Positions 1 to 64,000 of a stretch of 64,000 nucleotides of DNA are shown one piece after another. The position numbers and the translations under genes were made by a program. The stretch lies in IMG/VR virus record IMGVR_UViG_3300033156_000312, positions 1-64,000 of that record; one strand, written 5' to 3'. Position 1 is the stretch's first letter. Every line of letters begins with the position of its first letter. The stretch is from a virus. The notes beneath the pieces are model-generated. The model saw only the letters and a program-made list of their open reading frames with translations. It was not told where the DNA came from and ran no database searches.

Positions 1-1
1 C

Positions 2-130
2 AAATTTCTTGATATTCGTTTTTATTATGAAACAGAAGAAGGAGATTATAAACCGACAAAAAAAGGAATTGCTATTCCGCTTGACTTAGTAGATAAAGTA
101 GTAAAAGCCATTAAAGAAGAAAACAAATAA
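2..130 (+). CDS. PC4/p15-like ssDNA-binding protein, C-terminal fragment
   Basis: Only the last 42 codons are in the window; the 5' part lies to the left. The visible tail reads DIRFYYET, then KPTKKGIAIPL, then a final helix ending KAIKEENK. This matches the core of the PC4/p15 transcriptional-coactivator fold (beta strand, lysine-rich KP-KKGI loop, amphipathic helix), a dimeric ssDNA-binding domain found in eukaryotes, bacteria and many phages. In a phage it probably binds single-stranded DNA during replication or transcription. The family call rests on one short but characteristic motif; the role is inferred. Confidence 0.75.
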   Translation, partial: KFLDIRFYYETEEGDYKPTKKGIAIPLDLVDKVVKAIKEENK

Positions 131-172
131 CTACTATACTTTCTTCATATACTTTCTATATATATTTCTATT

Positions 173-209
173 TATACTTAATATACTTAATAAAAATATA
201 TTAAGTATA
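173..209. repeat. 13-bp perfect inverted repeat
   Basis: TATACTTAATATA (173-185) is followed after an 11-nt loop by its exact reverse complement (197-209). The stem is nearly all A-T, so it would be weak as RNA, and it has no U-run in either direction. It may be a protein-binding palindrome or a weak terminator for the PC4-like gene. TTAAGTAT recurs again at 287-294. Confidence 0.45.
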
Positions 210-271
210 AAAAAATTATTTAGTATTATTCGTAGTTATAAATAACTACTCATAATACTAATGCTCTTTAA

Positions 272-284
272 TTTATAGTGATAA
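272..284 (+). promoter_or_regulatory. TTTATAGTGATAA element, copy 1
   Basis: This 13-mer occurs again exactly at 12214-12226, just upstream of the transporter gene, and its core TTATAGT also follows the -10 box of both strong promoters (515-521 and 14735-14740 region). All four sites lie in gaps ahead of gene clusters. It may be an initial-transcribed element or operator; a chance repeat in AT-rich DNA is possible. Confidence 0.35.
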
Positions 285-316
285 TATTAAGTATCCAATT
301 GTGAGGGTAAAAACTG

Positions 317-415
317 ATGAACATACAAATTTTAGAAGAGAGAGCTATTAAACGAAAACATTATATGAAAAAATATAATGAAAAATACAGAATAAAAAAT
401 AATGATAATAGTTAG
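317..415 (+). CDS. possible 32-aa basic peptide
   Basis: An ATG with a GAGGG Shine-Dalgarno about 8 nt upstream opens 32 codons, MNIQILEERAIKRKHYMKK onward, ending at TAG. The peptide is lysine- and arginine-rich with no recognisable domain. It sits between the AT palindrome and the 485-514 promoter. The short length makes chance likely, so only the SD spacing supports it. Confidence 0.35.
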   Translation: MNIQILEERAIKRKHYMKKYNEKYRIKNNDNS

Positions 416-484
416 TAATATGGTCAATTATATGCTAAATAAGGTGTTAATAAGCAAAAAGTTAGTTATTTTCTCGTGTCTTAC

Positions 485-514
485 TTGACAGTGCCTATGT
501 CTGTATGATATACT
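485..514 (+). promoter_or_regulatory. strong sigma70-type promoter with extended -10
   Basis: TTGACA (485-490), an 18-bp spacer and TATACT (509-514) preceded by TG (506-507) give a near-consensus extended -10 promoter. Transcription would begin near 521 and read into the gene at 538. The sequence GTATGATATACTTATAGT is shared with the promoter at 14705-14734, showing a conserved phage promoter class that needs only host RNA polymerase. Confidence 0.8.
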
Positions 515-537
515 TATAGTAGAGTAAGGGAGATAAA

Positions 538-762
538 ATGGATAATAAAAGATTTACAAGTAAGGGAAGAAGTAGAAGAACAGTTAAAAATAAAGAGAGA
601 AAATTGAAAAGATTGTATCAAAGTCTTTTTAAAGCGTCTCTAAAAAAGAAAAAACAAAATCCACAGAAAACTTATTTTTGCGATAAGTTTAAAACTGTGG
701 ATTCTTTTTTAAAAATCATAAATATCAAACAATCTAATATAGAAAAAAAGTGGGAGACCTAA
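538..762 (+). CDS. basic hypothetical protein, first gene after promoter
   Basis: A 74-residue Lys/Arg-rich protein (MDNKRFTSKGRSRRTVKNK at the start) with an AGGGAGAT ribosome site 6 nt before ATG. It follows directly on the 485-514 promoter, so it is probably an early product. No domain is recognised. The codons from 658 to 710 also form a long hairpin ending in a T-run, so the transcript might be attenuated inside this gene, or the reading frame might be incidental to a leader RNA. Confidence 0.55.
   Translation: MDNKRFTSKGRSRRTVKNKERKLKRLYQSLFKASLKKKKQNPQKTYFCDKFKTVDSFLKIINIKQSNIEKKWET
658..710 (+). terminator. terminator-like hairpin inside a gene
   Basis: AATCCACAG (658-666) pairs perfectly with CTGTGGATT (695-703), and an inner stem AAACTTAT (668-675) pairs with ATAAGTTT (683-690). 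C and six T follow (704-710). The 9-bp outer stem, 8-bp inner stem and U-tract are the layout of a Rho-independent terminator or attenuator, here about 150 nt downstream of the strong promoter and inside a reading frame. Confidence 0.5.
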
Positions 763-763
763 A

Positions 764-982
764 ATGGGAGCATTAATTGAAATCTTAAAAATTATAGAAA
801 CAAAAGAGGGCGGAGCAAAAATCACAATAGCTTATAATAACGATTTAAAAGAAACGGTTAAGAATTATTTTGGAGTTAAGACAGCTACAAAAAATCGCAT
901 TAAAACATTTTTATATCAAGCAATTATGGAAGGAATATTACGTCATAAAAGAAAAGGATTAGCGAGAGATGAAAAAGAATAA
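764..982 (+). CDS. hypothetical small early protein
   Basis: A 72-residue protein, MGALIEILKIIETKEGG onward, with GGGAG 9 nt before ATG and a one-base gap to the previous stop. It appears to have a short beta hairpin (AKITIAYNND) and then a helical basic half ending LRHKRKGLARDEKE. It overlaps the next gene by 14 nt. No family is recognised; it is probably part of the early operon. Confidence 0.65.
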   Translation: MGALIEILKIIETKEGGAKITIAYNNDLKETVKNYFGVKTATKNRIKTFLYQAIMEGILRHKRKGLARDEKE

Positions 983-1220
983 AGAACAATTAGTTTGGAT
1001 GACAGATATTGATACTTACGCAGAGATAGTAGAACTTGCTCAAAAAAGAGGAAAGAAAACAGGAGATAGTATGCAACAGGAATTTGAGGAAATTTTGAAG
1101 AAACGAAAAATTAAATTATTGGGACAAACGGATTACGATTTAGATTTACTCACAGGCAATATAAGAGAGATGGGATTAAAAGTTTTAAATTTGAAAGAAT
1201 TAAATAGGAGAAAGAAATAA
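969..1220 (+). CDS. hypothetical helical early protein
   Basis: An 83-residue, charged, mostly helical protein (KEQLVWMTDIDTYAEIVELA near the start). Its stop overlaps the next ATG in a TAATG junction, indicating translational coupling within an operon. No catalytic motif or metal site is visible and no family is recognised. Confidence 0.65.
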   Translation: MKKNKEQLVWMTDIDTYAEIVELAQKRGKKTGDSMQQEFEEILKKRKIKLLGQTDYDLDLLTGNIREMGLKVLNLKELNRRKK

Positions 1221-1387
1221 TGCTTAACCTAATCAAGAAAGGTAAAAAATATATTCTTCAAGCAGTTAGAGATACTGGCGAGAAGATATTTGAATATACT
1301 ATGAATTGGGAAGAGTATGTAGAATTATTTTGTCAAATATCTGAAACTGTATGTAATGTTTTAGGAGAGAAAAAGACCAAAAAATGA
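1220..1387 (+). CDS. hypothetical 55-aa protein
   Basis: ATG overlaps the previous stop (TAATG) and its own TGA overlaps the next ATG (ATGA), so this 55-residue frame is tightly embedded in the operon. The product, MLNLIKKGKKYILQAV onward, has an amphipathic N-terminus and one Cys in each of two segments (LFCQIS, TVCNVL). GGAGAAAG lies upstream. The function is unknown. Confidence 0.6.
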   Translation: MLNLIKKGKKYILQAVRDTGEKIFEYTMNWEEYVELFCQISETVCNVLGEKKTKK

Positions 1388-1557
1388 TAGAAATGTTATT
1401 AAAATTATTAATTATTCTGATTTTAATAGGAATTATAATTTGCGTATTTCTACCGTTTTTATTTGTAGTAGCTTTGTTTATAACAGGAATAGTTGCTGGA
1501 ATAGTATCAGCAACAACAAAATTTATTGAATATATAATTAACTTATTCAGGAGATAA
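1384..1557 (+). CDS. small two-TM membrane protein
   Basis: A 57-residue protein made almost entirely of two hydrophobic stretches: residues 5-25 (LLKLLIILILIGIIICVF) and 26-47. A short charged tail ends FRR. It is ATGA-coupled to the gene before it. Small early membrane peptides in phages often alter host membrane or superinfection functions; a holin role is less likely because lysis genes usually lie in late regions. The function is inferred only from topology. Confidence 0.6.
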   Translation: MIEMLLKLLIILILIGIIICVFLPFLFVVALFITGIVAGIVSATTKFIEYIINLFRR

Positions 1558-1558
1558 A

Positions 1559-1783
1559 ATGAGAAAAAAAGATGTTGAATTATTTTCAAAAGCCATTCAT
1601 ACGCTCAAAGCTCTTATGCAACATTTAGCAGATGAAAGAGAAAATTATCATAAACAAGTAGATTTGCTTACTACACAACATGATGTCAGAATAAACAATA
1701 TGTTAAAAGAGGCAAAGGAAGTTTTAGATAAAGTATATGAATTGTATGAAGATTTGTATCATAATGGAAATGAGGGAGAATAA
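1559..1783 (+). CDS. coiled-coil hypothetical protein
   Basis: A 74-residue highly helical protein with heptad-like hydrophobic spacing through ELFSKAIHTLKALMQHLADE and a second helix EAKEVLDKVYELYEDLY. AGGAGAT precedes the ATG. It is bracketed by two small membrane-protein genes and TAATG-coupled to the second, suggesting the three could act together. No family is recognised. Confidence 0.65.
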   Translation: MRKKDVELFSKAIHTLKALMQHLADERENYHKQVDLLTTQHDVRINNMLKEAKEVLDKVYELYEDLYHNGNEGE

Positions 1784-1947
1784 TGATAAAACTTATTTTA
1801 ATCTATTGCCAGCCCTTAACAGTTATAATATTTATTATTGCAGGAATAGCTCACTTATTTCTAAAACATTGGCAATTTGGTTTAATGAATTTAACTTTAG
1901 CATGGTTTAATTTTCTATGTTTTTATGGACATTCAATTTTTAAATAA
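1783..1947 (+). CDS. small two-TM membrane protein
   Basis: A 54-residue hydrophobic protein, MIKLILIYCQPLTVIIF onward, with two predicted membrane spans separated by a KHWQFG turn. Its ATG overlaps the previous stop (TAATG), with GAGGGAG as ribosome site. The role is unknown. Confidence 0.6.
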   Translation: MIKLILIYCQPLTVIIFIIAGIAHLFLKHWQFGLMNLTLAWFNFLCFYGHSIFK

Positions 1948-1949
1948 AA

Positions 1950-2342
1950 ATGAGAAAAAAAATTAAAAAACAATTAATACAATTAGCTCAAAATAACAAA
2001 AAAGGTTATCCCTTTTCTGCTTGTATAAAATATAGAAATAATTTTTATTATGCAGTTAATGAAGTTATTACTACGAATGACCCAACAGCACACGCAGAAA
2101 TTCAAGTTATTCGATTAGCTTGTAAAAAAGAAAAAAAAGAAACATTAAAAGGGGCAAAATTGTATTGTTCAGGAGAACCTTGTCCAATGTGTTTAACAGC
2201 AATCGCATGGGCAGGAATTAAGGAAATATTTTATATTAATCCCTATTTTTTAGCTACTTCTAATAATTGTTATTATGATAGGTCTTCTAAGAAAGTTAAT
2301 AAATTTTTAAATCTAAAAAGAAAAATTATAAAGTTAAAATAA
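1950..2342 (+). CDS. cytidine/guanine deaminase-fold enzyme
   Basis: A 130-residue zinc-dependent deaminase. It has the two family motifs: HAE in DPTAHAEIQVIR (residues about 46-57) with the catalytic Glu, and PCxxC in SGEPCPMCLTAIAWAG, which bind zinc. The DPTAHAE and EPCPMC-AI-WA wording is closest to bacterial guanine deaminase and TadA-type enzymes rather than phage dCMP deaminases. It may deaminate a purine or deoxynucleotide to supply phage nucleotide pools, in line with the deoxyribosyltransferase-like gene two genes downstream. The substrate cannot be fixed by eye. Confidence 0.8.
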   Translation: MRKKIKKQLIQLAQNNKKGYPFSACIKYRNNFYYAVNEVITTNDPTAHAEIQVIRLACKKEKKETLKGAKLYCSGEPCPMCLTAIAWAGIKEIFYINPYFLATSNNCYYDRSSKKVNKFLNLKRKIIKLK

Positions 2343-2356
2343 AGGAGAAAATAAAA

Positions 2357-2713
2357 ATGCCTTATATTTCAAACGAGAATGATAGAAGAGAGAAATTAAG
2401 AAATGGAGAATCTGCACTTACAGCAGGAGAATTGAATTATCAAATATTTTATTATGTTAAACATAATTTTTTTGAAGTGTCTGAAAAAATAGCATATAAT
2501 ACCATTAAATTTTTTGTTGATAATTTTTTAGGAACGAAACCAAACTATCAAAAATATAATGATATGACTGGATGTTTAATTCGTTGTTTTAAAGAACTGA
2601 AAAGACGAAAGAATATAGAAGTTTGGTTATTGAAAGATATAATGAATAGTTATGATGATGAAATAGCCAAATATGAAGATACAAAAATTCAAAGTAATGG
2701 AGATGTGGAATAA
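2357..2713 (+). CDS. DUF6899-like phage protein
   Basis: 118 residues with a strong AAGGAGAAAAT site. The pattern MPYI at the start, a GELNYQIFYYVKH segment, an NDMTGCLIRCFKELKRR helix and a C-terminal YEDTKIQSNGDVE matches a small protein widespread in phages (my recollection of DUF6899). Its biochemical function is unknown. It sits within nucleotide-metabolism genes and is TAATG-coupled to the deoxyribosyltransferase-like gene. Confidence 0.65.
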   Translation: MPYISNENDRREKLRNGESALTAGELNYQIFYYVKHNFFEVSEKIAYNTIKFFVDNFLGTKPNYQKYNDMTGCLIRCFKELKRRKNIEVWLLKDIMNSYDDEIAKYEDTKIQSNGDVE

Positions 2714-3399
2714 TGTTTGCTAATATTTTACGATTTCTTAAAATAAAAATATTTTATGTTTATTTGGCGGGCCCTATTGAAATGGATAAAAAGGAAGGCG
2801 GACAAGGGTGGAGAAATAATATAACTCCCTCTTTAGATAAAATAGGAATTTATGTTCAAGACCCATGTCGCACCGAGCCTTTAGTTACTGATATGACGGT
2901 TATAGAAGCTCAAGAGAAATTTAATGGTTGGATTCAATCAGGTAATTATGAATTATTTACTAACAAATTTGAAAAAGTTGTTTATAAAGACATACGAATG
3001 GTTCATAAAAGCGATTTTCTTATTGTCCATCTTTTCCCTGATATTCCTACCACAGGCACAATTCACGAAATGAGCGAAGCGTGGAGACAACGCAAACCTA
3101 TTTATTTAATATGGAAAGATGCCAAAAGCAAATTATCAAAGTGGGCATTATATTTAGTCATATCTTCTGGAGGAAAACTATTTGAAAGTGAAAATAAATT
3201 GATAGAATTTTTAAATGTGAAATACGAAATAACAAATCAAAGTTTTAGAACTCAAATAATTCAATTACTCAAAGCTATTGGCAGATTAATTGAAGAAAAA
3301 ATTTATCGCCGTAAATTAAATCAAATTAAGAAAAGTATTGTAGATTTAATTGACACGAAAAAAGAAGAAAAGGAAGAAATAAAAAAGGAAGAGAAATAA
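2713..3399 (+). CDS. nucleoside 2-deoxyribosyltransferase-like protein
   Basis: 228 residues. YLAGPIE near residue 17 is the nucleotide-binding start of the deoxyribosyltransferase fold; KSDFLIVHLF supplies the conserved Asp, and TTGTIHEMSEAW contains the likely catalytic Glu. Family enzymes exchange or hydrolyse the base of deoxynucleosides or deoxynucleotides. The last 60 residues form a Lys/Glu-rich helical tail not needed for the fold. With the nearby deaminase it suggests salvage or remodelling of deoxynucleotide pools, perhaps for modified bases. It could instead be a non-catalytic relative. Confidence 0.7.
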   Translation: MFANILRFLKIKIFYVYLAGPIEMDKKEGGQGWRNNITPSLDKIGIYVQDPCRTEPLVTDMTVIEAQEKFNGWIQSGNYELFTNKFEKVVYKDIRMVHKSDFLIVHLFPDIPTTGTIHEMSEAWRQRKPIYLIWKDAKSKLSKWALYLVISSGGKLFESENKLIEFLNVKYEITNQSFRTQIIQLLKAIGRLIEEKIYRRKLNQIKKSIVDLIDTKKEEKEEIKKEEK

Positions 3400-3716
3400 T
3401 GGGACAAATCACGATATGTGATATTTGTAAACAAGTTATTAGCGAAGGAGATAAAAAATATATAATGGGAATTAATCCTGTTAATGAAAGTGGAAGAATA
3501 AAGAAAAAAGTAACAGATTTTCACGAAACCGCTGAAATATTAATTAGTAATACTTATAGATATGGTAAATGCCAGCTTTTTGAGATATGCACAGAATGTA
3601 AGAAAGTTTTGGAGTATCTTTTTAGATTAAGAAAAAAAGAACTTAAAAAATTAAAAAGAGAAGTTGAAAAGATGTATAAGATAAAAAAAGAAGGAGAAGA
3701 AACTGGGAGGCAATAA
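3399..3716 (+). CDS. zinc-finger hypothetical protein
   Basis: 105 residues with two CxxC pairs, CDICKQ (residues 6-11) and CTECKK (about 66-71), consistent with one zinc site, followed by a long basic helix (RLRKKELKKLKREVEKMYK). It resembles small treble-clef or zinc-ribbon nucleic-acid binders but no exact family is recognised. TAATG junctions on both sides place it firmly in the operon. Confidence 0.65.
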   Translation: MGQITICDICKQVISEGDKKYIMGINPVNESGRIKKKVTDFHETAEILISNTYRYGKCQLFEICTECKKVLEYLFRLRKKELKKLKREVEKMYKIKKEGEETGRQ

Positions 3717-4270
3717 TGAATTTGAAACATCATATTAAATGGTTCGATGAAATTAAAGGTCAATTTCGTTATGGTGGACAGAAATATGCTCATTCTAACC
3801 AAAAAGAAAGCACAGACGTTTTATTTGAGAATTTTGGAAAAAATTGGTTGTTTGGGACATTAGCAAAATATATCTTTAGATACCGCAATAAAGCAAGAGA
3901 AAGAGACCTTTTAAAAATAGCGTGTTATTCTTTTATTTTATGGCTAAAAAGAGGGTTTCATTTAGATAGAAAAGGCTCAAAAGGAATTATAAATACAACT
4001 GTAGATATTAAATCCAAATATTTTCAAACATTTAGTAATAGAGTCTTTGATTTTATAGGAGATTTTAATGATTTAGATTTGAGTTTAGAAATAGCATTAG
4101 ATAAAATTTATGATATGTTATATTATTTCGGGAAAACTGAATTTCAAGAGATAAAGGAAAGTCAATTATTTGAAATATTTGCTTTGTGCTATTATATTTG
4201 GGAAAACGATATTCCAACAGAACAGAAAGGAACAGACCAAGATATTTACAATGCAACAGACAGAAAATAA
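3716..4270 (+). CDS. helical phage protein, possible nucleotide-metabolism role
   Basis: 184 residues with a GGGAGG ribosome site. The N-terminal part contains YGGQKYA, then FGKNWLFGTLAKYIFRY and ERDLLKIACYSFILWLKRG, an all-helical pattern that recalls phage DUF3310/DUF5664-type proteins often listed as nucleotide-phosphohydrolase relatives. The C-terminal 90 residues (from FDFIGDFNDLDLS) look like a second helical domain. The similarity is weak, and function is inferred mainly from the neighbouring nucleotide genes. Confidence 0.5.
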   Translation: MNLKHHIKWFDEIKGQFRYGGQKYAHSNQKESTDVLFENFGKNWLFGTLAKYIFRYRNKARERDLLKIACYSFILWLKRGFHLDRKGSKGIINTTVDIKSKYFQTFSNRVFDFIGDFNDLDLSLEIALDKIYDMLYYFGKTEFQEIKESQLFEIFALCYYIWENDIPTEQKGTDQDIYNATDRK

Positions 4271-4436
4271 TTCAGAAAGAATTATCATAGGATATTGTCA
4301 ATATTGTTTAGAAAATATTTACTTATATGATACTTATATCACACGCAGAAATTATAATTGTGATAATATTACAGAAAAATATCATGTAAGTTGTTATTAT
4401 TTACAATTTCCACAAGGAGAAGAATATTATGAATAA
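4251..4436 (+). CDS. small Cys-rich hypothetical protein
   Basis: 61 residues starting MQQTENNSERIII, with CQYCLENI and later CDN and SCYY providing a possible zinc site. An upstream in-frame ATG at 4170 would push 100 nt into the preceding gene, so the ATG at 4251, with a 20-nt overlap, is preferred, although its ribosome site is poor. The function is unknown. Confidence 0.5.
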   Translation: MQQTENNSERIIIGYCQYCLENIYLYDTYITRRNYNCDNITEKYHVSCYYLQFPQGEEYYE

Positions 4437-4725
4437 AAATGAATTAGAAGCAATAGCCGAAGAAATAACAAAAGCAACTAAATACTTACAAAATGCCAGT
4501 AAAATGATAGAAAAATTGCCTGATGATGACCACAAAAAACTTTTATCTTCTTATATAACAAGTGTCGGATTATCTAATTTTTATTTAGGATTAGGGATGG
4601 CTTCAATATTTAGCACATTATCTGATAATTCTTCTTCTACAATATCAACTAAAAATTTCAATGAATTAATGAAACGATTGATGAGGGAAAAGGAAAATGA
4701 TAGTGAAAGTGAGACAGATAAATAA
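4429..4725 (+). CDS. hypothetical helical protein
   Basis: 98 residues: an N-terminal helix rich in Glu/Ala/Lys (ELEAIAEEITKATKYLQNAS), a central glycine-containing hydrophobic stretch (SNFYLGLGMASIF) and an acidic tail ending ESETDK. AAGGAG lies 9 nt before ATG. It overlaps the bS21-like gene by 29 nt, so the two are probably translated together. No family is recognised. Confidence 0.6.
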   Translation: MNKNELEAIAEEITKATKYLQNASKMIEKLPDDDHKKLLSSYITSVGLSNFYLGLGMASIFSTLSDNSSSTISTKNFNELMKRLMREKENDSESETDK

Positions 4726-4921
4726 TAGAGAACAACAAGATAGAGAATTAGGAAAAGCTTTGAAAATTTTAAAAAGAAAGCTTGCAAAAGAAGGGGTATT
4801 TCAAGTTTTGAAACAAAAACGATATTATATTAAGCCAAGTGAAATAAAACATAAAAAAGCTATGGATTTAAGACATAAAAAGAAATTGACGGAGCGAAAT
4901 CGTGGAAAAAAGAAAAGATAA
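4697..4921 (+). CDS. rpsU: phage-encoded ribosomal protein bS21
   Basis: 74 residues, nearly the length of E. coli bS21 (71). The order of features is that of bS21: an N-terminal strand VKVRQ, the helix with LGKALKILKRKLAKEGV, the signature KQKRYYIKPSE, and an extended Lys/Arg tail. bS21 sits at the 30S platform beside the anti-Shine-Dalgarno end of 16S rRNA and affects initiation. Phage bS21 genes are known from metagenomic large phages and are thought to enter host ribosomes and favour phage mRNAs. A GGAAAAGGAAA ribosome site precedes ATG. The gene overlaps the nuclease gene by 20 nt. Confidence 0.85.
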   Translation: MIVKVRQINNREQQDRELGKALKILKRKLAKEGVFQVLKQKRYYIKPSEIKHKKAMDLRHKKKLTERNRGKKKR

Positions 4922-5738
4922 AGTTATAATACTGGATTATGGGATATTTATGTTTAGAAGTATTTATTCTTGGAGAAATAATAAACAAATTCCTCCAGAA
5001 TACACGTGTTTAAATATGATGACTTCTTGTTTGAAAAAAATCGGTGTAGAACCAATGGATACTATTATTGTAGCATGTGATTATGGAAGAAGTTGGAGAA
5101 AAGATGTAGATAAACAATATAAAGCTGATAGAAAAGAAGCCAGAGAACGACAAACAGACATAAATTGGGAAGATATGTTCAAACGATTTAACGAATTAGA
5201 AAAGAAAATTCAAATTGGAACTGATTGGCATGTAGTAAAGGAATGGTCTTTCGAGGCAGATGACCTTATGGCAGTTGCTTGTCGCTATTATAAAGATAAA
5301 GAAGTAATATTGGTAACGTTTGATGCCGATGTTGAGCAACTGAGTATTTATGATAATGTGAAAATCTTTTCTCCACTAAAAAAATATAAAGGCAAAAAAG
5401 GCGGATATAAACATGTGAAAGAACCTTTGAAAGTATTAGCTCAAAAAATAGAGAAAGAAACGGCTGATAATTTAACTAATCCCATATTAAGCAAAGAGGA
5501 CTATGAAAAGAGAGAACAAATAGTTTCTTTGCTGACACTTCCAGAATTTGTAGAAAATAGAATTAAAGATATTTACGATAATTTGACTGAAAAAGAATAT
5601 ATAAATGACAATGCAATTCCATATTCTACTATGCGAAATAAAATAGCTACTCTTTATAATAATAAAAAGGATATTGTGAACTATGAAGATTCCATAAATT
5701 ATAAACCAAAGAAAAGAAGAAAGAAATGCAAAAAATAA
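4902..5738 (+). CDS. 5'-3' exonuclease / flap endonuclease (PIN-like)
   Basis: 278 residues from a GTG start with GGAG 9 nt upstream. Acidic active-site residues appear in the family order: D12 (LDYG), D60 (ACDYG, followed by the basic helix KADRKEARER), E118-D120-D121 (FEADDLMAV), and D141/D143 (TFDADVEQL). This is the T5 D15/T4 RNase H/PolI 5'-nuclease pattern that removes RNA primers and flaps on lagging strands. The C-terminal third ends in a Lys/Arg cluster. The family-B polymerase at 26.7 kb lacks this activity, so this gene would complement it. Confidence 0.85.
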   Translation: MEKRKDKVIILDYGIFMFRSIYSWRNNKQIPPEYTCLNMMTSCLKKIGVEPMDTIIVACDYGRSWRKDVDKQYKADRKEARERQTDINWEDMFKRFNELEKKIQIGTDWHVVKEWSFEADDLMAVACRYYKDKEVILVTFDADVEQLSIYDNVKIFSPLKKYKGKKGGYKHVKEPLKVLAQKIEKETADNLTNPILSKEDYEKREQIVSLLTLPEFVENRIKDIYDNLTEKEYINDNAIPYSTMRNKIATLYNNKKDIVNYEDSINYKPKKRRKKCKK

Positions 5739-5781
5739 AATGCCCAAAATGAAAATCCTGAGCTTATAAAGGAGAAATAAT

Positions 5782-5898
5782 ATGAAAGGAAACGTTGGGT
5801 CAAGAAATAAACATTCGAGGAAAAATAAAAGGCATCGTTTCAAAAAAAGACGAAGATTAATGAGACATCGCCGTAAATCAAGAGGTGGAAGACAATAG
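5782..5898 (+). CDS. 38-aa arginine-rich peptide
   Basis: AAAGGAGAAATAAT gives an excellent ribosome site for this 38-codon frame. About half the residues are Arg, Lys or His (RHRFKKRRRLMRHRRKSRGG). Such a peptide should bind nucleic acid strongly; it could be protamine-like or ribosome-associated, which would fit the nearby bS21. The stop overlaps the next GTG start. Its length is too short for a family call. Confidence 0.55.
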   Translation: MKGNVGSRNKHSRKNKRHRFKKRRRLMRHRRKSRGGRQ

Positions 5899-6068
5899 TG
5901 GATAAGAGCAAACTTGAACATATAAAAATTTATATCAATCGTAAAGGTAAAAGAAAACTTACGAAGGCATTAATAGTCAAAGAAAATGCTAAAACAGTGT
6001 GGGTTGTATTAAAAGATGGAAATATTATTAAAAGACACAAAAAACGAGATATAAAAGGAGGGAAATAA
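5898..6068 (+). CDS. small basic hypothetical protein, GTG start
   Basis: 56 residues from a GTG that overlaps the previous TAG stop. The body (KIYINRKGKRKL, AKTVWVVLKDGNIIKRH) suggests a small all-beta SH3- or KOW-like fold. It resembles small proteins common in large phage genomes but has no assigned function. It is followed after 2 nt by the next gene, with AAGGAGGG shared at the boundary. Confidence 0.55.
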   Translation: MDKSKLEHIKIYINRKGKRKLTKALIVKENAKTVWVVLKDGNIIKRHKKRDIKGGK

Positions 6069-6070
6069 TA

Positions 6071-6451
6071 ATGACAGAAGTTAGAAAAGATGGAAATATT
6101 CCAGAAGAAGTTAAAAATCAGATTATGCCAGATAGCAAGAAAAGAGTAATCACAGAAAAATTATCTCAACGTTATCTCGATGATTTAGAGAAAATAAACA
6201 GAGAAAAACAACAGCTTCTAAATCAAATGTTAAGCATTTCTGTAAGAATAGTTGACATGCAGAAACAACAGCAAACTATTCGAGAAAAAATACAGAATAA
6301 TACTCAAAAACAACAAAATACTCTTGAACACGCTTTTAAAAAGATGAAACTTGGTAAGAAAAAAGAATATCGTTGGCAATTTAGGCAAGATAGTTTTGTG
6401 GGAGTATTAAATCCCACAAAGAAGAAAGCTCCAGAAAATCCGAAAAAATAA
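6071..6451 (+). CDS. coiled-coil hypothetical protein
   Basis: 126 residues. Residues 30-90 form a long Gln-rich coiled coil (KQQLLNQMLSISVRIVDMQK, QQTIREKIQ), then a basic and aromatic C-terminus (KEYRWQFRQDSF) and a Lys/Pro tail. AAGGAGGGAAA precedes ATG, a near-perfect ribosome site that implies abundant expression. No family is recognised. Confidence 0.65.
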   Translation: MTEVRKDGNIPEEVKNQIMPDSKKRVITEKLSQRYLDDLEKINREKQQLLNQMLSISVRIVDMQKQQQTIREKIQNNTQKQQNTLEHAFKKMKLGKKKEYRWQFRQDSFVGVLNPTKKKAPENPKK

Positions 6452-6463
6452 GGAGGAAAAACA

Positions 6464-6994
6464 ATGAAATTCAAGGTAGCCTTTTATAAGAATGGGAGCT
6501 ATCTAATTAAGATGGTTCTTGATGAAGGTGAAGAAGTTTGGGCAAAAACTACAAAAAAAGTTCATGATTATGCTAAAAAGAACTTTACAGAGAATGAAGA
6601 GTGTGATTACGATTATGAAGAAAAGAATGGTGAATACTTCATAAATCGTATTTTGAAAAAAGGTTCTGGCACTACAAAGAAATCTTCTAAAACAGAAAAC
6701 AGAAAGAAATATTGTGAATGTGGAGCTGAAATAAAGAATACAAAGTATGATAAATGTTACACTTGCAATCAGAAAAGCGGAAAAACTGACAGCAGTGGGA
6801 AACCTAATTATGGTGCAGGTGCACCTTATGGAAGCTTACTCCCAGATGAAGCAGAAAGAAGAAACAAATTAGCAACACTTTCTTCCGTCTGTGAAGCTGT
6901 GCAAGTTATGACAGGTCAAGTGCAAGACGCAGACACACTTGCCGATATGATTTTAGTGATTTATGATAAATTATATGACAAATTATTCAGATAA
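6464..6994 (+). CDS. zinc-ribbon protein, possible ssDNA-binding
   Basis: 176 residues with a perfect AGGAGG site. Residues 1-65 look like a small beta-barrel (MKFKVAFYKNGSYLIKM, EYFINRILKKG), followed by a flexible Lys/Ser linker, a four-Cys zinc ribbon (YCECGAEI, KCYTCNQKS, about residues 83-105), a Gly-rich linker and a C-terminal helical part. This barrel-ribbon-linker layout is common in phage ssDNA-binding or recombination accessory proteins, but no exact match is recognised. Confidence 0.6.
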   Translation: MKFKVAFYKNGSYLIKMVLDEGEEVWAKTTKKVHDYAKKNFTENEECDYDYEEKNGEYFINRILKKGSGTTKKSSKTENRKKYCECGAEIKNTKYDKCYTCNQKSGKTDSSGKPNYGAGAPYGSLLPDEAERRNKLATLSSVCEAVQVMTGQVQDADTLADMILVIYDKLYDKLFR

Positions 6995-7013
6995 TTTGAA
7001 AGAAGGTGTAAAT

Positions 7014-7598
7014 ATGTCGAAGAAAATAAAACATAAAAAGAACCCTGCTCACAGAGGAAAAGAACAAAAGATAGATATAGAACAGATATTGCTCAAAAAT
7101 CGTCAGTTATTTTTATTTGGTGCGATAGATGAAAAAATGGCATACAATGTAACTCAACGAATGATAGCTCTTGCCAGAATTAGCTCAGAACCTATTGTGC
7201 TATACATTAATTCGTCTGGCGGTTGTGTAGATGATGGATTTGCGATAATTGATTGTATGAAAGGAGTTAATGTTCCTGTCATCACGTTTATAGTAGGAAA
7301 CGCTTGTTCAATGGCAGGATTAGTTGCAATAGCAGGGGATAAGAGAGTAATAACGGAACATTCAGTGATAATGTTTCACGATATGCAAGCAGGTATTATA
7401 GACTATGCAACAAAAATAGAAGATAGAGCAGAATTTTATAAAAGAGAACAGAAAAAATTGTTTGATTTTATTCGAAAATATACAAACCTATCAGAAAAAG
7501 AAATCCAAAAAGCTATTCATGGAGAACTATGGTTATATCCTCAAGAATGTATTAAAAAAGGTATAACTGATATGATTGCTGGCGATAAGGAGAAATAA
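7014..7598 (+). CDS. ClpP-like serine protease
   Basis: 194 residues from the ATG at 7014, chosen because AGAAGGTG lies 7 nt upstream; a longer frame from 6963 would overlap the previous gene. The ClpP fold is clear: YINSSGGCVDDGFAIID (oxyanion strand and loop), nucleophile Ser99 in GNACSMAG, His122 in VIMFHDMQ. Where ClpP has its catalytic Asp the sequence has Glu171 (HGELWLYPQE). ClpP works as tetradecameric chambers fed by AAA+ unfoldases; no unfoldase is visible here, so it may pair with host ClpX/ClpA. It opens a run of four consecutive protease genes. A role as head maturation protease is unlikely away from capsid genes. Confidence 0.85.
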   Translation: MSKKIKHKKNPAHRGKEQKIDIEQILLKNRQLFLFGAIDEKMAYNVTQRMIALARISSEPIVLYINSSGGCVDDGFAIIDCMKGVNVPVITFIVGNACSMAGLVAIAGDKRVITEHSVIMFHDMQAGIIDYATKIEDRAEFYKREQKKLFDFIRKYTNLSEKEIQKAIHGELWLYPQECIKKGITDMIAGDKEK

Positions 7599-7599
7599 A

Positions 7600-7863
7600 A
7601 TGATAAGAAATAAAACTCATATTTTTAGGATAATGACACTATTGTTTAAGGTTTGGGTAAGAAATCCTAATTTAAGATTTTGTCAATTGATACAAAACTG
7701 TTTTAGAAGTAGTTGGGCCAACAAAGATGAAAAAATTTATTACGGACAAGGGAAAGATATTTATTACGAAGAAGATAAAGAATTAGAACGTAGATTGAGA
7801 GAAGTTTATTTGAGAGGAGATAGTAATGGGAACACTAATAAGAATACTAAAAGCAAGTTTTAA
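7600..7863 (+). CDS. small phage protein with LRF-QL motif
   Basis: 87 residues from ATG 7600 (GGAGAAATAAA upstream). FKVWVRNPNLRFCQLIQN followed by an acidic stretch (IYYEEDKELERRLREVYL) resembles a small family common in phages, in which a WxxxPdLRxxQL motif precedes a conserved acidic D/E-D segment. Function unknown. It lies between the ClpP-like gene and the anchored protease gene and overlaps the latter by 38 nt. Confidence 0.6.
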   Translation: MIRNKTHIFRIMTLLFKVWVRNPNLRFCQLIQNCFRSSWANKDEKIYYGQGKDIYYEEDKELERRLREVYLRGDSNGNTNKNTKSKF

Positions 7864-8563
7864 ACCATTATTGATTGTATTATTAGTTTTCAACTTGATA
7901 GCTATTTATAATTTGCTTGAAACCCTTGCAATATTTCAACAACAAATAAATCTAAAAGAGGAAATATTACTTCAAGAAATTCAATGTTTGAGAAAAGAAA
8001 TTAAAACCGTAGATATACCCGAAATTGAAAAATTGAAAAAAGCAAATGTATTAATAGAAAATGTAACTATAAAACGTTGTGGGTCGGGGACACATATCAA
8101 AATAGATAAAAAAAGTTATATTTTGACTTGTGCTCATTTAATAAAAGAGAATAATAATATAATTAACGCTAAATTAGATAATGGAGATACGCATCCATTA
8201 CAATTATTAAAAAAGAATAAAGAATTAGATTTAGCTTTATTTAAAATTTGGGCAGTGGGGGATTTGCCTTATTTAGAAATTAGTGATGAAGAACCGAAAG
8301 AAGGAAGCGAAGTAACTGTAATAGGAAATCCCAACGCTATTGTTGATGTTGTAACAGATGGAATAATATCACATATAGACGATAAAGGATATACTATTAC
8401 AAATACAATATTTTTTGGAAGTAGTGGGGGTTGTGTTATATACAAAAATCGCATCATTGGAGTAGTTACACAATTTCGTATTTTCTTTAATCCTCCTGTA
8501 ATAGCCAATTATGGTTATGCTATAAAATTAAGTATAATTCAAGAATTTTTAAAAGGACTATAA
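7826..8563 (+). CDS. membrane-anchored trypsin-like serine protease (DegS-like topology)
   Basis: 245 residues. Residues 14-35 form one N-terminal membrane span, 36-70 a coiled-coil-like stalk, and 80-245 a chymotrypsin-fold domain with His104 (TCAHLI), Asp135 (ELDLALFK) and Ser200 (FGSSGG). One N-terminal anchor plus a periplasmic trypsin domain is the topology of DegS, which makes the first cut in an anti-sigma factor; unlike DegS there is no PDZ domain. GAGGAGATAGTA is a strong ribosome site. It lies two genes upstream of an RseP-like protease, supporting a shared pathway. Confidence 0.85.
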   Translation: MGTLIRILKASFKPLLIVLLVFNLIAIYNLLETLAIFQQQINLKEEILLQEIQCLRKEIKTVDIPEIEKLKKANVLIENVTIKRCGSGTHIKIDKKSYILTCAHLIKENNNIINAKLDNGDTHPLQLLKKNKELDLALFKIWAVGDLPYLEISDEEPKEGSEVTVIGNPNAIVDVVTDGIISHIDDKGYTITNTIFFGSSGGCVIYKNRIIGVVTQFRIFFNPPVIANYGYAIKLSIIQEFLKGL

Positions 8564-8564
8564 A

Positions 8565-8708
8565 ATGAGAGACCCAAAATTACATTCTCGTTACATAGAT
8601 GGTAGAACATTAAAAGCTTATTACTGCATAGAACCTAATTGTAATAACGATTTTATTTGTAAATTTTGCGGAAAATCGCAAATTAAAAAGAAAGGTGATG
8701 ACAAATGA
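8565..8708 (+). CDS. 47-aa zinc-finger protein, possible HNH-module remnant
   Basis: 47 residues with CIEPNC and CKFCGKS, a possible zinc knuckle. The segment HSRYIDGRTLKAYYC resembles the start of the HNH endonuclease at 38.3 kb (NSNYIDGRCLKKHYC), so this may be a leftover or domesticated N-terminal module of a homing gene inserted between the two proteases. AAAAGGACT gives a ribosome site, and its TGA overlaps the next ATG. Confidence 0.5.
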   Translation: MRDPKLHSRYIDGRTLKAYYCIEPNCNNDFICKFCGKSQIKKKGDDK

Positions 8709-9490
8709 AAAATCTAATGAAATACCTTGCTCTGATTACTTTAGCAATTGCCTTAATTTGTCAGCAAAATCCGAATAATTCTCAAGATGTGTTTGTTACT
8801 GATGAGAAGACATTACAATCTAAATTTGATACAAAACGGTTTGATTCCTTATTTACTTCGGAAACTCTCAAATTGAGACAAGGCATGGTTGCTGTAAAAG
8901 TTGGTAAAAGAGGTGGTGCAGGAGTAATAGTTGAGATAGATGATAAGTATTTATATGTGCTTACCGCTAAACATATTTTATTACAAAAAGGACAACTTGC
9001 GATAGAAGTTTTAGATAAAAACAGTAAATCAACTATTATCAAAAATATTTCAAAAACAAATACAGTAAAACATAGAAAAGTAGATTTGGGATTAATTAAA
9101 GTGCCAAGACCTGAAGGAGATTTCGGGACAATTAAATTAGCTGAGAGACCTGTTTTAATTGGTGAAAAAATACGTGTGGTCGGACATCCCTGTAATATTT
9201 ATTATGCTATTACAGAGGGTATAGTTTCAAGTTATAAGAAAAGAAAATTTCAAGGAATTAAAGAAGAATACATAGTTGTATCTGCTCCTTCTTTTAGTGG
9301 AGGGTCAGGAGGAGCTTTAATAAATAGCAAAGGACAATTAGCAGGTATTGTGGTCGGGATAATGTATATAGGACGAAATGCGATGGATTATAAAAACACT
9401 GTATATGTGTTTCATATCGTGTATGTAACAAAATTAGAATTTATTAAAGATTTCTTGTATAAAAATGGAATTATAATGAGGATTCAATGA
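8705..9490 (+). CDS. exported trypsin-like serine protease
   Basis: 261 residues. Residues 1-20 are a signal peptide (KYLALITLAIALICQQ); the Cys at 19 is close to a lipobox but not canonical, so lipidation is uncertain. The trypsin-fold triad is His90 (LTAKHILL), Asp127 (KVDLGLIKV) and Ser201 (FSGGSGGAL). It is a second, distinct S1 protease next to the anchored one, with no PDZ domain. It overlaps the site-2 protease gene by 4 nt (ATGA), so the two are probably made in step. Likely located in the periplasm or on the cell surface. Confidence 0.85.
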   Translation: MKNLMKYLALITLAIALICQQNPNNSQDVFVTDEKTLQSKFDTKRFDSLFTSETLKLRQGMVAVKVGKRGGAGVIVEIDDKYLYVLTAKHILLQKGQLAIEVLDKNSKSTIIKNISKTNTVKHRKVDLGLIKVPRPEGDFGTIKLAERPVLIGEKIRVVGHPCNIYYAITEGIVSSYKKRKFQGIKEEYIVVSAPSFSGGSGGALINSKGQLAGIVVGIMYIGRNAMDYKNTVYVFHIVYVTKLEFIKDFLYKNGIIMRIQ

Positions 9491-10134
9491 TGATAAGCAT
9501 AGTCGTGTTCCTAATGGGATTGCTGTTAGCCATTATCATTCATGAAGTAGGGCACACACTCAGTGCTCTGCTTCTGGGCGTAGAAGTGGAAGTGTTTAGT
9601 ATAGGATTTGGAAAAGTGATTTGGAAGAAAAAATGGAGAAATATACAATGGCAAGTAGCTTTAATTCCTTTAGGAGGTTATACAAAATTAGCTGGAGAAG
9701 ATAATAAATCTCCTCACGGATTTTTGTCTCAACCTTATTGGAAGAAAGTCATTATTTTAATATCAGGGGTATTAATGAATTTGTTACTTGCTTGTGTGAT
9801 ATATCTTATTCATTACGAAAATATTTGGACAGGTATGCGAATAGATTGGAACATATTGACTTGGATATTCACACATCAAAGAGATTTAATATATACATTT
9901 GTATATGTAGCACAACCAAATCTTTTACTTTTACAAATTAGTTTAATAAATTTCGGGTTAGCTTTATTTAATATATTGCCTCTGCCTTCTTTGGATGGTG
10001 GCATGTTATGGGCAGTGTTATTAGAAAATAAAGTTGCAGATTTTGAAACCTTTTTGAAAAAATTTAGTTATTATGGATTTTTATTTCTATTATTCTTACA
10101 ATTTATTTTAATCTATTGGGTCTATTGGGGATAA
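9487..10134 (+). CDS. RseP-like site-2 metalloprotease (M50)
   Basis: 215 residues with about four membrane spans. HEVGH (19-23) in the first span is the zinc site; IPLGGYTKLAGED (60-72) matches the membrane-reentrant segment of RseP; NILPLPSLDGG (162-172) is the second signature carrying the third zinc ligand Asp170. These three motifs define site-2 proteases that cleave within membrane helices. E. coli RseP has about 450 residues with two PDZ domains; here they are absent, giving a minimal core. It directly follows two S1 proteases, which would be the expected site-1 enzymes. Confidence 0.9.
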   Translation: MMISIVVFLMGLLLAIIIHEVGHTLSALLLGVEVEVFSIGFGKVIWKKKWRNIQWQVALIPLGGYTKLAGEDNKSPHGFLSQPYWKKVIILISGVLMNLLLACVIYLIHYENIWTGMRIDWNILTWIFTHQRDLIYTFVYVAQPNLLLLQISLINFGLALFNILPLPSLDGGMLWAVLLENKVADFETFLKKFSYYGFLFLLFLQFILIYWVYWG

Positions 10135-10137
10135 AAA

Positions 10138-11718
10138 ATGTTAAAGTGGTTCTTTAGTCCTATAACAGGAGAAAATAAATTGCGTTACTTTTTTACGGCA
10201 GATTACCACTTAGGCCACGCTAACATCATAAAATATTGCAATAGACCTTTCAAAAGCGTGCATCATATGAATAAAGAGATAATCAGGAGACACAATGAAA
10301 GAGTAAAAGAAGATGATATAGTTTTTATGATTGGAGATTTTTGTGTATCAGGAGATACTTATATAGATACTCCTCAAGGACGCAAGCAAATTCGCATTTT
10401 AAAAAAAGGGGATAAAGTATATTCGGTTAATTTAAAAAATAAACAGTTAGAGATTTCTAATATAAATAAAGTTTGGAGAACTAAAAGTAAAATACGTTAT
10501 CATCTGATATTAGAAAATAATATTACGCTTAAAGTTACTTCAGAACATCCTTTCGCTGTTAGTAGAAATAAGGTTTTAAAGTGGGTAAAAGCTAAAAATT
10601 TAAAATCAGGAGACGTTCTATTTAGAAAGAAAGATTCATTACCACGAATATTGAAATTAAAAAAACAGGAAAAAAACTATATGATAGGATATATTTTGGG
10701 ATATAGTTATGGAGATGGATACTTTAATAAGTATTCTGTAGTTATAGATAGTAAAGATAAAGAAGGACTACAAAGAATAGTAAATTATATTCAAAAATTA
10801 TATAACAGAAAATTAAAAATACGACTAACAAAACTTGTATATTATCGTTTAAGAATACCCTATGATATATATAATTCTTTGAAAAATCGGGATTTAACTT
10901 TCAAAAAAATCAATCGAAATATACCAAAATGGTATTATGGTTTTTTAGCAGGATTTTATGATGCAGAAGGTAATTGCCAGTATCAAAATCATAATTGGTA
11001 TATTAGATTAGGGTCTACTGATAAAAAATTATTTAATTTTGTTGTTTTGTTATTAAAATATTTTAATTTATCTATTATTACAAGAAAATGCAAACAATAC
11101 AAACATTATAAAGTTTTTTATGAGATAAAATTATTAACTAAAGAAACTTTTAATTTTTTCTTACAAATTAGACCTGCAATTAAAAGAAAATATCCAGATT
11201 TAAAAATATTATCTAATGGAACTAAAATTAAACAAATAATTAAAGTTAAACATAAATATAACAAATATTTTAAAAATTATAATCTAACTGTTGAACCAAA
11301 CAACAATTATTTTATTAAAGGAATTTTAGTTCATAATTGTTTCAAAGGTGGAAAAGAAGGCGGGAAAATTTCAGCGTTGAAATGGGAAAAAAGATTAAAT
11401 GGCAAAATAATATATATCAAAGGAAATCATGATAAAAGGAATTCTGTCAAAACGATAATAGAACGTCTTGTAATAAAATATGAAAATAAAAGAATTAATT
11501 TAGTGCATAGGCCCGAATTTGCAGATGTAAATTATGAAATTAATTTCACTGGACACGTGCATAAAAACTGGAAAATTGAAAGAATAAGAAAAGGATTTCA
11601 ATTTACGAACTGTATTAACGTAGGTATAGATGTATGGGATTTTTATCCTGTAACTTATGAAGAGATTATGAAAAGATATAGTCATTGGAAAAAGAACTTG
11701 AAATTAAAATATGAATAA
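10138..11718 (+). CDS. metallophosphoesterase interrupted by a LAGLIDADG intein
   Basis: 526 residues before splicing. The host protein is a calcineurin-type phosphoesterase: ADYHLGHANII (metal motif 1), MIGDF (motif 2), IKGNHDK (motif 3) and FTGHVH (motif 5). Right after GDF an insertion starts at Cys69 and ends at His399-Asn400, followed by Cys401, so splicing would restore GDFCFKGG and a 194-residue enzyme. The intact extein family cleaves phosphodiesters or phosphomonoesters; its substrate is unknown. Gene ends overlap by 8 nt with the following HExxH protease gene. Confidence 0.9.
   Translation: MLKWFFSPITGENKLRYFFTADYHLGHANIIKYCNRPFKSVHHMNKEIIRRHNERVKEDDIVFMIGDFCVSGDTYIDTPQGRKQIRILKKGDKVYSVNLKNKQLEISNINKVWRTKSKIRYHLILENNITLKVTSEHPFAVSRNKVLKWVKAKNLKSGDVLFRKKDSLPRILKLKKQEKNYMIGYILGYSYGDGYFNKYSVVIDSKDKEGLQRIVNYIQKLYNRKLKIRLTKLVYYRLRIPYDIYNSLKNRDLTFKKINRNIPKWYYGFLAGFYDAEGNCQYQNHNWYIRLGSTDKKLFNFVVLLLKYFNLSIITRKCKQYKHYKVFYEIKLLTKETFNFFLQIRPAIKRKYPDLKILSNGTKIKQIIKVKHKYNKYFKNYNLTVEPNNNYFIKGILVHNCFKGGKEGGKISALKWEKRLNGKIIYIKGNHDKRNSVKTIIERLVIKYENKRINLVHRPEFADVNYEINFTGHVHKNWKIERIRKGFQFTNCINVGIDVWDFYPVTYEEIMKRYSHWKKNLKLKYE
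10342..11337 (+). mobile_element. intein with LAGLIDADG homing endonuclease
   Basis: 332 codons. Block A starts CVSGDTYIDT at Cys1; block B is VTSEHPF with the TxxH histidine; two LAGLIDADG-like motifs (IGYILGYSYGDGYF and YGFLAGFYDAEGN) mark the endonuclease; block F/G ends YFIKGILVHN before extein Cys. All residues needed for class 1 splicing (Cys1, block B His, penultimate His, terminal Asn, +1 Cys) are visible, so it is probably active. The endonuclease would spread the intein into empty alleles of the phosphoesterase gene. Confidence 0.9.
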
Positions 11719-12151
11719 AATACGATTTTTTAAAAGAAAAGTAAAAGAATTAGCTTTACTTACAAACATAGAAGAAGATATAGAATTAAGACGTGATAAT
11801 AGATTAGGAGGATATAGTGCTTGTATATGTTTATATTTATATTGCGATACACATGAACCTGTATATTTAATGAGATATAATGAACGAAAGATTAAAGATA
11901 TGACTAAAGCAGAAATTTTGAATATGATATTTCATGAACTTGGGCATATTAAATTTAAACATGAATATGATAACAAGAAGTCTATTGAACAAATGGAATA
12001 TGAAGCAGAAAAATTTGCTATTGAAAATATACGGCGACATTATCCTCAATACTTTCAAAAAGTATACTGTAATTTGAAAAAATACAAAACACATGATAGA
12101 GCAGTATATCGAAAAGCGTTTGGTAAATTAATTGATGAGATTAAGATATGA
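11711..12151 (+). CDS. ImmA/IrrE-like HExxH metallopeptidase
   Basis: 146 residues. HELGH (75-79) is the zinc-binding helix and EYEAEKFA (96-103) fits the downstream ExxAxxFA helix that gives the third ligand in ImmA/IrrE-type (M78) gluzincins. ImmA-type enzymes cleave repressors such as ImmR and often sit in mobile elements. Unlike many, it has no HTH domain. It follows the protease-phosphoesterase block, and a possible promoter follows it. The substrate is unknown: a host or phage regulator is a reasonable guess. Confidence 0.75.
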   Translation: MNKIRFFKRKVKELALLTNIEEDIELRRDNRLGGYSACICLYLYCDTHEPVYLMRYNERKIKDMTKAEILNMIFHELGHIKFKHEYDNKKSIEQMEYEAEKFAIENIRRHYPQYFQKVYCNLKKYKTHDRAVYRKAFGKLIDEIKI

Positions 12152-12185
12152 AAAATCTAATAGCAAGATATATTCTGTGAAAATT

Positions 12186-12214
12186 TTGTCAATTAGAATG
12201 GGATTATTTACGAT
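12186..12214 (+). promoter_or_regulatory. possible sigma70-type promoter before the transporter gene
   Basis: TTGTCA (12186-12191), a 17-bp spacer and TACGAT (12209-12214) fit a weak sigma70 promoter in the 111-bp gap before the transporter. It is followed at once by TTTATAGTGATAA (12214-12226), the same 13-mer as at 272-284. The -10 box is weaker than in the two strong promoters, so confidence is moderate. Confidence 0.45.
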
Positions 12215-12262
12215 TTATAGTGATAAGAAAAGATTATAAATCTTATATATATTGGAGATAAC

Positions 12263-13489
12263 ATGAAACAACGAAAAGTTAAAATACCATTTTTGGTGTA
12301 TCTTTTCTTCATTTTAATTTATGCCAATCAAGGATTATCATCTTTGCCTTCACAGGCAATTTATTACCTGACTCGTGAAACCTGGAAACTATCAGCTACT
12401 ATGCTTGGAGGATTAGCGTTTATAACGTCTTTTGCATGGTATATTAAACCTTTATTTGGTATAGCTATTGATTGTTATCCTATTTCTAATTATCGAGCTA
12501 AATATTATCTCTGGATAAATTATCTATTTTTAGTGTTTACAGGGATATATATTATTATATTTGGTTTCAATTTGGTTAGTTTAATTATAATTATGTTTCT
12601 TATGAATATAGCCATTGGATTTAATGATGTGGCCAACGACGCACAAATGGTAAAGCTCGAACAAAAACATAATCTCAAAGGTAAAATACAAGCGATACAA
12701 TGGATTTCATTAGGAGTTGCAGGATTAATTGTTTCTTTAGGTGGTGCGTGGATAGCCAAAACATTTCCAGAGCCACTCAATTATAAAATAGCTTATAGCA
12801 TTTGGCTATTATTGCCTCTTGGAACTTTATTTTATCTCGCAAAAGGATATAAAGAAAAGAAAGTAACAGAACGCAAAAGTTTTACTCAACTCAAAGAAAA
12901 TTTTAAGAAATTGAAAAACAAAGCATTTCTAATAGGAATATTATTCATAGCGTTTTTAAGATTCAGTCCTTCATTCGGAACAGCATTGATGATTAAAATG
13001 CGAGAGACTATGGGGATAGATAAAATGTTTTTGGGGTATATGGGAGCAACTGGCACAGTGTTAGGATTAATAGGATATGCAATATATTATTGGAAAGCAT
13101 ATAAATTCCCAATGAAAAAATTGTTATATTTTACTATTATATTTTCGGCGTTAGCGAATTTATGTTATTTATATATTCCAAATAAATGGTTTATATTTGG
13201 ATATAGCATTGCTTTCGGAGCCTTTGATGGAGTTTGTTTTTTGACAGTATTAGCGTTTATGGCAAAAATCGTTCCCGTAGGGGCAGAGGGATTATTTTAT
13301 GCTTTAATAACATCTATTAATAACTTTGCAGGACGATTAGGAGGAATGATGGGTTGCATGATTTATGATAAAATGGGATATGAAACAAATGTAATTGTAG
13401 CTTCAATTACCACATTAATGTGTATAATATTTGTGCCTTTATTGCATTTTAAAGGAGAACGAAAGGACGTCAAAGAAAAGATATTGTAA
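12263..13489 (+). CDS. folate/biopterin transporter-like MFS protein (BT1 family)
   Basis: 408 residues with about 12 hydrophobic spans. Near the N-terminus, GLSSLPSQAIYYLTRE, then LGGLAFITSFAWYIKPLFG and AIDCYPI fit the BT1/folate-biopterin transporter pattern (LP--A--Y-L, W-IKPL-G, SD--P), and VANDAQMVKL fits the segment where BT1 proteins have a conserved D-ADA motif. BT1 proteins are proton-coupled carriers of folates or pterins in protists, plants and cyanobacteria. A phage copy would be an auxiliary metabolic gene, possibly feeding one-carbon metabolism for dTMP. GGAGATAAC is the ribosome site. It could be another MFS subgroup. Confidence 0.75.
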   Translation: MKQRKVKIPFLVYLFFILIYANQGLSSLPSQAIYYLTRETWKLSATMLGGLAFITSFAWYIKPLFGIAIDCYPISNYRAKYYLWINYLFLVFTGIYIIIFGFNLVSLIIIMFLMNIAIGFNDVANDAQMVKLEQKHNLKGKIQAIQWISLGVAGLIVSLGGAWIAKTFPEPLNYKIAYSIWLLLPLGTLFYLAKGYKEKKVTERKSFTQLKENFKKLKNKAFLIGILFIAFLRFSPSFGTALMIKMRETMGIDKMFLGYMGATGTVLGLIGYAIYYWKAYKFPMKKLLYFTIIFSALANLCYLYIPNKWFIFGYSIAFGAFDGVCFLTVLAFMAKIVPVGAEGLFYALITSINNFAGRLGGMMGCMIYDKMGYETNVIVASITTLMCIIFVPLLHFKGERKDVKEKIL

Positions 13490-13546
13490 AGAAAGCGATT
13501 GATAATTATATTGAATGGTTTAGAGAGAAAATTAAGGAACATAAAA

Positions 13547-13828
13547 ATGATAGCTAAGATGTTATTTTCGATTAGTGGCACACTCTGGGCAATAGAAATG
13601 TTGCCACAGATATATAAAACATATAAAATAAAATCTGTGCAAGATATTTCTCTGTTTTTTCCTTCACTTTGTTTTATATCATTTTGTTGTTTTTTAACAG
13701 CAAGTTTTATGACACAAAATTGGATTTTAGTAAAGACACATATTTTCCCATTTGTATGTAACACTGTGTTTCTAATACAAACTTTAATTTATAGGAGAAA
13801 TAATGATGAAACTAATAGACTATATTAA
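13547..13828 (+). CDS. SemiSWEET-like PQ-loop membrane protein
   Basis: 93 residues from ATG 13547 (AAGGA upstream). Three membrane spans with LPQIYKTYKIKSVQDISL in the first loop, the PQ-loop signature of SemiSWEET/SWEET sugar carriers; bacterial SemiSWEETs have about this size and work as dimers. It could carry a sugar or another small solute. It directly follows the BT1-like transporter, suggesting a small transport operon. The gene overlaps the next by 26 nt. Confidence 0.75.
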   Translation: MIAKMLFSISGTLWAIEMLPQIYKTYKIKSVQDISLFFPSLCFISFCCFLTASFMTQNWILVKTHIFPFVCNTVFLIQTLIYRRNNDETNRLY

Positions 13829-13994
13829 AGAATATTATAGCGGACATATTGATAAAAAAGAAATGAAAGAAGTTTTGAAAAAAGCAGGGAAAGATTTGAT
13901 TCAAGAAATTCATAAAGAAACTAATGGTAGTAAAGAGTTAGTTACCAGAATCCTTGCTATTGTGAAAAACTTTTTTGGAGGTATTAAGTCATGA
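13803..13994 (+). CDS. hypothetical helical protein
   Basis: 63 residues starting at tandem ATG codons with TAGGAGAAATA upstream. The sequence (LIDYIKEYYSGHIDKKEMKE, then LVTRILAIVKNFFGG) forms two or three amphipathic helices. No family is recognised. It overlaps the PQ-loop gene and the following gene, so it is part of the same transcript. Confidence 0.6.
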   Translation: MMKLIDYIKEYYSGHIDKKEMKEVLKKAGKDLIQEIHKETNGSKELVTRILAIVKNFFGGIKS

Positions 13995-14506
13995 GAAAAG
14001 CAAGAAATAAAAATAGCTTGTTTAGAAAAATACGAAGATACGACAAAAAATATACAATTCGCACAAAGATTCGCAGAATATATAGGAGAATAATGAATAC
14101 TATTACTAAAACTCCTTTTTATATTAGACGTTTCATACAACGAGGCAAAAGAGGATATGCTAATTGCGATACTTGGAATTTTTGTTACTATTTGTCAGAT
14201 GTGATAGGAAAAGGAACAAGACATCTTAAAAGACAACTAAATGGACATCCAGACAGTTTAACAGAAGGTCAATGGGTTGATACTCTAAATAGTATTGCTA
14301 ACACTTTTGATATTGCTCGAAATATAATTAATGGAGATTTATATTTAATAGAAGATGAGGATGACCGAAAAAAATGGGCAAAAAATTTAAAGAAAATTAA
14401 TAAAAAATATAAAGATAATGCAAGATGTATGACAGATACAGAAATTAGGGAATTCAATAGAGGTTGGCGGTTGTTTAAAGAATATTTCTTTAGCTTATGG
14501 GATTAG
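13991..14506 (+). CDS. conserved phage protein with basic N-terminus
   Basis: 171 residues. The core after residue 45 (RGKRGYANCDTWNFCYYLSD, then WVDTLNSIANTFDIAR) resembles a family often found in phages of Firmicutes in which RGyrGys--DlWNf-sYL is followed by a helix pair; function unknown. Two in-frame starts both have good ribosome sites: ATG 13991 (GGAGGTATT) and ATG 14093 (AGGAGAATA). The second would remove a very basic 34-residue tail. Confidence 0.65.
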   Translation: MRKARNKNSLFRKIRRYDKKYTIRTKIRRIYRRIMNTITKTPFYIRRFIQRGKRGYANCDTWNFCYYLSDVIGKGTRHLKRQLNGHPDSLTEGQWVDTLNSIANTFDIARNIINGDLYLIEDEDDRKKWAKNLKKINKKYKDNARCMTDTEIREFNRGWRLFKEYFFSLWD

Positions 14507-14516
14507 GAGAAATAGA

Positions 14517-14672
14517 ATGGAATGTAAATACTGCAAAAGAGAATTACCTAATAAAAAACATGAAACAAAAAATGGCTGTATCTGGTGCGATTCTAAATAT
14601 CATTATAAACAGCAAAAAATAGAATTCTTAAAAATATTGTCGGAACTCATTAAGATATATAGAGTTAGATAA
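14517..14672 (+). CDS. 51-aa zinc-knuckle protein
   Basis: 51 residues beginning MECKYCKRELPNKKHE with CIWCDS a little later: two CxxC pairs that form a small zinc ribbon, followed by a helix (KIEFLKILSELIKIY). TAGGAGAAATAG is the ribosome site. It is the last gene before the second strong promoter. Function unknown, probably nucleic-acid or protein binding. Confidence 0.6.
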   Translation: MECKYCKRELPNKKHETKNGCIWCDSKYHYKQQKIEFLKILSELIKIYRVR

Positions 14673-14704
14673 ATGTTAAACAAAAAAAAGTAAGTTTGTC
14701 TGAC

Positions 14705-14734
14705 TTGTCAGTGCTACTAAAAGTATGATATACT
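14705..14734 (+). promoter_or_regulatory. strong sigma70-type promoter, second copy
   Basis: TTGTCA (14705-14710), an 18-bp spacer and TATACT (14729-14734) with extended -10 TG (14726-14727). It shares CAGTGC after the -35 box and GTATGATATACTTATAGT around the -10 box with the promoter at 485-514. It should drive the 14.76 kb and following genes. Confidence 0.8.
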
Positions 14735-14761
14735 TATAGTGAGAGGGAAAGAAGATATTAC

Positions 14762-14974
14762 ATGAAGAATCCTAAACTTAGAATTAGAAAAAAGATAAAA
14801 ATATCAGGGATTAAACGTCTCAAAAATTTAATTAAAGAAGATATTCATTATGGATTATTGGATATTGAACCTTATATAGTTGCTGATATTATGAGAAGAT
14901 TAAAAAAAGAAGGTATTATTTATGTCTCGAAAACATCGAAGAAAAATAGAAAGAAAAAGAAGAGAAAAAAATAA
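14762..14974 (+). CDS. basic hypothetical protein
   Basis: 70 residues, first gene after the 14705-14734 promoter. It starts KNPKLRIRKKIKISG and ends in a run of Lys/Arg. The middle (DIEPYIVADIMRRLKKEGII) could be a small winged-helix-like element. No family is recognised. It overlaps the next gene by 53 nt, more than usual in this genome. Confidence 0.55.
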   Translation: MKNPKLRIRKKIKISGIKRLKNLIKEDIHYGLLDIEPYIVADIMRRLKKEGIIYVSKTSKKNRKKKKRKK

Positions 14975-15158
14975 ATCTCGTAGGAGAAAAGGATGGCTTA
15001 GCAAACATTTAGATAGTGCTCCTACGAATAGATGGACAAAGATAACTACCTATTTTTTAATGTTATTTGAATTTGTTTTTGTTATTTGGTGGCTTCAAGA
15101 ATTACTTTTAAATTGGAATGAAATTATAACAAAATTTAAACAGTTGATAGGGAGATAA
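14922..15158 (+). CDS. single-pass membrane protein with Arg-rich N-terminus
   Basis: 78 residues: the first 25 are Arg/Lys-rich (KHRRKIERKRREKNKSRRRK), then a linker, then one membrane span (ITTYFLMLFEFVFVIWWLQE). By the positive-inside rule the basic end should face the cytoplasm, where it may touch nucleic acid or lipid head groups. AGAAGG precedes ATG by about 10 nt. Function unknown. Confidence 0.55.
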   Translation: MSRKHRRKIERKRREKNKSRRRKGWLSKHLDSAPTNRWTKITTYFLMLFEFVFVIWWLQELLLNWNEIITKFKQLIGR

Positions 15159-15161
15159 AAA

Positions 15162-15530
15162 ATGAGAGAGATTAAATTTAAGGCTTGGAATAAAAAAGAT
15201 AACTGTTGGTTAGGAGTTGAATTAACACTAAAAGATTTTGAAGAAAATAAGGGCATAACGACCAATGCTGACGATTTTATATTTTCGCAATACACGGGCT
15301 TGAAAGACAAGAACGGTAAAGAGATATACGAAGGGGATATAGTTGAAATGGATGTATGGTGGAAAAGACACAATTATAAAGAATTAGTAAAATTTGAAGA
15401 TGGTAGGTTTTATCCTTTTACAGAGTATTATCATACTTGTGAGGGAATAAAATTAATTTTGTCTGATATACATTGTAAAATAATTGGTAACATTTATGAA
15501 AATCCTGAGCTTATGGAGAAAACAAAATGA
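15162..15530 (+). CDS. YopX-family protein
   Basis: 122 residues. REIKFKAWNK at the start, QYTGLKDKNGKEIYEGDIV in the middle and IIGNIYENPEL at the end are the landmarks of YopX (PF09643), a small all-beta family found in many phages of Firmicutes and others. The biochemical role is unknown. AGGGAGATAAAA precedes ATG. Confidence 0.85.
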   Translation: MREIKFKAWNKKDNCWLGVELTLKDFEENKGITTNADDFIFSQYTGLKDKNGKEIYEGDIVEMDVWWKRHNYKELVKFEDGRFYPFTEYYHTCEGIKLILSDIHCKIIGNIYENPELMEKTK

Positions 15531-15988
15531 TAGAATTTACTTATTTATATAGAATAGGGTTAGCCCTTATATTAAGCTTATTTATAGGTTGGGAAAGAGA
15601 ACAACAGCATAAAGGGGCAGGGCTTAGAACTATCTCTTTAATTACTCTGGGAGCTACTCTAATAGTTATTACTACTTTAAAATGGGACATATATAAGGGA
15701 TTAAATAATTCTTTTGATGCAATCAGAGCAATTGCTTATTATCTCGTAGGAATTGGGTTTGTTGGTGGAGGATTGATAAGACAGAAGAATGGAAAACTTT
15801 TAGGACTTACAACTGCTTCTTTATTGCTTCCCGTATCAGTAATAGGTTTCTTATGTGGAATGGGAGAATATATATTAGCAGTTATTTCAGCAATAATTAT
15901 TTTCTTTATTCTTAAATTGAAATATGTGAAAATTAGATTTGAAAAAGTTAACAGAAGAAGAAAAAGAAGATGCAGAAGAATAAAGTAG
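15527..15988 (+). CDS. MgtC/SapB-family membrane protein
   Basis: 153 residues. The MgtC/SapB hallmark order is present: GLALILSLFIGWERE, then KGAGLRTISLITLGA, then GIGFVGGGLI and LGLTTASLLL, over four to five membrane spans. Full MgtC has an extra C-terminal cytoplasmic domain; here only a basic tail remains (NRRRKRRCRR). MgtC in pathogens inhibits the F1Fo ATP synthase and is needed in low Mg2+. In a phage it could tune host energy or ion balance. ATGA-coupled to the YopX gene. Confidence 0.8.
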   Translation: MIEFTYLYRIGLALILSLFIGWEREQQHKGAGLRTISLITLGATLIVITTLKWDIYKGLNNSFDAIRAIAYYLVGIGFVGGGLIRQKNGKLLGLTTASLLLPVSVIGFLCGMGEYILAVISAIIIFFILKLKYVKIRFEKVNRRRKRRCRRIK

Positions 15989-16185
15989 AGATATTAAGAA
16001 ATGCTAACACTTCAATCTGTTGGACTTGTGAAGGATTAAGAGCCATTTATAATAAGAAAAAAGATACTATTGATATTTGTCCTACTTGTAATGGCACAGG
16101 TATATTCGTAGAAACGCATTATTATCATATATTTATTGATAAAAAAGGTAATAAATGTGCTATTGATTCTGATACTTTAGCATAA
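15970..16185 (+). CDS. DnaJ-type zinc-finger small protein
   Basis: 71 residues with CWTCEG (19-24) and CPTCNGTG (about 38-45), the CxxCxG repeats typical of DnaJ-like zinc modules, in a single copy. The rest (VETHYYHIFIDKKGNKCAI) looks like beta strands. Such single modules occur in many phages, with unknown targets. It overlaps the MgtC-like gene by 19 nt. Confidence 0.6.
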   Translation: MQKNKVEILRNANTSICWTCEGLRAIYNKKKDTIDICPTCNGTGIFVETHYYHIFIDKKGNKCAIDSDTLA

Positions 16186-16198
16186 AAGGACAATCATT

Positions 16199-16885
16199 AT
16201 GAATAAACGTAATTTGACATATTATTGTAAAAATTGTAAAACTGTTATCGGTTGGAAATCTGCTTTATATGGTTCTGGATTATGTATTTCTTGTTCTGTT
16301 AAAATTAGATGGAAAGATAAAAAATATAGACAAAAAATGAATCGAATAGGTAAGAAAGCAAACGCTTATAAATCTGGTATATATTGTAAAAATCATAAGA
16401 ATCACTGTATAGATTGTGGAAAGGAAATAACTTCAACTGCAAAAAGATGCAATTCTTGTGCTGTTATAAAACATGGCAAATGTATAAATCAAAATTATTG
16501 TATAGATTGTGATAAAGTAATTAGTTTCGGCACAGCTATATATGGTCAAGGAAGATGTAAAAGTTGTGCTAAAAAAGGAAATTTGAATGGTAATTATATA
16601 GACGGAACATCGTATGAACCTTATAGTTCCGAATTTACACAAAGATTGAAATATGAAATTAGAGAAAGAGATAATTTTGAATGTCAAAATTGTTATATGA
16701 CAGAAGAAGAACATCTTTCAGTTTATGGAAGAGTATTGGAAGTTCATCATATTGATTATAATAAACAAAATTGTAATAAAAATAATTTGGTAACTTTATG
16801 TAAACAATGTAATTTAAGAGTAAATAAGAATAGAGATTATTGGTTTGCTTATTTTACTTATATTTTCAATCAGGAAATCAATTAA
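16199..16885 (+). CDS. HNH homing endonuclease with N-terminal zinc modules
   Basis: 228 residues. Three CxxC/CxxC zinc modules (YYCKNCKT, HCIDCGKEI, YCIDCDKVI) precede a classic HNH domain: FECQNC, LEVHHIDYNK, NNLVTLCKQCN. The C-terminal RDYWFAYFTYIF is shared with two other loci in this window (30.4 and 38.9 kb). Free-standing HNH genes cut an intron-less or gene-less allele and spread by repair. It lies just upstream of a resolvase-like gene, without sign of a self-splicing intron. Confidence 0.85.
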   Translation: MNKRNLTYYCKNCKTVIGWKSALYGSGLCISCSVKIRWKDKKYRQKMNRIGKKANAYKSGIYCKNHKNHCIDCGKEITSTAKRCNSCAVIKHGKCINQNYCIDCDKVISFGTAIYGQGRCKSCAKKGNLNGNYIDGTSYEPYSSEFTQRLKYEIRERDNFECQNCYMTEEEHLSVYGRVLEVHHIDYNKQNCNKNNLVTLCKQCNLRVNKNRDYWFAYFTYIFNQEIN

Positions 16886-17172
16886 TGAAAAGAAAATCAA
16901 AGAATAAAGGTCGTAAATTTGAAGAAAAAGTAAGAAAGACAATCAATTCAGGACAATTGTGGTTTGATAAAGGAGATTTAAAGAGTAAAGATTACGTAAT
17001 TGAATGTAAGTTTACGGAAAAGACAGGATATAGAATTACGAAGAAATTATTAAAAAAGCTGTGGGAAGAGGCATTGGAAGCGAACAAAATGCCTGCTCTT
17101 GTAATTGGCATACAAGATGAACAAGATAAATGGATTGTAAAAGCTGTTATTGAAAAAAAGAGGAGGCGATAA
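16885..17172 (+). CDS. PD-(D/E)xK nuclease, Holliday-junction-resolvase-like
   Basis: 95 residues from ATG 16885, which overlaps the HNH stop (TAATG). GRKFEEKVRKT supplies the first acidic residue, and KDYVIECKF gives D36 and E40-x-K42, the catalytic core of the PD-(D/E)xK fold as in archaeal Hjc and related phage nucleases. It probably resolves branched DNA or acts as a junction endonuclease. Small size and neighbouring replication genes fit. A general nuclease of the same fold is the alternative. Confidence 0.65.
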   Translation: MKRKSKNKGRKFEEKVRKTINSGQLWFDKGDLKSKDYVIECKFTEKTGYRITKKLLKKLWEEALEANKMPALVIGIQDEQDKWIVKAVIEKKRRR

Positions 17173-17174
17173 CA

Positions 17175-18293
17175 ATGAAATGGAATAGAGATAGACTAAA
17201 TTTAATTAAAGCTTATCTGACCCAGGGCTATACCTACGCCGAGATAGCCAAGAAGTTAAAATTGACCTATGACCAAGTGGGCCACGCTGTCAACCGTTAT
17301 AATCTAAAAGATGATATAGTGAAAGAATTAACGACAGTGAAGAAAGGCACGAAGCTAAAGAAAGATGAGATAGCTCAAGTGGCTCGAATTCTTGGAGAAA
17401 GACTTTATGAGAATTATAAAAAAATTGAGATAGTTGAGCCCAAAGCTACTTCTTGTAAAGGTAAGAGAGAAGAAATGTCTGTTCTTGACCTTTCTGATTT
17501 GCATATTGGTATGATTAACAAAGTTTTTGACAGCGAAAGCGGAAAACAAGCAGTTACATACAATATGAATATATTTAGAAAGGAAATGGGGATATTACAA
17601 AATTCCATTGAACAAATACACGATATTCTCTCTCATTCCTACAATTTGAAAGAACTTACTATTTTCTTACTTGGGGATATAGTAACAAATGATAGAATAT
17701 TCCCAGAGCAAACATTTGAAATAGAGAAAGTAGTAGGCGACCAAGTATTTGACGCTGTAACTTATCTTACAAAGTTTATAACCAATTTGCTAAACTTATA
17801 TGAAAAGATTACAGTAGTCGGAGTTGTAGGAAATCATGGCAGGTCAAATCCTACTCATTATTCAGAGCCAGTAGAGAATAATTTTGAATATTTTCTCTAC
17901 AAAATGCTTCAAAAACAGTTTGCAGACAGTAAAAGAGTGAATGTTATTGTTCCACAAACTCGTAGATATATTCACAAAATTTATAAATGGAGACATCTTA
18001 TAGAGCACGGCGATTCAATGCGAGGAAGTAGTGATTCTTATATTGAGAAACAAATCAAAGATTTATCTCTCAATATTGGAGGATTTGATGTTATGCACTT
18101 TGGTCATTACCATAAATTAAAAGAAAGAGAGATGGCTGATAAGGTATTGATAAAACAGAATGGATGTTGGATTGAGAAAGATAATTATGCTTTCAAGAAA
18201 TTCAAAACTTATTCTGTTCCCAAACAGCATTTCTTTGGTTGTTCTCCAAAGCGAGTTGAAACCTGGGGATATAAAATTGACCTAAGGGGTTGA
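17175..18293 (+). CDS. HTH-metallophosphoesterase fusion
   Basis: 372 residues. Residues 7-44 form a helix-turn-helix (YTYAEIAKKLKLTYDQVGHAV), and from about 100 a phosphoesterase domain carries LSDLHIG, LLGDIV, VGNHGR and HFGHYH. The combination suggests a DNA-directed phosphoesterase or nuclease. GAGGAGGCGATAAC gives a strong start. The first 150 bp are visibly more GC-rich than the surroundings. Similar HTH-phosphoesterases occur in many large phages, usually without assigned roles. Confidence 0.75.
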   Translation: MKWNRDRLNLIKAYLTQGYTYAEIAKKLKLTYDQVGHAVNRYNLKDDIVKELTTVKKGTKLKKDEIAQVARILGERLYENYKKIEIVEPKATSCKGKREEMSVLDLSDLHIGMINKVFDSESGKQAVTYNMNIFRKEMGILQNSIEQIHDILSHSYNLKELTIFLLGDIVTNDRIFPEQTFEIEKVVGDQVFDAVTYLTKFITNLLNLYEKITVVGVVGNHGRSNPTHYSEPVENNFEYFLYKMLQKQFADSKRVNVIVPQTRRYIHKIYKWRHLIEHGDSMRGSSDSYIEKQIKDLSLNIGGFDVMHFGHYHKLKEREMADKVLIKQNGCWIEKDNYAFKKFKTYSVPKQHFFGCSPKRVETWGYKIDLRG

Positions 18294-18344
18294 GAACAAA
18301 GGACTTATGACAAATAAATGCGGACGAAAAATAAGGAGGAAGTA

Positions 18345-18596
18345 ATGACAAAGTATCCTAAGTTTGAAAAAGTAGATGACCATACTATTCGTATAATTAT
18401 GGAAAAAGCTAATGAAGTTTCATTAGCGAAGATTATACAAAACAGAGAACAATTATTACAACAAAAGAAAATGGTCGAAGAAGCACTTAAAAATGTAGAA
18501 AAAGTGCTTGAAAATGCAAAAAAATTAGGTATAACTCCGAAAGAGGTAACGTCTAATGACAGCCGAGATAATAAAAATTCAAAAAAGACCGAGTAA
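18345..18596 (+). CDS. coiled-coil hypothetical protein
   Basis: 83 residues from ATG 18345, chosen because AAGGAGGAAGTA is directly upstream. A strand-rich N-terminus (FEKVDDHTIRIIM) precedes a long coiled coil (QLLQQKKMVEEALKNVEKVL). The polar tail reads NDSRDNKNSKKTE. No family is recognised. It overlaps the next gene by 41 nt. Confidence 0.65.
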   Translation: MTKYPKFEKVDDHTIRIIMEKANEVSLAKIIQNREQLLQQKKMVEEALKNVEKVLENAKKLGITPKEVTSNDSRDNKNSKKTE

Positions 18597-18798
18597 ATAT
18601 GGTGGGTTTTTCTATTTAGTTTGTTTCAAAGGTCTTAATGGACAGAGTTATATTTCGTATATTTATCCCAAAATGCGAAACTATGCACGTTGGAAAAAAG
18701 TTTTAGATGTAGGAATAACTTTATCAGGACTTCATTTAGTTAAAGGTAAAAGAAATCTTGTTGACGCAGATAGCCGCTTCGTGAAAGTTGAGGAATAG
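18556..18798 (+). CDS. small beta-rich hypothetical protein
   Basis: 80 residues, MTAEIIKIQKRPSKYGG onward, with alternating strands (FFYLVCFKGLNGQSYISYIY) that suggest an OB-like barrel. AGAGGTAAC lies upstream. No exact family is recognised. It precedes two further genes leading into the primase-helicase, so a nucleic-acid role is possible. Confidence 0.55.
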   Translation: MTAEIIKIQKRPSKYGGFFYLVCFKGLNGQSYISYIYPKMRNYARWKKVLDVGITLSGLHLVKGKRNLVDADSRFVKVEE

Positions 18799-18800
18799 TT

Positions 18801-19022
18801 ATGGCAAGGAGAAAAAGAATGAAACACGTAAAGAAAAATAGGTCATTTGGACATAGACATAAGCATAACAAGAAAAGCGTAGCCGAACGGAAACGTATTA
18901 AAAATCTTTTGAAACGATGGAAAAAACAAGGTCGAGATGACCTTTTAAATCAATACTTTCGTCAACAACAATTAGGAACTTTAGGAATATATGAAGTTCC
19001 TATAACTCCAAAAGGAATTTAA
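18801..19022 (+). CDS. Lys/Arg/His-rich hypothetical protein
   Basis: 73 residues with a strongly basic first two thirds (RRKRMKHVKKNRSFGHRHK) and a neutral end (LGIYEVPITPKGI). TGAGGAATAG is the ribosome site. The composition suggests RNA or DNA binding. It lies immediately before the primase-helicase gene. Confidence 0.6.
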   Translation: MARRKRMKHVKKNRSFGHRHKHNKKSVAERKRIKNLLKRWKKQGRDDLLNQYFRQQQLGTLGIYEVPITPKGI

Positions 19023-19023
19023 T

Positions 19024-20913
19024 ATGCAATATAAACAAATAATTCTATCAAAGCTTATTGACTATTTAAAGTATAAAAAAATCAAATTGAGTCGAGGGCA
19101 TATAAAGACTTTTTCTTGTCCTTTTTGTGGCAAGACAGCAACATTATTACCAAACTCTCATTATGTAAATTGTTTTTTTTGTCGTCCTAAAGAAAATTTT
19201 GGAGAATATTTTACAGTTATAGATATTGCAAGAAAATTGGATAAACCAGATGCTTCAGATGAAGAAATCTTACAATATCTTAAAGATATATTAAACATTA
19301 AAGTAATGACAAAACAAGATGAAGTAAAAGTAGAAGATATATTAAAGAAATATCAAGAATGGGGGTTCGATTTAGTTCCAATAGTTACTAATGGAAAAAT
19401 TCCCGCAGAAAAAGAATGGACAAAGAAAACCCATAAAGATATAAATGAATGGATGCGATGGATAAAAGACGGTCTTAACATAGGAGTTAAAACGGGAAAA
19501 GTAAGCAATATTATTGTAGTGGATATAGACCAAAAACCAATACCAAATGAAATCAAAAATTTATTAAGAGATGATAGCACTTTTATTCAAGAAACAACAA
19601 AGGGCTATCATTTATTTTATAAATATGACTCTGACTTACCAAAAACTCGTATAGATGAAATCAAAATAGATATAGAGAATGATGGTGGGCAAGTTGTGAT
19701 ATATCCTTCGAGAATTAAAGATAAGGAAAGAAAAATTCAACAATTTGGAAAGATAGCAGAAATGCCCGAAGAATTAAAAGAATATCTAAAGAAACAAATG
19801 ACCGTCCCTCGCAAAACTCAAAGTGAAAAGATAAGTGAAGATATACAAACAGAAGATTTTAATTTAGGGGTATTGGGAGAAGGACAAAGAAATTCATCTT
19901 TAGTAAGAATAGGTGGAATTTTGAGAAAAGAACTTAATAAAAAACAAACCGAGTATACTTTACATATGCTTAATAAAGTTTTATGTAAACGACCTCTCCC
20001 CGTCAAAGAAATGCGAGCTATGATAAATAGCTTAGATAAATATACTCACTTTGATGAAAAAGAGTTGGCTCATAAAGTATTAGAATATTTGAGAGACATA
20101 GAAGAAGCTAATAGAAATGAAATTGCTATGGCAATAGTAGGAACTAATCGAGGAGAGGAAAAAAAGAGAATAGATAAAGCTCTACAATATTTGGTTAAAG
20201 AAAGATATGTATCTAAAATAGGGAGAAGTTATTCCATTCGAAAAAAAGTAGAATGGAAAGAAACTTTGATTAATATAGGAGTTCCGATTGATTTTCAAAT
20301 GCCATATTTTTATGATTTAATGCACTTTCATTTTGGAGATTTAATTATTATCGGGTCAAGAAACGCTACAGGAAAAACTCATATAGCCATGAATATAGTT
20401 AAACAATTAGTTGAACAGAAAATTACTCCTTATTATCTTTCTCTTGAAGGTGGTTCAAGATGGGCAAAAATAGCACTACAACTCGGATTAAAAGAAAGAG
20501 ATTTTAAGTGGGAAGAAACTTCTAATCCTAATAATGTAGAATTAGAACAAAATGCTATTACTATAATTGATTGGTTATGTCCAAAAAGTTATGCAGAAAC
20601 AGATAAAATATTACAAAACTTAAATGATAAAGTGCGTGAAACTAAAGGAATATTAATTGTTTTTGTTCAGTTACGAGATAATAACGAATGGTTAGCTAAA
20701 GATTTAATAAAACAATTCCCTGCTTTTGCTTGTAGATATATTTATGATAATGAAGATAGTGGAGAATATGGCAAATTTAAAATAGACAAATTAAGAGATG
20801 CTAAAATACGTATTAAAAGTTATGAATTACCAGCATATTATAATTGGGAAACTAAAGAACTCATATTAGTTTCAGAATTAGAACAAAAAAAGAAATTAGA
20901 AAATGAAGAATAA
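19024..20913 (+). CDS. primase-helicase (AEP prim-pol plus RecA-fold ATPase)
   Basis: 629 residues. An N-terminal zinc finger uses C32, C35, C50 and C53. Residues 100-265 fit the prim-pol domain: IGVKTGKVSNIIVVDIDQ, ETTKGYHLFYKY and GGQVVIYPS, with the Asp pair in VVDID as the metal site. A winged-helix-like linker follows, and the C-terminus is a RecA-fold ATPase with Walker A GSRNATGKTH (about 443-452). It should make primers and perhaps unwind DNA at the fork, replacing DnaG and DnaB. The Walker B region appears degenerate (ILIVFVQLRDN), so the ATPase half may be atypical. Confidence 0.8.
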   Translation: MQYKQIILSKLIDYLKYKKIKLSRGHIKTFSCPFCGKTATLLPNSHYVNCFFCRPKENFGEYFTVIDIARKLDKPDASDEEILQYLKDILNIKVMTKQDEVKVEDILKKYQEWGFDLVPIVTNGKIPAEKEWTKKTHKDINEWMRWIKDGLNIGVKTGKVSNIIVVDIDQKPIPNEIKNLLRDDSTFIQETTKGYHLFYKYDSDLPKTRIDEIKIDIENDGGQVVIYPSRIKDKERKIQQFGKIAEMPEELKEYLKKQMTVPRKTQSEKISEDIQTEDFNLGVLGEGQRNSSLVRIGGILRKELNKKQTEYTLHMLNKVLCKRPLPVKEMRAMINSLDKYTHFDEKELAHKVLEYLRDIEEANRNEIAMAIVGTNRGEEKKRIDKALQYLVKERYVSKIGRSYSIRKKVEWKETLINIGVPIDFQMPYFYDLMHFHFGDLIIIGSRNATGKTHIAMNIVKQLVEQKITPYYLSLEGGSRWAKIALQLGLKERDFKWEETSNPNNVELEQNAITIIDWLCPKSYAETDKILQNLNDKVRETKGILIVFVQLRDNNEWLAKDLIKQFPAFACRYIYDNEDSGEYGKFKIDKLRDAKIRIKSYELPAYYNWETKELILVSELEQKKKLENEE

Positions 20914-21814
20914 AAAATTAAATCAATATATAATATCAGCTAAAAAGTTAATCAACATGCCTTATAATCAATTAAATTTAGCTAATTACAAGAAAAAATT
21001 TGTTAATATTTATAAATTAAAAAATATACACTTTATAAATACTTCTTCTAAAAAACCTATTAAATTAATGTCTGGACAATCTAAAAATGCAGGTATTATT
21101 GCTTCTTCAATTCCATCTTCCAAAAGAAATATTTATTTAATAGGTAAGGGGATTTTATTTGATGCAGGAGGATATGATTTAAAATCTTCTGGAAAAATGA
21201 ATAATATGAAATGTGATATGAGCGGAATGGCAATAGCATTTGCTGTATCTTCTTATTTTAAAAATAATAATGTAATCGCTTATTGTCCTGTCGCTACAAA
21301 TTTTATACATAATAACCAAATTACTCCTGGCGATTACATCAAGATAGGAAATAAAACTGTAGAAATAACAAATACAGATGCAGAAGGTAGATTAATTTTA
21401 GCTGAAGCATTAAGTCAACTTACTGTTGAAAAGAATGATATAATTATAACAATAGCTACTTTAACAGGAGTATGTGCTTATGCTATTGGAGAAAAAGCAA
21501 CCGCTTTTATGACTCCAACTAAAGAATTTACTCATAAATACAAACTTGCGAGCAAAAAAGCAAACGAACTTGCTTGGAGACTTCCATTATGGGACTATTT
21601 ACAAAAATCTTTTAATAAAAAAAGAATAACGAATACTTCTAAGGAAAAATGTGGGACTATTATGGGGGGAATGTTCCTAAAACAATTTATTCCAAACCCC
21701 AAAAATTGGATTCATCTCGATATAGCTTATTCGGCTTATGATAACAAAAAAAATAAGGCGACTGGAGAACCTATAATGAGTTTAGTTTACTTTGTTGAGG
21801 AGTTATTGAAATGA
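20903..21814 (+). CDS. leucyl aminopeptidase (M17)
   Basis: 303 residues. All M17 active-site residues are visible: K82 and D87 in GKGILFDAGG, K94 in YDLKSSGKM, D105 in MKCDMSG, and D159, E161, R163 in NTDAEGRLILAEAL. Bacterial PepA has about 500 residues; here the N-terminal domain is reduced to about 70 residues. M17 enzymes remove N-terminal residues using two metals in hexamers; PepA also binds DNA in site-specific recombination. Its place between the primase-helicase and a RuvC-like resolvase makes a DNA-linked role worth considering. Overlaps both neighbours. Confidence 0.85.
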   Translation: MKNKKLNQYIISAKKLINMPYNQLNLANYKKKFVNIYKLKNIHFINTSSKKPIKLMSGQSKNAGIIASSIPSSKRNIYLIGKGILFDAGGYDLKSSGKMNNMKCDMSGMAIAFAVSSYFKNNNVIAYCPVATNFIHNNQITPGDYIKIGNKTVEITNTDAEGRLILAEALSQLTVEKNDIIITIATLTGVCAYAIGEKATAFMTPTKEFTHKYKLASKKANELAWRLPLWDYLQKSFNKKRITNTSKEKCGTIMGGMFLKQFIPNPKNWIHLDIAYSAYDNKKNKATGEPIMSLVYFVEELLK

Positions 21815-22341
21815 AATATCCAATTAAAAAAATAGAAAAGGCGTTTAATATCAAATTAAAAAGAAATGCTGTATCTCTTGGATTAGACACCGCCAGCAAA
21901 TCGGGATATTGTATCGCAAAAACGAATACTAAAACTATCAAATTAGATATTGGGTTTATTAATATTGATGTAAAAGGGATTAAAGACAGAGTTTTAAAAA
22001 ATGCTCTTAGATACGAAGAATTATATAGACAATTGAAAAAGCTTATAAAATCAAATTATATTGTTGTGATTGAGGACGTTTTTCATTCATTTAATGCTTA
22101 TACAACTATTTTATTAGCAAGAATAGGAGCAATTGCCTGGACTCTCGCAAAAGAAATTGACTGTAAGAAGATAATGTGGAAGACAGCCGTTCAAGCCAGG
22201 AAAGGTTTGAGCTTACCTTGTAACAAAAAGAAAAAAATAGTAATGAATGAAATGAACAAAATACTGAATACTAAGATAAAGAACTCTGATATGGTGGACG
22301 CATTAATTTTGGCTATTAATGGTCTAATTAAGGAGAAATAA
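21811..22341 (+). CDS. RuvC-like Holliday junction resolvase
   Basis: 176 residues with the RNase H-like fold acidic residues in order: D26 (LGLDTASKSG), E88 (VVIEDVF), and D160 and D163 (NSDMVDALILA). This is the RuvC pattern of phages and bacteria; it would cut four-way junctions in replication intermediates before packaging. GAGGAGTTATTG precedes ATG, which overlaps the aminopeptidase stop (ATGA). Confidence 0.8.
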   Translation: MKYPIKKIEKAFNIKLKRNAVSLGLDTASKSGYCIAKTNTKTIKLDIGFINIDVKGIKDRVLKNALRYEELYRQLKKLIKSNYIVVIEDVFHSFNAYTTILLARIGAIAWTLAKEIDCKKIMWKTAVQARKGLSLPCNKKKKIVMNEMNKILNTKIKNSDMVDALILAINGLIKEK

Positions 22342-22505
22342 TGGAAGAACCGAATAAATTATTTTGGAAAATAGTTTTTATAGCGACAATAAGTTGCTTT
22401 CTAAGTTCTACTATGTTATATAGCCATACAGGCTTTTTAATTTTCAGTTTAAGTGTAGCTGTTATTTTAATATCTTTATTTTATAAAATTATTCGGAGAT
22501 TTTAA
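22341..22505 (+). CDS. small two-TM membrane protein
   Basis: 54 residues: a polar start MEEPNKLFWK, then two membrane spans (IVFIATISCFLSSTML and FLIFSLSVAVILISLFY) and a basic end KIIRRF. AAGGAGAAATA precedes ATG, which overlaps the RuvC-like stop. Function unknown. Confidence 0.6.
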   Translation: MEEPNKLFWKIVFIATISCFLSSTMLYSHTGFLIFSLSVAVILISLFYKIIRRF

Positions 22506-22510
22506 ATAAA

Positions 22511-22717
22511 ATGAAACCTATAACCATCTGGACTCGCTATACTAAACAGAAAGACGGAACTTATAAATGGGAACATAATCACATTGAAGATGAGCTTATT
22601 AGAGGGATAGAACCTATTCCTAATTGTGAGTTTCAATGCAAAGCGTGGAAAGATGCTCAATGGCGTCGTTGTTGGGGGTATCTCAATGTTCGTAATAAAG
22701 TTATTACGTTTATTTAA
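22511..22717 (+). CDS. hypothetical protein
   Basis: 68 residues rich in Trp (ITIWTRYTKQKDG, AWKDAQWRRCWGYLN), suggesting a compact beta-rich fold. GGAGATTTTAAATA is the ribosome site. No family is recognised. The 3' end overlaps the next gene by 32 nt. Confidence 0.5.
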   Translation: MKPITIWTRYTKQKDGTYKWEHNHIEDELIRGIEPIPNCEFQCKAWKDAQWRRCWGYLNVRNKVITFI

Positions 22718-22937
22718 GAAATCTAAATGTAATCATATTGTTGGTATAAAGCACATTAAATTTGGACATAATGAAGTTGTTTATGAAGATGAATTTATTA
22801 ATCATAAATGTAAATTTGACGGAGAAATTCTTTGGAAATGCCCTTTATGTAAGAAAGAAATTTGGGTATGGATTAATAAATATGAACCTGAATTTGGACA
22901 TTTTCAAGCGAGACAATATGTGGGGTATAAAAGATGA
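22686..22937 (+). CDS. zinc-binding hypothetical protein
   Basis: 83 residues from ATG 22686 (GGGGGT upstream); longer starts would run further into the previous gene. KSKCNH and CPLCKKEI supply a plausible zinc site. The C-terminus (YEPEFGHFQARQYVGYKR) is aromatic and basic. ATGA-coupled to the next gene. No family is recognised. Confidence 0.55.
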   Translation: MFVIKLLRLFKKSKCNHIVGIKHIKFGHNEVVYEDEFINHKCKFDGEILWKCPLCKKEIWVWINKYEPEFGHFQARQYVGYKR

Positions 22938-23155
22938 ATGAATTTTTTGAGAAATTTCATAAAGAACATTGGCTAAAAATTGAACTGTCTTTTATTGAAT
23001 GGCTCTATAAATATAAAAATTTTTTAGGTAGATTAAAGTTAGAAGATTTTAAACAATTTGATTCGAGAGAAGAAGCTATGAACACTTGGATTAACGAGAT
23101 AATTCATGAAGTAAGGAGAGAGAAGTATGAAAAGAAGAATAAAAAGAAAACCTAA
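22934..23155 (+). CDS. hypothetical protein
   Basis: 73 residues, helical and aromatic (FFEKFHKEHWLKIELSFIEW), with a basic tail ending EKKNKKKT. The ATG overlaps the previous stop. Overlaps the next gene by 29 nt. No family is recognised. Confidence 0.55.
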   Translation: MNEFFEKFHKEHWLKIELSFIEWLYKYKNFLGRLKLEDFKQFDSREEAMNTWINEIIHEVRREKYEKKNKKKT

Positions 23156-23441
23156 ACTCATAGGTAGATTTCGCCATTCTCATCTTATTAATTGCGGATT
23201 AAGAGTTGACCTTCATGAAGATGAAGATGAATGGGGCAGAATGAGTGAAAGTCTTTGCTATGAAATTCTTGAAGCTTCCAAAGAGAAACTCAAAATCAGA
23301 GTTTGGCATATTATTTATGAAGATAATATTGGAGAACAATGCGAAGATAGTTTAGGAATATTTGAAATAGATTTAACAGCTCCCTACAATAAAAATAATC
23401 TAAAGTTTATAAGGAGTGAATTGAAAGATGGAAAAAAATGA
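23127..23441 (+). CDS. hypothetical protein upstream of recA
   Basis: 104 residues. A basic start (KRRIKRKPKLIGRFRHSH) leads to a beta-rich body with alternating hydrophobics (CYEILEASKEKLKIRVWHII). TAAGGAGAGAGAAG is a strong ribosome site even though it lies in the preceding gene. It overlaps the recA start by 14 nt, so it may be coupled to recombination. No family is recognised. Confidence 0.6.
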   Translation: MKRRIKRKPKLIGRFRHSHLINCGLRVDLHEDEDEWGRMSESLCYEILEASKEKLKIRVWHIIYEDNIGEQCEDSLGIFEIDLTAPYNKNNLKFIRSELKDGKK

Positions 23442-24393
23442 AAGACTAAATAGAATACTAAAAGAATTAGAGAACAAATATAATATTAAGAAAGCGAAAG
23501 ATATAGATAAAGAAGATATTATATCTACAGAAATATTTCCTCTTGATTATGTGCTATCTGGAGGAATTCATGAAACAGAAGGCGGACATAGAATAGAATT
23601 TTTTGGAGCAGAAAGCACAGGCAAATCAACTTTTGCTTTGCATATAATTAAGAAATTTCAAGAACAAGGAAAAGTTTGCGTCTATATGGATGCTGAAAAT
23701 TCCTATGATAAAGAATGGGCTGAGCAAATTGGCGTAGACAATGAAAAACTTTTAATAGTAAAACCTTCATCTTTAGAAGAAGCTGGAGATTTATTTGTGA
23801 AACTTATTCCAGAAGTGGATTTAATTGTTATAGATAGTATAGTAGGATTAATTCCTGAGGAAGAAATAGATAGAGAAACAAATCAACCTACTATGGGATT
23901 ACAGGCAAGAGTTAATGCTCTTATTACAAGAAAAATATATAGAGCAATTGCTCATAAGAAAACCACTATGATATTTATTAATCAACTACGAGAGAAAATA
24001 GGGGTTATGTTTGGTAATCCCTATACTACTGGTGGTGGACGAGCAATCAAACATATGTATAACACAAGAATAGAATTCAAAACAGGTGCACCTATTGAAC
24101 ATGGGAGTGGACAGAAGAAAGATAGAATTGGCTGGGAAATAAAGATGAAATGTATTAAGAATAAAAAAGGAACTCCCTATCGTCAAGCAGTTGTTGATTT
24201 CTATTTTGATGGGAGAATAGATAATAAGAAAAGTTTGCTATTCTCTGCTATAAAGTATGGGATAATTGAACGAGCAGGGTCTTACTATAAATATGATAAA
24301 ATTAAAGAACAAGGGGCAGAAAAATTCTGTGCAAAATTGGATAATAAAGTCTGGAAGAAAATAGAAAAAGAAATATGGAAGAGGATAAAATAA
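23428..24393 (+). CDS. recA: RecA-family recombinase
   Basis: 321 residues. Walker A is GAESTGKST (60-68), LIVIDSIVGLIP is Walker B, and INQLREKIGVMFGNP followed by TTGGGRAIKHM is the characteristic RecA L2 region. The N-terminal 45 residues are shorter than in bacterial RecA and the C-terminal domain is divergent. It should form filaments on ssDNA for strand exchange and recombination-dependent replication, alongside the SbcCD, RuvC-like and Hjc-like genes. AAGGAGTGAATTGAAAG precedes ATG. Confidence 0.9.
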   Translation: MEKNERLNRILKELENKYNIKKAKDIDKEDIISTEIFPLDYVLSGGIHETEGGHRIEFFGAESTGKSTFALHIIKKFQEQGKVCVYMDAENSYDKEWAEQIGVDNEKLLIVKPSSLEEAGDLFVKLIPEVDLIVIDSIVGLIPEEEIDRETNQPTMGLQARVNALITRKIYRAIAHKKTTMIFINQLREKIGVMFGNPYTTGGGRAIKHMYNTRIEFKTGAPIEHGSGQKKDRIGWEIKMKCIKNKKGTPYRQAVVDFYFDGRIDNKKSLLFSAIKYGIIERAGSYYKYDKIKEQGAEKFCAKLDNKVWKKIEKEIWKRIK

Positions 24394-24605
24394 TGAAAAT
24401 CAATACAGAATTTGATGTTAATGAGAAAGTTTTTGATGATTTAACAGGCGAAGAAGCTACAGTTATTGGTATAGAATTTAAGAACGGAAAACGTTTTGGA
24501 GAATATGCTACTGCTTGTAATACTGTAGGTTATTGGGTAAATAATGATTATCTTGGAGGTGGAAGGCATCCCTGGGAATTAAGTAAACTTATGAGGAGTA
24601 GATAA
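24393..24605 (+). CDS. hypothetical protein
   Basis: 70 residues from ATG 24393 at a TAATG junction with recA; AGAGGATAAAA is the ribosome site. The pattern EKVFDDLTGEEATVIGIEF and YWVNNDYLGGGRHPWELSKL suggests a small SH3-like barrel with a conserved end, as in phage small proteins of unknown role. TAATG-coupled to the next gene. Confidence 0.6.
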   Translation: MKINTEFDVNEKVFDDLTGEEATVIGIEFKNGKRFGEYATACNTVGYWVNNDYLGGGRHPWELSKLMRSR

Positions 24606-24781
24606 TGAAAATAACAATAACATATAAATCAAGTGTGCAAATAAGCCCTGAAGATTTCACTACATTTACTGAAGTTATAGATTGTAATGAAAATGAAACA
24701 CTAAAAGAATTGCACAAACGGCTTACTGAAAAATGGTCTAATAAAAAATTTGACGGAGAAATTCATTTTAGAGAAAATTAA
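24605..24781 (+). CDS. hypothetical 58-aa protein
   Basis: 58 residues starting MKITITYKSSVQISPEDF, probably a beta-alpha fold, ending FDGEIHFREN. TAATG-coupled to the gene before it. No family is recognised. Confidence 0.55.
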   Translation: MKITITYKSSVQISPEDFTTFTEVIDCNENETLKELHKRLTEKWSNKKFDGEIHFREN

Positions 24782-25004
24782 AGAGAAGGAAATAAAACTT
24801 AATCCACTATTGAAATTTTTGAATAAATATTTAGATGTATTTGATAAATTAAGCACAAGAGAACGAGAATTTATATTAACGACGTTAGAAAAATCTTGTT
24901 GTATGATAATTACACCAAAAAGAATATTATCTCAAACAGAGATAGAAGAATTGGGAAATAAATTAGTAAATAATAAAATAATAATCATTAACAAAGAATT
25001 ATAA
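24750..25004 (+). CDS. hypothetical protein with uncertain start
   Basis: The open frame encodes a helical protein with LNPLLKFLNKYLDVFDKL, LSTREREFILTTLEKSCCMI and a C-terminal strand IIIINKEL. The only obvious start is TTG at 24750, which lacks a clear ribosome site; a start further in (TTG near 24810) with AGAAGGAAAT upstream is possible. The end is secure, the start is not. Confidence 0.4.
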   Translation: MTEKFILEKIKEKEIKLNPLLKFLNKYLDVFDKLSTREREFILTTLEKSCCMIITPKRILSQTEIEELGNKLVNNKIIIINKEL

Positions 25005-25014
25005 GGAGAAAATT

Positions 25015-25476
25015 ATGCGTATAAGAGATATTGAGAAGCTTTGTCAAGATAATGAAACTCTTGACCAAGTAATTGATGAATGTGAAAAATTGTGTAATAG
25101 AACAGATTATTGGATGAATTGTATGAAAGACGGATTGCTTTCTTCCGATAATCCGAAAGAAGTCGTAAATGCTTTACAAGAATTAACAGGCATATTTGGG
25201 CTTCTGAATACAGTAGTTGCTGTTGTTGGAACTGAAAAGAAAAATAGAGAAGTTAGATATTACAACAAAATTCGTATGGATATGGAAAATGCAGGGAAAA
25301 AGTTTGTCTCTACTGTTGGGGAGAAACAAGCCAGTGAACATGTTGCAGAATATAGAAGAGTAAGAAACTATATACAAGCATATCGAGAATCCTGTGAAAA
25401 GGCTATATCAAGTTTACAGAGTATTTTAAAACAAATTCAGGTCGAAGCCAGATTAACAGGGAAAGAAGAGGGTTAA
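25015..25476 (+). CDS. hypothetical helical protein
   Basis: 153 residues, helical throughout with many paired charged residues and several Cys (KLCQDN, CEKLCNRTDYWMNCM). The C-terminal part (AEYRRVRNYIQAYRESCEKA) reads as a long helix. TAAGGAGAAAATT is a strong ribosome site. No family is recognised; its place between recA and polB suggests a replication or recombination accessory role. Confidence 0.6.
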   Translation: MRIRDIEKLCQDNETLDQVIDECEKLCNRTDYWMNCMKDGLLSSDNPKEVVNALQELTGIFGLLNTVVAVVGTEKKNREVRYYNKIRMDMENAGKKFVSTVGEKQASEHVAEYRRVRNYIQAYRESCEKAISSLQSILKQIQVEARLTGKEEG

Positions 25477-25477
25477 T

Positions 25478-25888
25478 ATGGATAGCGGAAATATACATAA
25501 GGTCTGGGGAACAAGAAGAAGAATACTTTTAACAAATACTATAGAATTAGATTTGCTTCATTTAAAGAAAGATACTTTTTGTAGCACACATTCTCACAAA
25601 TCTAAAATTAATCTATTTACTGTTATTAAGGGAAAAGTTAGGATTGAAACGGAGTTTGGAAGAATTATCTTAAAGAAAAATGAATCTTTTGAAGTTAGAC
25701 CGCCATTAAAACACCGTTTCGTAGCTTTAATGAATAGTATAATGGTTGAAACTGCTTATGTAAATAATGGAAAGATAGATACAAATGATATTAATAGAAA
25801 CGTCTTAGGGGGAAGAATTATTAAAGGAAAATATATTAGTATTCCCGAATTAAGAAAAAAAGGATATTTGGAATTAAATAATGAATAA
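25478..25888 (+). CDS. cupin-fold protein
   Basis: 136 residues. KVWGTRRRILLT, then CSTHSHKSKINLFTVIKGKV (cupin motif 1 with the His pair), a middle LKKNESFEVRPP and LKHRFVALMNS (motif 2 with His) match a single-domain cupin of the mannose-6-phosphate-isomerase-like type. Metal and substrate are unknown; sugar-phosphate binding is one option given the surface-modification genes further on. It overlaps the next gene by 8 nt. Confidence 0.7.
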   Translation: MDSGNIHKVWGTRRRILLTNTIELDLLHLKKDTFCSTHSHKSKINLFTVIKGKVRIETEFGRIILKKNESFEVRPPLKHRFVALMNSIMVETAYVNNGKIDTNDINRNVLGGRIIKGKYISIPELRKKGYLELNNE

Positions 25889-26672
25889 ACGACAGAAAAA
25901 ATATTTAACAAATAAATGTAAAGATTGTGGGAAAACTTGTTGTGATGTATCAATAAGATGTAAAAAATGTGCAAATATAAAAGTTAATAAAATGAAAAAA
26001 TTTAATTTTTCAAAAAAATTATTAGAAAAAGAATATATATTAAATAGAAAGTCTTTGAAACAAATTGCGAAAAAATTAAATTGTTCTTCTGCGACAATTG
26101 CAAATTATTTAAAATTGTATAATATTAAAACAAGAACTTCTTGGGAAGGGTCAGAATATAAATCAAAAAAATGTAAATATTGTAAAGGAGAATTCATTTC
26201 TGTTTATAAACAACAAAAATATTGCTCTGATATTTGTGCGAGATATGATTGGAGAAAAAATAATATAGATAAGATTCGCAAACAACAACGAGAATTCGCC
26301 AATAAAAATTATTCTAAATATAAAATAAGAATACAAAAATACGGTAAAAATTTTCGTAAAAAATATCCATGGATAGTAACCTTTAAAAATATAAATCAAA
26401 GATGTAATAATCCGAATAATTCGCATTTTAAATATTATGGAGGTAGAGGAATAAAAAATCGACTTACAATAAAAGATTTAAAATTTCTTTGGTTTAAAAA
26501 CAAAGCATATTTAATGAAATGCCCCAGTATTCATAGAATAAATAATGATAAAGATTATACATTAAAAAATTGTGAATATATTGAACTATCTAAAAATATT
26601 AGTTATCGAAATATAATAAATAATATCAAACGATTAAAGAGGAGAATATTAAAATTCAATGCAATTAGTTAA
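25881..26672 (+). CDS. homing endonuclease-like protein (zinc, HTH, AP2/HNH-type)
   Basis: 263 residues. CKDCGKTCC and CKKC form an N-terminal zinc module, SLKQIAKKLNCSSATIANYL is a helix-turn-helix, CKYCKGEF with CSDIC is a second zinc module, and the C-terminal RCNNPNNSHFKYYGGRGIKN plus SIHRINNDKDYTLKNCEYI matches a phage endonuclease family with an H-R-I-N-N and N-C core. It is AT-richer than the neighbouring polymerase gene and overlaps it by 14 nt, as expected for a mobile gene next to polB. Confidence 0.75.
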   Translation: MNKRQKKYLTNKCKDCGKTCCDVSIRCKKCANIKVNKMKKFNFSKKLLEKEYILNRKSLKQIAKKLNCSSATIANYLKLYNIKTRTSWEGSEYKSKKCKYCKGEFISVYKQQKYCSDICARYDWRKNNIDKIRKQQREFANKNYSKYKIRIQKYGKNFRKKYPWIVTFKNINQRCNNPNNSHFKYYGGRGIKNRLTIKDLKFLWFKNKAYLMKCPSIHRINNDKDYTLKNCEYIELSKNISYRNIINNIKRLKRRILKFNAIS

Positions 26673-28875
26673 TATATACAATAAAAATAGAAAAATTTAT
26701 TTATTTAAACGTAATAATAGAGGAGAATTAACTGTAGAAATCAATAATTCGTTTTTTCCTTATTTCTATACTCCTTGTGTTGAGGGAAACTATAAAGGAT
26801 ATAAAGGCGAATCCTTAAAGAAAGTTATTGTCTCTACACCGAAAGAAGTCGCTAAAAATAGAACAGATAATAGTTACGAATCTGATATAATTTTTACGAG
26901 AAGATATTTAATAGACAAAATAGACGAAATAGAAAAGACTGACATTAAATATTGCTTTTTAGATATTGAGGTTCAATCTACAAAAAAGCCAAATGTTCAA
27001 CGAGCCGAATATCCAATTTCTTGTATCTCGGTATACAATTCTTTGTATAAAAATATACAAACTTTCTTTTTAGCTGATTATGAAGATGAACCCACTATGC
27101 TCAATGAATTTATAGTTTATATGAAAAAAGAATCCTTTGATATATGGTTCTCTTGGTATATTCGATTTGACTATCATTATCTATCTAATAGGTATAATAA
27201 TTTGACGGGTATGACATTCGCAGAAGAAATCAGTCCAATAGGCCAAGTTAGATACGGAGACAAAGAATTATTCTACCCCGCAGGGATTAGTATAGTTGAT
27301 TATCTAACTTGGTTCAAAATCATAACTCAAAACAGAGAACGTCAATATACTCTCGACCATATCGCAGAGAGACATCTGGGAGCGGGTAAAACTCATACAG
27401 AAGTCGATTTCTCAAAGTTATCAGAAGAAGTCAAAGAACGTAATAGAGAAGATGTTGAAATAATGCAACATTTAGAAGAAAAAAAGAAATTAATTCCCTA
27501 TTTTGACGAAATCAGACGTTTAGCTAAAGTAGAATGGGAGGATTTAATATACAATTCGAGAATAATTGACGCACTATTGCTTTCGGAGGCAAAACGACAA
27601 AATGTCGTGTTGCCAATGCGTCAGAAAGATGTAGAGAAAGAAGAGTTTGAGGGGGCATACAGAGAAGCATTTAAGACAGGAGCTTTTTGGAATATAGGAA
27701 AATACGACTTGTCTTCGGCATATCCAAACGCTATAATTGACTTTTGTTTAGACCCAGCAAATATAGAAAATTTAAGTAATAAAGCTCAATTAAATGAAAT
27801 AGATAATAACAAACTACTCCAAATCGAAAATACTTATTTCAAACAAAACTCTAATGCATTATTACCTACAGTTGTTAAGAAGTTAATAACTTTAAAAACT
27901 GAAATTAAGCAAAAGTTGTCAACAACAAGCACAGAAGATAAAATATATAAAGATATAAAAAAGATGTATGATGCTATTAAGGCAGTGGTAAACTCTGCCT
28001 ATGGAGTTTTTGGTTCACCTTATTTTCGCCTTTTTGACCCAAAAGTAGCTTCTGCAACGACCTATATAGTAAGGAGTATATTACATCATGTTAAAGATAA
28101 CTGCGAAAAGGACGGTCATAAAGTTATATATGTAGATACGGATTCTGTCTTTATTCAAAGTTCAGACAATTTAACAGATTATTTAAATAGACTCATAAAA
28201 GAATGGTATAAAACAAAATACAACAAAGAAAATCATGGTATAGAATTTGAATACGAAGGACAATTTGAGAAGCTTCTTATTTTAACAAAATGCAGATATA
28301 AAGGACATTTAAGAAAACCTAACGGGGATTTAGATATAGAAACTAAAGGAATTGAAAGTAAACGTAAAGATAGTAATCAATTTATTAAAGAATTTCAAAC
28401 AGAATTAATAGATAAAATTTTTAATAAAGAAGACAAAGAAAGTATATTTGAATGGATTAAATTACAAGTCGAAAAAGTTAAGAACGCTAAATTGGCAGAA
28501 ATTTCTTTTCCATGTAAGTTAGGAAGAGACCCCAATTTATATAAGAATACTCCTATATTCTTACGAGCATTACGCAACACTGAAGGATTTGAAAAGAATG
28601 TGGGAGACCCATACTATTATATCTTTATGAAAGGAACAGATGAAAGCGGTAAAGGGTTAGTATTAGCATTTGATGAGAAAAATGACAAACATATTAACAG
28701 AGATAAAATAGATTGGGAACAAATGATTAATCGTAATATTTTGATGAAATTAGATAGTATTTTTGAAGCTATGAACTGGGACATTGGGGAAGTTATTGAA
28801 ATAAAACCCAAAAAGAGAAAAAGACGAAAAAAAACAACTAAAAGAGAGAAAGATGTCAAAAAAGCAGAAGTCTAA
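26659..28875 (+). CDS. family B DNA polymerase
   Basis: 738 residues. The 3'-5' exonuclease has D102 and E104 in CFLDIEVQ, FDYHYLSNR as Exo II and NREDVEIMQHL as Exo III. Polymerase motif A is YDLSSAYPNAI (D350), motif B is KAVVNSAYGVFGS, and motif C is YVDTDS (D493, D495). It is a DNA-primed PolB replicase with proofreading; I do not see TPR insertions of protein-primed enzymes. The C-terminus ends in a Lys/Arg cluster. It should work with the primase-helicase and flap endonuclease in this window. Confidence 0.92.
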   Translation: MQLVNIYNKNRKIYLFKRNNRGELTVEINNSFFPYFYTPCVEGNYKGYKGESLKKVIVSTPKEVAKNRTDNSYESDIIFTRRYLIDKIDEIEKTDIKYCFLDIEVQSTKKPNVQRAEYPISCISVYNSLYKNIQTFFLADYEDEPTMLNEFIVYMKKESFDIWFSWYIRFDYHYLSNRYNNLTGMTFAEEISPIGQVRYGDKELFYPAGISIVDYLTWFKIITQNRERQYTLDHIAERHLGAGKTHTEVDFSKLSEEVKERNREDVEIMQHLEEKKKLIPYFDEIRRLAKVEWEDLIYNSRIIDALLLSEAKRQNVVLPMRQKDVEKEEFEGAYREAFKTGAFWNIGKYDLSSAYPNAIIDFCLDPANIENLSNKAQLNEIDNNKLLQIENTYFKQNSNALLPTVVKKLITLKTEIKQKLSTTSTEDKIYKDIKKMYDAIKAVVNSAYGVFGSPYFRLFDPKVASATTYIVRSILHHVKDNCEKDGHKVIYVDTDSVFIQSSDNLTDYLNRLIKEWYKTKYNKENHGIEFEYEGQFEKLLILTKCRYKGHLRKPNGDLDIETKGIESKRKDSNQFIKEFQTELIDKIFNKEDKESIFEWIKLQVEKVKNAKLAEISFPCKLGRDPNLYKNTPIFLRALRNTEGFEKNVGDPYYYIFMKGTDESGKGLVLAFDEKNDKHINRDKIDWEQMINRNILMKLDSIFEAMNWDIGEVIEIKPKKRKRRKKTTKREKDVKKAEV

Positions 28876-29086
28876 ATACTGTCAATGTAAAAAAGCCAGA
28901 GTTTCTTATACGAATGAAGAAATTGTTTGTTCAAAATGCTGGAAGCCCATTAAACTCAAAATCAGAAAAATTTGGACTATTAATCCTCACACTCGTATTA
29001 AGGAAAGCGATAAAAAATATAATAGAAAGAGAGCAAAAAGAAAATTAAGAAAACAATTGGAGGAAGAGAATGGGTATATTCGATAA
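28853..29086 (+). CDS. small zinc and basic protein
   Basis: 77 residues. YCQCKKA and CSKCWKP form a zinc ribbon; then KIWTINPHTRIKESDKKYNR resembles a motif (kiW-iNP-TrvkpS-K-Y-R) common in small phage proteins. The basic tail ends EENGYIR. It overlaps polB by 23 nt and the next gene by 17 nt. Function unknown. Confidence 0.6.
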   Translation: MSKKQKSKYCQCKKARVSYTNEEIVCSKCWKPIKLKIRKIWTINPHTRIKESDKKYNRKRAKRKLRKQLEEENGYIR

Positions 29087-29348
29087 TTTAAAGTTTGATA
29101 AAAGTCAGAAGGAGTATGATGAGAATTATTTGATAGCATTAGTTAATGTTAAAAAATTTGACATCTTCTATACATTAGCTAAAGGTCGCAAAAGATTAGC
29201 ACAGATAATGAACAATCTTTCGACCAAGAAATACTGTGTGTTAGGAATACAAATGCTTCAAAATGTGAAAGATGTTGATGAATTGATGAAAGACTTGATA
29301 GAAGATAATAAAGATGGCGAAATGAACTTTGGCAAAGACGAAGAATAA
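29070..29348 (+). CDS. hypothetical protein
   Basis: 92 residues, helical, MGIFDNLKFDKSQKEYDE onward, with an acidic tail (EDNKDGEMNFGKDEE). TTGGAGGAAGAGA is a strong ribosome site. No family is recognised. Its acidic tail would suit a DNA-mimic or partner-binding segment, but that is speculation. Confidence 0.6.
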   Translation: MGIFDNLKFDKSQKEYDENYLIALVNVKKFDIFYTLAKGRKRLAQIMNNLSTKKYCVLGIQMLQNVKDVDELMKDLIEDNKDGEMNFGKDEE

Positions 29349-29361
29349 AAGGAGGTAAATT

Positions 29362-29589
29362 GTGATTACGGGCAAAGATGCAAGAATGGAGATTAAGAAA
29401 GCTAAAGAAGTTGTAGATTCAGACGCTACTACGGCAGAAAAGCTTAAAGCTATTATGAAATCCGTAGAAGTAGTCAGTAAAGTTGCATTAAGTATCAGAA
29501 CCAGCTTGGTTCGTATAATGGATAAGCTCGGCGTTGATAAGATTCAGAGTAAGCGACCTGCTGAAGATAAGAAAAAAGAGACGAAATAA
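29362..29589 (+). CDS. hypothetical protein with GTG start and perfect SD
   Basis: 75 residues from GTG 29362, whose ribosome site AAGGAGGTAAATT is full consensus, so it is probably highly expressed. The sequence (DARMEIKKAKEVVDSDATTA, VEVVSKVALSIRTSLVRIMD) is all-helical with a charged tail. It is less AT-rich than its neighbours. A strong hairpin (29597-29626) follows its stop. Confidence 0.65.
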   Translation: MITGKDARMEIKKAKEVVDSDATTAEKLKAIMKSVEVVSKVALSIRTSLVRIMDKLGVDKIQSKRPAEDKKKETK

Positions 29590-29596
29590 TTTTATT

Positions 29597-29626
29597 GCTG
29601 GGAGAGAAAAAGAAATCTCTCCCAGC
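29597..29626 (+). terminator. 11-bp perfect stem-loop after a gene
   Basis: GCTGGGAGAGA (29597-29607) pairs exactly with TCTCTCCCAGC (29616-29626) around an 8-nt A-rich loop. It is the strongest GC hairpin in the + half. No T-run follows (TATATCTCT), so it may be a Rho-assisted terminator, an RNase-processing site or a 3' stabiliser, rather than an intrinsic terminator. Confidence 0.6.
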
Positions 29627-29648
29627 TATATCTCTTAGGAGATAAAAA

Positions 29649-30278
29649 ATGAAGAAGGTTATCTTCGCTGACCCTCATATTTCTGAAAAGTCAATTACAG
29701 AACTTGAAACTATTTTTAAAGAAATAGTAAAACAAGATGGAGATATTTTGATTATGCTGGGAGATTATTATGACAAAAAAAGACCCACAGCAAAAGAGAT
29801 TATTTTTGGAACTAAATGGGCTTACTTTTTTAAACGATTATATAAAAAAGTTATATTTCTTAGAGGTAATCACGATAAGACCAGAGATACAAGTGCAATA
29901 GATTATTTACAATATTTAGGAATAGAAGTTGTAGATGAATACATAGATGATAATAATATTTATTATGGGCATTATATGACTGACCAATCTACTTATGAAT
30001 ATGGCACTCATGAAAAAAAAGCCAAAGATTTAACAAAGTATCAATTAGCGATTTTAGGTCATCAACATACTTACCAAAAGTTAGAACGAAACGTATTACA
30101 TTTAGGGTCTTGTAGATATGTAAATTTTAATGAAGTCAATGATGATTATAAATATATGATGATTATGTTAGATGGACTTAACGGGCAAAGAGTAAAATTG
30201 AATACTCCAATTCCGATGAAAGATTTTAATTCTGTAACAGAATTAAAAGAAGAAATTAAAAAATATGAAAACAAATAA
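29649..30278 (+). CDS. SbcD/Mre11-like metallophosphoesterase
   Basis: 209 residues. FADPHISEK (motif 1), MLGDYYDKK (motif 2), LRGNHDKT (motif 3) and LGHQHTYQK (metal motif) define a calcineurin-type nuclease fold. With an SbcC/Rad50-like ATPase gene 2 kb downstream it most likely is the nuclease subunit of an SbcCD/gp46-47-type complex that trims DNA ends for recombination. It lacks the C-terminal capping domain of E. coli SbcD (400 residues). TTAGGAGATAAAAA is the ribosome site. A stand-alone phosphodiesterase is the alternative. Confidence 0.75.
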   Translation: MKKVIFADPHISEKSITELETIFKEIVKQDGDILIMLGDYYDKKRPTAKEIIFGTKWAYFFKRLYKKVIFLRGNHDKTRDTSAIDYLQYLGIEVVDEYIDDNNIYYGHYMTDQSTYEYGTHEKKAKDLTKYQLAILGHQHTYQKLERNVLHLGSCRYVNFNEVNDDYKYMMIMLDGLNGQRVKLNTPIPMKDFNSVTELKEEIKKYENK

Positions 30279-30441
30279 AAAAATCTTAATACAAAAATAT
30301 ATAAAAGAGAACAAATTTATGCACAAAATAGCAAAAGAATTGAATTGTTGCACAGCTACCATATTTTATAATTTAAGAGCAAACAAAAATCGGGACTATT
30401 GGTATGCTTATTTTACTTATATAATGGAGAATTGGAAATGA
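30265..30441 (+). pseudogene. chimeric remnant of homing genes (58 aa)
   Basis: A 58-codon frame joins an HTH-like half (FMHKIAKELNCCTATIFYNL, similar to the HTH of the endonuclease at 25.9 kb) to NKNRDYWYAYFTYIMENWK, the C-terminal tail of the HNH genes at 16.2 and 38.3 kb. The catalytic HNH core is missing. It begins inside the end of the SbcD-like gene and its TGA overlaps the next ATG. It looks like the collapsed scar of a homing endonuclease, possibly still translated. Confidence 0.6.
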
Positions 30442-30695
30442 ATAAAATCCCTTTAAAATGCAGGTTGATTATAAATTCTTATACTCAATTTAAGAACGAG
30501 ATAAATCAAATCGCACAATATAAAGATAAGTTCTACGAATTTAAACTTAAATTAGAATTGGGCAATACTATCTTAAATAAAGAAGATAAAATCGAAGAAA
30601 CTAAAAGACATAAATTGATAGACGTGTTAAGAGAAGGAATAGAAAAAATAAAGGATAAGGATGTTAAAGCTCTTTTAAAGGAGATAATAAAATGA
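30438..30695 (+). CDS. hypothetical helical protein
   Basis: 85 residues from ATG 30438 (GGAGAATTGGAA upstream); a longer frame would run into the homing-gene scar. PLKCRLIINSYTQFKNEINQ then charged helices ending DVKALLKEIIK. ATGA-coupled at both ends. No family is recognised. Confidence 0.6.
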   Translation: MNKIPLKCRLIINSYTQFKNEINQIAQYKDKFYEFKLKLELGNTILNKEDKIEETKRHKLIDVLREGIEKIKDKDVKALLKEIIK

Positions 30696-30937
30696 TAAAC
30701 AGTAATCTTGATAAAATTAATTGGTGTGTGAGTTGTTATCCAAATATCGTAGGTAAAGAAAAAAAATTAGTGGGAGAATATATATTATATAATAGATGGG
30801 TTAGTAGGAAAGATTTAGGGATAGAACCTATTGTAATGATTAGATTGCCTATAATTTGTTCATCAAAAAAAGAGAATATAAAACAATTAAAAAAAATATT
30901 TGATAAAGTTAAAAAAATGTGGAAGGAGATAAAATGA
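30692..30937 (+). CDS. hypothetical protein
   Basis: 81 residues with NWCVSCYPNIVG near the start (CxxC) and a basic helical C-terminus (ENIKQLKKIFDKVKKMWKE). AAGGAGATAATAAA is a strong ribosome site. No family is recognised. Confidence 0.6.
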   Translation: MINSNLDKINWCVSCYPNIVGKEKKLVGEYILYNRWVSRKDLGIEPIVMIRLPIICSSKKENIKQLKKIFDKVKKMWKEIK

Positions 30938-31113
30938 AAAGAAGAAAAAAATTAAGAACTTACATTGTAACTTATGAACCAGATGATTGTTATGATTATA
31001 TTACTGTAAGAGCTTCATCTTTAGAAAGAGCGAAAGAAATAGCTATGAAAAAAGAACAGTTAGATGAATATCAAATTGTTGATATAGTGCCCAAAGGCAA
31101 ATGGAGGAAATAA
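30934..31113 (+). CDS. hypothetical small beta-alpha protein
   Basis: 59 residues from ATG 30934 (ATGA overlap, AAGGAGAT upstream). RTYIVTYEPDDCYDYITV then SSLERAKEIAMKKE and YQIVDIVPKG has the strand-helix-strand look of small phage proteins that fold like a ferredoxin half. Function unknown. Confidence 0.6.
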   Translation: MKRRKKLRTYIVTYEPDDCYDYITVRASSLERAKEIAMKKEQLDEYQIVDIVPKGKWRK

Positions 31114-31115
31114 AA

Positions 31116-31997
31116 ATGAAAAAGGATAAAAAGCAAAGTATGAAAAAGAATTGTAAACTATGTAATAATTTATTTATTGCTACAGGCAATAATCACAAAT
31201 ATTGTAAAAATTGCTGTCTTTTAAATAATAAAGAAAAAACTAAAATATATAATCAAAAATATAGAAAAGAACATAAAAATCCAAATCCTAAACATAAATT
31301 TTGGACAAAGCAAGAAGAAAAATATCTTAAAGAAAATTATGAATGGGGAAATAAAAAGGAAATATTGTCATATTTAAAAAGAAGTTGGTATTCGATTAAT
31401 CATCATGCTAAATTTCTAAAAATATGTAGATTTAGGAGAAATAGCAAAATAAAAAATATATTAGGTAATAACTTTAGTTTTCGTATCAATAATCCTGGTG
31501 GACATGTTCGTATTAGTAATCCTTCTTTAGGAGTTTATAATCAATTAGCTCATAGATATATTTGGGAAAAATATTATAACAAAAAAATACCTAAAGATTG
31601 TTATATTCATCATAAAGATGGCAATCCTCAAAATAATAATATTGAAAATTTAACTTTAGTCAAAATAACTGAACATTTTAATGTAGAAGCAATTAGACGA
31701 ATTGCTCAAGAATGTTTTGAAATAGCAGATGCTCATGGATTTTGGAAAAGAAAAAATGGTAAACCTTATAGAAATGTAGGAGAAGCTTTATGTTTAATAG
31801 TTTCTGAAGTTAGCGAAGCATTTGAAAGTTATAGAAAAAATCCAAAGGATAAAGAACATTTTGTAGAAGAATTGGCTGATGTGTTAATACGATTATTAGA
31901 TTTTAGTTATGGAATGGGATTACATATTGAAAATGCTTTACGAAAAAAAATGGAAATAAATAAAAAGAGGCCTTATAAACATGGCAAAAGATTCTAA
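31116..31997 (+). CDS. HNH homing endonuclease fused to MazG-like pyrophosphohydrolase
   Basis: 293 residues from ATG 31116 (GGAGGAAATAAAA upstream). Residues 13-40 are a zinc module (CKLC, YCKNC); 60-110 a SANT/Myb-like DNA-binding part (FWTKQEEKYLKENYEWG); 115-185 an HNH domain with CYIHHKDGNPQNNNIENL; and 187-293 a MazG-type domain with IVSEVSEAFES and VEELADVLIRLLD giving the ExxE-ExxD metal site. MazG enzymes hydrolyse NTPs or dNTPs and, in phages, may counter ppGpp. The mobile nuclease has joined in frame with the metabolic enzyme, whose own start codon is gone. Confidence 0.8.
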   Translation: MKKDKKQSMKKNCKLCNNLFIATGNNHKYCKNCCLLNNKEKTKIYNQKYRKEHKNPNPKHKFWTKQEEKYLKENYEWGNKKEILSYLKRSWYSINHHAKFLKICRFRRNSKIKNILGNNFSFRINNPGGHVRISNPSLGVYNQLAHRYIWEKYYNKKIPKDCYIHHKDGNPQNNNIENLTLVKITEHFNVEAIRRIAQECFEIADAHGFWKRKNGKPYRNVGEALCLIVSEVSEAFESYRKNPKDKEHFVEELADVLIRLLDFSYGMGLHIENALRKKMEINKKRPYKHGKRF

Positions 31998-32121
31998 CTA
32001 TTGTAAGTGTAAAGTCCCAAAAGAAGCTACTAAAGAAGAAATGCTATATCTTATGGGAGGTATAGTAACTGATATTCGTTTATGTAAGATATGTGGCAAG
32101 GAGATAAAAAAGGAGAAATAG
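31981..32121 (+). CDS. 46-aa zinc-ribbon protein
   Basis: 46 residues with YCKCKVP and CKICGKEI, a four-Cys zinc ribbon. The ATG lies inside the end of the fusion gene (17-nt overlap). The ribosome site is weak (AAGAGG about 10 nt upstream). Function unknown. Confidence 0.5.
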   Translation: MAKDSNYCKCKVPKEATKEEMLYLMGGIVTDIRLCKICGKEIKKEK

Positions 32122-32122
32122 A

Positions 32123-32431
32123 ATGGATATATTAATTTATGCACAACCAGAAAAAGTAGAACATAAAATGAAAGACAAAGTTTCTTCAGATATTATTTAT
32201 TGCTATTGGACAGTTTCTATTCACCCTAACTTAAAAACTAAAGTTGTTAATAAAGTCTATTTTTCTGATGGAAATCATATTTATGCTCAAGGAGATTATA
32301 TTGGTAATGATTATGAATTTACTGATGATGGAGAAAAGAAAGTTATATATTTTGAGCCATTAGAGAGAGTTAATCTTAAACAACCTAAAAAACCCCCTAC
32401 AAGAGGATGGTGTTATATTAATGTTAATTAG
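32123..32431 (+). CDS. hypothetical phage protein
   Basis: 102 residues, AAAAGGAGAAATAG upstream. Beta-rich middle (KVYFSDGNHIYAQGDYIG) and a Pro-rich end (QPKKPPTRGWCYINVN). The W-x-Y-rich ending after PPTRGW resembles a class of small phage proteins with unknown role. It overlaps the SbcC-like gene by 11 nt. Confidence 0.6.
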   Translation: MDILIYAQPEKVEHKMKDKVSSDIIYCYWTVSIHPNLKTKVVNKVYFSDGNHIYAQGDYIGNDYEFTDDGEKKVIYFEPLERVNLKQPKKPPTRGWCYINVN

Positions 32432-33881
32432 ACGTATAGTATTAAAAAATTTTAAATGTTTCATAGAAAAAGACGAATATTTCGAACATTCTGTCTTAAT
32501 TCGTGGTTCTAATGGGTCAGGTAAGAGCACCTTAGCTCTTCAGAGCATACTTTTTGCATTATACGGGTATTCTCTTTCGGAAACATTAAAAGACTTACCT
32601 ACACGAAATATAGCGAAATCTTGCTCTGTTGAAATAGAATTTAAGCATAATAATAAATATTATAGAATTCTTCGGTTATATCCATCCAAGTTGACGATTT
32701 TTGAGAATAATAAGCAATTACAATTTACTACTTTAACAGAAGCTCAAGATTTCATCAATCTTACTTTTGGAGACCGTCTTAATTTTATGAAATTTCGTAT
32801 AGTGGATGCTTATTCTAAAGATACTAATTTTTTAGATGAAGGGCCGACAACTCTAAAACAGATTATATTTTCTGCTTCTGAAGATACATTTAATAATATA
32901 AGAAAAAAACTCTTACAAATTAAAACAGAGAGAGAAATCTACAGTAAAAACAGAGCAATAATATATACTCATTATCCCTCCACAAAACGCTTACAACTTA
33001 TATGTAGTAAATTAGAAGAATTAGAAAAACAAGATAGAGAGTTAAGAAAGACGATTAGAGATATTGAGATTGGGTTAAACACTGCACAGAGAGAAATTGG
33101 AAGATTAGAAGGAGAAAAACAAACTTTAAAGTATAAACGAGATAAGATGTTATCAAATACTAAATGTTATGCTTGTGGTCAAGCTATTTCAGAAAGTCAT
33201 CAAAAATCGTTACTTTCCGAAATAGGAGCTCGCACTAAAAAAATCAATAATCGCATAGGTCATCAGACTACAGAAATTGAATTTTTGAATGATATTATAG
33301 GTCAGCATAAAAGAGTTAAAGATAATATAGAGGTAGAAATGGTTGTTTTAAGAGACTTAAAATTGAAACTTCAAACTCGCATGAAGCAAAGTGATTATAA
33401 ATATACAGAAAAAGATATATTAATAGTAAAAAGAGCTATACAAGAAATAGATAGACTGTCTACTTATTATTTAACTGAAAGCGTTAAAATATTAGAACCA
33501 ATTATAAATGATGTATTAGCAAAAATTAATTTTCAAGTTCGATTTGAAATAGATGATAAAAATAAATTCAGAATCACTCTACAAAAAGATGAAGTAGAAT
33601 ACAAATACAAAGATTTATCAACGGGACAAAAACTTATATTACAAATCGCTTTCAAACTCGCTATATTATTGGAACGAGGAGAGACAGGTCTGATAGTGGC
33701 AGATGAAGGGATGTCCTCACTTGACAGAGAAAATCTTGAGCATATATTAGGATTATTTCACAATTTACCTTTTCAATTATTTCTTGTCATCCATCGACTG
33801 GATGATATACCTTCTTTTATAAAAGTGATAGATTTGGACAAGGAGGAAATCAATGATAATAAGAAATCGAATAAAATGTAA
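32421..33881 (+). CDS. SbcC/Rad50-like ATPase (recombination nuclease subunit)
   Basis: 486 residues. Walker A is GSNGSGKST (29-37); a short coiled coil carries the zinc hook C249-YA-C252 (CYACGQ); the signature is LSTGQKLILQIA and the Walker B/D-loop is LIVADEGMSSLD. This is the ABC-type head of SbcC/Rad50/T4 gp46, with coiled coils much shorter than in E. coli (about 1,050 residues). With the phosphoesterase at 29.6 kb it should form a DNA-end-processing complex. Its two subunits are separated here by HNH genes. Confidence 0.85.
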   Translation: MLIRRIVLKNFKCFIEKDEYFEHSVLIRGSNGSGKSTLALQSILFALYGYSLSETLKDLPTRNIAKSCSVEIEFKHNNKYYRILRLYPSKLTIFENNKQLQFTTLTEAQDFINLTFGDRLNFMKFRIVDAYSKDTNFLDEGPTTLKQIIFSASEDTFNNIRKKLLQIKTEREIYSKNRAIIYTHYPSTKRLQLICSKLEELEKQDRELRKTIRDIEIGLNTAQREIGRLEGEKQTLKYKRDKMLSNTKCYACGQAISESHQKSLLSEIGARTKKINNRIGHQTTEIEFLNDIIGQHKRVKDNIEVEMVVLRDLKLKLQTRMKQSDYKYTEKDILIVKRAIQEIDRLSTYYLTESVKILEPIINDVLAKINFQVRFEIDDKNKFRITLQKDEVEYKYKDLSTGQKLILQIAFKLAILLERGETGLIVADEGMSSLDRENLEHILGLFHNLPFQLFLVIHRLDDIPSFIKVIDLDKEEINDNKKSNKM

Positions 33882-34026
33882 GCACTGTGGAAGTATAATC
33901 GAAAGTAAATATAGACATGACTTTAGAACTTGTAAGTGCAGAAAAGTCAGTATAGATGGTGGAAAAGATTACCTTCGCAGAATAGGAAAACCCGAAGATT
34001 ACGAAGACCTCAGTGAAACGGAGTAA
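33853..34026 (+). CDS. DUF7695-like small zinc protein
   Basis: 57 residues: IKCKHCGSIIESKYRHDF then CKCRKVSIDGGKDYLRRIG and an acidic tail EDYEDLSETE. The order CxxCG-IIeS--RHdf, C-C---sIDGG-dYlRriG matches a small protein very common in phages (I recall DUF7695). AAGGAGGAAATCA is the ribosome site, inside the end of the SbcC-like gene. Biochemical role unknown. Confidence 0.75.
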   Translation: MIIRNRIKCKHCGSIIESKYRHDFRTCKCRKVSIDGGKDYLRRIGKPEDYEDLSETE

Positions 34027-34029
34027 TCA

Positions 34030-34311
34030 ATGACAGTAGCATTTGATGTAGATGGCACATTAATATATCCCGAAGGAGTCCCTGGTCATGAACCAGATAC
34101 TCCTCGATATGAAGTAATACAATTATTTCATTTATTTGAAAGATTTGGATGCACTATGATTATTTGGTCAGGGGGAGGAATTGATTACGCTGAAAGATGG
34201 GCAGGTAAATTAGGATTACAGGCCGTCATAGCTGAAAAAGGAAATGTAAAAGCTGATATAGTAATTGATGATGAAATTGTAAATTTAGGAAAAGTAAATT
34301 TGGAGGTGTAG
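34030..34311 (+). CDS. small HAD-like phosphatase
   Basis: 93 residues. AFDVDGTLIYPEG is HAD motif I (nucleophile Asp and acid/base Asp), IIWSGGG is motif II, and DIVIDDEIVN gives the terminal acidic pair. The cap domain is absent, so it could act on large substrates or a nucleic-acid 3' phosphate, as in the phosphatase half of polynucleotide kinases. CGGAGTAATCA is the ribosome site. Confidence 0.75.
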   Translation: MTVAFDVDGTLIYPEGVPGHEPDTPRYEVIQLFHLFERFGCTMIIWSGGGIDYAERWAGKLGLQAVIAEKGNVKADIVIDDEIVNLGKVNLEV

Positions 34312-34315
34312 ATAA

Positions 34316-34429
34316 ATGATTAAAAAATTGAAAGAAATCTATTTAATAGTAAAAGCTATATTTTTATGGTCAATTTTTACTTTTTTGATGTTAATAGAAT
34401 GGATGATAAATAAACTATTTGAGAGGTAA
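34316..34429 (+). CDS. 37-aa single-TM peptide
   Basis: 37 residues: MIKKLKEIYLIVKAI then a hydrophobic span (FLWSIFTFLMLIEWMI) and NKLFER. GGAGGTGTAGATAA is a strong ribosome site, which raises confidence despite the size. Function unknown. Confidence 0.5.
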   Translation: MIKKLKEIYLIVKAIFLWSIFTFLMLIEWMINKLFER

Positions 34430-34432
34430 AAA

Positions 34433-34588
34433 ATGTGGATTAAATTTGATGGAAAATCAAATAAAGTAGAGCTTGCACATTCTTCATGGGATAGCTCCCG
34501 AATATTTACTCTTGAAGGTTGGGTGCATATTGTAGAAACATATGATAGACTGTATATAGACGGAGAAGACGCAGAGGAGATAAAATAA
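34433..34588 (+). CDS. 51-aa hypothetical protein
   Basis: 51 residues, mostly beta (MWIKFDGKSNKVELAH, WVHIVETYDRLYIDGED). GAGAGGTAAAA is the ribosome site, and the TAA overlaps the following ATG. No family is recognised. Confidence 0.5.
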   Translation: MWIKFDGKSNKVELAHSSWDSSRIFTLEGWVHIVETYDRLYIDGEDAEEIK

Positions 34589-34872
34589 TGTATGGTAAAA
34601 TAGTTACTTGGCTCTATAAAAAACATGCTGAAAAAACAATGAAACAAGCACAGAAACTAAATGAAAAACGCAAAGACGCTGAAAGACAACAAGTGCTTGA
34701 ACAAATGAGACAACTTTATAGTTTCGTTCAGTTTCTTAATAGACAGTTTGTAAATCGTAAAGAAAAGAAGAGTTTTTGGCTATCAGTTGCGAAGAATGAA
34801 AACGTAATGGAAAATACGATAAAAAAGTTAATCAAAAGAATGAAAGAATCTAAAAATGACAAAAACGCCTAA
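34588..34872 (+). CDS. basic coiled-coil protein
   Basis: 94 residues, Lys/Gln/Glu-rich helix (KHAEKTMKQAQKLNEKRKDA) followed by basic segments. GAGGAGATAAA is the ribosome site. It overlaps the next small gene by 17 nt. No family is recognised. Confidence 0.6.
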   Translation: MYGKIVTWLYKKHAEKTMKQAQKLNEKRKDAERQQVLEQMRQLYSFVQFLNRQFVNRKEKKSFWLSVAKNENVMENTIKKLIKRMKESKNDKNA

Positions 34873-35011
34873 AGATGTTCAAACCTTTTTTTGTATGTAT
34901 TGTGGACATATTTGGCAATTAATTTGCAGAGACAGATTTATTACAGATGATGAATTTAAAGAATGGATAGAAAACGTCAAAAAAGAACATGAGGAAAATT
35001 GCGACAAATGA
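34856..35011 (+). CDS. 51-aa zinc-finger protein
   Basis: 51 residues. FFCMYCGHIW, then a helix-forming part and EHEENC, gives Cys-Cys and His-Cys ligands in a compact finger. Its TGA overlaps the next ATG. Function unknown. Confidence 0.5.
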   Translation: MTKTPKDVQTFFCMYCGHIWQLICRDRFITDDEFKEWIENVKKEHEENCDK

Positions 35012-35379
35012 TTTTGTATCACCCATCAGACCGAAAATTCAATATTGTAAAAGTAAAATATTTTGGAGAACATTATTATACTTTAAATGACATGAAAATA
35101 TCTCCAGTTCCTCGAACTTTTTGGTATAACGAATTACCGATTTCAGAAAATAGATTTAAATCATCTCAATTTATTTATGTAGCAAAAGTGAATAAAAAAC
35201 GGATTTATGATTTAAGAAAAGATAAAAATAACTTATTAGAGAAATTTAGATATAGAGGATTACATGGGCTTTTATTATATTTGAAGAAAAGGTATTTAGG
35301 TGTTATATATCAAGTGCAAGAATTTAATTTAGTCGCAATTTTTAAAGATATAAAACCTATAAGGAGAATAGAAAAATGA
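35008..35379 (+). CDS. hypothetical protein at the head of the surface island
   Basis: 123 residues from ATG 35008 (ATGA junction); a TTG start at 34999 would add three residues. It opens MILYHPSDRKFN and has HYYTLNDMK and VNKKRIYDLRKDKNN. The N-terminal YHxS-like opening with a later Tyr-Asp-Leu strand vaguely recalls small ADP-ribosyltransferase-type proteins, but no catalytic Glu can be placed with confidence. Function unknown. Confidence 0.5.
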   Translation: MILYHPSDRKFNIVKVKYFGEHYYTLNDMKISPVPRTFWYNELPISENRFKSSQFIYVAKVNKKRIYDLRKDKNNLLEKFRYRGLHGLLLYLKKRYLGVIYQVQEFNLVAIFKDIKPIRRIEK

Positions 35380-36386
35380 AAAATATTGTTTATGCCCCAG
35401 GAGTTTTCGATATGCTTCATATTGGACATATTCAATATCTTCAAAAAGCAAAAACTCAAGGAGATTATTTAATTGTAGGAGTGCAAAGTGATAAAGGTGT
35501 AGAATCTATGAAAGGAACGAAACCTATTCTATCTGAGAATATAAGAATGCAAACAATAAAAGCTTTAGAATGTGTAGATGATGCTTTTATATATGAAGAT
35601 ACTAATTATATATACCATGCAAAAAGAGCAAATGCTAAAATATTTTGTTTATCTACTCAACATAAAGAAGCTGAACGTTTTAAAGAATTAGTCAAATATA
35701 TGAGAGACATAGGAGGGAAAATAGTATATATCTCTCATATGAAAGGTATATCTTCTACTGCGATTAAAGATAAAGTTAAAAATGAATGGAAATCTGTTTG
35801 GGAAAGAGTCGCCTCTTCTGATAAAAATGATATAGAAGTAAATGGAGGATATAATCAAATAGGAGAAAAAAATGCTGTTAAATTAGCATTATACTTAACT
35901 GATAAATTTGCAATTAGACAAGAAGATAAAGTTTTAGATTATGGGTGTGGAAGTGGAATTATTTTACAGAAATTAAGATGTCAAAAATATGGTATAGATA
36001 TATCTCCCAGCATGATAGAAAGAGCTATCAAAAATAATCCATCTGGACTTTTTGCTGTTGGAGATGATATAATAATGAGAGGACATTATAATTATATTAT
36101 TTGTCATGGCACTGTTCAATATTTCTCTAATACTGTTTACGCTTCTCATATTTTTTTAGAGATGAAGCGTTATGCAGACTGTGTAATTATTTGTGATATT
36201 CCTGACGAAGCAAAAAAAGAACAACGAGAGAGGTATAGAAGAGAACGAGGAATGAATTCTTATCCCCCTCATTTATATTATTCTCGTGAGTTTTTTAGAA
36301 ATTTAGATTTTGAAACTTTTGACAATGAAATATCGATAACAAATAATAAAAATTACGGTTTTTATGCAGTGTGGAGACGAAAATGA
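35376..36386 (+). CDS. cytidylyltransferase-methyltransferase fusion
   Basis: 336 residues. Residues 1-140 are a nucleotidyltransferase: GVFDMLHIGHIQYL with the HxGH motif and GISSTAIKDK with ISSTxI, as in glycerol-3-phosphate or ethanolamine-phosphate cytidylyltransferases. Residues 160-336 are a class I SAM methyltransferase with VLDYGCGSG (about 186-194). The fusion could activate a phosphoalcohol as a CDP derivative and methylate it (for example toward phosphocholine), which a LicD-like transferase at 38.9 kb could use. That link is inferred. AAGGAGAATAG is the ribosome site. Confidence 0.75.
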   Translation: MKNIVYAPGVFDMLHIGHIQYLQKAKTQGDYLIVGVQSDKGVESMKGTKPILSENIRMQTIKALECVDDAFIYEDTNYIYHAKRANAKIFCLSTQHKEAERFKELVKYMRDIGGKIVYISHMKGISSTAIKDKVKNEWKSVWERVASSDKNDIEVNGGYNQIGEKNAVKLALYLTDKFAIRQEDKVLDYGCGSGIILQKLRCQKYGIDISPSMIERAIKNNPSGLFAVGDDIIMRGHYNYIICHGTVQYFSNTVYASHIFLEMKRYADCVIICDIPDEAKKEQRERYRRERGMNSYPPHLYYSREFFRNLDFETFDNEISITNNKNYGFYAVWRRK

Positions 36387-36766
36387 TGCGTTATTGGTTA
36401 TTTATAGGACGTTGGAGTCCTTTTCATAATGGACATAAGTATATAATAGATAGTTATGTCAATACAGGGAAACCAGTCTGTATTGCTGTGCGAGATAGCA
36501 AAGAAAAATATTCTACTGCATTAAGAAAAATGATGATTGAAGCTGTTTATAAGAAAGAAATTGAAGAAGAACGAGTAAAAGTCATTATTATTCCTGATAT
36601 AGAAGGAGTTGCAGTTGGAAGAAAAATTGGATATTCAATCATTCAAGTTCCTGATAAAATTAAAAATATTTCTGGAACAAAAATCAGAGCTGGACAATTA
36701 AATGATGTTCCTTCAGAAGTGCAAAAAATTTTAGATGAATGGAAAAAATATAACGAATCTCGATAA
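36383..36766 (+). CDS. HxGH nucleotidyltransferase (ATP-sulfurylase- or NMNAT-like)
   Basis: 127 residues from ATG 36383 (GGAG 6 nt upstream). GRWSPFHNGHKYII is the HxGH motif, and NISGTKIRAG is the second signature. The ISGT-R wording occurs in ATP sulfurylase as well as in general adenylyltransferases. Followed by a sulfotransferase and an APS kinase, it may supply APS, but it is much shorter than ATP sulfurylases, so an NMN- or cytidylyl-transferring enzyme is equally possible. Overlaps the fusion gene by 4 nt. Confidence 0.6.
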   Translation: MMRYWLFIGRWSPFHNGHKYIIDSYVNTGKPVCIAVRDSKEKYSTALRKMMIEAVYKKEIEEERVKVIIIPDIEGVAVGRKIGYSIIQVPDKIKNISGTKIRAGQLNDVPSEVQKILDEWKKYNESR

Positions 36767-36801
36767 ATGATTTTATATGAATTATCGAAAAGAGATTTTA
36801 A

Positions 36802-37590
36802 ATGAGAAAAAGAATAAATAAATTACCGAGCTTTTTGATTATAGGAATGGCAAAATGCGGAACAACCAGTTTATATAATATGTTAATTCAACATCCAAAA
36901 ATTCAACCCGCCAAAAGAAAGGAATTATATTTTTTTGAAAAAGATGATATATATGAAAAAGGGATAAATTTTTATAGAAAACAATTTAATTCTTGTGCAG
37001 AAGATGAAATTTGTGGAGAAGCGACTCCTTATTACTTATATTACAAAAAGACTCCTGCAAGAGTTAAAAATCTTCTTCCTAATGTAAAATTGATAGTATT
37101 ATTAAGAAATCCAATTACTCGAAGTTACTCTCATTTTTATGGATATTTAAGATTATGTAAAAAGAAAAAGCAAATTCCCATAGCATTAACTTTGAAAGAA
37201 TTTTTAGAAAAAATTGAAAAAAATCCAGAAGTTAAACTTAATTATAGAGGACAAAATTTTCTGAAGAAAAGTATATATGTAGATATGCTCAAACATTGGT
37301 TTAAATATTTTTCAAGAAATCAAATTATGATTATTAAAAGCGAAGATTTTTTTAAATCCCCTCAATTGATTACGAATACTGTATTTGAATTTTTAGGTCT
37401 GTCAAAATATAACGTAAAAATAAGACATGACTTAAAAACCGAAGAAATGAATTTGGTATTATTAAAAGTCAGGAGATATGCTAAATTATCACAATTTGTC
37501 ATAGATTATTTGAAAAATTATTATGCTCAATATAATAAACGACTATATCAATTAATTGAACGAGACATGAATTGGGAGAATGAAATATGA
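36802..37590 (+). CDS. PAPS-dependent sulfotransferase
   Basis: 262 residues. GMAKCGTTSLYNML (15-28) is the 5'-phosphosulfate loop, and LRNPITRSYSHFYG (101-114) is the 3'-phosphate-binding site, as in heparan- and carbohydrate-type sulfotransferases. ELYFFEKDD and GEATPYYLY also fit the family. It transfers sulfate from PAPS to a hydroxyl or amine on a glycan or other acceptor. The APS kinase gene follows with a 4-nt overlap, giving a donor-making enzyme beside a donor-using one. A phage acceptor or host surface glycan is possible. Confidence 0.85.
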   Translation: MRKRINKLPSFLIIGMAKCGTTSLYNMLIQHPKIQPAKRKELYFFEKDDIYEKGINFYRKQFNSCAEDEICGEATPYYLYYKKTPARVKNLLPNVKLIVLLRNPITRSYSHFYGYLRLCKKKKQIPIALTLKEFLEKIEKNPEVKLNYRGQNFLKKSIYVDMLKHWFKYFSRNQIMIIKSEDFFKSPQLITNTVFEFLGLSKYNVKIRHDLKTEEMNLVLLKVRRYAKLSQFVIDYLKNYYAQYNKRLYQLIERDMNWENEI

Positions 37591-38330
37591 AACTAAAAAA
37601 AATCAATAAAAAAACATTTAGTTGGCAAGGAATAGCTTATAGAATTTTCGTTATTGGTGTTAATGCTATATTTTTTAAAGTTGGAGCTAAACAAGCTATG
37701 CAACAATATGGTGCTATTGGAGCTTCTTTGATTTGGAATAGTATTAATATGATATTATATTTTTTATATCATGGAGTATTTTTAAGATTATTTTCTTTAC
37801 GAATTGAAACTAATGGGACTGTAATTTGGTTTACGGGACTAAGTGGAAGCGGAAAAACTACGATAAGTGATAAATTAGCACAAGAACTATTACAAAGAGG
37901 ATATAAAGTCCAAAAATTAGATGGAGATATATTAAGAAAAACAATCAATAAAGATTTAGGATTTTCATTGGAAGATAGAAAAATCAACTTAGAACGTGCT
38001 ATTGCAATTGCTAAAATATTAGCAGAAAATAAAATTATAGTATTATGTTCTTTTATTTCTCCTGATAGAAATATAAGAAATAAATTCAGAAAACAAATAA
38101 AAAATTTCATAGAGATTTATGTTAATTGTCCTTTATCGATTTGTAAACAACGAGACCCTAAAGGATTATATCGACAGGCATGTGCAGGGAGAATATCGAA
38201 TTTTACGGGAATTTCTCAAAAATATGAGCCTCCTTTACATCCACATATAGAATTAAAAACTGATTTGGAAAGTATAGAAAATAGCACAAAAAAAATTATG
38301 AATTATTTAAGAATTCAAAAATTAATTTGA
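37587..38330 (+). CDS. cysC: adenylylsulfate kinase with N-terminal DUF2061-like membrane domain
   Basis: 247 residues. Residues 75-247 are APS kinase: Walker A GLSGSGKT (84-91), KLDGDILRK, LGFSLEDRKIN, SFISPDRNIR, and RDPKGLYRQACAG with FTGISQKYEPP, a near-complete set of family motifs. It makes PAPS from APS and ATP. Residues 8-70 (FSWQGIAYRIFVIG, then two hydrophobic stretches) resemble DUF2061, a small membrane domain that I recall fused to APS kinases in some bacteria. Thus PAPS may be made at the membrane beside the sulfotransferase. Confidence 0.85.
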   Translation: MKLKKINKKTFSWQGIAYRIFVIGVNAIFFKVGAKQAMQQYGAIGASLIWNSINMILYFLYHGVFLRLFSLRIETNGTVIWFTGLSGSGKTTISDKLAQELLQRGYKVQKLDGDILRKTINKDLGFSLEDRKINLERAIAIAKILAENKIIVLCSFISPDRNIRNKFRKQIKNFIEIYVNCPLSICKQRDPKGLYRQACAGRISNFTGISQKYEPPLHPHIELKTDLESIENSTKKIMNYLRIQKLI

Positions 38331-38337
38331 GACAGTG

Positions 38338-38952
38338 ATGAAAACTAAAAAACGTAATCGCAAAGGCAAAAATAACAGTAATTATATAGATGGAAGATGT
38401 TTAAAAAAGCATTACTGTAAAGATTGTGGAAAAAAGATTTCTTTACAAACTGCTATATATGGAAAAGGAAAATGTAATTCTTGTTCTCATATAATACACG
38501 GAGAATATTTAAAAGTTCATTATTGTATAGATTGTAATAAAGAAATAGGAAATAGAGCTACAAGATGTAGAAAATGTGCAGACAAATTACATAGCGAAAG
38601 AATGTCAACTAAGTTGAATTATTTTGCTGGAAAACACTTTACAAAAGAAAAAAACCCGAATTGGCAATATGGACTTTCATTTGAAGAATATGGTGCAGAA
38701 TTCGATAATGCTCTCAAAGAACAAGTAAGACAAAGAGACCATTATAAGTGTAGAATTTGTGGATGTAGTCAAGTAGAGAACGAAAGACAGTTAGATGTTC
38801 ATCATATTGATTATGATAAGAAAAATAACGATATGAACAATCTTTTGACTTTATGTGTGCATTGTCATAGAAAGACCAATCACAATCGAGATTATTGGTT
38901 TGCTTATTGTCGATATATTATTTCATATTTAAAAAGAAATAAGTTAATATAA
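38338..38952 (+). CDS. HNH homing endonuclease with zinc modules
   Basis: 204 residues from ATG 38338 (a GTG at 38335 is possible). It opens TKKRNRKGKNNSNYIDG, has two zinc modules (YCKDCGKKI, YCIDCNKEI), and the HNH core YKCRICGCSQ, QLDVHHIDYDKKN, NNLLTLCVHCHRK. The tail HNRDYWFAYCRYI is shared with the genes at 16.2 and 30.4 kb. It splits the sulfation genes from the LicD-like gene, so it is probably a later insertion. Confidence 0.85.
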   Translation: MKTKKRNRKGKNNSNYIDGRCLKKHYCKDCGKKISLQTAIYGKGKCNSCSHIIHGEYLKVHYCIDCNKEIGNRATRCRKCADKLHSERMSTKLNYFAGKHFTKEKNPNWQYGLSFEEYGAEFDNALKEQVRQRDHYKCRICGCSQVENERQLDVHHIDYDKKNNDMNNLLTLCVHCHRKTNHNRDYWFAYCRYIISYLKRNKLI

Positions 38953-39536
38953 TGAATATAACAAACACCAAAAAATTCTTATTTGAAATAGCGGATGTGC
39001 TTGAGAAACACAATATAGAATTTTGTATATTTGCAGGCAATCTTTTAGGTTTAATTAGAGACGGAGATTTCATTCCATGGGATAAAGATATTGATTTAGC
39101 AGTGCGAACTCGCTTTTGGAACGATACTAAATTATTCAAAAAAGTTGCTGAAGATTTAATAAGAAAAAATATTTCACTTGATTATATTTGGAATAATGAT
39201 ATTTTAAGAATAGGAAAATATGGAATTCCTTGTCATATTATTTACTTACGAAAAAATAATAAAGAATATTATCAATATGCAAATTCAGGGAAACATAGTT
39301 TCCCTTTAGAATGTATGAATACTTTTGATGAAATAAAATTTTGCGGAAGAAAATTTAAGATTCCTCATAATTCAAAAAAGTTATTAGAAAACACTTTTGG
39401 GAAATCATGGAAAATTCCTATGAAAGAATCAGCATGCAAAAGATTAAATAAAACTAAACTAAATTGGAAATCAGTAATTAATAAAGACAGATTTCATCTG
39501 AATTATATTATACCGTTTTTTGAGGAGGAACAATGA
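38952..39536 (+). CDS. LicD/fukutin-like phosphotransferase
   Basis: 194 residues. FCIFAGNLLGLIRDGDFIPW then DKDIDLAV is the LicD/fukutin signature, with acidic residues D44, D46 and D48 as in nucleotidyltransferase folds. LicD moves phosphocholine from CDP-choline onto cell-surface glycans. The CDP-activating fusion at 35.4 kb could provide a donor. It is probably a surface-glycan modifier. The tail EEEQ overlaps the next ATG. Confidence 0.8.
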   Translation: MNITNTKKFLFEIADVLEKHNIEFCIFAGNLLGLIRDGDFIPWDKDIDLAVRTRFWNDTKLFKKVAEDLIRKNISLDYIWNNDILRIGKYGIPCHIIYLRKNNKEYYQYANSGKHSFPLECMNTFDEIKFCGRKFKIPHNSKKLLENTFGKSWKIPMKESACKRLNKTKLNWKSVINKDRFHLNYIIPFFEEEQ

Positions 39537-40162
39537 GATATGTCATAGGATTTGGGACAGGAAGAAGCGGAACAGTATCTCTCGCTAAATTGCTTAATGA
39601 TTGTAAAAATGTAAACGTATCTCATGAATTTAGAGATAGAGGAGTTTATCATAGATTATCATGGAAGTTTAAGCAAAACGAAGCTAAAGAGAGATTAGAT
39701 AATTTGAGAAAATTAGAAGGTAAATTAGTAGGAGATGTTGCACATTATTATTTGAACTATATAGATTATTTTGTAGAAAAATTAGAAACAGATATTAAAT
39801 TTGTGCTTCTTGGAAGAGATGCCGAAGAAACTGTCAAATCATTTATGAAGAAATCAAGAGGATTCAATCATTGGATGTCTCCTCATACAAAAGTATTTAA
39901 AGATGGCAAATACAGACATATAGATTGGGATAGAACATTTCCAAAATATAATGATGCCACATCAAAGAGACAAGCTATTTCTTTCTATGTAAATCATTAT
40001 TATATTAGATGTATGGGATTAATAGGTCTATACCCAAAACGAATATTTCTATTAGATATAAAAGAAATAAATAATAAGAAAAAACAAAAAGAACTATTTG
40101 ATTTTCTTGAAATTCCCGAAGAAGATAGAGTATATCAGAGAATTTGGGAGAATAAATCATGA
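39533..40162 (+). CDS. second sulfotransferase-like protein
   Basis: 209 residues. FGTGRSGTVSLAKLLND (5-21) is a P-loop-like phosphosulfate loop (GtgRsGT-SL). KFVLLGRDAEETVKSFM fits the 3'-phosphate region (R, then S). It differs from the gene at 36.8 kb and belongs to the broad sulfotransferase superfamily. GAGGAGGAACA is a strong ribosome site, and ATGA overlap couples it to the LicD-like gene. A kinase-like P-loop protein is the alternative. Confidence 0.7.
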   Translation: MRYVIGFGTGRSGTVSLAKLLNDCKNVNVSHEFRDRGVYHRLSWKFKQNEAKERLDNLRKLEGKLVGDVAHYYLNYIDYFVEKLETDIKFVLLGRDAEETVKSFMKKSRGFNHWMSPHTKVFKDGKYRHIDWDRTFPKYNDATSKRQAISFYVNHYYIRCMGLIGLYPKRIFLLDIKEINNKKKQKELFDFLEIPEEDRVYQRIWENKS

Positions 40163-40725
40163 ATCCTACTATAAAAGATATACAAAAACTAATGAACAAT
40201 AAAACAATTTGTCTAATTGGCAACTCACGGTCTATATTGAAGAATGAAAAAGATATAGATATATATGATGTTATTTGTAGATGTAATAGAGGAAAACCTC
40301 AAGGAAAATCTAAATATATAGGTAGTAGAACAGACATATTATTTTTATCAACGAAAATAGATGGAGTCAGATTACAGAGAAACTTTAATCCCCGATTCAT
40401 AATCTGGCTCCCCCCTGGGCGAAAGCGAGTTACACCTTTCGTAAAAAACAATGCCTATTTCGTGCCCAAAGAAGAATGGCAAATATTATACGATAAACTT
40501 TCTGGAGAATATCGTCCTTCAACAGGACTTATGGCTTTGAATTTTATACTAAATCATCTTGAATTTAAGAAGCTCATTATTTACGGATTTGACTTCTTCA
40601 AATCTGGGACATGGTATCATCAAATAAAGAGCGGAGTGCATGAAGCTCATAATCCAGAAGAAGAGAAAAAGATAATAATAGAAATGATTAAGAATCGACC
40701 AAACGTGGAAATGAGAATAGAATGA
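40159..40725 (+). CDS. GT29-like (sialyltransferase-fold) glycosyltransferase
   Basis: 188 residues. ICLIGNSRSIL (17-27), YDVICRCNRG (34-43), YRPSTGLMALNFIL and IIYGFDFF near the end follow the GT29/sialyltransferase layout (GNs-s, D-v-R-N, PStG, GfDf). The enzymes move sialic acid or related sugars from CMP donors. No CMP-sialic-acid synthesis genes are visible, so the donor would come from the host or elsewhere in the genome. GGGAGAATAAATC precedes ATG; ATGA overlap follows. Confidence 0.7.
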   Translation: MNPTIKDIQKLMNNKTICLIGNSRSILKNEKDIDIYDVICRCNRGKPQGKSKYIGSRTDILFLSTKIDGVRLQRNFNPRFIIWLPPGRKRVTPFVKNNAYFVPKEEWQILYDKLSGEYRPSTGLMALNFILNHLEFKKLIIYGFDFFKSGTWYHQIKSGVHEAHNPEEEKKIIIEMIKNRPNVEMRIE

Positions 40726-41336
40726 TAATAATATCTTATGCAACTAAAAATACTCCTTATATGCAAGTAATTGAGCAAAGATTAAAACCTACTTTAAAGA
40801 AATTTAAGCTTAAATATGATATAGAATATCCAGAAGATTTTGGTTCATGGCAAGAAAATACTCATTATAAAGCCGAATTTATCAAGAAGATGCTTCTAAG
40901 ACATAAAGAAGCTGTCTGTTTTATTGATTCTGATGCTACTATAGAAAAATATCCTAAATTATTATATAAATTACAAGACTACGATATGAGTTTACATTAT
41001 CTTGATTTTGATTTACAATGGAGAAAAAAATCAGGCACAAAACGAGAAGCTCTTAGTGGCACTTTATATTTAAATTATAATGAAAAAATGTTGAAATTTC
41101 TTGATGACTGGATAGCTGAAAATGAAATCGATGCTCAATGGGAACAAAGAAATATGCAAAAAGTATTGGAAAGATGGAAAGATAAATTGAGAATATATCC
41201 TCTCCCATACGAATATATAGTTATAGTATATGGGGGAGATAGAATACCTTCTCATATGGTCAAAAAAGAAGATGTAGTAATTCTCCATCATCAAGCGTCC
41301 AGACGTTATAGAAATTGGAAACGGAGAAAAAAATGA
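40722..41336 (+). CDS. glycosyltransferase-like protein (DxD type)
   Basis: 204 residues. AVCFIDSDATIEKYP contains a DSD motif like the DxD of nucleotide-sugar GT-A enzymes, followed by a donor region (SLHYLDFDLQWRKKSG, LSGTLYLNYN) and DRIPSHM. The fold resembles hypothetical glycosyltransferases of GT77-type. It sits between two other glycosyltransferase-like genes. Acceptor unknown. Confidence 0.65.
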   Translation: MIIISYATKNTPYMQVIEQRLKPTLKKFKLKYDIEYPEDFGSWQENTHYKAEFIKKMLLRHKEAVCFIDSDATIEKYPKLLYKLQDYDMSLHYLDFDLQWRKKSGTKREALSGTLYLNYNEKMLKFLDDWIAENEIDAQWEQRNMQKVLERWKDKLRIYPLPYEYIVIVYGGDRIPSHMVKKEDVVILHHQASRRYRNWKRRKK

Positions 41337-41698
41337 TTTTAATGATATGTGCTATAATAACAAATATAGGAGATTATGTTACTACATTAATAGGATTTCA
41401 TTTTGGTTGCACTGAAGCAAATCCGTTAGCAAGATGTTTATTTAAAATTCCGATTATAGCATTTTTGATTAAGATACCATTAGTAACCTATTGGTTAATT
41501 ACAGGAAATAGTTTATTACATTTAATAGCGACTATTTTGCTCGGTTTTTGTTGTATTAATAATATAATTCAAATTATGAAAATGAGGAGAGTAATAAAAT
41601 GGATAAGCCAAGCCAACTCATTATCATTGGGGGCGGCCCGTCTATACGTGAAGGAATTAGTAAGGGTCTATGGCAAAGAATACAAAATAAATTTGTAA
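41333..41698 (+). CDS. small multi-TM membrane protein (DUF5658-like)
   Basis: 121 residues from ATG 41333 (GGAGAAAAAA upstream). Four hydrophobic stretches with NIGDYVTTLIGFHFGCTEANP, a D--TT---G--E-NP pattern known from small membrane proteins (DUF5658). The last 33 residues lie in the same DNA as the start of the next gene, an unusually long 100-bp overlap. Function unknown; perhaps a lipid or glycan membrane partner. Confidence 0.6.
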   Translation: MILMICAIITNIGDYVTTLIGFHFGCTEANPLARCLFKIPIIAFLIKIPLVTYWLITGNSLLHLIATILLGFCCINNIIQIMKMRRVIKWISQANSLSLGAARLYVKELVRVYGKEYKINL

Positions 41699-42291
41699 TA
41701 GGAATCAATTTCTCCTATAAGTATCACAAAGACCCCACAATTCAATGTTTTCTCGATTGGAAATTTTTTCAACAGAATAAAGAAGAAATGTTAAAGCTTC
41801 CTTTGATAGTTACAAAAAAACATAACAAGATTTCTGGTAATAATATGATTTATTTACGACCTACAACTAATTATCGTAGAGATTTAAGTAGTGGGGCGTG
41901 GAAGGGTTCTTTAACAGGTATTTATGCTGTCTCTTTAGGGATTTATTTATTAGATGAAGGGACAATTTTTTTGTTGGGCTACGATTTCGATGGCATTTCA
42001 CAGAAGGATTCAAAAAAACCTCTTACACATTATTTTCAGGGACAATATAAACATAATGGGGTAGGAAAAGTGAGTTATTATAGAACTAAAGGCAAAGCTC
42101 AAAATGATTTTCATCCGTTCGCTAAAGAGAAAAAAGTTAAGATATATAATGTCTCTCTAAATAGTAAGATACCACAATTTGAGAAGATAAGTTACGATAA
42201 ATTCTTTTCTCTTTTAAATAATAAAAAATATAATCAAGTAGTATTACGAGAGTGGATTAAGAATAAATTAAAAGGAAAACCTGAGAAATAG
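41599..42291 (+). CDS. DUF115/MAF-like glycosyltransferase
   Basis: 230 residues. LIIIGGGPSIREGI at the N-terminus, GINFSYKYHKDPT, then LTGIYAVSLGIYLL and LLGYDFDG resemble the DUF115/MptE-like Rossmann fold used by motility-associated glycosylation (Maf) proteins. GAGGAGAGTAATAAA is the ribosome site, making this start secure despite the 100-bp overlap. The role is inferred: surface-glycan or virion glycosylation. Confidence 0.65.
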   Translation: MDKPSQLIIIGGGPSIREGISKGLWQRIQNKFVIGINFSYKYHKDPTIQCFLDWKFFQQNKEEMLKLPLIVTKKHNKISGNNMIYLRPTTNYRRDLSSGAWKGSLTGIYAVSLGIYLLDEGTIFLLGYDFDGISQKDSKKPLTHYFQGQYKHNGVGKVSYYRTKGKAQNDFHPFAKEKKVKIYNVSLNSKIPQFEKISYDKFFSLLNNKKYNQVVLREWIKNKLKGKPEK

Positions 42292-42314
42292 TTATATCTA
42301 AAGGAGGTAAGAAA

Positions 42315-42467
42315 ATGAATAGAAGAAAAACTGAAAAATTGATGCGATTAAAAGGATGTGAAGACTGTAAAAATTTAACTTGTCTCTGGAATAGTGAAGT
42401 AGCCACTAAAAGTGTGGCAAATGTTTTTACATCTAAATATAATTGTAATACAAGTAAAAGGAAATAA
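42315..42467 (+). CDS. 50-aa Cys-containing hypothetical protein
   Basis: 50 residues with a perfect AAGGAGGTAAGAAA ribosome site. GCEDCKNLTC and YNCNTSKRK offer four Cys for zinc. The strong ribosome site makes translation likely. Function unknown. Confidence 0.6.
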   Translation: MNRRKTEKLMRLKGCEDCKNLTCLWNSEVATKSVANVFTSKYNCNTSKRK

Positions 42468-42468
42468 A

Positions 42469-42939
42469 ATGGAAATAAAAAGAGGAGATTTAATTCTTCT
42501 ATATTATAGATTCGACCCTATTGCTTGGCTTATTAGAAGAAAAACACATAGCAAATGGAATCATATAGGAGTAGCATTGCATGGAACTAAAATTATAGAT
42601 TTAAGAGCTACTAAGCTTCGCTATGCAAAGATTTCTCGCTTTACTAAAAGCTGTATTTATAAAATCAAAATCTTACGCATTAAAAATTTAACTCCAGAAA
42701 TAAGAGAACATTTAATTAACACTCTTGCGAAACAATCAGAAATAAGACATTATTTCAAGATGTTGTGGAAATTTTTTCTGATGTTCTTCAATATCCCTAC
42801 TGATATTTGTCTTAGTTGCTCAGAAGTAATCGCACAAGCATTAAGAGAGAAGAATATAGACATTTGCTCTGGAAAAGATGTGCGATTGATTACTCCCGAA
42901 GATTTTAACAAAAGTAAAGAGGTCTATCATGTCTCCTAA
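42469..42939 (+). CDS. permuted papain-like (NlpC/P60-superfamily) protein
   Basis: 156 residues from ATG 42469 (AAGGAAATAAA upstream). IKRGDLILLYY, then SKWNHIGVAL with the catalytic His, then ICLSCSEVIAQAL with the catalytic Cys and LITPEDF follow the circularly permuted papain-like fold of YiiX/YaeF enzymes, in which His comes before Cys. Family members hydrolyse amide, ester or thioester bonds in peptidoglycan or lipids. In this island it may trim or attach a surface group. A lysis role is possible but there is no holin beside it. Confidence 0.7.
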   Translation: MEIKRGDLILLYYRFDPIAWLIRRKTHSKWNHIGVALHGTKIIDLRATKLRYAKISRFTKSCIYKIKILRIKNLTPEIREHLINTLAKQSEIRHYFKMLWKFFLMFFNIPTDICLSCSEVIAQALREKNIDICSGKDVRLITPEDFNKSKEVYHVS

Positions 42940-43603
42940 AATAGCAATTCTTGTTCCATGTTACAATGAAGAAAATCATATTAACAATATGATTTCTAAA
43001 TTAAATAAATTGTCGTTACCTTATTTGTTTGTAAATGATGGTTCTACAGATTGCACTCATAAAATTCTACATAGTATTCAATGCCCTTATATTGAGTATT
43101 ATCCAAACAAAGGCAAAGGATATGCCATAAAAAAAGGAGCTAAACATTTAATAGCTCAAGGATATGATTATATTTTGATTATAGATTCAGACGAACAAAA
43201 TGATATGAATGATTATTCACAATTTGTGAATGTTTTAAAAATACATCCAGATGCAAAAATTGTTATAGGAAATAGATTTCATAACCCTCAAAACATGCCA
43301 ACTATAAGATATTATACTAATAAATGCATGTCTTGGATTATATCCAAATTAGCTCATCAAAAAATAACAGATACTCAATGTGGGTTTAGATTAGTGCATA
43401 AAGAGGTATTTAAAATAAGAACAAAAAGTTTACGATTTGAATACGAATCCGAACAATTAATCAAAGCTGGAAGAAAAGGATATAAAATAGTATCGACTCC
43501 TATCAAATGTATTTATTTTAAAGATAGAAAATCCAAAATTAGACCTTTACAAGATACATTCAGATTTTTTAAAATGTTATTAAATATTTATTTAATAAAA
43601 TAG
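42929..43603 (+). CDS. family 2 glycosyltransferase (DPM1-like)
   Basis: 224 residues. ILVPCYNEENHI, LFVNDGSTDCT, IEYYPNKGKGYAIKKGAK and ILIIDSDEQND give the GT-A nucleotide-sugar site (DSD); TDTQCGFRLVHKEVF and RFEYESEQLI match dolichol- or polyprenyl-phosphate sugar synthases. It would load a sugar onto a lipid carrier or glycan. Last + gene before the strand switch; it overlaps the minus-strand virion gene by 16 nt. Confidence 0.8.
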   Translation: MSPKIAILVPCYNEENHINNMISKLNKLSLPYLFVNDGSTDCTHKILHSIQCPYIEYYPNKGKGYAIKKGAKHLIAQGYDYILIIDSDEQNDMNDYSQFVNVLKIHPDAKIVIGNRFHNPQNMPTIRYYTNKCMSWIISKLAHQKITDTQCGFRLVHKEVFKIRTKSLRFEYESEQLIKAGRKGYKIVSTPIKCIYFKDRKSKIRPLQDTFRFFKMLLNIYLIK

Positions 43604-45723
43604 GGATGAACCCACCAATTTTCATTATATTGAAATGGCAGTGGACAATTTGAATGGTCTGTTGATTCGTAATCTATTAATTGAGTTATTGTATATTTTC
43701 CCCAAAACCATAAGGAATTATAATCACATCTTGTGTCTCCCCCTCCTATATAAGTCGGAGCATCTGGACTTTGCCATGCAGAAGAAGGACTATCAGGAGT
43801 TACAAAATAGTTATACATATCCAAAGACCAAGGCCAATCATCAGCGGGACATAAATTTGGAACATTATAATATTTAATTCCTGCGTATATGTTTTTATCT
43901 ATAGGATAACTTGAATCAGCAAGAATAATATCCCCATTCGCATAAAATTTACTGATTGTTAATTCTTTACAACAATATTGAATAGTGCCAGTTACTTTTG
44001 GAGGCGTTTTGCCATGCACATTATCCCCAAACCATACAGTATCAGCAAATATCCAATAAACTGTATCTTCTGGCCCATAACTTATCACCTCTCCAGGTTC
44101 TATTCTTGTCCATTCTTTTCCTCGAATTGTTACAGTTGCAGATTTATCGATAACGTCTGAATGTAATAAAGTTATATGAGTAGTTCCAAATAAATAACTT
44201 TCATTATGATATTCTTCTGCCAAATACATAGCCCCATCAGTTTTAGTCAATATACGATTATAACTTCCTCTGGTTAAAGCATTTTGCCAAGAAAATTCCC
44301 ATTCCGTTTCATCTAAAACTTGAACGGCCTTATAAGAAGTTCCAAACAGTTTGGTCTTTACTGAAGCATATCTGTTTATTTTTTTGTTTCTCTCCAAATT
44401 ATCCATATCCCATCTATTAGGAACATACATAGTGAATTTATATACTGATTTATCTTCTTTTACCGAACCAGCAGAGTTATATAAATTATCAAAACAGTTC
44501 ATATCTATCGCAGGAGACCATGTTGCCCAAGAATGACATAAATCCCATTGTCTAATATAACTTTCTCGTTTTATTGAGCTTAATTCATATGTTGGAGTAA
44601 ATACTCCTATATGCTGATATATTCCTCCGTCTTTATGTTCTAACGTTACTTGTTTACCTGTTGCAATAGCATCCTCTAAAAACCCGCATCCAACAAAATT
44701 ACGCTCAGAAAGATTTTGAGGAGAAACTTTATATTCATCTAATTTAATTTCATTAGGTCGTGCATCGCTGAGAATTGTGATTTGAAGTTTTATATCAGAT
44801 TCTATAGTATTCCCAGGGAAAAAAGTGCACCATTGGTCAGTTCTGCTTTCATGTCCTGAATATTTAATAAATTTACCCAAACAATGAGGAATTGGAACAG
44901 TATCATCACAACCACAGGCCCAATCGTATCCTCCAATACCATAATATCCCTGTTCAGCACATTTGCCTCCTGAAGCTTCGTAACATCCCTTATCTGTTGG
45001 CCCGAAGTATCTTCCTATTTGTTGTTGTAAATAAAAAATCCAATAATAATGACAATAAGCATCTCCTGTATGCCAATTCGCCCAATTGAACCACGATAAA
45101 TTCCCTTTTAAATATCTTGTATTAGCTCGATAAATAATTGCAGGAATCATTGGAATTTCAGAAGGGATTGGATGTCTTAAATCTTCAAAATGTATGTTTT
45201 GAATTGAACCTTTCCAATTCTTTAAATCGGGAGGAATCCAATCGTATTGATAATAGAGGTCGCCCACTGAACGCCTTTCATTTCCTTCATCATCATAATT
45301 GAAATATTGTTCTTTAGTAATACCGATACATTCCAATATTTTCTCTGTAGAATCTCTAATCTCTTGAATTAATTGTTTTGTAACTAAAAAATAGGCAGGG
45401 TCTCCTGGAACTAATGATTCGGGAATAGGACTAAATTCTGTTCTTTCAGAAGTAGGAATTCCTGCATCTATCTCTTGTTGTTTTCTGGCATCTTGGATTT
45501 CTTGTAAATGGTCTTTATGTATAACAGTAATCCCAGAATATAACTGTTTATCATTTAAATCAGTTACATATCCTGGGATTCCATTTAATGTAAGTAAAGG
45601 GTCATCTTTCCAAGTATAAATCCCTTGATTACGATAATACTCTCTTAGAGCTTCATCTGCTATTGGGTCTCCAGAGTTTATTATCCTACTAAAACACACT
45701 GGACATCTCTTGACATCTGCCAT
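43588..45723 (-). CDS. Cys-rich virion protein, last gene of the tail operon
   Basis: 711 residues read leftward, GGAGTAAGGT before ATG. It opens MADVKRCPVCFSRI (CxxC), has a clustered Cys/Gly/Tyr part around CYEASGGKCAEQGYYG and YDWACGCDD, and ends FQYNENWWVHPYFIK. No family is recognised. As the most downstream gene of the structural block it may be a tail-tip, adhesion or baseplate component; the many Cys could be zinc ligands or external disulfides. Confidence 0.65.
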   Translation of the reverse strand: MADVKRCPVCFSRIINSGDPIADEALREYYRNQGIYTWKDDPLLTLNGIPGYVTDLNDKQLYSGITVIHKDHLQEIQDARKQQEIDAGIPTSERTEFSPIPESLVPGDPAYFLVTKQLIQEIRDSTEKILECIGITKEQYFNYDDEGNERRSVGDLYYQYDWIPPDLKNWKGSIQNIHFEDLRHPIPSEIPMIPAIIYRANTRYLKGNLSWFNWANWHTGDAYCHYYWIFYLQQQIGRYFGPTDKGCYEASGGKCAEQGYYGIGGYDWACGCDDTVPIPHCLGKFIKYSGHESRTDQWCTFFPGNTIESDIKLQITILSDARPNEIKLDEYKVSPQNLSERNFVGCGFLEDAIATGKQVTLEHKDGGIYQHIGVFTPTYELSSIKRESYIRQWDLCHSWATWSPAIDMNCFDNLYNSAGSVKEDKSVYKFTMYVPNRWDMDNLERNKKINRYASVKTKLFGTSYKAVQVLDETEWEFSWQNALTRGSYNRILTKTDGAMYLAEEYHNESYLFGTTHITLLHSDVIDKSATVTIRGKEWTRIEPGEVISYGPEDTVYWIFADTVWFGDNVHGKTPPKVTGTIQYCCKELTISKFYANGDIILADSSYPIDKNIYAGIKYYNVPNLCPADDWPWSLDMYNYFVTPDSPSSAWQSPDAPTYIGGGDTRCDYNSLWFWGKYTITQLIDYESTDHSNCPLPFQYNENWWVHPYFIK

Positions 45724-45733
45724 ACCTTACTCC

Positions 45734-46435
45734 TTACGCTGTCGGGTCATATTCTGAATATGTTGCAAATAATCTCCAACACCTTGCATTTTTATCCCAC
45801 GTTATAGCATTTTTAGAGCCATCTTCATTGTATAAAGGACTTCGTTTTGGATTTCCATTTTCGTCATTTACTATATTTCCGTTAGAGTCTCTTTCAACAA
45901 AATAACACGATTTAATATCAATTTCAATTGCTTTTACTCCCCAACTTTTTGTTTTTGCATCAAAATCTAAATGAAGTGGCCCTATCATTTGAACACCGTC
46001 TAATCCATGTTCATTTTCATTAGATAATTTTATATTTGGTTCTTCTGTCCAAAATTGTTGAGTGTGAGGGTTATAATCTGTCATATCTTCATATTCTACA
46101 ATTTCTAATTGTTCTGAAATTAAAGCTCCTCCTGACCATCTTGTATGAGAATGTTTATTATAAGCTTTATTGGGAGTTGCATCAGGAGCTATTGCCCCAT
46201 AGCTGGGATATAATAATTCTAAATCATTCCAAGCTAACAGTCCCCCGTAAATCCCCCCAGCTCCACTTCCAGGCTCAACGGGCCCAGATAAACTTCTGTC
46301 TCGAATACCTCCTACTTTAGAATACGGAACTGGTTCGTCATGTTCTTCTGTATCTGATAACTGTCTTAATTTTGCTTTTAAATTGACTATTTCTTGTTCT
46401 AACAATTCAATTCGTTGATTTAGTGTCAACTTCAT
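45734..46435 (-). CDS. virion-associated protein with coiled-coil start
   Basis: 233 residues. MKLTLNQRIELLEQEIVNLK is a coiled coil; a Gly/Ser/Pro linker follows and the C-terminal 130 residues (HLDFDAKTKSWGVKAIEID, FVERDSNGNIVNDENGNPK) look beta-rich and Asn-rich like fibre-tip proteins. AAGGAGAATAT is the ribosome site. Probably a tail appendage; no family is recognised. Confidence 0.6.
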   Translation of the reverse strand: MKLTLNQRIELLEQEIVNLKAKLRQLSDTEEHDEPVPYSKVGGIRDRSLSGPVEPGSGAGGIYGGLLAWNDLELLYPSYGAIAPDATPNKAYNKHSHTRWSGGALISEQLEIVEYEDMTDYNPHTQQFWTEEPNIKLSNENEHGLDGVQMIGPLHLDFDAKTKSWGVKAIEIDIKSCYFVERDSNGNIVNDENGNPKRSPLYNEDGSKNAITWDKNARCWRLFATYSEYDPTA

Positions 46436-46444
46436 ATATTCTCC

Positions 46445-49237
46445 TTACTCACCATGATAAGGTAAACTGACTGTTCGTATAAAACTCCTATCATTTTTAA
46501 GTTGTAAAGTTACTTTAAAAGTATTCAAATTATAAGACATTGACTGTATATTTAATGACTGTTCCAACATTTCTGGGACATATATTCTATTTGTTAAATC
46601 AATATTATAAAAACAAACAGCATCTATTATTAAATCTATCGTTCCTTCTATAGTTTTATCACAAGTTTTACTTAATTGCCAATTAGCATAATCATGAGCA
46701 AAAGGCTTATCATCCCATGAAGGAACATGCACTGCTCTCCCATCTGAATCTACATACCAGCCTCCTGTTTGGGCATTGAGATTTGTTAAAGATAACTGTC
46801 CTACTATTGTCGTAGGATAACTTCCCATTTTAGATGTTACAAATTTTAGTGGATGTTCATCGTCTCCTGGGGGTGGAGGAGGTGATAATTCAGGGTCTTC
46901 ACTTGGGTCTTCTGTTCTTGAATAATATTTTTTCTTCCACAATTTTAACCTAATTCCAGGAGCTCTAACCGATGTAATTTCGCCATAGTCATTCATTTTA
47001 TATAAATATATAGGGTCATTAAATGTAAGAATTCCGTCTTTATAATCTATAGTAAATCCATCTCGCAATTTGCCATCTGGTTCTGTCTTTGTATAATCAC
47101 TGGCTCCATCAGGTAAAAATACGTATACTCCAGGAGTAAAAACATCCGTCCACTCTTCTAAGTTAGGGTCTAAAGGAGGCAGTTTGTATCGTCTGAATAC
47201 GTTTTTGTATTGATTTGCCATATGAGATGGGTGATAATTCCACCCATAACCATGACCTCCATCTTTTCTTACTAATACTTCATTTGCTGAGTCCCAATCT
47301 GGAATAGCAGATATAGCAACAAAATTATACATGTATCCTTCATAAGTTTTATATCTGTCTTCATATCTTCCATTATCTTCGTTATACCATCTAAATCGTC
47401 TAACTACCCAGTTACCCATTGTAACTCTTAATTTATTTACAATATTTGCAACTGATTCGGTAATATTATGAGATAATACTTGATATATATTAAGATTTGT
47501 TCCTATTTTCTGTCTTTCTAATGTAATTATGCTTCCATTTCCAGCTCTCCATAACTTTCTATTTTCATCAACATCATAAAACCAACCAAAGTTCCCTGCT
47601 TCTTGAACTAATTGACTAATACAATCTGATGTTCCAATACCAAAACAATTTATTGACTGTGGTATAAAATCTCCTATTCCAGGATTCCATCCACAAGCAC
47701 TTAATCCTGCTGAAATAGTAGAATAATATACTTCTTTGGCATCGCTGGGTTTGTGCCCTATATAAAAATATTGATTATCACGATTATCTAACCAATATTT
47801 ATCTTGACAATTTACACTTATTGTGTCTGGAGTATCAGTGGGCATAATATCTACCACATATCCACTATATAATGTAAAATATCCACTCCAATCAGAATAA
47901 TAATAGCGAATTGAGACTGAGGATTCTACTGAAGGTTTAGTGTCATCATAAGGTCTTCCAAGAGTAAACGAAGCAGTATGAGAAGTGTTTAATGCTTTTG
48001 TAATAATGATAGAATCTATATCTGCATCAGTTTGTTCAACTCCATTAATAAAAACTTTAATGAATTCTTTGCCTTGAGATTGAAATCCTGCATCTCCTGG
48101 AGTCATCCATTCTGCTATCATTCTGAAATCGTTAGTTACATCATAAATTTGTCTTCCAATTGTTCTAATATCATTATCAACATCATATTCTTTAGCATAA
48201 GCCATATTGACCGTGTTTATACAAGTCCCTAATACTCTTTTAACAGTGTTTATTTTGTTATTTATGACTTCAAGAACAGTTTTTACGAAATTAAATTTGT
48301 TTAATGTGTCAGAAAGAACCTGAATAACAGTGTTAATTTTACTGTCTATATCATATCGTTTTTGAATAACCATACGAAAATCGTTATCTATATCGTCTAC
48401 AGTTCCAGATACAATTTCATCACTAAATAATATAGTATCTGCTGGTTCTATTTTTTCTCTCGAAACATTCAAATAGATGTCATCACTTAATTGTATAGTA
48501 TCATGTTCAAATACTTCTTTAGCAAACGTAATCTCATCAGAAATATTTAAAATATCTGAGAGTTCTTTCTTAAAGAGCGGATAATTAAGATAAATATCAT
48601 CAGAAATATTTAATGTATCAGATAAAAATATTTCTATTTTCTGTTCCATATTTTCAGTGCGAGCAGTATAAGTTGAAGCCCCAGAAGCTTTACCATGTGA
48701 AAATCCAGCATATAAATAACGATAAGTAGTATTATTACATGTTATTATGAGAGTATCTACTATATTCGTATCATTTGCTCTATCCGTCGAAGAAGAATAT
48801 ATTTTACACGTAGCCGTAGTGCCACTTCGAGAGACTTTAAGATAATAAGTCGTATATTTTGATAACCAGTCGGTAGAATCTGTTTGTCCGTTTGCCGCAT
48901 CTTTAAGACTTATTTTTATTTGGGTAGCTCCGTTTTTATTAATAGTAGATACAATCAATCCATTGGACATACTTAAATAATAATTTAAATCATTAGAAAT
49001 ACCCCAATGACCATGTATATTATAATCTCCTGTAGCACCTGTTACTATATCAGGATATATATCAAAATCAAAGGTTACATCTCCAAAGTATCCAGCCCCA
49101 AAATCTTTATAGACATAAGTGCTATCTTTAATTTCTAATGAGCCTTGACAAGATAAACCATCTGTAGATATATCCCATGTGCTATTATTACCTGTCGGGT
49201 CATAGACAGTGTATGTTTGAAAGTTCTCGTAAGCCAT
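46445..49237 (-). CDS. large tail protein with LSDxLNISD repeats and hub-like C-terminus
   Basis: 930 residues. The N-terminal 200 residues resemble a carbohydrate-binding sandwich (STWDISTDGLSCQGSLEIKD). Residues 205-290 contain short repeats around LSDTLNISDDIYLN and LSDILNISDEI. The part from about 385 (FIKVFINGVEQTDADID, LYSGYVVDIMPTDTP) fits the barrel of baseplate-hub or tail-tip proteins. A Pro-rich stretch lies near 800. It probably is the tail-tip adsorption protein. Start is MAYENFQTYTV with AAGAGGAATTAAGT. Confidence 0.65.
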   Translation of the reverse strand: MAYENFQTYTVYDPTGNNSTWDISTDGLSCQGSLEIKDSTYVYKDFGAGYFGDVTFDFDIYPDIVTGATGDYNIHGHWGISNDLNYYLSMSNGLIVSTINKNGATQIKISLKDAANGQTDSTDWLSKYTTYYLKVSRSGTTATCKIYSSSTDRANDTNIVDTLIITCNNTTYRYLYAGFSHGKASGASTYTARTENMEQKIEIFLSDTLNISDDIYLNYPLFKKELSDILNISDEITFAKEVFEHDTIQLSDDIYLNVSREKIEPADTILFSDEIVSGTVDDIDNDFRMVIQKRYDIDSKINTVIQVLSDTLNKFNFVKTVLEVINNKINTVKRVLGTCINTVNMAYAKEYDVDNDIRTIGRQIYDVTNDFRMIAEWMTPGDAGFQSQGKEFIKVFINGVEQTDADIDSIIITKALNTSHTASFTLGRPYDDTKPSVESSVSIRYYYSDWSGYFTLYSGYVVDIMPTDTPDTISVNCQDKYWLDNRDNQYFYIGHKPSDAKEVYYSTISAGLSACGWNPGIGDFIPQSINCFGIGTSDCISQLVQEAGNFGWFYDVDENRKLWRAGNGSIITLERQKIGTNLNIYQVLSHNITESVANIVNKLRVTMGNWVVRRFRWYNEDNGRYEDRYKTYEGYMYNFVAISAIPDWDSANEVLVRKDGGHGYGWNYHPSHMANQYKNVFRRYKLPPLDPNLEEWTDVFTPGVYVFLPDGASDYTKTEPDGKLRDGFTIDYKDGILTFNDPIYLYKMNDYGEITSVRAPGIRLKLWKKKYYSRTEDPSEDPELSPPPPPGDDEHPLKFVTSKMGSYPTTIVGQLSLTNLNAQTGGWYVDSDGRAVHVPSWDDKPFAHDYANWQLSKTCDKTIEGTIDLIIDAVCFYNIDLTNRIYVPEMLEQSLNIQSMSYNLNTFKVTLQLKNDRSFIRTVSLPYHGE

Positions 49238-49263
49238 ACTTAATTCCTCTTAGATATTTAGTA

Positions 49264-49728
49264 TTATGCTCCTGCAACTGTAATAGTTATCTTTACATAC
49301 AAATCAGTATCGTTATCAACAGATTTGGCATTAAATACGAATCTATCAAGCATTATAGAACCTGTTACTGTTCCACTATCAAAAATTCCAGCTTCTTTAA
49401 TATCATAAGATTCACCTGTGCCAAAACTGAAAGTTTTCTCGAAAGTGCATTTATAATCTGCTAAATATGCACGAGTTGCCTCTTCTCTTGCAACTTCATT
49501 CTTTAAAGCTGTATCACCAGCCACGACTGAATCGCCTGTTTCACTAATTCCAACAGCTATATGAGTAAATTCAGTTATACCTGTTCCTATTCCGCCAAGC
49601 AATTTTGCGACGTGTTCTTTACCAGTATTAACTATCATATTTTTAACTTCTTCATGTTCTACAACAGTGCCATCTTTCTTTCTGGTTTCGATTATTGCAT
49701 CGCCTATAAGAATTATCCCGTCTTTCAT
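49264..49728 (-). CDS. tail-fibre-like or tail-associated protein
   Basis: 154 residues from ATG 49728, chosen because GAGGAGGAAACGTAAA precedes it; a longer frame from 49791 would add 21 residues. KNMIVNTGKEHVAKLL, FTHIAVGISETGDSV and YDIKEAGIFDSGT follow the common tail-fibre module seen as f-hiavG-s---- with E-GIf in phages. Probably a virion appendage. Confidence 0.65.
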   Translation of the reverse strand: MKDGIILIGDAIIETRKKDGTVVEHEEVKNMIVNTGKEHVAKLLGGIGTGITEFTHIAVGISETGDSVVAGDTALKNEVAREEATRAYLADYKCTFEKTFSFGTGESYDIKEAGIFDSGTVTGSIMLDRFVFNAKSVDNDTDLYVKITITVAGA

Positions 49729-49792
49729 TTTACGTTTCCTCCTCAGATTCATTTCTATTTTATCTCGTAATACAAATTTTTCTTTTTTCATA

Positions 49793-50221
49793 TTATCTCC
49801 ATCCAGCAGGATTTAATCCTACGATTTTCCTATCATTTATGTCAAAGTCTCTTCTGACTATATCCCCAATTTTATATCTACTGTCTAAAGTCTGAAAAAG
49901 AGTTATACGATAGCTCACTACTTTTTTTCCTTTACGTCCCATGATGTAAGCATATTCAATTCTGGGTTTATTATTAAGCTTTTCTATTGTCTTCCCGATT
50001 CTCGCCCAATCTTTTGTAGCTTCTATCATGTGATAATATTCATCATAACCATGTAAAGTCAAATAATTACCGTCAGGTAATCTATAAAATATTCTTTTAA
50101 TTTTCTTATCGGGCATATCATTCCAACCAGTGTTGAAATAACTTTTACCCCCTTCATACGCACTTCCATCGCTGAAAATTACTTGATAAAGAGCTTGATT
50201 TTTTTTATCACTCTTTTTCAT
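49793..50221 (-). CDS. hypothetical protein in tail operon
   Basis: 142 residues, AAAGGAGATAAAATA before ATG. QALYQVIFSDGSAYEGGKSY looks beta-rich, and the C-terminus has GDIVRRDFDINDRKI. No family is recognised. It is TAATG-coupled to the zinc-ribbon gene upstream, so it may be a regulatory or structural partner. Confidence 0.6.
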   Translation of the reverse strand: MKKSDKKNQALYQVIFSDGSAYEGGKSYFNTGWNDMPDKKIKRIFYRLPDGNYLTLHGYDEYYHMIEATKDWARIGKTIEKLNNKPRIEYAYIMGRKGKKVVSYRITLFQTLDSRYKIGDIVRRDFDINDRKIVGLNPAGWR

Positions 50222-50661
50222 TATTTTATCTCCTTTACAGTTATACCTTTAATGATTGTTACAAGCGATTTCAAATTATATATTGCTTTCATAAGAATTC
50301 TTTTTCCTTTTCTCTTAGCTTCGCATAATCCACAAGCTTCAGTTGTTTTAATGAAAGTTCTTAGTTCCAACTCTATAGACTTACCATTAACATCGATATT
50401 TGCTTTTAATGAAACTTGATAGCGATTTTTTCGTCTATCAAGTCGCTTTCTATTTAATTCTTTGAATCTTTGTTGAACTTTTGCTGGAATTGGTTCCTCA
50501 CGTTTTTCAAGAACAATATTACATTTGTTACATTTCATTGTTGCTACTTGTGAAATAGCCTTAATAACTTCAAATTGATTCTGCTCTTTCTGTTCAACTT
50601 TGGATTTCATTTCCTGAATCAAAATGAAGTTTTGTCTATTACCGCATTTTGGACATTGCAT
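50221..50661 (-). CDS. zinc-ribbon hypothetical protein in tail operon
   Basis: 146 residues: CPKCGNRQNFIL (3-14) and MKCNKCNIVLEKREE (about 43-57) form a zinc ribbon; a basic linker (LNRKRLDRRKNRYQ) and ACGLCEAKRKGKR follow. AAAGGAGATAATA is the ribosome site. Zinc ribbons are unusual among tail proteins, so it may be a late regulator or RNA-binding protein. No family is recognised. Confidence 0.6.
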   Translation of the reverse strand: MQCPKCGNRQNFILIQEMKSKVEQKEQNQFEVIKAISQVATMKCNKCNIVLEKREEPIPAKVQQRFKELNRKRLDRRKNRYQVSLKANIDVNGKSIELELRTFIKTTEACGLCEAKRKGKRILMKAIYNLKSLVTIIKGITVKEIK

Positions 50662-50691
50662 TATTATCTCCTTTGTTTATAATCAATTATC

Positions 50692-51357
50692 TTAATTCCA
50701 GGTATATCTACATGTTAATACAAAAGTTTCAACTGCTGGAGTTCCGTAACCTGCTGGGATTACAATTTTGAGATTAGCATAAAGATTTCTCTCTGATTCA
50801 CCAGTTGATAAACTTATAGCTCCATTACCATCATTCAATTGTAACACTCTTGCAGAATCATCACCAGCTATCGCAGTTCCAGTCCAATCTACACCAGGAA
50901 GTGAAGAAGTTGTGCAAATAGCCTTAATCATAGAATTTGCAGGTGTTCCATTACCAAGAACATGTTTAGCATATGTAGTATGATTATCATCATCCCATGC
51001 TTCTAATTGAGGTTCAGAAGCAGTATCTCCATCAAAAGCAAAATTAAAAACATATCTCTTATTTTCACCCATACCAATAACTTTATGAGTATAATATGAA
51101 CCTCCAACATCATGAGAATAATCCATTAACAAACAGAGAGCTACTGTAACATCTACAGACGCATCTATAATAGTTGCCGCTTCATTTAACTCTGTCGGAG
51201 TGGGTTCAGAAGTCATTAAATCTTTGACTATTGCACTCCCTGCCGTCCAAATCAGATAATCGTGGTCAAGGTCTAAAGCAATATACCCTGCACCAGTATC
51301 TTCATAAGCTAAATCTGCATCCACATAATTTACTCTTACTGTTAGATTTGTTGCCAT
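50692..51357 (-). CDS. beta-rich structural protein
   Basis: 221 residues, Asp/Thr/Ala-rich, MATNLTVRVNYVDADLAYED onward, with GNGTPANSMIKAICTT and ESERNLYANLKIVIPAG. GTAGGAGGAATAC is a strong ribosome site. The composition and position (between tape measure and tail tip) suggest a tail-associated structural protein. No family is recognised. Confidence 0.6.
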   Translation of the reverse strand: MATNLTVRVNYVDADLAYEDTGAGYIALDLDHDYLIWTAGSAIVKDLMTSEPTPTELNEAATIIDASVDVTVALCLLMDYSHDVGGSYYTHKVIGMGENKRYVFNFAFDGDTASEPQLEAWDDDNHTTYAKHVLGNGTPANSMIKAICTTSSLPGVDWTGTAIAGDDSARVLQLNDGNGAISLSTGESERNLYANLKIVIPAGYGTPAVETFVLTCRYTWN

Positions 51358-51393
51358 CGTATTCCTCCTACTGATTTCTTTTTCGTATATCCA

Positions 51394-51816
51394 TTAATAC
51401 GCTAATACTAAAAATGCTACTCTATACTCTTGAACTCCCACTCTCATTGATTGTGGAAATTCTATCTCTGATATTCTTCTGACCGTATAAGACCAGTCTG
51501 TAGTCCATGCACCCCCAGTAATAGGTCTATGCTTTAAAGTTAATGTAGCAACATCAGTTGTAATATTTGAACGCATAGTATTCATCAAAGTAGTTATATC
51601 TTCATAACCATCAGCATCATATAACTTTCCTCTGACTTCAATTGTCTGACTTTTTTTACCTCCAGGAATTACTATAGCACCATCTCCTCTATTACCTTGA
51701 ATAATTGTAGCTTTCATTCCTTCTTTAGGGTCAGTTACATGAAATACATATGGTAAATCATAATCATGAGTGCCATCATCAAAATTTACTACTACTTCAT
51801 AATCTTGATATGCCAT
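51394..51816 (-). CDS. possible distal-tail or baseplate protein
   Basis: 140 residues, MAYQDYEVVVNFDDGT onward, with KSQTIEVRGKLYDADGYED and LTLKHRPITGGAW, a strand pattern resembling the N-terminal half of distal tail (Dit) proteins that follow the tape measure gene. AAGAGGAGATAATAT is the ribosome site. Size is short for Dit, so the call is tentative. Confidence 0.55.
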   Translation of the reverse strand: MAYQDYEVVVNFDDGTHDYDLPYVFHVTDPKEGMKATIIQGNRGDGAIVIPGGKKSQTIEVRGKLYDADGYEDITTLMNTMRSNITTDVATLTLKHRPITGGAWTTDWSYTVRRISEIEFPQSMRVGVQEYRVAFLVLAY

Positions 51817-51829
51817 ATATTATCTCCTC

Positions 51830-54613
51830 TTACATAAATTTTCTTGTTTGGTCAGCAAAGCGTTTTTGGAATCTCTGGTCTTCTAATAGTTTTTGTTTGA
51901 TTTGCTTTCCAATAGAATCTGCTATTTCTTCTGCTGTTTCACCTTCTGCTGTGAACGTCATATCACCGATACTAATTTCTATTCGTCTTTCTCGTGTTCT
52001 TTCTGCTTCTATCATTCCACGTCTTACACCTTCAGCAATATTTTCTGCTGTTAATTTTTCTGGAGGAATTAATGCTTGTGAAGGGAACAATTCAGAATAT
52101 AACTCTCCCATTACTGCTCCACCTAACTCTCTGGCTCTACGTTTGCGTTGAACTTCTCTCCAATCTATTCTTGTCTCTTCCCATGTTTCTCCATATCCTC
52201 CAGTTACTATTGCTCGTTTGCTTCCTTCTTCAATTCCTTGTGCGGTAGCATCAGAAAACATTTGAGTAAAGATTTCTCTCATTCGTCCTTCCAATTCAGT
52301 AGTCCATTCTGTTCCCAAATCTTTAAAAGATTGTCTCCAAATTCTCATATGCTCTTCAACTTTACTTTTTGTTTCATCTGCACCTAATATGGGAGTTGCT
52401 TCTCCTCTATCAGCTCTCTTTAATTCACTTACAATATCTCTCCATTGTTTTCTAAAATCTTCAAGAGCTGGAGGGATTCCTTCAGTCCAAACTTTCCAAA
52501 ATTCGTTAGCAGTTTTTGGGAAGCTTTCATCGAATATTTCAATATCAGGCAATCTCCACAAGGATTTGCGAATATCATTAACAGCTTCTTGACCTTTTTT
52601 AGAAAAATGACTAAAATATTGGTCAATCAAAGTTCTATCTTCTATATCTCTTCTATATCTTCCAGCCAATTGTTCTGGAGTTAATTTCATTAATTCCATT
52701 ACTCTTCGTAGTTTATTTCGTTCATATTTATCAGCTTGTGCGAAAGATGTATATAAACCTCTAATGGCTTCTCTTTGTCGTTGTCTTATGTTAAGTTGTT
52801 CTAATTGAACTTGATTCATCATTTTAGCAACATTGACTAATTCTTTTTCTGTAATAACATGAGCTTGTGTAATTCTTAATACTTCAGCCCAATCTTGTTT
52901 TAAAACGGCAATTAGTAATTTTTGCTTGTTAACTTCTATTCCTTGATTTTTTAAAGATTCAGTTACAGCATCAACATAATCGAGTAATTTTTGTTGAGAT
53001 ATTTGCATTTCATCATATCCCAATATCTCTAACTTGCGATAATTAATTAAATCTTCTTGTAATTGTAATCGCATTTTAATAGCTTCATCAATTTCATATT
53101 CTGCATTCATCTGTGCTTCTAATTCTTTTAGTTCTTCTTCTCGCTGTTTCTCAAGTTCTTCTAATCTTGCTCTTCTTCTATCAAACCATTCTTCTCCAGC
53201 TTTAGCCCCTGCCCCAACAACAGTTTCTAATCCTTGTTTCTTTAATTCATCTTGATAGCGTTTCATCATTTTTGGTAGTGCGGCAAATGGGAATAAAGAT
53301 TCTATTATTTGCTCTCCTTTTGTTTTGGGAGTCATAGCTAATAGACCTCTCCAAACCGCTTTAATTCCTTTGCCCACTTCTCCTAATTGTGCTCCTGCAA
53401 TTGTGGCATTTAATGACATTCTTTCAAGCCATTTATTTACATCTTTTAAAGCTTCAACAAAATCATCTGTTCGAGTTATTCCGATAACAAAATCTTTAAT
53501 TAACATGTTAAAATTATCTCTCATATTTTCTAATTGAACTTCAGGGGTATTATCTCGAATTTCTAATAACGCATCTGCCATCCCTTTTGAATTTTTCTGT
53601 AAATCTACTAAAGTTTCATTGAATCTTTCACCCATAGCAACCATGGCTCGAATTATACGTTTAGAACGTATATTAAATATTTTACTAAGTCTTTTTTCAA
53701 TTTCTGGCGTTGTTTTACCCATTTTTCTAAAAGTATCTATTAATTCTTTTAAAATGTCGAACCAATCTAAAGCTCGTTTTGGGTCAAATGCTTTTCCTAA
53801 TTCTTTTTCTACTGCTGGAAGTTTTTGTGCTAATTCATCTAAACTTCGCCCAAATAGACGACCAGACCTTCCACCTTTCAATAAAGCATCGTGAGATACT
53901 GCTAATACTGCAACTAATTCAGTCATACTAAGACCAAAAGCTTTTGCTTGCCCACCAACATTGGCGATAGCTTGAGCCAATTCATTCATTTCTATTTCAT
54001 GGTCTGACCAAGCTCTTGCCAAAACATCGGCAATTTTTCTCATTTTCTCTTGTTTTGTGGTAACTCCTTCTATATTATCTCCTAATAGACGATACATAGC
54101 AGATACAGTTTTTGCAGTCATAGCTACATCACCATAAGTTCCTTTAGCTAATGTTACCGCAGGGATTGTTGCCATAATAGCATCTCTAAATGTCAGACCC
54201 GATGTGCCCATTCGATAGTAAGCTTCTATAACTTCTTTTGAAGTTCCTGCATGGGTTCTTGCAAATGTTTCGGCAAGTCCTCTCAATTCTTCCATAGCTC
54301 TTGCCATTCCTTCAGGTGCTCCTGATGTAACAGCAGAAGCTCTTGCTATCGCAGATTCTAACTCTACCCAATATCTCACTCCCTGACTTATAGTATTAAA
54401 GACCGCCATCATAGCTTGTCTAAATGCAAACCAAACAGGAACAACTATAGCTACTCTTTTCAAAGCTTTGATAAATTGCCCTGTCATTCCTGTAGCTCTT
54501 TTAGTAGTTTTACCTGTCTTATCTATCTGTTTTTCTATACTTCTGATTTGCGTCATAGCGACCTTGCCGCCTTTGACTGTTACCAGAAATGATATTAGAT
54601 ATTTTTTATCCAT
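51830..54613 (-). CDS. tail tape-measure protein
   Basis: 927 residues. The N-terminal 450 residues fit the tape-measure domain: MARAMEELRGLAETFARTH, KTVSAMYRLLGDNIEGV, ELAQAIANVGGQAKAFGLSM and GGRSGRLFGRSLDELAQKL. Hydrophobic stretches (VAIVVPVWFAFRQAMMAVF) at the N-terminus and coiled coils (ARLEELEKQREEELKELE) are typical. At roughly 0.15 nm per residue it would set a tail of about 140 nm. AAGGAGAAACATTAAAAA precedes ATG. Confidence 0.9.
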   Translation of the reverse strand: MDKKYLISFLVTVKGGKVAMTQIRSIEKQIDKTGKTTKRATGMTGQFIKALKRVAIVVPVWFAFRQAMMAVFNTISQGVRYWVELESAIARASAVTSGAPEGMARAMEELRGLAETFARTHAGTSKEVIEAYYRMGTSGLTFRDAIMATIPAVTLAKGTYGDVAMTAKTVSAMYRLLGDNIEGVTTKQEKMRKIADVLARAWSDHEIEMNELAQAIANVGGQAKAFGLSMTELVAVLAVSHDALLKGGRSGRLFGRSLDELAQKLPAVEKELGKAFDPKRALDWFDILKELIDTFRKMGKTTPEIEKRLSKIFNIRSKRIIRAMVAMGERFNETLVDLQKNSKGMADALLEIRDNTPEVQLENMRDNFNMLIKDFVIGITRTDDFVEALKDVNKWLERMSLNATIAGAQLGEVGKGIKAVWRGLLAMTPKTKGEQIIESLFPFAALPKMMKRYQDELKKQGLETVVGAGAKAGEEWFDRRRARLEELEKQREEELKELEAQMNAEYEIDEAIKMRLQLQEDLINYRKLEILGYDEMQISQQKLLDYVDAVTESLKNQGIEVNKQKLLIAVLKQDWAEVLRITQAHVITEKELVNVAKMMNQVQLEQLNIRQRQREAIRGLYTSFAQADKYERNKLRRVMELMKLTPEQLAGRYRRDIEDRTLIDQYFSHFSKKGQEAVNDIRKSLWRLPDIEIFDESFPKTANEFWKVWTEGIPPALEDFRKQWRDIVSELKRADRGEATPILGADETKSKVEEHMRIWRQSFKDLGTEWTTELEGRMREIFTQMFSDATAQGIEEGSKRAIVTGGYGETWEETRIDWREVQRKRRARELGGAVMGELYSELFPSQALIPPEKLTAENIAEGVRRGMIEAERTRERRIEISIGDMTFTAEGETAEEIADSIGKQIKQKLLEDQRFQKRFADQTRKFM

Positions 54614-54616
54614 TTT

Positions 54617-54961
54617 TTAATGTTTCTCCTTAAAAATTACTGATGGCAAATTACCTGAAGTATCTCTTTGTCTCTTTTGTTGTTTTGAAGATTTGGGTTT
54701 CTCTTCCTCCTGCGATTTATATAATAGATATGCCTCTGTTCTCATCTCGTCATCTATTACCTCTTGAGAAATATATGATTTTTTCATCTGTAAGTCATCA
54801 TATAATACATTATATATCTGAAGCCATTTGAGAAATAATAATTGTAATCGAGAAAAGTCTATATTATTATAAAACAGATTAATATTACTCATTTCTTTGG
54901 CTCTACGATATAGAAATTGATACTGATATGATTTTGCCAACTTTCTTACAAATTTTTCCAT
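54617..54961 (-). CDS. tail-assembly-region protein
   Basis: 114 residues between the tube-like protein and the tape measure. It is helical (EKFVRKLAKSYQYQFLYRR, LQLLFLKWLQIYNVLYDD) with a basic tail. Its place and size fit a tail assembly chaperone, but no programmed frameshift site linking it to the gene before it was recognised. AATAGGAGTTAAGT is the ribosome site. Confidence 0.55.
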   Translation of the reverse strand: MEKFVRKLAKSYQYQFLYRRAKEMSNINLFYNNIDFSRLQLLFLKWLQIYNVLYDDLQMKKSYISQEVIDDEMRTEAYLLYKSQEEEKPKSSKQQKRQRDTSGNLPSVIFKEKH

Positions 54962-54973
54962 ACTTAACTCCTA

Positions 54974-55606
54974 TTACAGAGTAGGAGCAAAAACTAAGTA
55001 ATTGACATAATAAAAAGTTTTATTAATCAATTCAGAATCAGAAGAATTTGCAAATTCTTTATAGCCTCTAAATACTTTCTCCCATTTATCTTCCCCGACT
55101 TTCTTTTCCAACACCAAATAAGCATAATAAGAATTAACTTCCAAAGTCAACTGGTCTTCTATAGAGTAACTAAGTAAATCTGTTTTCTCTATATTAATAG
55201 TCATTTGTTGCACTCGAAGCTCACTTATATCATTTTTTAACTTTTCAATATCTTTTTTATTGTTGGTCTTAGCCAATCTTATCTGAAGCTTCTCTATATC
55301 ATCTTGCAATCTTATCATCTTCTGTTCCATTTCAGGAATGTCAATACCTTTTTTCTGATATTTTTCAACCCACTGTCTTCTGAAAAACATATCATCATCA
55401 TCAACATATTTAGCATACGTTTTTCTTCTATGCTTCTCAATATCTAACTGTTCAGCGTAAGTAGGTTTTCTTACTCTATATACTTGCTCTTTGACTTTAA
55501 AAGCTATCTTATTATCTTTTAGTAATTGTTCTATTTCTTTGCCCTTTTCAAGCTCTGAAATAGTCTTAACCATCTCTTTATTAATTTCTTTCTTGTCCTT
55601 ACCCAT
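54974..55606 (-). CDS. coiled-coil protein, possible tail chaperone
   Basis: 210 residues from ATG 55606, preferred over the GTG just before it because AGGAGGTAAGTG then stands at good spacing. KEQVYRVRKPTYAEQLDIEK near the N-terminus resembles tail-chaperone or tube-associated proteins; the middle is a coiled coil (MIRLQDDIEKLQIRLAKTN). It lies where gpG/gpGT-type chaperones occur. Confidence 0.6.
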   Translation of the reverse strand: MGKDKKEINKEMVKTISELEKGKEIEQLLKDNKIAFKVKEQVYRVRKPTYAEQLDIEKHRRKTYAKYVDDDDMFFRRQWVEKYQKKGIDIPEMEQKMIRLQDDIEKLQIRLAKTNNKKDIEKLKNDISELRVQQMTINIEKTDLLSYSIEDQLTLEVNSYYAYLVLEKKVGEDKWEKVFRGYKEFANSSDSELINKTFYYVNYLVFAPTL

Positions 55607-55650
55607 CACTTACCTCCTCTTTAGGATAAAAAATACCCGATTCAGACAAA

Positions 55651-55875
55651 TTATTTCTGTCTTTCGGGCTTAATTCTAAATTCGACACGACCAATTTCTA
55701 TAAGTTTCTTCGTAACTCTACTCTGTTCATATATAATTTCTTTAGCTAAGTCCTTATATAGCTTAGGGTTCAGAGCTTTATTCTTATCCAAAACCTCTAT
55801 ACGTTTACATAAAATTCCGACTAATACCTTTGCTTGGTCGTCTATTAGTTTAAATAATCTCTCATACTTTTCCAT
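55651..55875 (-). CDS. small helical protein
   Basis: 74 residues, helical and charged (EKYERLFKLIDDQAKVLVGI, IIYEQSRVTKKLIEIGR). AAGAGGTAAGAA precedes ATG. It follows the strong hairpin after the tube gene. No family is recognised; possibly a tail chaperone or head-tail accessory. Confidence 0.55.
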   Translation of the reverse strand: MEKYERLFKLIDDQAKVLVGILCKRIEVLDKNKALNPKLYKDLAKEIIYEQSRVTKKLIEIGRVEFRIKPERQK

Positions 55876-55900
55876 TTCTTACCTCTTCTTACTCTAATAA

Positions 55901-55952
55901 GGGGCAGAGAAGCTCTCTAATGAATGTAGCTCAAAGAGAGCAATCTCTCCCC
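55901..55952 (-). terminator. strong imperfect hairpin after the tube gene
   Basis: On the minus strand the stem pairs GGGG-AGAGA-GCTCTCT segments (on + strand 55901-55918) with AGAGAGC-TCTCT-CCCC (55935-55952), leaving a 16-nt loop and small bulges. It lies in the 89-bp gap after the tube-like gene. It shares GGGAGAGA/TCTCTCCC-type arms with the hairpin at 29597-29626. No U-run follows, so partial termination, processing or mRNA stabilisation is more likely than full termination. Confidence 0.5.
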
Positions 55953-55964
55953 ATTAGATTAGTA

Positions 55965-57224
55965 TTATATACCGATTTTTGTTGAATCGGCAGATATTAT
56001 CAAATTTTCACCTTCAAGAGTGTTATCCTGAGTAACATACTCATTAACACTTGCCCCGCCACGTAATTCAGTAGGCGATAAGCCAGCGGCTTTAAAACCA
56101 TATTTAAATGAACTCTTGGTGTTATCATCAAAAATCTTAATTATCAAAGTTGCTTCATCAGTTAAATTCTCGACATCAATTATCCCGAAGTCGGGAGCTT
56201 CTCCTGCCAGCACTTCTTCGATAGTGAAATCCTCAAGAATTCTGCCTAACGTTACCGTTACGGTAGAATCAGTAATACCTCTTGCCACGACATCTTTATT
56301 TCCAATTTCTCTTATATCTTCTCTATCAAACGCAACGTCAAGAGTTACGCTTTGTAAACGATAGATATAATCAGAAGCACTTGGCTTACCTGACGCAGGT
56401 ATATACAAGTAGATAGAAACACTATCTCCAATTATACCAGCGACATCAGAATCGTTTAATGAGAATATCGTAGCAGGAGCCGTTCCAGATGTATAATAAA
56501 TTTTATATACATCGCCGATTGCGGCCTCATGAACTGTCAACATTTTCAATGATGGTGTATATTCATACTCTTCACTTGAAGAACCTTCTGATAGCTCTTT
56601 ACTGGAACCACTTCTAACTCGAACAACTCTCTGCATATACTTATCAGCAGTATTCGGGTCTTCAGCAGGTTCTCTTGTGCTAAGGTCTATCTCAACATCA
56701 TTACCTGTAAGCAAATCGCCAGTTTCAACCTCTGCTCGGTGATAAATGAAATACTTATTATCTCCTTGCAGAATTCTGGCTTGCTCTCCTACAAAGTCAA
56801 AACTTCTTTCAACGATTGCCTGTGGGTCTCCTATGGTAATTGAGAAGCCAGAGCATCTCAATGCAGGATACCATGCAGTGCCTTTAAATGTGCCATCATC
56901 ATCAGTCAGATATGCACATATATCGAAGTAAGGAGTTTTAAAATCTGCCAGGTCAATTTCATCTTCACCAACAGCACCTTTTACATCACTATTGACTAAC
57001 TTCTGCCAAAATTCAATATTTCCATACTCGTATTGGGTTAATGTATACCCAATCGTCGGACTCTTTTTCAGATACCCTACAGCACCATCTCGCCCTATCT
57101 CCTCAACCTTCTCTCTATTGAGAGTGATTGTTGGGTCAATTGCTTGTGCTCTGTCAATCTCGGCATCAGCAACGTCGTCCAATATAGGGAAGATTCTCGG
57201 TCTGTAATATGAACTGTGGATCAT
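55965..57224 (-). CDS. tail tube-like major virion protein
   Basis: 419 residues. Two beta-rich repeats share IGRDGAVGYLKKSPTIGYT near the start and IGNKDVVARGITDSTVTVTL near residue 310, as in tail tube proteins that contain a repeated tube fold. It is less AT-rich than its neighbours and has a strong ribosome site (AAAGGAGGACACA), both fitting an abundant structural protein. It lies between neck genes and the tape measure. Alternative: a capsid decoration protein. Confidence 0.7.
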   Translation of the reverse strand: MIHSSYYRPRIFPILDDVADAEIDRAQAIDPTITLNREKVEEIGRDGAVGYLKKSPTIGYTLTQYEYGNIEFWQKLVNSDVKGAVGEDEIDLADFKTPYFDICAYLTDDDGTFKGTAWYPALRCSGFSITIGDPQAIVERSFDFVGEQARILQGDNKYFIYHRAEVETGDLLTGNDVEIDLSTREPAEDPNTADKYMQRVVRVRSGSSKELSEGSSSEEYEYTPSLKMLTVHEAAIGDVYKIYYTSGTAPATIFSLNDSDVAGIIGDSVSIYLYIPASGKPSASDYIYRLQSVTLDVAFDREDIREIGNKDVVARGITDSTVTVTLGRILEDFTIEEVLAGEAPDFGIIDVENLTDEATLIIKIFDDNTKSSFKYGFKAAGLSPTELRGGASVNEYVTQDNTLEGENLIISADSTKIGI

Positions 57225-57260
57225 TGTGTCCTCCTTTGACTATTTTTCCGACATTATCTT

Positions 57261-57545
57261 TTAATCATTTTTATGACGCTCCTCACAAATTGCATCTCTT
57301 TTAATTATCGCTTTTTCTATTTTTCCTAATCTTCTATAAACCTTTTTCATCTCTTCATAAAGTTTGTCTTTAGATTCATTACTTTCTTTTTGTAATATTT
57401 TTACATCTTCTATAACATGTTTTAAGTCATTTTCTCTTATTTTAGTTGACACTATCTTGCCCACTATAAAATTAAAAACACTGAAGAAAAATGATACTAC
57501 TGCTATTATAAAGCCCCAAAATCGCCAATCTTTTAGAATTTCCAT
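57261..57545 (-). CDS. membrane-anchored coiled-coil protein (XhlA/holin-accessory-like)
   Basis: 94 residues: one membrane span near the N-terminus (WGFIIAVVSFFFSVFNFIVG) then a long coiled coil (DVKILQKESNESKDKLYEEM) ending EERHKND. This topology recalls XhlA-type hemolysin/holin-accessory proteins, though those usually have the span at the C-terminus. Its place among neck and tail genes is odd for a lysis protein. Role uncertain. Confidence 0.5.
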   Translation of the reverse strand: MEILKDWRFWGFIIAVVSFFFSVFNFIVGKIVSTKIRENDLKHVIEDVKILQKESNESKDKLYEEMKKVYRRLGKIEKAIIKRDAICEERHKND

Positions 57546-57546
57546 G

Positions 57547-58026
57547 TTATACTTCTATCCTCCCAAGACTACAGGTTAAAGTAAGAAGATGGCGGTATCG
57601 GTCATGAACATCGAGCTTACTTTTCTCAATATCGAAATCTATTGGAGTATCATCTATATTTGTTATTCTAATTCTTCCATTCGCCACTTTGCTCGTAATT
57701 TGTCCATTTGTTATCGTATAATCATAATAAGTGCATCCACTCTTTAATTTTTCTATCAAAAAATCTTTTAAATCCAATCTTTGTCCATCACTTTTCGCAA
57801 ATATATCTATTAATACTGACGGTGTTCTTACTGTAGAATTCCCACCGATTTCCGCTGGGTCATGAGATGTGATTCCACATCTTATACAAATAACAGGTAA
57901 ATCTATATTATAAACTCTTGAAAATGTTTTCTCTATATTGACATCACTCCAAGACCCAATTAATTCGCTTTCAAGATATTGTATAATACTGGCTTCGATA
58001 TTCCGAGATATTCTATATACTCCCAT
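57547..58026 (-). CDS. tail terminator-like neck protein
   Basis: 159 residues, GAGGACAATA before ATG. EASIIQYLESELIGSWSD, VRTPSVLIDIFAKSDGQR and LLTLTCSLGRIEV are in the layout of tail terminator or tail completion proteins (helix, strand, helix, strand). Position just before the tube-like gene supports the call; sequence similarity is weak. Confidence 0.6.
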   Translation of the reverse strand: MGVYRISRNIEASIIQYLESELIGSWSDVNIEKTFSRVYNIDLPVICIRCGITSHDPAEIGGNSTVRTPSVLIDIFAKSDGQRLDLKDFLIEKLKSGCTYYDYTITNGQITSKVANGRIRITNIDDTPIDFDIEKSKLDVHDRYRHLLTLTCSLGRIEV

Positions 58027-58580
58027 TATTGTCCTCTTTTTAGTGCCTGTAAAATTTTAGTGAGTTCCAATTCCATTTTTACTTGACTCGCTTGTATATA
58101 GTTAATTGGTCTAATTGGATGAGTAGGCCATATTCCACTTCCTGCTCCAGATTGATAATCAAAATGTTCTCTTCCTTTGCCAGCATATTCAGCTTTTGGT
58201 CTTCCGTCTCCACCTCTAAAATAGCCAGGAACGAATCCGCCACGAGCTGGGATATATGGGCTTCCACTTACTGTTTTGCCGGAATTCACAACATACCAAT
58301 ATGGGGCTCTTGTATTTAATCTGTCCAAACTACCAATTCCCCAAAATATTCTTCCCAATCCTGCACCAGCTTCTTTTACAAAATCAACGGATTTTGCTAA
58401 ATTACCACTCCCACCTTCTCTTTTTCTATTAGCATTTATATATGATTTCATATATCGTAATGTTCTATAGCCTAACACTAAAGCTCGCTCTTGAAATTTG
58501 AACCAATCTTTTTGAACAGTTTCATCCCAGAGTTTCTTAGTCTTGAATCTGGGAGTTACTTTCATTTTAAATTCTGGCAT
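58026..58580 (-). CDS. HK97 gp10-like neck protein
   Basis: 184 residues. FKFQERALVLGYRTLRYMK then APYWYVVNSGKT, SGSPYIPARGGFVPGYF and GSGIWPTHPIRPINYI resemble the gp10-type head-tail connector pattern (helix; W-v--G; a Gly-rich part; P--fi). GATTGGAGATAGAAA is the ribosome site. It sits in the neck gene cluster. Confidence 0.65.
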   Translation of the reverse strand: MPEFKMKVTPRFKTKKLWDETVQKDWFKFQERALVLGYRTLRYMKSYINANRKREGGSGNLAKSVDFVKEAGAGLGRIFWGIGSLDRLNTRAPYWYVVNSGKTVSGSPYIPARGGFVPGYFRGGDGRPKAEYAGKGREHFDYQSGAGSGIWPTHPIRPINYIQASQVKMELELTKILQALKRGQ

Positions 58581-58770
58581 TTTCTATCTCCAATCCTAAT
58601 TTCAAAAACCCTAATTTTATTTGTGCTTTTTTATTACATTCTTCGTTGGAACAAATTATCAAAAATCTATTACTTTTATTTGCTATGCAGTAAGTAGTAG
58701 CTTGAGCCTTGCAAAAGAAACACTTATGTCGCTTAAAATAAGATTTATACTTCCTTTTTGATATAGACAT
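58567..58770 (-). CDS. small zinc-finger protein in neck cluster
   Basis: 67 residues with HKCFFCKAQATTYC and ICSNEECNKKAQ supplying four Cys. It begins within the preceding gene (26-nt overlap) and runs 14 nt into the next. The ribosome site is weak. It may be an RNA-binding regulator or structural zinc protein. Confidence 0.55.
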   Translation of the reverse strand: MSISKRKYKSYFKRHKCFFCKAQATTYCIANKSNRFLIICSNEECNKKAQIKLGFLKLGLEIENARI

Positions 58771-59098
58771 AACAACGAAGATAATTTCCTTCCTCTCTTA
58801 TCTGCATACGTCCTGAAACTTTCCATCCATAAAAAATTTCTCCATCTATCAAAATTTTATAAGAAGCTTCAATGAGAGAGCGATGTTTTTTTTCGATAAT
58901 TATCTCTTTTGCTTTAGTTACACTAATTCCTATCATTTTCCATTGAGCTTGTGTTGCAGTTAAATCAGAAACAATTGCTCTTATCGGAAGAGGATTTAAT
59001 TCGCTATAGTCAACATTTTTCTCGAAAGGGTCTTGAATTTCCTCTTGTGCCATTATAATCCCAATTGATTGTGCTTGTTCCTGAAATAATTTATCCAT
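58745..59098 (-). CDS. head-closure-like neck protein
   Basis: 117 residues. DYSELNPLPIRAIVSDLTAT then GISVTKAKEIIIEKKHRS and IDGEIFYGWKVSGRMQIREE read as a beta barrel similar to head-closure (SPP1 gp16-like) proteins: proline-rich start, central barrel, last strand. The call depends on position and pattern. The ribosome site is weak (GGGACTAAATT). Confidence 0.55.
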   Translation of the reverse strand: MDKLFQEQAQSIGIIMAQEEIQDPFEKNVDYSELNPLPIRAIVSDLTATQAQWKMIGISVTKAKEIIIEKKHRSLIEASYKILIDGEIFYGWKVSGRMQIREEGNYLRCYVYIKKEV

Positions 59099-59101
59099 AA
59101 T

Positions 59102-61522
59102 TTAGTCCCAAAGTTCCGCCACACCGTGTAGCTTGAGTTTTTTATTGTTAAATGTTTGCATTTTCCATTTCATATTAGTGCCACTAATACCTGTTGTTTC
59201 AAATTCTTTTATACCACTTAATACACGTTTATTATTATCGTAATCGCCTTCATCTGTCAAAGTAACTTGTTCCCAAGTAGTTCCTCCATCTTTACTTACA
59301 TAAGCTTTTAGGTCTGTATTAATTGTAATTGTGTCAATATCTTCTTCAAATAACACCAATCGTGCAGTATCTGGTTCTGTATCAGCAGTAAATGATTCTG
59401 AAATTAAAATCATATTAGAAGGGTCAGATTCAGCGTATATATTATCTATATAGAAAGTATTAGTAGCATCTGCGTTAGTTACTTTAATTTTTATCCAGTC
59501 TATATCATCTTTATTAGCGTCTGAAATAGCTGATATATCCCAAGTTTTAGTTTCCCAAGTATTAGCTGAACTTACTGCTATATTATAAGTAGAAGTAGTT
59601 CCTCCACTATCGTGTATTTGTAATTGTAAATTAGTCCCTGTTCTTGAAGCGTATATATCAAATTTTATTCTGTCATATGAAGATAAATCTTTATAACTCC
59701 CAGTGCTATATTCGTGAGTAAGTGTTTCATTTAAAGAATCAGTAGCATCTGCAACTATTTTGAGAGAATATGAGCCTTGTTGTTTTATTGTTGATTCTGA
59801 ATATGACTGAAGTCCACCTTCTCCATAAGCTTGTGTTGGAACTGTTATAGTATCTGTATTACCAGTAGAAGGAGAAGCATTAAAGATATTAGAATGTTGT
59901 ATTCTTATTTCATCCATATAGCCATTAAAATAATAGTATCCTGGAATTCCCCCTATAAATAATTCATCCGCAATTGTCAATGTTGAATTATCTTGAACAT
60001 AGTTTACTTGATTACCGTCTTTGTATATAGCATATTCATTACCTACTTTACAAAGGGCTATATGATGCCAATTAGTATCTGTTATTTCTCCTCCATAACC
60101 TGTATTAATTATATCATCACTATCACGTAAACGAAATCTTATCCCACTTCCATCAGCATGATTAAATTGCCAAAAAGAAGTTCCATCTCCTTGTTGTATA
60201 TAAATCTCAGTTCCAGCATGGTCAGTATGTTTTACCCAAAAATCTATAGTCCAATCATCTGAATTTGAATCGCATATATCCCAATCTGCACTATCCGAAA
60301 AAGACATATAATCAGAATCACCATCAAATTTGTAAGATGCTGTGCCCCATTTTTTATTAGCAGTATCTAATTGCATAGTTCCATGAAATGTAGGAATATG
60401 ATAATTTCCACTTCCACCGTCCCCAGAAACATCTTGTGTATTCATATGCAATAATAATTTCGTATTAGAATCTGAACTATGTTCTGTTGTTGGAACTGTT
60501 ATAGTATCTGTATTACCAGTAGAAGGAGAAGCATTAAAGATATTAGAATGTTGTATTCTTATTTCATCCATATAGCCATCGAAAAAGTAAGAATAGCCTG
60601 AAGCTAAATTCCCTATTAATAAATCTCCAGCAAAAGTATCTATATCACTATCATTAAGATACCCTCCTTGTGTCCCATCAAGATAAATTCCGTAATCGTT
60701 TCCCACTTTACAAAGGGCTATATGATGCCAATTAGTATCTGTTATTGTCGAACCATTAAAATCAACAATCCAAACGTTTGCTGAACGTATCGCAAATCTT
60801 AATCCAGCAGTATCGCTGTGAGTTAAAATCCATCTATTCTCAACATCTTCAAACTGTGCCATGTAATATTGCAATCCAGTAATATTATTATGTTTTACCC
60901 AGAAATCTATAGTAAAATTAGTGGAAATATCCCAATCAGCACTATCAGGTATAGATAAATAATCACTATCACCATCAAAGTAACAAGAAGAAGAACCCCA
61001 CTTTTTATTGTCTGTTTTCAATTGTGCCGTTTCGTTTTGAGTTACTACATGTCCTGTATTTCCAGAATCTATAATTTCTTTTCCACCATCTTGACCATCT
61101 CCATGAAGAAGTAATTTTGTATCAGAATCTAAACCGCCAACTACAGAAGTTTCCCAATTTGCTTGTGCCGAAGCGTCAGAGGAATATTCGCAATAATCTA
61201 TTTCTAAATCTGCTATAGAAGAAGGTTCATAATAATCATCAGTAGAATTATAAGTTTGCCCTGAACTTCCACCTGTTCCAGTATCTACACCACTCTCATC
61301 AGTAAATACATCTCTAATACCGTCTATCATTTCATGTTTTGTAAATGAATTTTGAACAGCTATATCAAAGGCATTAAGCATAGTATTTAATTCTATTCTA
61401 TCCGCTATTTTAGCTTTGTTATTCTCTATTTTTAGAGTAAAATCATCTATTTTATCTGCCAGATAACCTGGAGATGTATCACTTGAATTAGCTTGAAATT
61501 TATTACTTTCATGTTTTGGCAT
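59102..61522 (-). CDS. LamG-repeat fibre or adhesin protein
   Basis: 806 residues. After a helical N-terminus (residues 1-90) it has two LamG/concanavalin-like domains (about 130-335 and 345-545), each with KLLLHGDGQD or KLLLHMNTQD, FTIDFWVKH or WTIDFWVKH, NWHHIALCKVGN and FFDGYMDEIRIQHS motifs. A C-terminal carbohydrate-binding-like domain follows (YSLKIVADATDSLNETLTHE). The two domains share long exact DNA stretches. Probably a receptor or glycan-binding appendage; GCAGAGGTAATAAATT precedes ATG. Confidence 0.8.
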   Translation of the reverse strand: MPKHESNKFQANSSDTSPGYLADKIDDFTLKIENNKAKIADRIELNTMLNAFDIAVQNSFTKHEMIDGIRDVFTDESGVDTGTGGSSGQTYNSTDDYYEPSSIADLEIDYCEYSSDASAQANWETSVVGGLDSDTKLLLHGDGQDGGKEIIDSGNTGHVVTQNETAQLKTDNKKWGSSSCYFDGDSDYLSIPDSADWDISTNFTIDFWVKHNNITGLQYYMAQFEDVENRWILTHSDTAGLRFAIRSANVWIVDFNGSTITDTNWHHIALCKVGNDYGIYLDGTQGGYLNDSDIDTFAGDLLIGNLASGYSYFFDGYMDEIRIQHSNIFNASPSTGNTDTITVPTTEHSSDSNTKLLLHMNTQDVSGDGGSGNYHIPTFHGTMQLDTANKKWGTASYKFDGDSDYMSFSDSADWDICDSNSDDWTIDFWVKHTDHAGTEIYIQQGDGTSFWQFNHADGSGIRFRLRDSDDIINTGYGGEITDTNWHHIALCKVGNEYAIYKDGNQVNYVQDNSTLTIADELFIGGIPGYYYFNGYMDEIRIQHSNIFNASPSTGNTDTITVPTQAYGEGGLQSYSESTIKQQGSYSLKIVADATDSLNETLTHEYSTGSYKDLSSYDRIKFDIYASRTGTNLQLQIHDSGGTTSTYNIAVSSANTWETKTWDISAISDANKDDIDWIKIKVTNADATNTFYIDNIYAESDPSNMILISESFTADTEPDTARLVLFEEDIDTITINTDLKAYVSKDGGTTWEQVTLTDEGDYDNNKRVLSGIKEFETTGISGTNMKWKMQTFNNKKLKLHGVAELWD
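59833..60584 (-). repeat. direct DNA repeats inside the LamG gene
   Basis: About 90 bp starting GTTGGAACTGTTATAGTATC occur identically at about 59833-59923 and 60490-60580, and a further stretch with TTTACAAAGGGCTATATGAT occurs at about 60047 and 60708. Such exact identity within two otherwise diverged LamG domains points to recent gene conversion or duplication. Confidence 0.8.
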
Positions 61523-61528
61523 AATTTA

Positions 61529-61705
61529 TTACCTCTGCTTTGGGACTATTTGAATCATAGGAACTGTAATTAAATCTAAATCATATTTTTCAAGAATAGT
61601 TCTAATTTCTTTATCTGCTTTTTGTATCTTTTTTTGCAATAATTGTTGAGCTTTAATCTGTAACTCTTGTTCTGTTAAACGTTCACTTTTTTTCTTCTTA
61701 AACAT
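61529..61705 (-). CDS. 58-aa helical protein
   Basis: 58 residues, MFKKKKSERLTEQELQIKAQ onward, helical and Gln/Lys-rich, ending ITVPMIQIVPKQR. AAGGAGGTAGGAG is a strong ribosome site. It sits between the two large appendage genes and could be a fibre chaperone or connector. No family is recognised. Confidence 0.6.
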   Translation of the reverse strand: MFKKKKSERLTEQELQIKAQQLLQKKIQKADKEIRTILEKYDLDLITVPMIQIVPKQR

Positions 61706-61716
61706 CTCCTACCTCC

Positions 61717-63306
61717 TTAAGTTAATTCTACTCCCACAACATCTCCACTTCCTCTTCTAAATAATAAATAAATACGATTTGAATCATCAGTATCTTTCCA
61801 TATTGCCATATAATCATCAGCATTTAAAGTTGGTTCAGAAGCTTGAGCGTATATTTTTATTTTTAATTCCCCTGTTATTTCTTGTTTTCCGTTTATTTTT
61901 ACATATTCATTATCAAATTCTCCATAAATTAAAGGAACAGACCCAGTAACCTTTCCATCATTTTCAATATATAACTTATTTGAACCTGTTTCATTATAAC
62001 CTGCATGATTTCCAATGAAAACATTCTTGTTACCTGAAATATTATTACGTCCTGACCCTGCACCTATGAACACATTATACTCTCCTTCTGTGTTCTGATT
62101 TCCTGCCGCATGCCCTACAAAAGTATTTTGCTGGCCTCCTATATTGTTTTCCCCTGCATTTACACCTATAAAAGTATTATAAATTCCTGTTGTATTAAGT
62201 CGTCCAGAGTATCTTCCTATAAACGTATTTCCATATCCAGTGCATCCTCCTGTAATATCTTGCCCTTGTCCTGCCGCATGCCCTACAAAAGTATTATACT
62301 CTCCTGTTGTATTCCAATACCCCGCCTTCATACCTATAAAAGTATTAAAATCGGCTATATTTTGACAACCAGATAACTGACCTACAAAAGTATTATACTC
62401 TCCTTCTGTGTTCTGATTTCCTGCCGCTTGCCCTATAAAAGTATTATGCTCTCCTGTTGTATTCTGATTTCCTGCTCCATGTCCTATAAAAGTATTGTTA
62501 CTTGCTATTGTATTTTTTTGACCTGACTTTACCCCTACAAAAGTGTTGTTATATCCTGATGTATTGTCTATACCTGCCCAAGCACCTATAAAAGTATTAT
62601 AATTGCTGGTAGCATTTTGACCTGCTCGTGCACCTATAAAAGTGTTATAAGTTTCTGAAGTAATTGCTTGTCCTGCATAAGCACCTATAAAAGTATTATA
62701 AATTCCTGAAGTAAAATTATAACCAGCTCTTATTCCTACAAAAGTGCCTTCAGTTCCCGTTGAAAGTCCACTTTGTCCTTTGCCTGCTTCTTTACCTATA
62801 AAAGTGTTCTTATCCCCTGTATTATATAATCCTGCTTCTTTACCTAAAACTATCCCATCTGTATTTAATTCTTTCAGGAAATCATAACCAGTGTATCTAT
62901 AAGCTCCTATTTTTAAATCTAAACCATTAGAATCGAATCTTGTTATCTCATTGTTATCTACTACATTAGTAATATAACTCCCGCCAGTTATGTCTACAAC
63001 TTCAACTTTTGAATCGTCTTCTTCTATTTTATCGGTATTTATTACAAGTGCTTCCGCTTTCCATTTTGAAGAAGCTGAATCATATCTCATTATATAATCG
63101 TCTTGAGGAGTTCCAGTATCAAAATCTACATCACTTAAATCATTCAATTGATTTACAGAGCCAGAACCAGCGACCCATTCAAATTTGCTTTGACCAGAAG
63201 CTTTACGAATATAATAATTATCCTGAATAGCATTAATAGCTTCAATATCATCTGGTAGAATACTTCTAATTTGAGAATGCCTAACTCTTGTATTTCTTTC
63301 CGCCAT
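61717..63306 (-). CDS. tail fibre-like protein with NTFIG-AG repeats
   Basis: 529 residues. The N-terminal 120 residues (HSQIRSILPDDIEAINAIQD, KFEWVAGSGSVNQLNDLSDV) look like a virion-attachment module. Residues about 140-440 carry roughly a dozen degenerate repeats of 20-24 residues around YNTFIGxxAGxxNTSG, as in trimeric beta-solenoid or YadA-head-like adhesins. The C-terminus (ELKIKIYAQASEPTLNADDY) matches a common phage-fibre ending. AAGAGGAATAT precedes ATG. Likely a trimeric tail fibre. Confidence 0.8.
   Translation of the reverse strand: MAERNTRVRHSQIRSILPDDIEAINAIQDNYYIRKASGQSKFEWVAGSGSVNQLNDLSDVDFDTGTPQDDYIMRYDSASSKWKAEALVINTDKIEEDDSKVEVVDITGGSYITNVVDNNEITRFDSNGLDLKIGAYRYTGYDFLKELNTDGIVLGKEAGLYNTGDKNTFIGKEAGKGQSGLSTGTEGTFVGIRAGYNFTSGIYNTFIGAYAGQAITSETYNTFIGARAGQNATSNYNTFIGAWAGIDNTSGYNNTFVGVKSGQKNTIASNNTFIGHGAGNQNTTGEHNTFIGQAAGNQNTEGEYNTFVGQLSGCQNIADFNTFIGMKAGYWNTTGEYNTFVGHAAGQGQDITGGCTGYGNTFIGRYSGRLNTTGIYNTFIGVNAGENNIGGQQNTFVGHAAGNQNTEGEYNVFIGAGSGRNNISGNKNVFIGNHAGYNETGSNKLYIENDGKVTGSVPLIYGEFDNEYVKINGKQEITGELKIKIYAQASEPTLNADDYMAIWKDTDDSNRIYLLFRRGSGDVVGVELT
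62030..62720 (-). repeat. degenerate tandem repeats coding for the NTFIG fibre
   Basis: The DNA repeats around CCTATAAAAGTATTATA and CCTGCCGCATGCCCTACAAA (on + strand), with units of about 60-72 bp. These encode the NTFIG/AG repeats, so they are coding repeats and not a CRISPR array. Repeated DNA here would allow length change by recombination. Confidence 0.75.
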
Positions 63307-63318
63307 ATATTCCTCTTG

Positions 63319-63513
63319 TTACAAATTTAAATTCTTTAAGATAAATAGAATTAACCTACTTAACTTCTTTAGATAGTTTTTAGCCGAATTAAGGTTAGTT
63401 ATATTATTATCAATATAATTATTAATTTGTTGTGGCGATAAATTATCAATCCAAGATAATTTAATTTCTCTTATCGCTTCTCGCTGTTTGTCTGATTTGA
63501 GTCGTTCTGGCAT
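63319..63513 (-). CDS. small helical hypothetical protein
   Basis: 64 residues, PERLKSDKQREAIREIKLSW onward, with LSPQQINNYIDNNITNL and a hydrophobic basic tail. GAGAGGAACTATAAA precedes ATG. No family is recognised. Confidence 0.6.
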   Translation of the reverse strand: MPERLKSDKQREAIREIKLSWIDNLSPQQINNYIDNNITNLNSAKNYLKKLSRLILFILKNLNL

Positions 63514-63514
63514 T

Positions 63515-63715
63515 TTATAGTTCCTCTCTTACAAATGCGGATATTTTAAAATCAAATTTATAATCCTGAAAGCACTTCTTACAAGTTACTTTATAACTGT
63601 TTAATTTATAGGTAAAATCATTTGAATTTACTTTTTCTGTTATTGGACTGATATAAAAATCATCATGTCCACAGAACCGACAATAAAAGTTCATTTTAGT
63701 AACTAAAGTGCTCAT
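63515..63715 (-). CDS. small zinc-ribbon protein
   Basis: 66 residues. FYCRFCGHDDFYIS and VTCKKCFQDYKF give two CxxC pairs forming a zinc ribbon, with beta strands between. It begins right after the stop of the gene before it. Function unknown. Confidence 0.6.
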   Translation of the reverse strand: MSTLVTKMNFYCRFCGHDDFYISPITEKVNSNDFTYKLNSYKVTCKKCFQDYKFDFKISAFVREEL

Positions 63716-63958
63716 TTATTTTTCTTCTTTCTTTTCTTCTGGGGGCATTAATAATTCATTAATAAACAGAATAATTCCTTCTAACTTTGCCACTTGAAAT
63801 TGTATTTGTTTTATTGCATTTTCGCCTTTTTTCTTTTCGGCTTTCGCCCACTTTAATTTACCTTCTATAATTCCACGAAGATTATTAGAGTCTATCTGGC
63901 GATTCTTTTTCATACGTTTTAAAGTTTCTTTCTGTTTTTTATTCATTTTTTTCCTCAT
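63716..63958 (-). CDS. basic coiled-coil protein, first gene of the visible minus-strand block
   Basis: 80 residues from ATG 63958 (AAGGAGTATAAA upstream); a second in-frame ATG lies four codons in. KKQKETLKRMKKNRQIDSNN then a coiled coil (KQIQFQVAKLEGIILFINEL) and an acidic tail. No family is recognised. The operon probably continues beyond the right edge toward head genes. Confidence 0.6.
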   Translation of the reverse strand: MRKKMNKKQKETLKRMKKNRQIDSNNLRGIIEGKLKWAKAEKKKGENAIKQIQFQVAKLEGIILFINELLMPPEEKKEEK

Positions 63959-64000
63959 TTTATACTCCTTACTTTAATAATTATAGTTAACGTGTTTTTG

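What the first reader, a model, noticed from the sequence alone, without database searches (positions are those of the whole stretch)
7014..10134. Phage protease cassette that matches the parts of a DegS-RseP-ClpP intramembrane proteolysis cascade
In consecutive genes the phage encodes a ClpP-like protease (Ser99, His122), an S1 protease with one N-terminal membrane anchor (triad His104-Asp135-Ser200), a second S1 protease with a signal peptide (His90-Asp127-Ser201) and a PDZ-less RseP-like site-2 protease (HEVGH; NILPLPSLDGG). In bacteria, DegS makes the first cut in an anti-sigma factor, RseP the second in the membrane, and ClpXP destroys the remnant. Motifs and order are seen; the pathway role is my inference. 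It could release or silence a host sigma factor, disable membrane receptors for other phages, or process phage membrane proteins.
Basis: partly seen in the sequence, partly recalled or inferred. Interest (0 to 1): 0.92.

Follow-up and report, generated by a model that had tools for sequence, protein, structure and literature searches.

The report
Phage membrane-protease and ClpP gene island
An uncultured phage and its distant relatives carry a gene island for cutting proteins: a ClpP-type barrel protease, export-type serine proteases and a stripped-down membrane-embedded metalloprotease, which together look like tools for taking apart membrane proteins during infection, although what they cut is unknown.

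Summary
Window 7014-10134 encodes a full-length ClpP (S14), two HtrA-type S1 proteases with N-terminal membrane segments, and a 215-aa site-2 protease (M50), all with catalytic residues intact. Two small ORFs lie between them, and the third ClpP residue is Glu, not Asp.

Related IMG/VR phages keep the cassette. ClpP, S1, M50 occur in the same order in three diverged genomes, and S1 and M50 reading frames overlap by 1-4 bases in three. H/E/H/D of M50 and H/D/S of S1 never vary. The genes belong to a larger, variable island (also peptide deformylase, an HslV-like protease, an M78-like metallopeptidase, a phosphoesterase, MFS and PQ-loop transporters) inserted between exonuclease and primase-polymerase genes.

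The specific DegS-RseP-ClpXP sigma-factor reading is not supported. Neither S1 nor M50 has a PDZ domain, the gate that makes RseP wait for DegS. M50 and S1 also occur apart. My best reading is ungated clearance of host or phage membrane proteins by S1 and M50, with ClpP removing soluble remnants. All M50 matches I inspected among GenBank phage records were bacterial contamination. The substrate and host are unknown.

The parts
4902..5738 (+). 5'-3' exonuclease, left landmark of the island
   Evidence: PF02739 1e-15; orthologues flank the island in relatives
6464..6994 (+). 176-aa protein, no family match; left border of the island in relatives
   Evidence: orthologues next to exonuclease and ClpP or primase-polymerase in relatives
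7014..7598 (+). ClpP (peptidase S14), full-length, Ser99-His122-Glu171; the mechanical ORF extends to 6963 but ATG 7014 fits
   Evidence: PF00574 3e-37; PDB ClpP to 2e-23 over residues 17-190; conserved residues
7600..7863 (+). small basic ORF between ClpP and S1-A, unknown function
   Evidence: PHROG 8499 7e-4; 40% identical ORF at the same place in L046 and L048
7826..8563 (+). S1-A: HtrA/DegS-type serine protease with N-terminal membrane anchor, no PDZ; triad H104-D135-S200
   Evidence: PF13365 4e-17; AlphaFold model pLDDT 82, Foldseek HtrA1 and PDZ-deleted DegS E~1e-11; topology
8565..8708 (+). small ORF (47 aa, Cys-rich) overlapping the S1-B start
   Evidence: sequence read directly
8705..9490 (+). 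S1-B: HtrA-type serine protease with N-terminal hydrophobic segment, no PDZ; triad H90-D127-S201
   Evidence: PF13365 4e-17, PF00089 6e-10; orthologues of the pair in L046 and L048
9487..10134 (+). minimal site-2 protease (M50), RseP-like core without PDZ insert; HEVGH 19-23, D170; start overlaps the S1-B stop by 4 bases
   Evidence: PF02163 9e-38; model pLDDT 89, Foldseek RseP E 1e-7; 15-phage alignment
10138..11718 (+). metallophosphoesterase interrupted by a LAGLIDADG intein
   Evidence: PHROG 547 2e-34, PF14890 1e-18, PF14528 4e-12
11711..12151 (+). M78/Lit-like putative metallopeptidase, island member in relatives
   Evidence: PF18894 1e-4 and PF06114 8e-4, both just under cut-off; orthologues
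12263..13489 (+). MFS transporter (BT1/folate-biopterin type), island member
   Evidence: PF03092 9e-25; next to M50 or ClpP in relatives
13499..13828 (+). PQ-loop (SemiSWEET-like) membrane protein, island member
   Evidence: PF04193 1e-8; orthologues in L046, L048
19024..20913 (+). primase-polymerase/helicase, right landmark of the island
   Evidence: PHROG 1156 2e-19; relatives found with it

Best explanation
This is an accessory protein-processing island of a tailed-phage lineage, encoded on the same strand as the replication genes. Shown by sequence: catalytically complete ClpP, one or two HtrA-type S1 proteases with N-terminal membrane segments, and a PDZ-less site-2 protease. Inferred mechanism: the S1 enzymes, facing the outer side of the inner membrane, trim extracytoplasmic parts of host or phage membrane proteins. 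The M50, which lacks the PDZ size filter, cuts transmembrane stubs and small single-span proteins inside the membrane. ClpP, with a host unfoldase such as ClpX, finishes released soluble pieces. The likely result is broad remodelling of the infected cell's membrane proteome (removing host proteins, small toxins or excess membrane proteins, possibly making room for the phage's own transporters), not a dedicated sigma-factor switch.
For: Catalytic residues invariant in 17/17 M50, 12/12 S1 and 11/11 ClpP (Ser, His) proteins from phages that are only about 20-45% identical. S1 and M50 overlap by 1-4 bases in the window, L009 and L040. ClpP>S1>M50 order in window, L009 and L038. Every minimal-M50 record of at least 38 kb (leaving out the atypical, truncated M50 of G029) also has an S1 gene (12 of 12), against 4 of 7 relatives above 40 kb without M50 (Fisher p 0.036, not corrected for kinship). 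A second lineage, including a Gp23-bearing 235-kb phage, has a different M50 with an S1 gene 2-3 kb downstream. Every S1 has an N-terminal hydrophobic segment. S1-A models as an HtrA protease domain and M50 as the RseP core. No PDZ domain is detected. E. coli RseP degrades small membrane proteins including the toxin HokB (PMC10470546).
Against: No substrate is known. Co-occurrence is partly shared ancestry. S1 pairs occur without M50 in the L046 and L048 islands, and M50 sits next to deformylase with S1 far away in L013, L042 and L043, so a tight S1-M50 partnership is not required. ClpP needs a host unfoldase that could not be checked. Membership of a variable island can also mean independent accessory genes.
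Confidence: 0.42

Rival explanations
1. One reading: a phage copy of the DegS-RseP-ClpXP cascade that cuts a host anti-sigma factor in sequence and changes sigma-factor activity.
For: All three enzyme classes adjacent; DegS-like topology; RseP-like core; overlapping S1-M50 genes.
Against: No PDZ sensor or filter in either protease; without the filter RseP cuts RseA independently of DegS (PMC10202637; PMC7728848); no anti-sigma or sigma gene recognised in the cassette; parts are separable in relatives.
Confidence: 0.1
2. M50 works alone as a membrane clean-up or counter-defence enzyme, degrading remnant signal peptides and small single-span toxins such as Hok-type proteins; the S1 and ClpP genes have separate roles.
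For: PDZ-less core should accept short substrates; RseP suppresses HokB toxicity (PMC10470546); M50 occurs without adjacent S1 (L013, L042, L043, L054).
Against: S1 present in every long minimal-M50 record counted and overlapping S1-M50 genes in three phages.
Confidence: 0.23
3. The island is a collection of independent accessory genes inserted at a permissive site between the exonuclease/176-aa gene and the primase gene, with no shared pathway.
For: Relatives L049, L053 and L059 have the 176-aa-like gene next to the primase without the island; content shuffles between deformylase, HslV-like, ClpP, S1, M50, phosphoesterase and transporters.
Against: Strong enrichment for protein-processing enzymes; recurrent ClpP>S1 and S1>M50 order; independent M50-S1 pairing in a second phage lineage.
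Confidence: 0.17
4. The proteases process the phage's own proteins: ClpP as head maturation protease, S1 and M50 for virion or lysis membrane proteins.
For: Best PHROG for ClpP is a head maturation family (5e-36).
Against: ClpP sits among replication genes on the opposite strand from the portal-like and terminase-like ORFs and keeps the N-terminal region of ATP-dependent ClpP; score below the NCBIfam head-maturation cut-off (90 of 120 bits).
Confidence: 0.08

Closest known systems
RseP (group I site-2 protease, M50)
   Same: HExxH and LDG motifs, FSIGFG and PLGGY core segments, catalytic half superposes on Aquifex and E. coli RseP
   Different: 215 aa, no PDZ domains between the second and third core helices, below the RseP NCBIfam cut-off
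DegS / HtrA (S1C)
   Same: Triad, N-terminal anchor and fold of the PDZ-deleted DegS protease domain
   Different: No PDZ domain; 245-261 aa; far below DegS cut-offs
ClpP (S14)
   Same: Full-length alignment including N-terminal region, Ser and His
   Different: Third residue Glu; no phage unfoldase recognised in the cassette; below bacterial ClpP equivalog cut-offs
Peptidase M50 of uncultured Caudovirales phages (BFVD A0A6J5SMS1, A0A6J5RHB6)
   Same: M50 fold annotated in uncultured phage sequence
   Different: Only 17-19% identical in the structural alignment; genomic context and function not examined
SpoIVFB (PDZ-less site-2 protease)
   Same: Site-2 protease without PDZ that works without a site-1 cut (PMC10202637); weak structural match
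   Different: Group III with a CBS domain; sporulation sigma-K substrate

Membership tests
RseP-type group I site-2 protease | HExxH and LDG zinc site in core helices | tested here: met
   Invariant in 17 of 17 phage M50; model
RseP-type group I site-2 protease | PDZ domain(s) inserted between the second and third core helices | tested here: not met
   215 aa, no PDZ Pfam match; alignment gap; model
RseP-type group I site-2 protease | Score over RseP NCBIfam cut-off | tested here: not met
   99.6 against 147.55 bits
DegS | S1 triad and N-terminal membrane anchor with exported protease domain | tested here: met
   12 of 12 triads and N-terminal hydrophobic segments; charge bias of S1-A. Prediction, not localisation
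DegS | C-terminal PDZ sensor | tested here: not met
   No PDZ match; protein ends after protease domain
ClpP (S14) | Ser-His-Asp triad in full-length ClpP fold | tested here: inconclusive
   Ser and His present; Glu in place of Asp, conserved in 10 of 11 relatives
ClpP (S14) | Tetradecamer and docking to an AAA+ unfoldase | not testable with these tools
   Needs biochemistry; N-terminal region is retained by alignment
Phage head maturation protease | Gene beside portal/capsid genes and score over family cut-off | tested here: not met
   Lies among replication genes on the + strand; NF045542 90.2 of 120 bits
DegS-RseP-ClpXP anti-sigma cascade | PDZ-gated sequential cleavage | tested here: not met
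   No PDZ in S1-A, S1-B or M50
DegS-RseP-ClpXP anti-sigma cascade | Anti-sigma factor substrate cut in sequence | not testable with these tools
   Host and substrate unknown

The most novel reading that the evidence does not exclude
A phage-encoded, ungated membrane-protein disassembly line: anchored S1 proteases, a stripped site-2 protease and ClpP act in relay to dismantle chosen host membrane proteins (receptors, toxins or transporters) during infection.
Probability: 0.22. Interest if true: 0.85.

Novelty: new variant of a known kind. Interest (0 to 1): 0.62.

Why it matters
Phage-encoded intramembrane site-2 proteases are almost undescribed: PHROGs gave no match to this one, and the M50 matches I inspected among 50,697 phage records were bacterial contamination. 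A conserved phage set of S1, M50 and ClpP would be a new way for a virus to edit the host envelope proteome, could counter membrane-acting defence toxins, and supplies naturally PDZ-less S1/S2P pairs for testing how regulated intramembrane proteolysis is gated.

Tried and rejected
Single-protein scans of IMG/VR with M50 and DNA polymerase found nothing; alignment-based scans did. M50 hits in GenBank phage records were examined: the five checked lie among uppS/cdsA/dxr/ispG and other host genes and are contamination. S1 hits in phage records are few and mostly annotated host DegS/Do. Host assignment failed: one relative contig is binned in an Omnitrophota MAG, and a DNA search of 285 genomes of that phylum gave only background-like matches. 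ClpP as head maturation protease was considered and set aside. The 827-aa virion-module ORF was suspected of being the true head protease, but no family matched. Literature searches on phage site-2 proteases found no relevant paper.

Full report
What is there. The window is the first 64 kb of an 82,045-base virus record with tail tape measure, baseplate, UvsX, DNA polymerase and primase-polymerase genes and, in the remaining 18 kb, a terminase-like and a portal-like ORF by inspection. Two small ORFs sit between them (7600-7863, 8565-8708). The S1-B stop and the M50 start overlap by four bases.

Active sites. In alignments of the related phage proteins the S1 triad is present in 12 of 12, HExxH plus the LDG aspartate in 17 of 17 M50, and Ser and His in 11 of 11 ClpP, while overall identity is only about 20-45%. 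The third ClpP residue is glutamate in 10 of 11. The M50 model (pLDDT 89) matches the catalytic half of RseP, and the S1-A model (pLDDT 82) matches HtrA protease domains including DegS with its PDZ removed. Neither S1 nor M50 has a PDZ domain by Pfam.

Relatives. A first M50 alignment recovered 30 IMG/VR loci and later scans more. Positions of M50, S1 and ClpP in whole records come, and neighbours from profile searches in Python. ClpP>S1>M50 order is kept in the window, L009 (with a deformylase between ClpP and S1) and L038 (deformylase before M50). S1 and M50 overlap in the window, L009 and L040. L046 and L048 have ClpP, S1-A, S1-B and deformylase but no M50 in the island. L013, L042 and L043 have deformylase directly followed by M50, with S1 more than 20 kb away. 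The island lies between an exonuclease/176-aa gene and the primase-polymerase, and is missing in L049, L053 and L059, so it is an accessory insertion. Other members are an HslV-like peptidase (L013, PHROG 1040 2e-16), M78-like, phosphoesterase, MFS and PQ-loop genes. The minimal phage M50s group together in a small tree (support 84/78), so one origin is possible but not shown.

Association of S1 and M50. Of records of at least 38 kb with a minimal M50, leaving out the truncated, atypical G029 (170 kb, no S1 found), 12 of 12 also encode an S1; of primase relatives above 40 kb without M50, 4 of 7 do (Fisher p 0.036). This ignores kinship and incomplete records, the 38-kb limit was chosen after seeing the data (a 37-kb record, G017, has M50 and no S1), and so it is weak. 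An unrelated lineage, including a 235-kb record with a T4-type Gp23 capsid gene, places DnaJ, a longer M50 and an exported-looking S1 with intact triad within about 5 kb. That recurrence is the better argument for a functional link.

Why not the DegS-RseP-ClpXP cascade. In E. coli the DegS PDZ senses unfolded outer-membrane proteins, and the RseP PDZ tandem is a size filter that makes RseP wait for DegS; disrupting it permits cleavage of RseA without site-1 cleavage (PMC10202637; PMC7728848). The phage enzymes lack both. SpoIVFB, also PDZ-less, works without a site-1 protease (same review). RseP also degrades small membrane proteins and suppresses HokB toxicity (PMC10470546), which gives a plausible job for an ungated phage M50. 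I therefore favour broad membrane-protein clearance with S1 and ClpP as helpers. This mechanism is inference; only the enzymes, their active-site residues, gene order and predicted topology are shown.

Novelty. Of the 22 GenBank phage records with an M50 match, the five I inspected were bacterial DNA; the other 17 were not opened. PHROGs had no matching family. BFVD holds two uncultured-phage proteins named M50 or SpoIVFB-like, so phage M50 as such is not unseen. I found no paper describing one, within an open-access library only.

Noticed in passing
window 10138-11718: The metallophosphoesterase is interrupted by an intein with a LAGLIDADG homing endonuclease domain (about residues 69-400); relatives have the intact short gene.
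   Followed up: partly
L002 (record 64001-82045) 15304-16149 and 14649-15302: Adjacent papain-like C1 and YiiX-like C92 cysteine peptidase/amidase genes beside the terminase-like ORF: still more protease-like genes in the same phage.
   Followed up: partly
window 12263-13489; L008 10732-11937; L013 11391-12629: A phage-encoded MFS transporter of the BT1/folate-biopterin type is conserved in the island together with a PQ-loop protein.
   Followed up: partly
L013 10775-11365: HslV-like peptidase in the island next to M50 and ClpP.
   Followed up: partly
L009 8791-9255, L013 9305-9967, L042 9378-10001, L048 4916-5341: Peptide deformylase is a frequent island member, directly before M50 in several phages; the window lacks it.
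   Followed up: partly
L020 8988-13750, L028 8973-13767: An unrelated phage lineage with DnaJ, a longer M50 and an S1 protease close together.
   Followed up: partly
L008 8924-9574: Amidoligase gene within the island of a relative.
   Followed up: no
L054 9995-13039 and 16265-18487; L053 4667-7714; L057 6488-9391: Primase-polymerase (about 1000 aa) and UvsX (740 aa) are much longer than in relatives, perhaps inteins or fused domains.
   Followed up: no
L048 9998-11904: The primase-polymerase is split into two overlapping ORFs (149 and 495 aa) in this relative, perhaps a frameshift.
   Followed up: no
L059: The only genome-collection relative is a 4-kb contig in a Candidatus Omnitrophota MAG; a weak host lead.
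   Followed up: partly

What the first reader, a model, noticed from the sequence alone, without database searches (positions are those of the whole stretch)
10342..11337. Intein inserted in the metal-binding motif of a phosphoesterase
A 332-residue intein with all splice residues and two LAGLIDADG motifs starts right after GDF of the second metal motif. Inteins favour conserved active sites of essential nucleic-acid enzymes, so this location suggests the phosphoesterase is important to the phage. The host enzyme would stay inactive until splicing occurs, which allows conditional control.
Basis: partly seen in the sequence, partly recalled or inferred. Interest (0 to 1): 0.75.

Follow-up and report, generated by a model that had tools for sequence, protein, structure and literature searches.

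The report
Intein in a phage phosphoesterase
A phage enzyme gene carries a self-removing protein insert (an intein with its own DNA-cutting domain) exactly inside a metal-binding motif; this is a textbook parasitic element at a new site in a known type of host enzyme, and relatives show the same enzyme fold has been invaded separately at two other metal motifs.

Summary
ORF 10138-11718 encodes a calcineurin-like phosphoesterase interrupted after GDF (metal motif II) by a 332-residue class 1-type intein (10342-11337): Cys1, block B TSEH, two LAGLIDADG motifs, VHN, +1 Cys. Pfam Intein_splicing E=3e-19, LAGLIDADG_3 E=1e-12. About 228 fetched relatives are uninterrupted there; the closest (60-70% identical) read GDF|CF directly, so the segment is an insertion, not a normal domain. 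Homologues favour a TTG start at 10180, giving a 180-residue rather than 194-residue product. Interpretation: an intein in an active-site motif is supported; 'important enzyme' only weakly; 'conditional control' has no evidence. The best reading is a mobile homing element that splices spontaneously. New here: a related phage (L026) has an intein of another subfamily in the same enzyme after motif V (GHVH|), and the known mycobacteriophage RDF-type intein sits after motif III (GNHD|), so three metal motifs of this fold have been hit separately. Phages carrying the nearest relatives are intein-rich. New insertion site of a known kind; modest interest.

The parts
10138..11718 (+). ORF of the unspliced precursor (526 aa from ATG)
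10180..10182 (+). alternative and probably true start codon TTG (AGGAG at 10167-10171, 8-nt spacing); homologues start here
   Evidence: sequence; alignment with L002
10138..10341 (+). N-extein (phosphoesterase part 1, ends ...IGDF)
10201..10209 (+). metal motif I, D-Y-H
   Evidence: invariant D22/H24 in alignments
10333..10341 (+). metal motif II, G-D-F, directly before the insertion
   Evidence: G66 D67 invariant
10342..11337 (+). intein, 332 aa, C1 ... H-N
   Evidence: Pfam PF14890 E=3.2e-19; absent from about 228 relatives
10342..10359 (+). splice block A, CVSGDT (Cys1 nucleophile)
10537..10548 (+). splice block B, TSEH (T-x-x-H)
10687..10719 (+). LAGLIDADG motif 1, GYILGYSYGDG
10939..10971 (+). 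LAGLIDADG motif 2, GFLAGFYDAEG
   Evidence: PF14528 covers intein residues 198-270
11290..11337 (+). splice blocks F and G, VEPNNNYFIKGILVHN
11338..11718 (+). C-extein, begins with Cys+1 (CFKGG)
11422..11433 (+). metal motif III, G-N-H-D (the motif hit by the mycobacteriophage intein)
11551..11562 (+). metal motif V, G-H-V-H (the motif hit by the L026 intein)

Best explanation
A LAGLIDADG homing intein has inserted into a phage calcineurin-like phosphoesterase gene at the codon after metal motif II. The precursor is translated whole (526 aa, or 512 from TTG). The intein then excises by class 1 splicing: N-S shift at Cys1, transesterification to Cys+1, Asn332 cyclisation, S-N shift. GDF and CFKGG are joined into a 180-194 aa enzyme. 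The endonuclease part probably cuts intein-free alleles around GGAGATTTT|TGTTTC, so the element copies itself into them during mixed infection. Shown here: anatomy, all splice residues, insertion relative to homologues, separate origin from the other phosphoesterase inteins. Inferred: splicing, endonuclease activity, homing, metal-dependent esterase activity.
For: Intein and LAGLIDADG profiles far above cut-offs; intein N- and C-terminal NCBIfam domains. Both extein halves match phrog_547 and the family matches 1xm7. About 228 relatives lack the insert at this site, with gaps of 1-22 residues against 333 in the window. Many intein-free relatives read GDFCF, as the spliced product would, and the DNA around the site is well conserved among GDFCF alleles, as a homing target needs. 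The extein halves are mostly predicted with pLDDT about 85-98. Intein GC is 22.5% against 29.4% for the exteins; it and two homing-endonuclease-like genes are among the lowest-GC stretches of the left 44 kb. A full-length intein relative (27-30% identical) sits in a GTP cyclohydrolase gene of another genome.
Against: No experiment. No near-identical intein-free allele was found (closest 60-70% protein identity), so recent homing cannot be shown. The intein half of the structure model is low-confidence. The low GC is a weak argument (z about -2).
Confidence: 0.94

Rival explanations
1. The intein is a post-translational switch: splicing is held back until a signal (redox, metal, temperature) and the phosphoesterase is activated only then.
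For: It sits on a metal motif, so the precursor should be inactive; conditional splicing exists for some inteins (review PMC7765530).
Against: All canonical residues including TxxH and penultimate His are present. No regulatory element was seen. Mutating the mycobacteriophage RDF intein's natural Gly to His slowed splicing, which shows tunability in principle, but the natural form spliced completely (PMC5050341).
Confidence: 0.05
2. The intein is a decaying element: it still splices but the endonuclease is dead, so it is only vertically inherited.
For: Unique among about 228 relatives at this site; no other intein-bearing copy at this site in IMG/VR under the pattern used.
Against: Open frame, two LAGLIDADG motifs with acidic residues kept.
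Confidence: 0.2
3. The segment is a normal Hint-type or other domain of the phosphoesterase rather than an intein.
For: PT-HINT also matches, as it does for many inteins.
Against: Absent from relatives; exact restoration of GDF-CF on removal; full set of splice blocks plus endonuclease.
Confidence: 0.01

Closest known systems
Intein in mycobacteriophage RDF/metallophosphoesterases (Bxb1 gp47 family; Bethlehem gp51, Kugel gp52; Kelley et al. 2016, PMC5050341)
   Same: Intein in a phage calcineurin-like phosphoesterase, directly after a metal motif; intein-free alleles in sister phages; the Bethlehem one was shown to splice.
   Different: It sits after motif III (HEGNHD|C...GN|SRARDY in Kugel gp52), not motif II; its intein is of another subfamily (penultimate Gly, Ser+1, block F with 'WC') with no BLAST match to the window intein at E 0.01; the host enzyme is only distantly related.
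Intein-like insert in the orthologous phosphoesterase of viral contig IMGVR_UViG_3300029811_000124 (L026, P0003)
   Same: Same enzyme family (54.7% identical exteins); insert begins with Cys and ends with Asn directly at a metal motif; exteins rejoin without a gap.
   Different: After motif V (GHVH|C...MCN|SAWQ); penultimate Cys, Ser+1; Pfam gives only a sub-threshold LAGLIDADG_3 hit (E=5e-4), but it is homologous end to end to the Kugel intein (E=3e-16) and to PolB inserts of related phages (E to 5e-27). Separate gain.
Intein in a GTP cyclohydrolase I gene (L255, from a genome sampled in the phylum of an Omnitrophota MAG)
   Same: Closest full-length relative found of the window intein (27% identity over 371 alignment columns, E=2.6e-22), also ends VHN|C.
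   Different: Unrelated host enzyme.
Aquifex aeolicus aq_1665 (PDB 1xm7), COG4186/phrog_547 phosphoesterases
   Same: Same family by sequence profile and same motifs as the spliced enzyme (E=5.6e-26).
   Different: No intein; function also unknown.

Membership tests
Class 1 intein | Cys/Ser/Thr at position 1 (block A) | tested here: met
   Cys1 at 10342
Class 1 intein | Block B T-x-x-H | tested here: met
   TSEH, intein residues 66-69
Class 1 intein | C-terminal His-Asn and Cys/Ser/Thr +1 | tested here: met
   VHN then Cys+1 at 11338
Class 1 intein | Match to intein profile above curated cut-off | tested here: met
   PF14890 69.7 bits vs 35.8
Class 1 intein | Insert absent from homologues, exteins continuous on removal | tested here: met
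Class 1 intein | Autocatalytic splicing | not testable with these tools
   needs expression
LAGLIDADG homing endonuclease | Two LAGLIDADG helices with acidic residues | tested here: met
   GYILGYSYGDG and GFLAGFYDAEG; PF14528 E=1.2e-12
LAGLIDADG homing endonuclease | Cleavage of the intein-free site and homing | not testable with these tools
   needs cleavage assay
Calcineurin-like phosphoesterase (phrog_547 / COG4186) | D-x-H, GD, GNH[D], GHxH metal motifs | tested here: met
   all present; D, H, GD, GNH, GH-H invariant in alignments
Calcineurin-like phosphoesterase (phrog_547 / COG4186) | Metal-dependent phosphoesterase activity | not testable with these tools
   needs assay
Mycobacteriophage RDF-type phosphoesterase intein (same allele) | Same insertion site and same intein subfamily | tested here: not met
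   motif II vs motif III; no significant similarity between the two inteins

The most novel reading that the evidence does not exclude
Phage calcineurin-like phosphoesterases are intein targets at several metal motifs (II in the window, III in mycobacteriophages, V in L026), with inteins of different subfamilies, and metal occupancy of the half-built site (Cys1 lies two residues after the metal Asp) gates splicing, making the enzyme metal-responsive.
Probability: 0.04. Interest if true: 0.7.

Novelty: new member of a known kind. Interest (0 to 1): 0.33.

Why it matters
It adds an insertion site to the catalogue of phage inteins and, with L026 and the mycobacteriophage case, gives a natural experiment: one enzyme fold invaded separately at three metal motifs. 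That supports the view that target conservation drives where inteins sit. It also flags a set of uncultured phages that are rich in inteins (RNR, PolA, PolB, SNF2 helicase, C5-methylase, aminotransferase, radical SAM) and may be sources of inteins for biotechnology.

Tried and rejected
Second insert at GDF|C in IMG/VR: the pattern NRPF-N81-GDxC-xxxT gave only L234, an uninterrupted false positive. The first pattern for motif V had a wrong spacer; the corrected one refound only L026's own contig plus unrelated proteins. Searching IMG/VR with the intein protein gave only an unrelated Hint domain (L005). A terminase search for relatives of the phage found nothing. Structure prediction of the precursor: extein halves mostly confident, intein poor, Foldseek matches to phosphoesterases weak, so not used as evidence for the intein. 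MAFFT placed the extein residues after GDF against the intein start in A3; the site was therefore judged from separate profiles for the two halves. Rfam: no RNA family matches in the window, so no known intron family was detected. Mycobacteriophage Bethlehem records were not held under the accessions tried; Kugel was used instead.

Full report
Observation. The ORF 10138-11718 (+) reads 526 residues; codon 69 (10342) is the Cys that opens a 332-residue segment ending His-Asn at 11337, followed by Cys. Pfam gives Intein_splicing at 69.7 bits (E=3.2e-19), LAGLIDADG_3 (E=1.2e-12) and, as often for Hint folds, PT-HINT. Blocks A, B, two LAGLIDADG motifs and F/G are all present with canonical residues. 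This is the only intein profile match in the 82,045-bp viral record of which the window is part.

Host enzyme. With the segment removed the exteins match phrog_547 phosphoesterase (E=1.6e-34, two stretches), Metallophos_2 and, with a family profile, the solved A. aeolicus protein 1xm7 (E=5.6e-26). The D-x-H, GD, GNH and GHxH ligands are invariant across the alignments. The insertion lies after the F of GDF, i.e. right after metal motif II.

Insertion versus domain. I fetched relatives from viral contigs and species genomes and searched all their reading frames with separate profiles for the two halves. In about 228 entries (a few are duplicates) the two halves follow each other with profile gaps of 1-22 residues; only the window has 333. 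Among 404 deposited phage records with a match, none has a place covering 80% of the precursor. The nearest relatives, L094 and L095 (60-70% identical), read GDF|CF without interruption. DNA around the junction (-9 to +5) is well conserved among GDFCF alleles. So the segment is an insertion.

Other phosphoesterase inteins. In L026, a related viral contig whose phosphoesterase exteins are 54.7% identical to the window's, a 326-residue segment beginning CLDEKTEIL and ending IMCN lies right after GHVH, motif V. Its Pfam signal is weak (LAGLIDADG_3 E=5e-4), but it is homologous end to end to the intein of mycobacteriophage Kugel gp52 (E=3e-16) and to two inserts in PolB of related phages (E to 5e-27), while it shares only a short N-terminal stretch with the window intein (E=0.002). 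Kugel gp52 carries its intein after GNHD, motif III; Kelley et al. [quoted passage not shown] On a tree of 85 phosphoesterases the window and L026 need two separate gains. Thus three metal motifs of this fold have been invaded separately by inteins of at least two subfamilies. The exact motif III placement is my reading of Kugel; I found no earlier report of the L026 insert.

Origin and surroundings. The closest full-length relative found for the window intein is in a GTP cyclohydrolase gene of a sampled genome (27-30% identity), so the donor is unknown. Intein GC is 22.5% against 29.4% for the exteins; in the left 44 kb the only other 996-bp stretch this low holds an endonuclease-like gene at 25881. 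Eleven of 22 records with close phosphoesterase relatives also encode the window's PolB, and some of those PolBs carry inserts at motif A (L265), motif C (L267) or in a linker (L266). Eight of 20 such records hold intein profile matches, in RNR, DegT aminotransferase, SNF2 helicase, C5-methylase, PolA and others. The group looks intein-rich. Host: the nearest cellular homologues are in Omnitrophota MAGs (47-52%), a weak hint only, since those contigs may be viral.

Mechanism. The most likely account is spontaneous class 1 splicing that restores the phosphoesterase, with a homing endonuclease that spreads the element into intein-free alleles. Splicing, cleavage and enzyme activity are inferred, not shown. 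The claim of conditional control has no evidence. The claim that the enzyme must be important rests on a general tendency of inteins; target conservation alone would explain the site.

Verdict. A real, well-formed intein at a phosphoesterase site that I did not find described; the literature searches covered open-access papers only. New member of a known kind, modest interest.

Noticed in passing
L026:2968-4521 (+): Orthologous phage phosphoesterase with a different intein-like insert after metal motif V (GHVH|C...MCN|S), penultimate Cys instead of His. The same viral record also has an HNH-type intein in a radical SAM protein inside its Cys motif (L241).
   Followed up: partly
L265, L266, L267: PolB genes of phages related to the window's carry intein-like inserts at polymerase motif A (DLG|C...GN|SAYP), motif C (DTDS|C...HN|S) and in a linker; the window's own PolB is uninterrupted.
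   Followed up: partly
31101-31997 (+): HNH_3 endonuclease fused in frame to a complete-looking MazG-like pyrophosphohydrolase domain; low GC (24%).
   Followed up: no
16199-16885, 25881-26672, 38335-38952, 30265-30441 (+): Several homing-endonuclease-like ORFs (HNH or HTH type); three of them (not 25881-26672) share a tail NRDYW[FY]AY..YI, and 30265-30441 looks like a remnant. 25881-26672 is the lowest-GC gene of the window (21%).
   Followed up: no
L171:2539-3351: Omnitrophota phosphoesterase frame with an extra stretch PVRSRMPKASDKSIRDIASNG after EEMN, which looks like an inserted repeat element.
   Followed up: no
17175-18293, 29649-30278 (+): Two more metallophosphoesterase genes in the same phage (one with an N-terminal HTH); three in all, the other two uninterrupted.
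   Followed up: no
6963-10134 (+): Run of protease-like genes just upstream of the phosphoesterase, judged by eye: ClpP-like, two trypsin-like proteases and a site-2-protease-like membrane protein; a leucyl aminopeptidase (M17) lies at 20903-21814.
   Followed up: no
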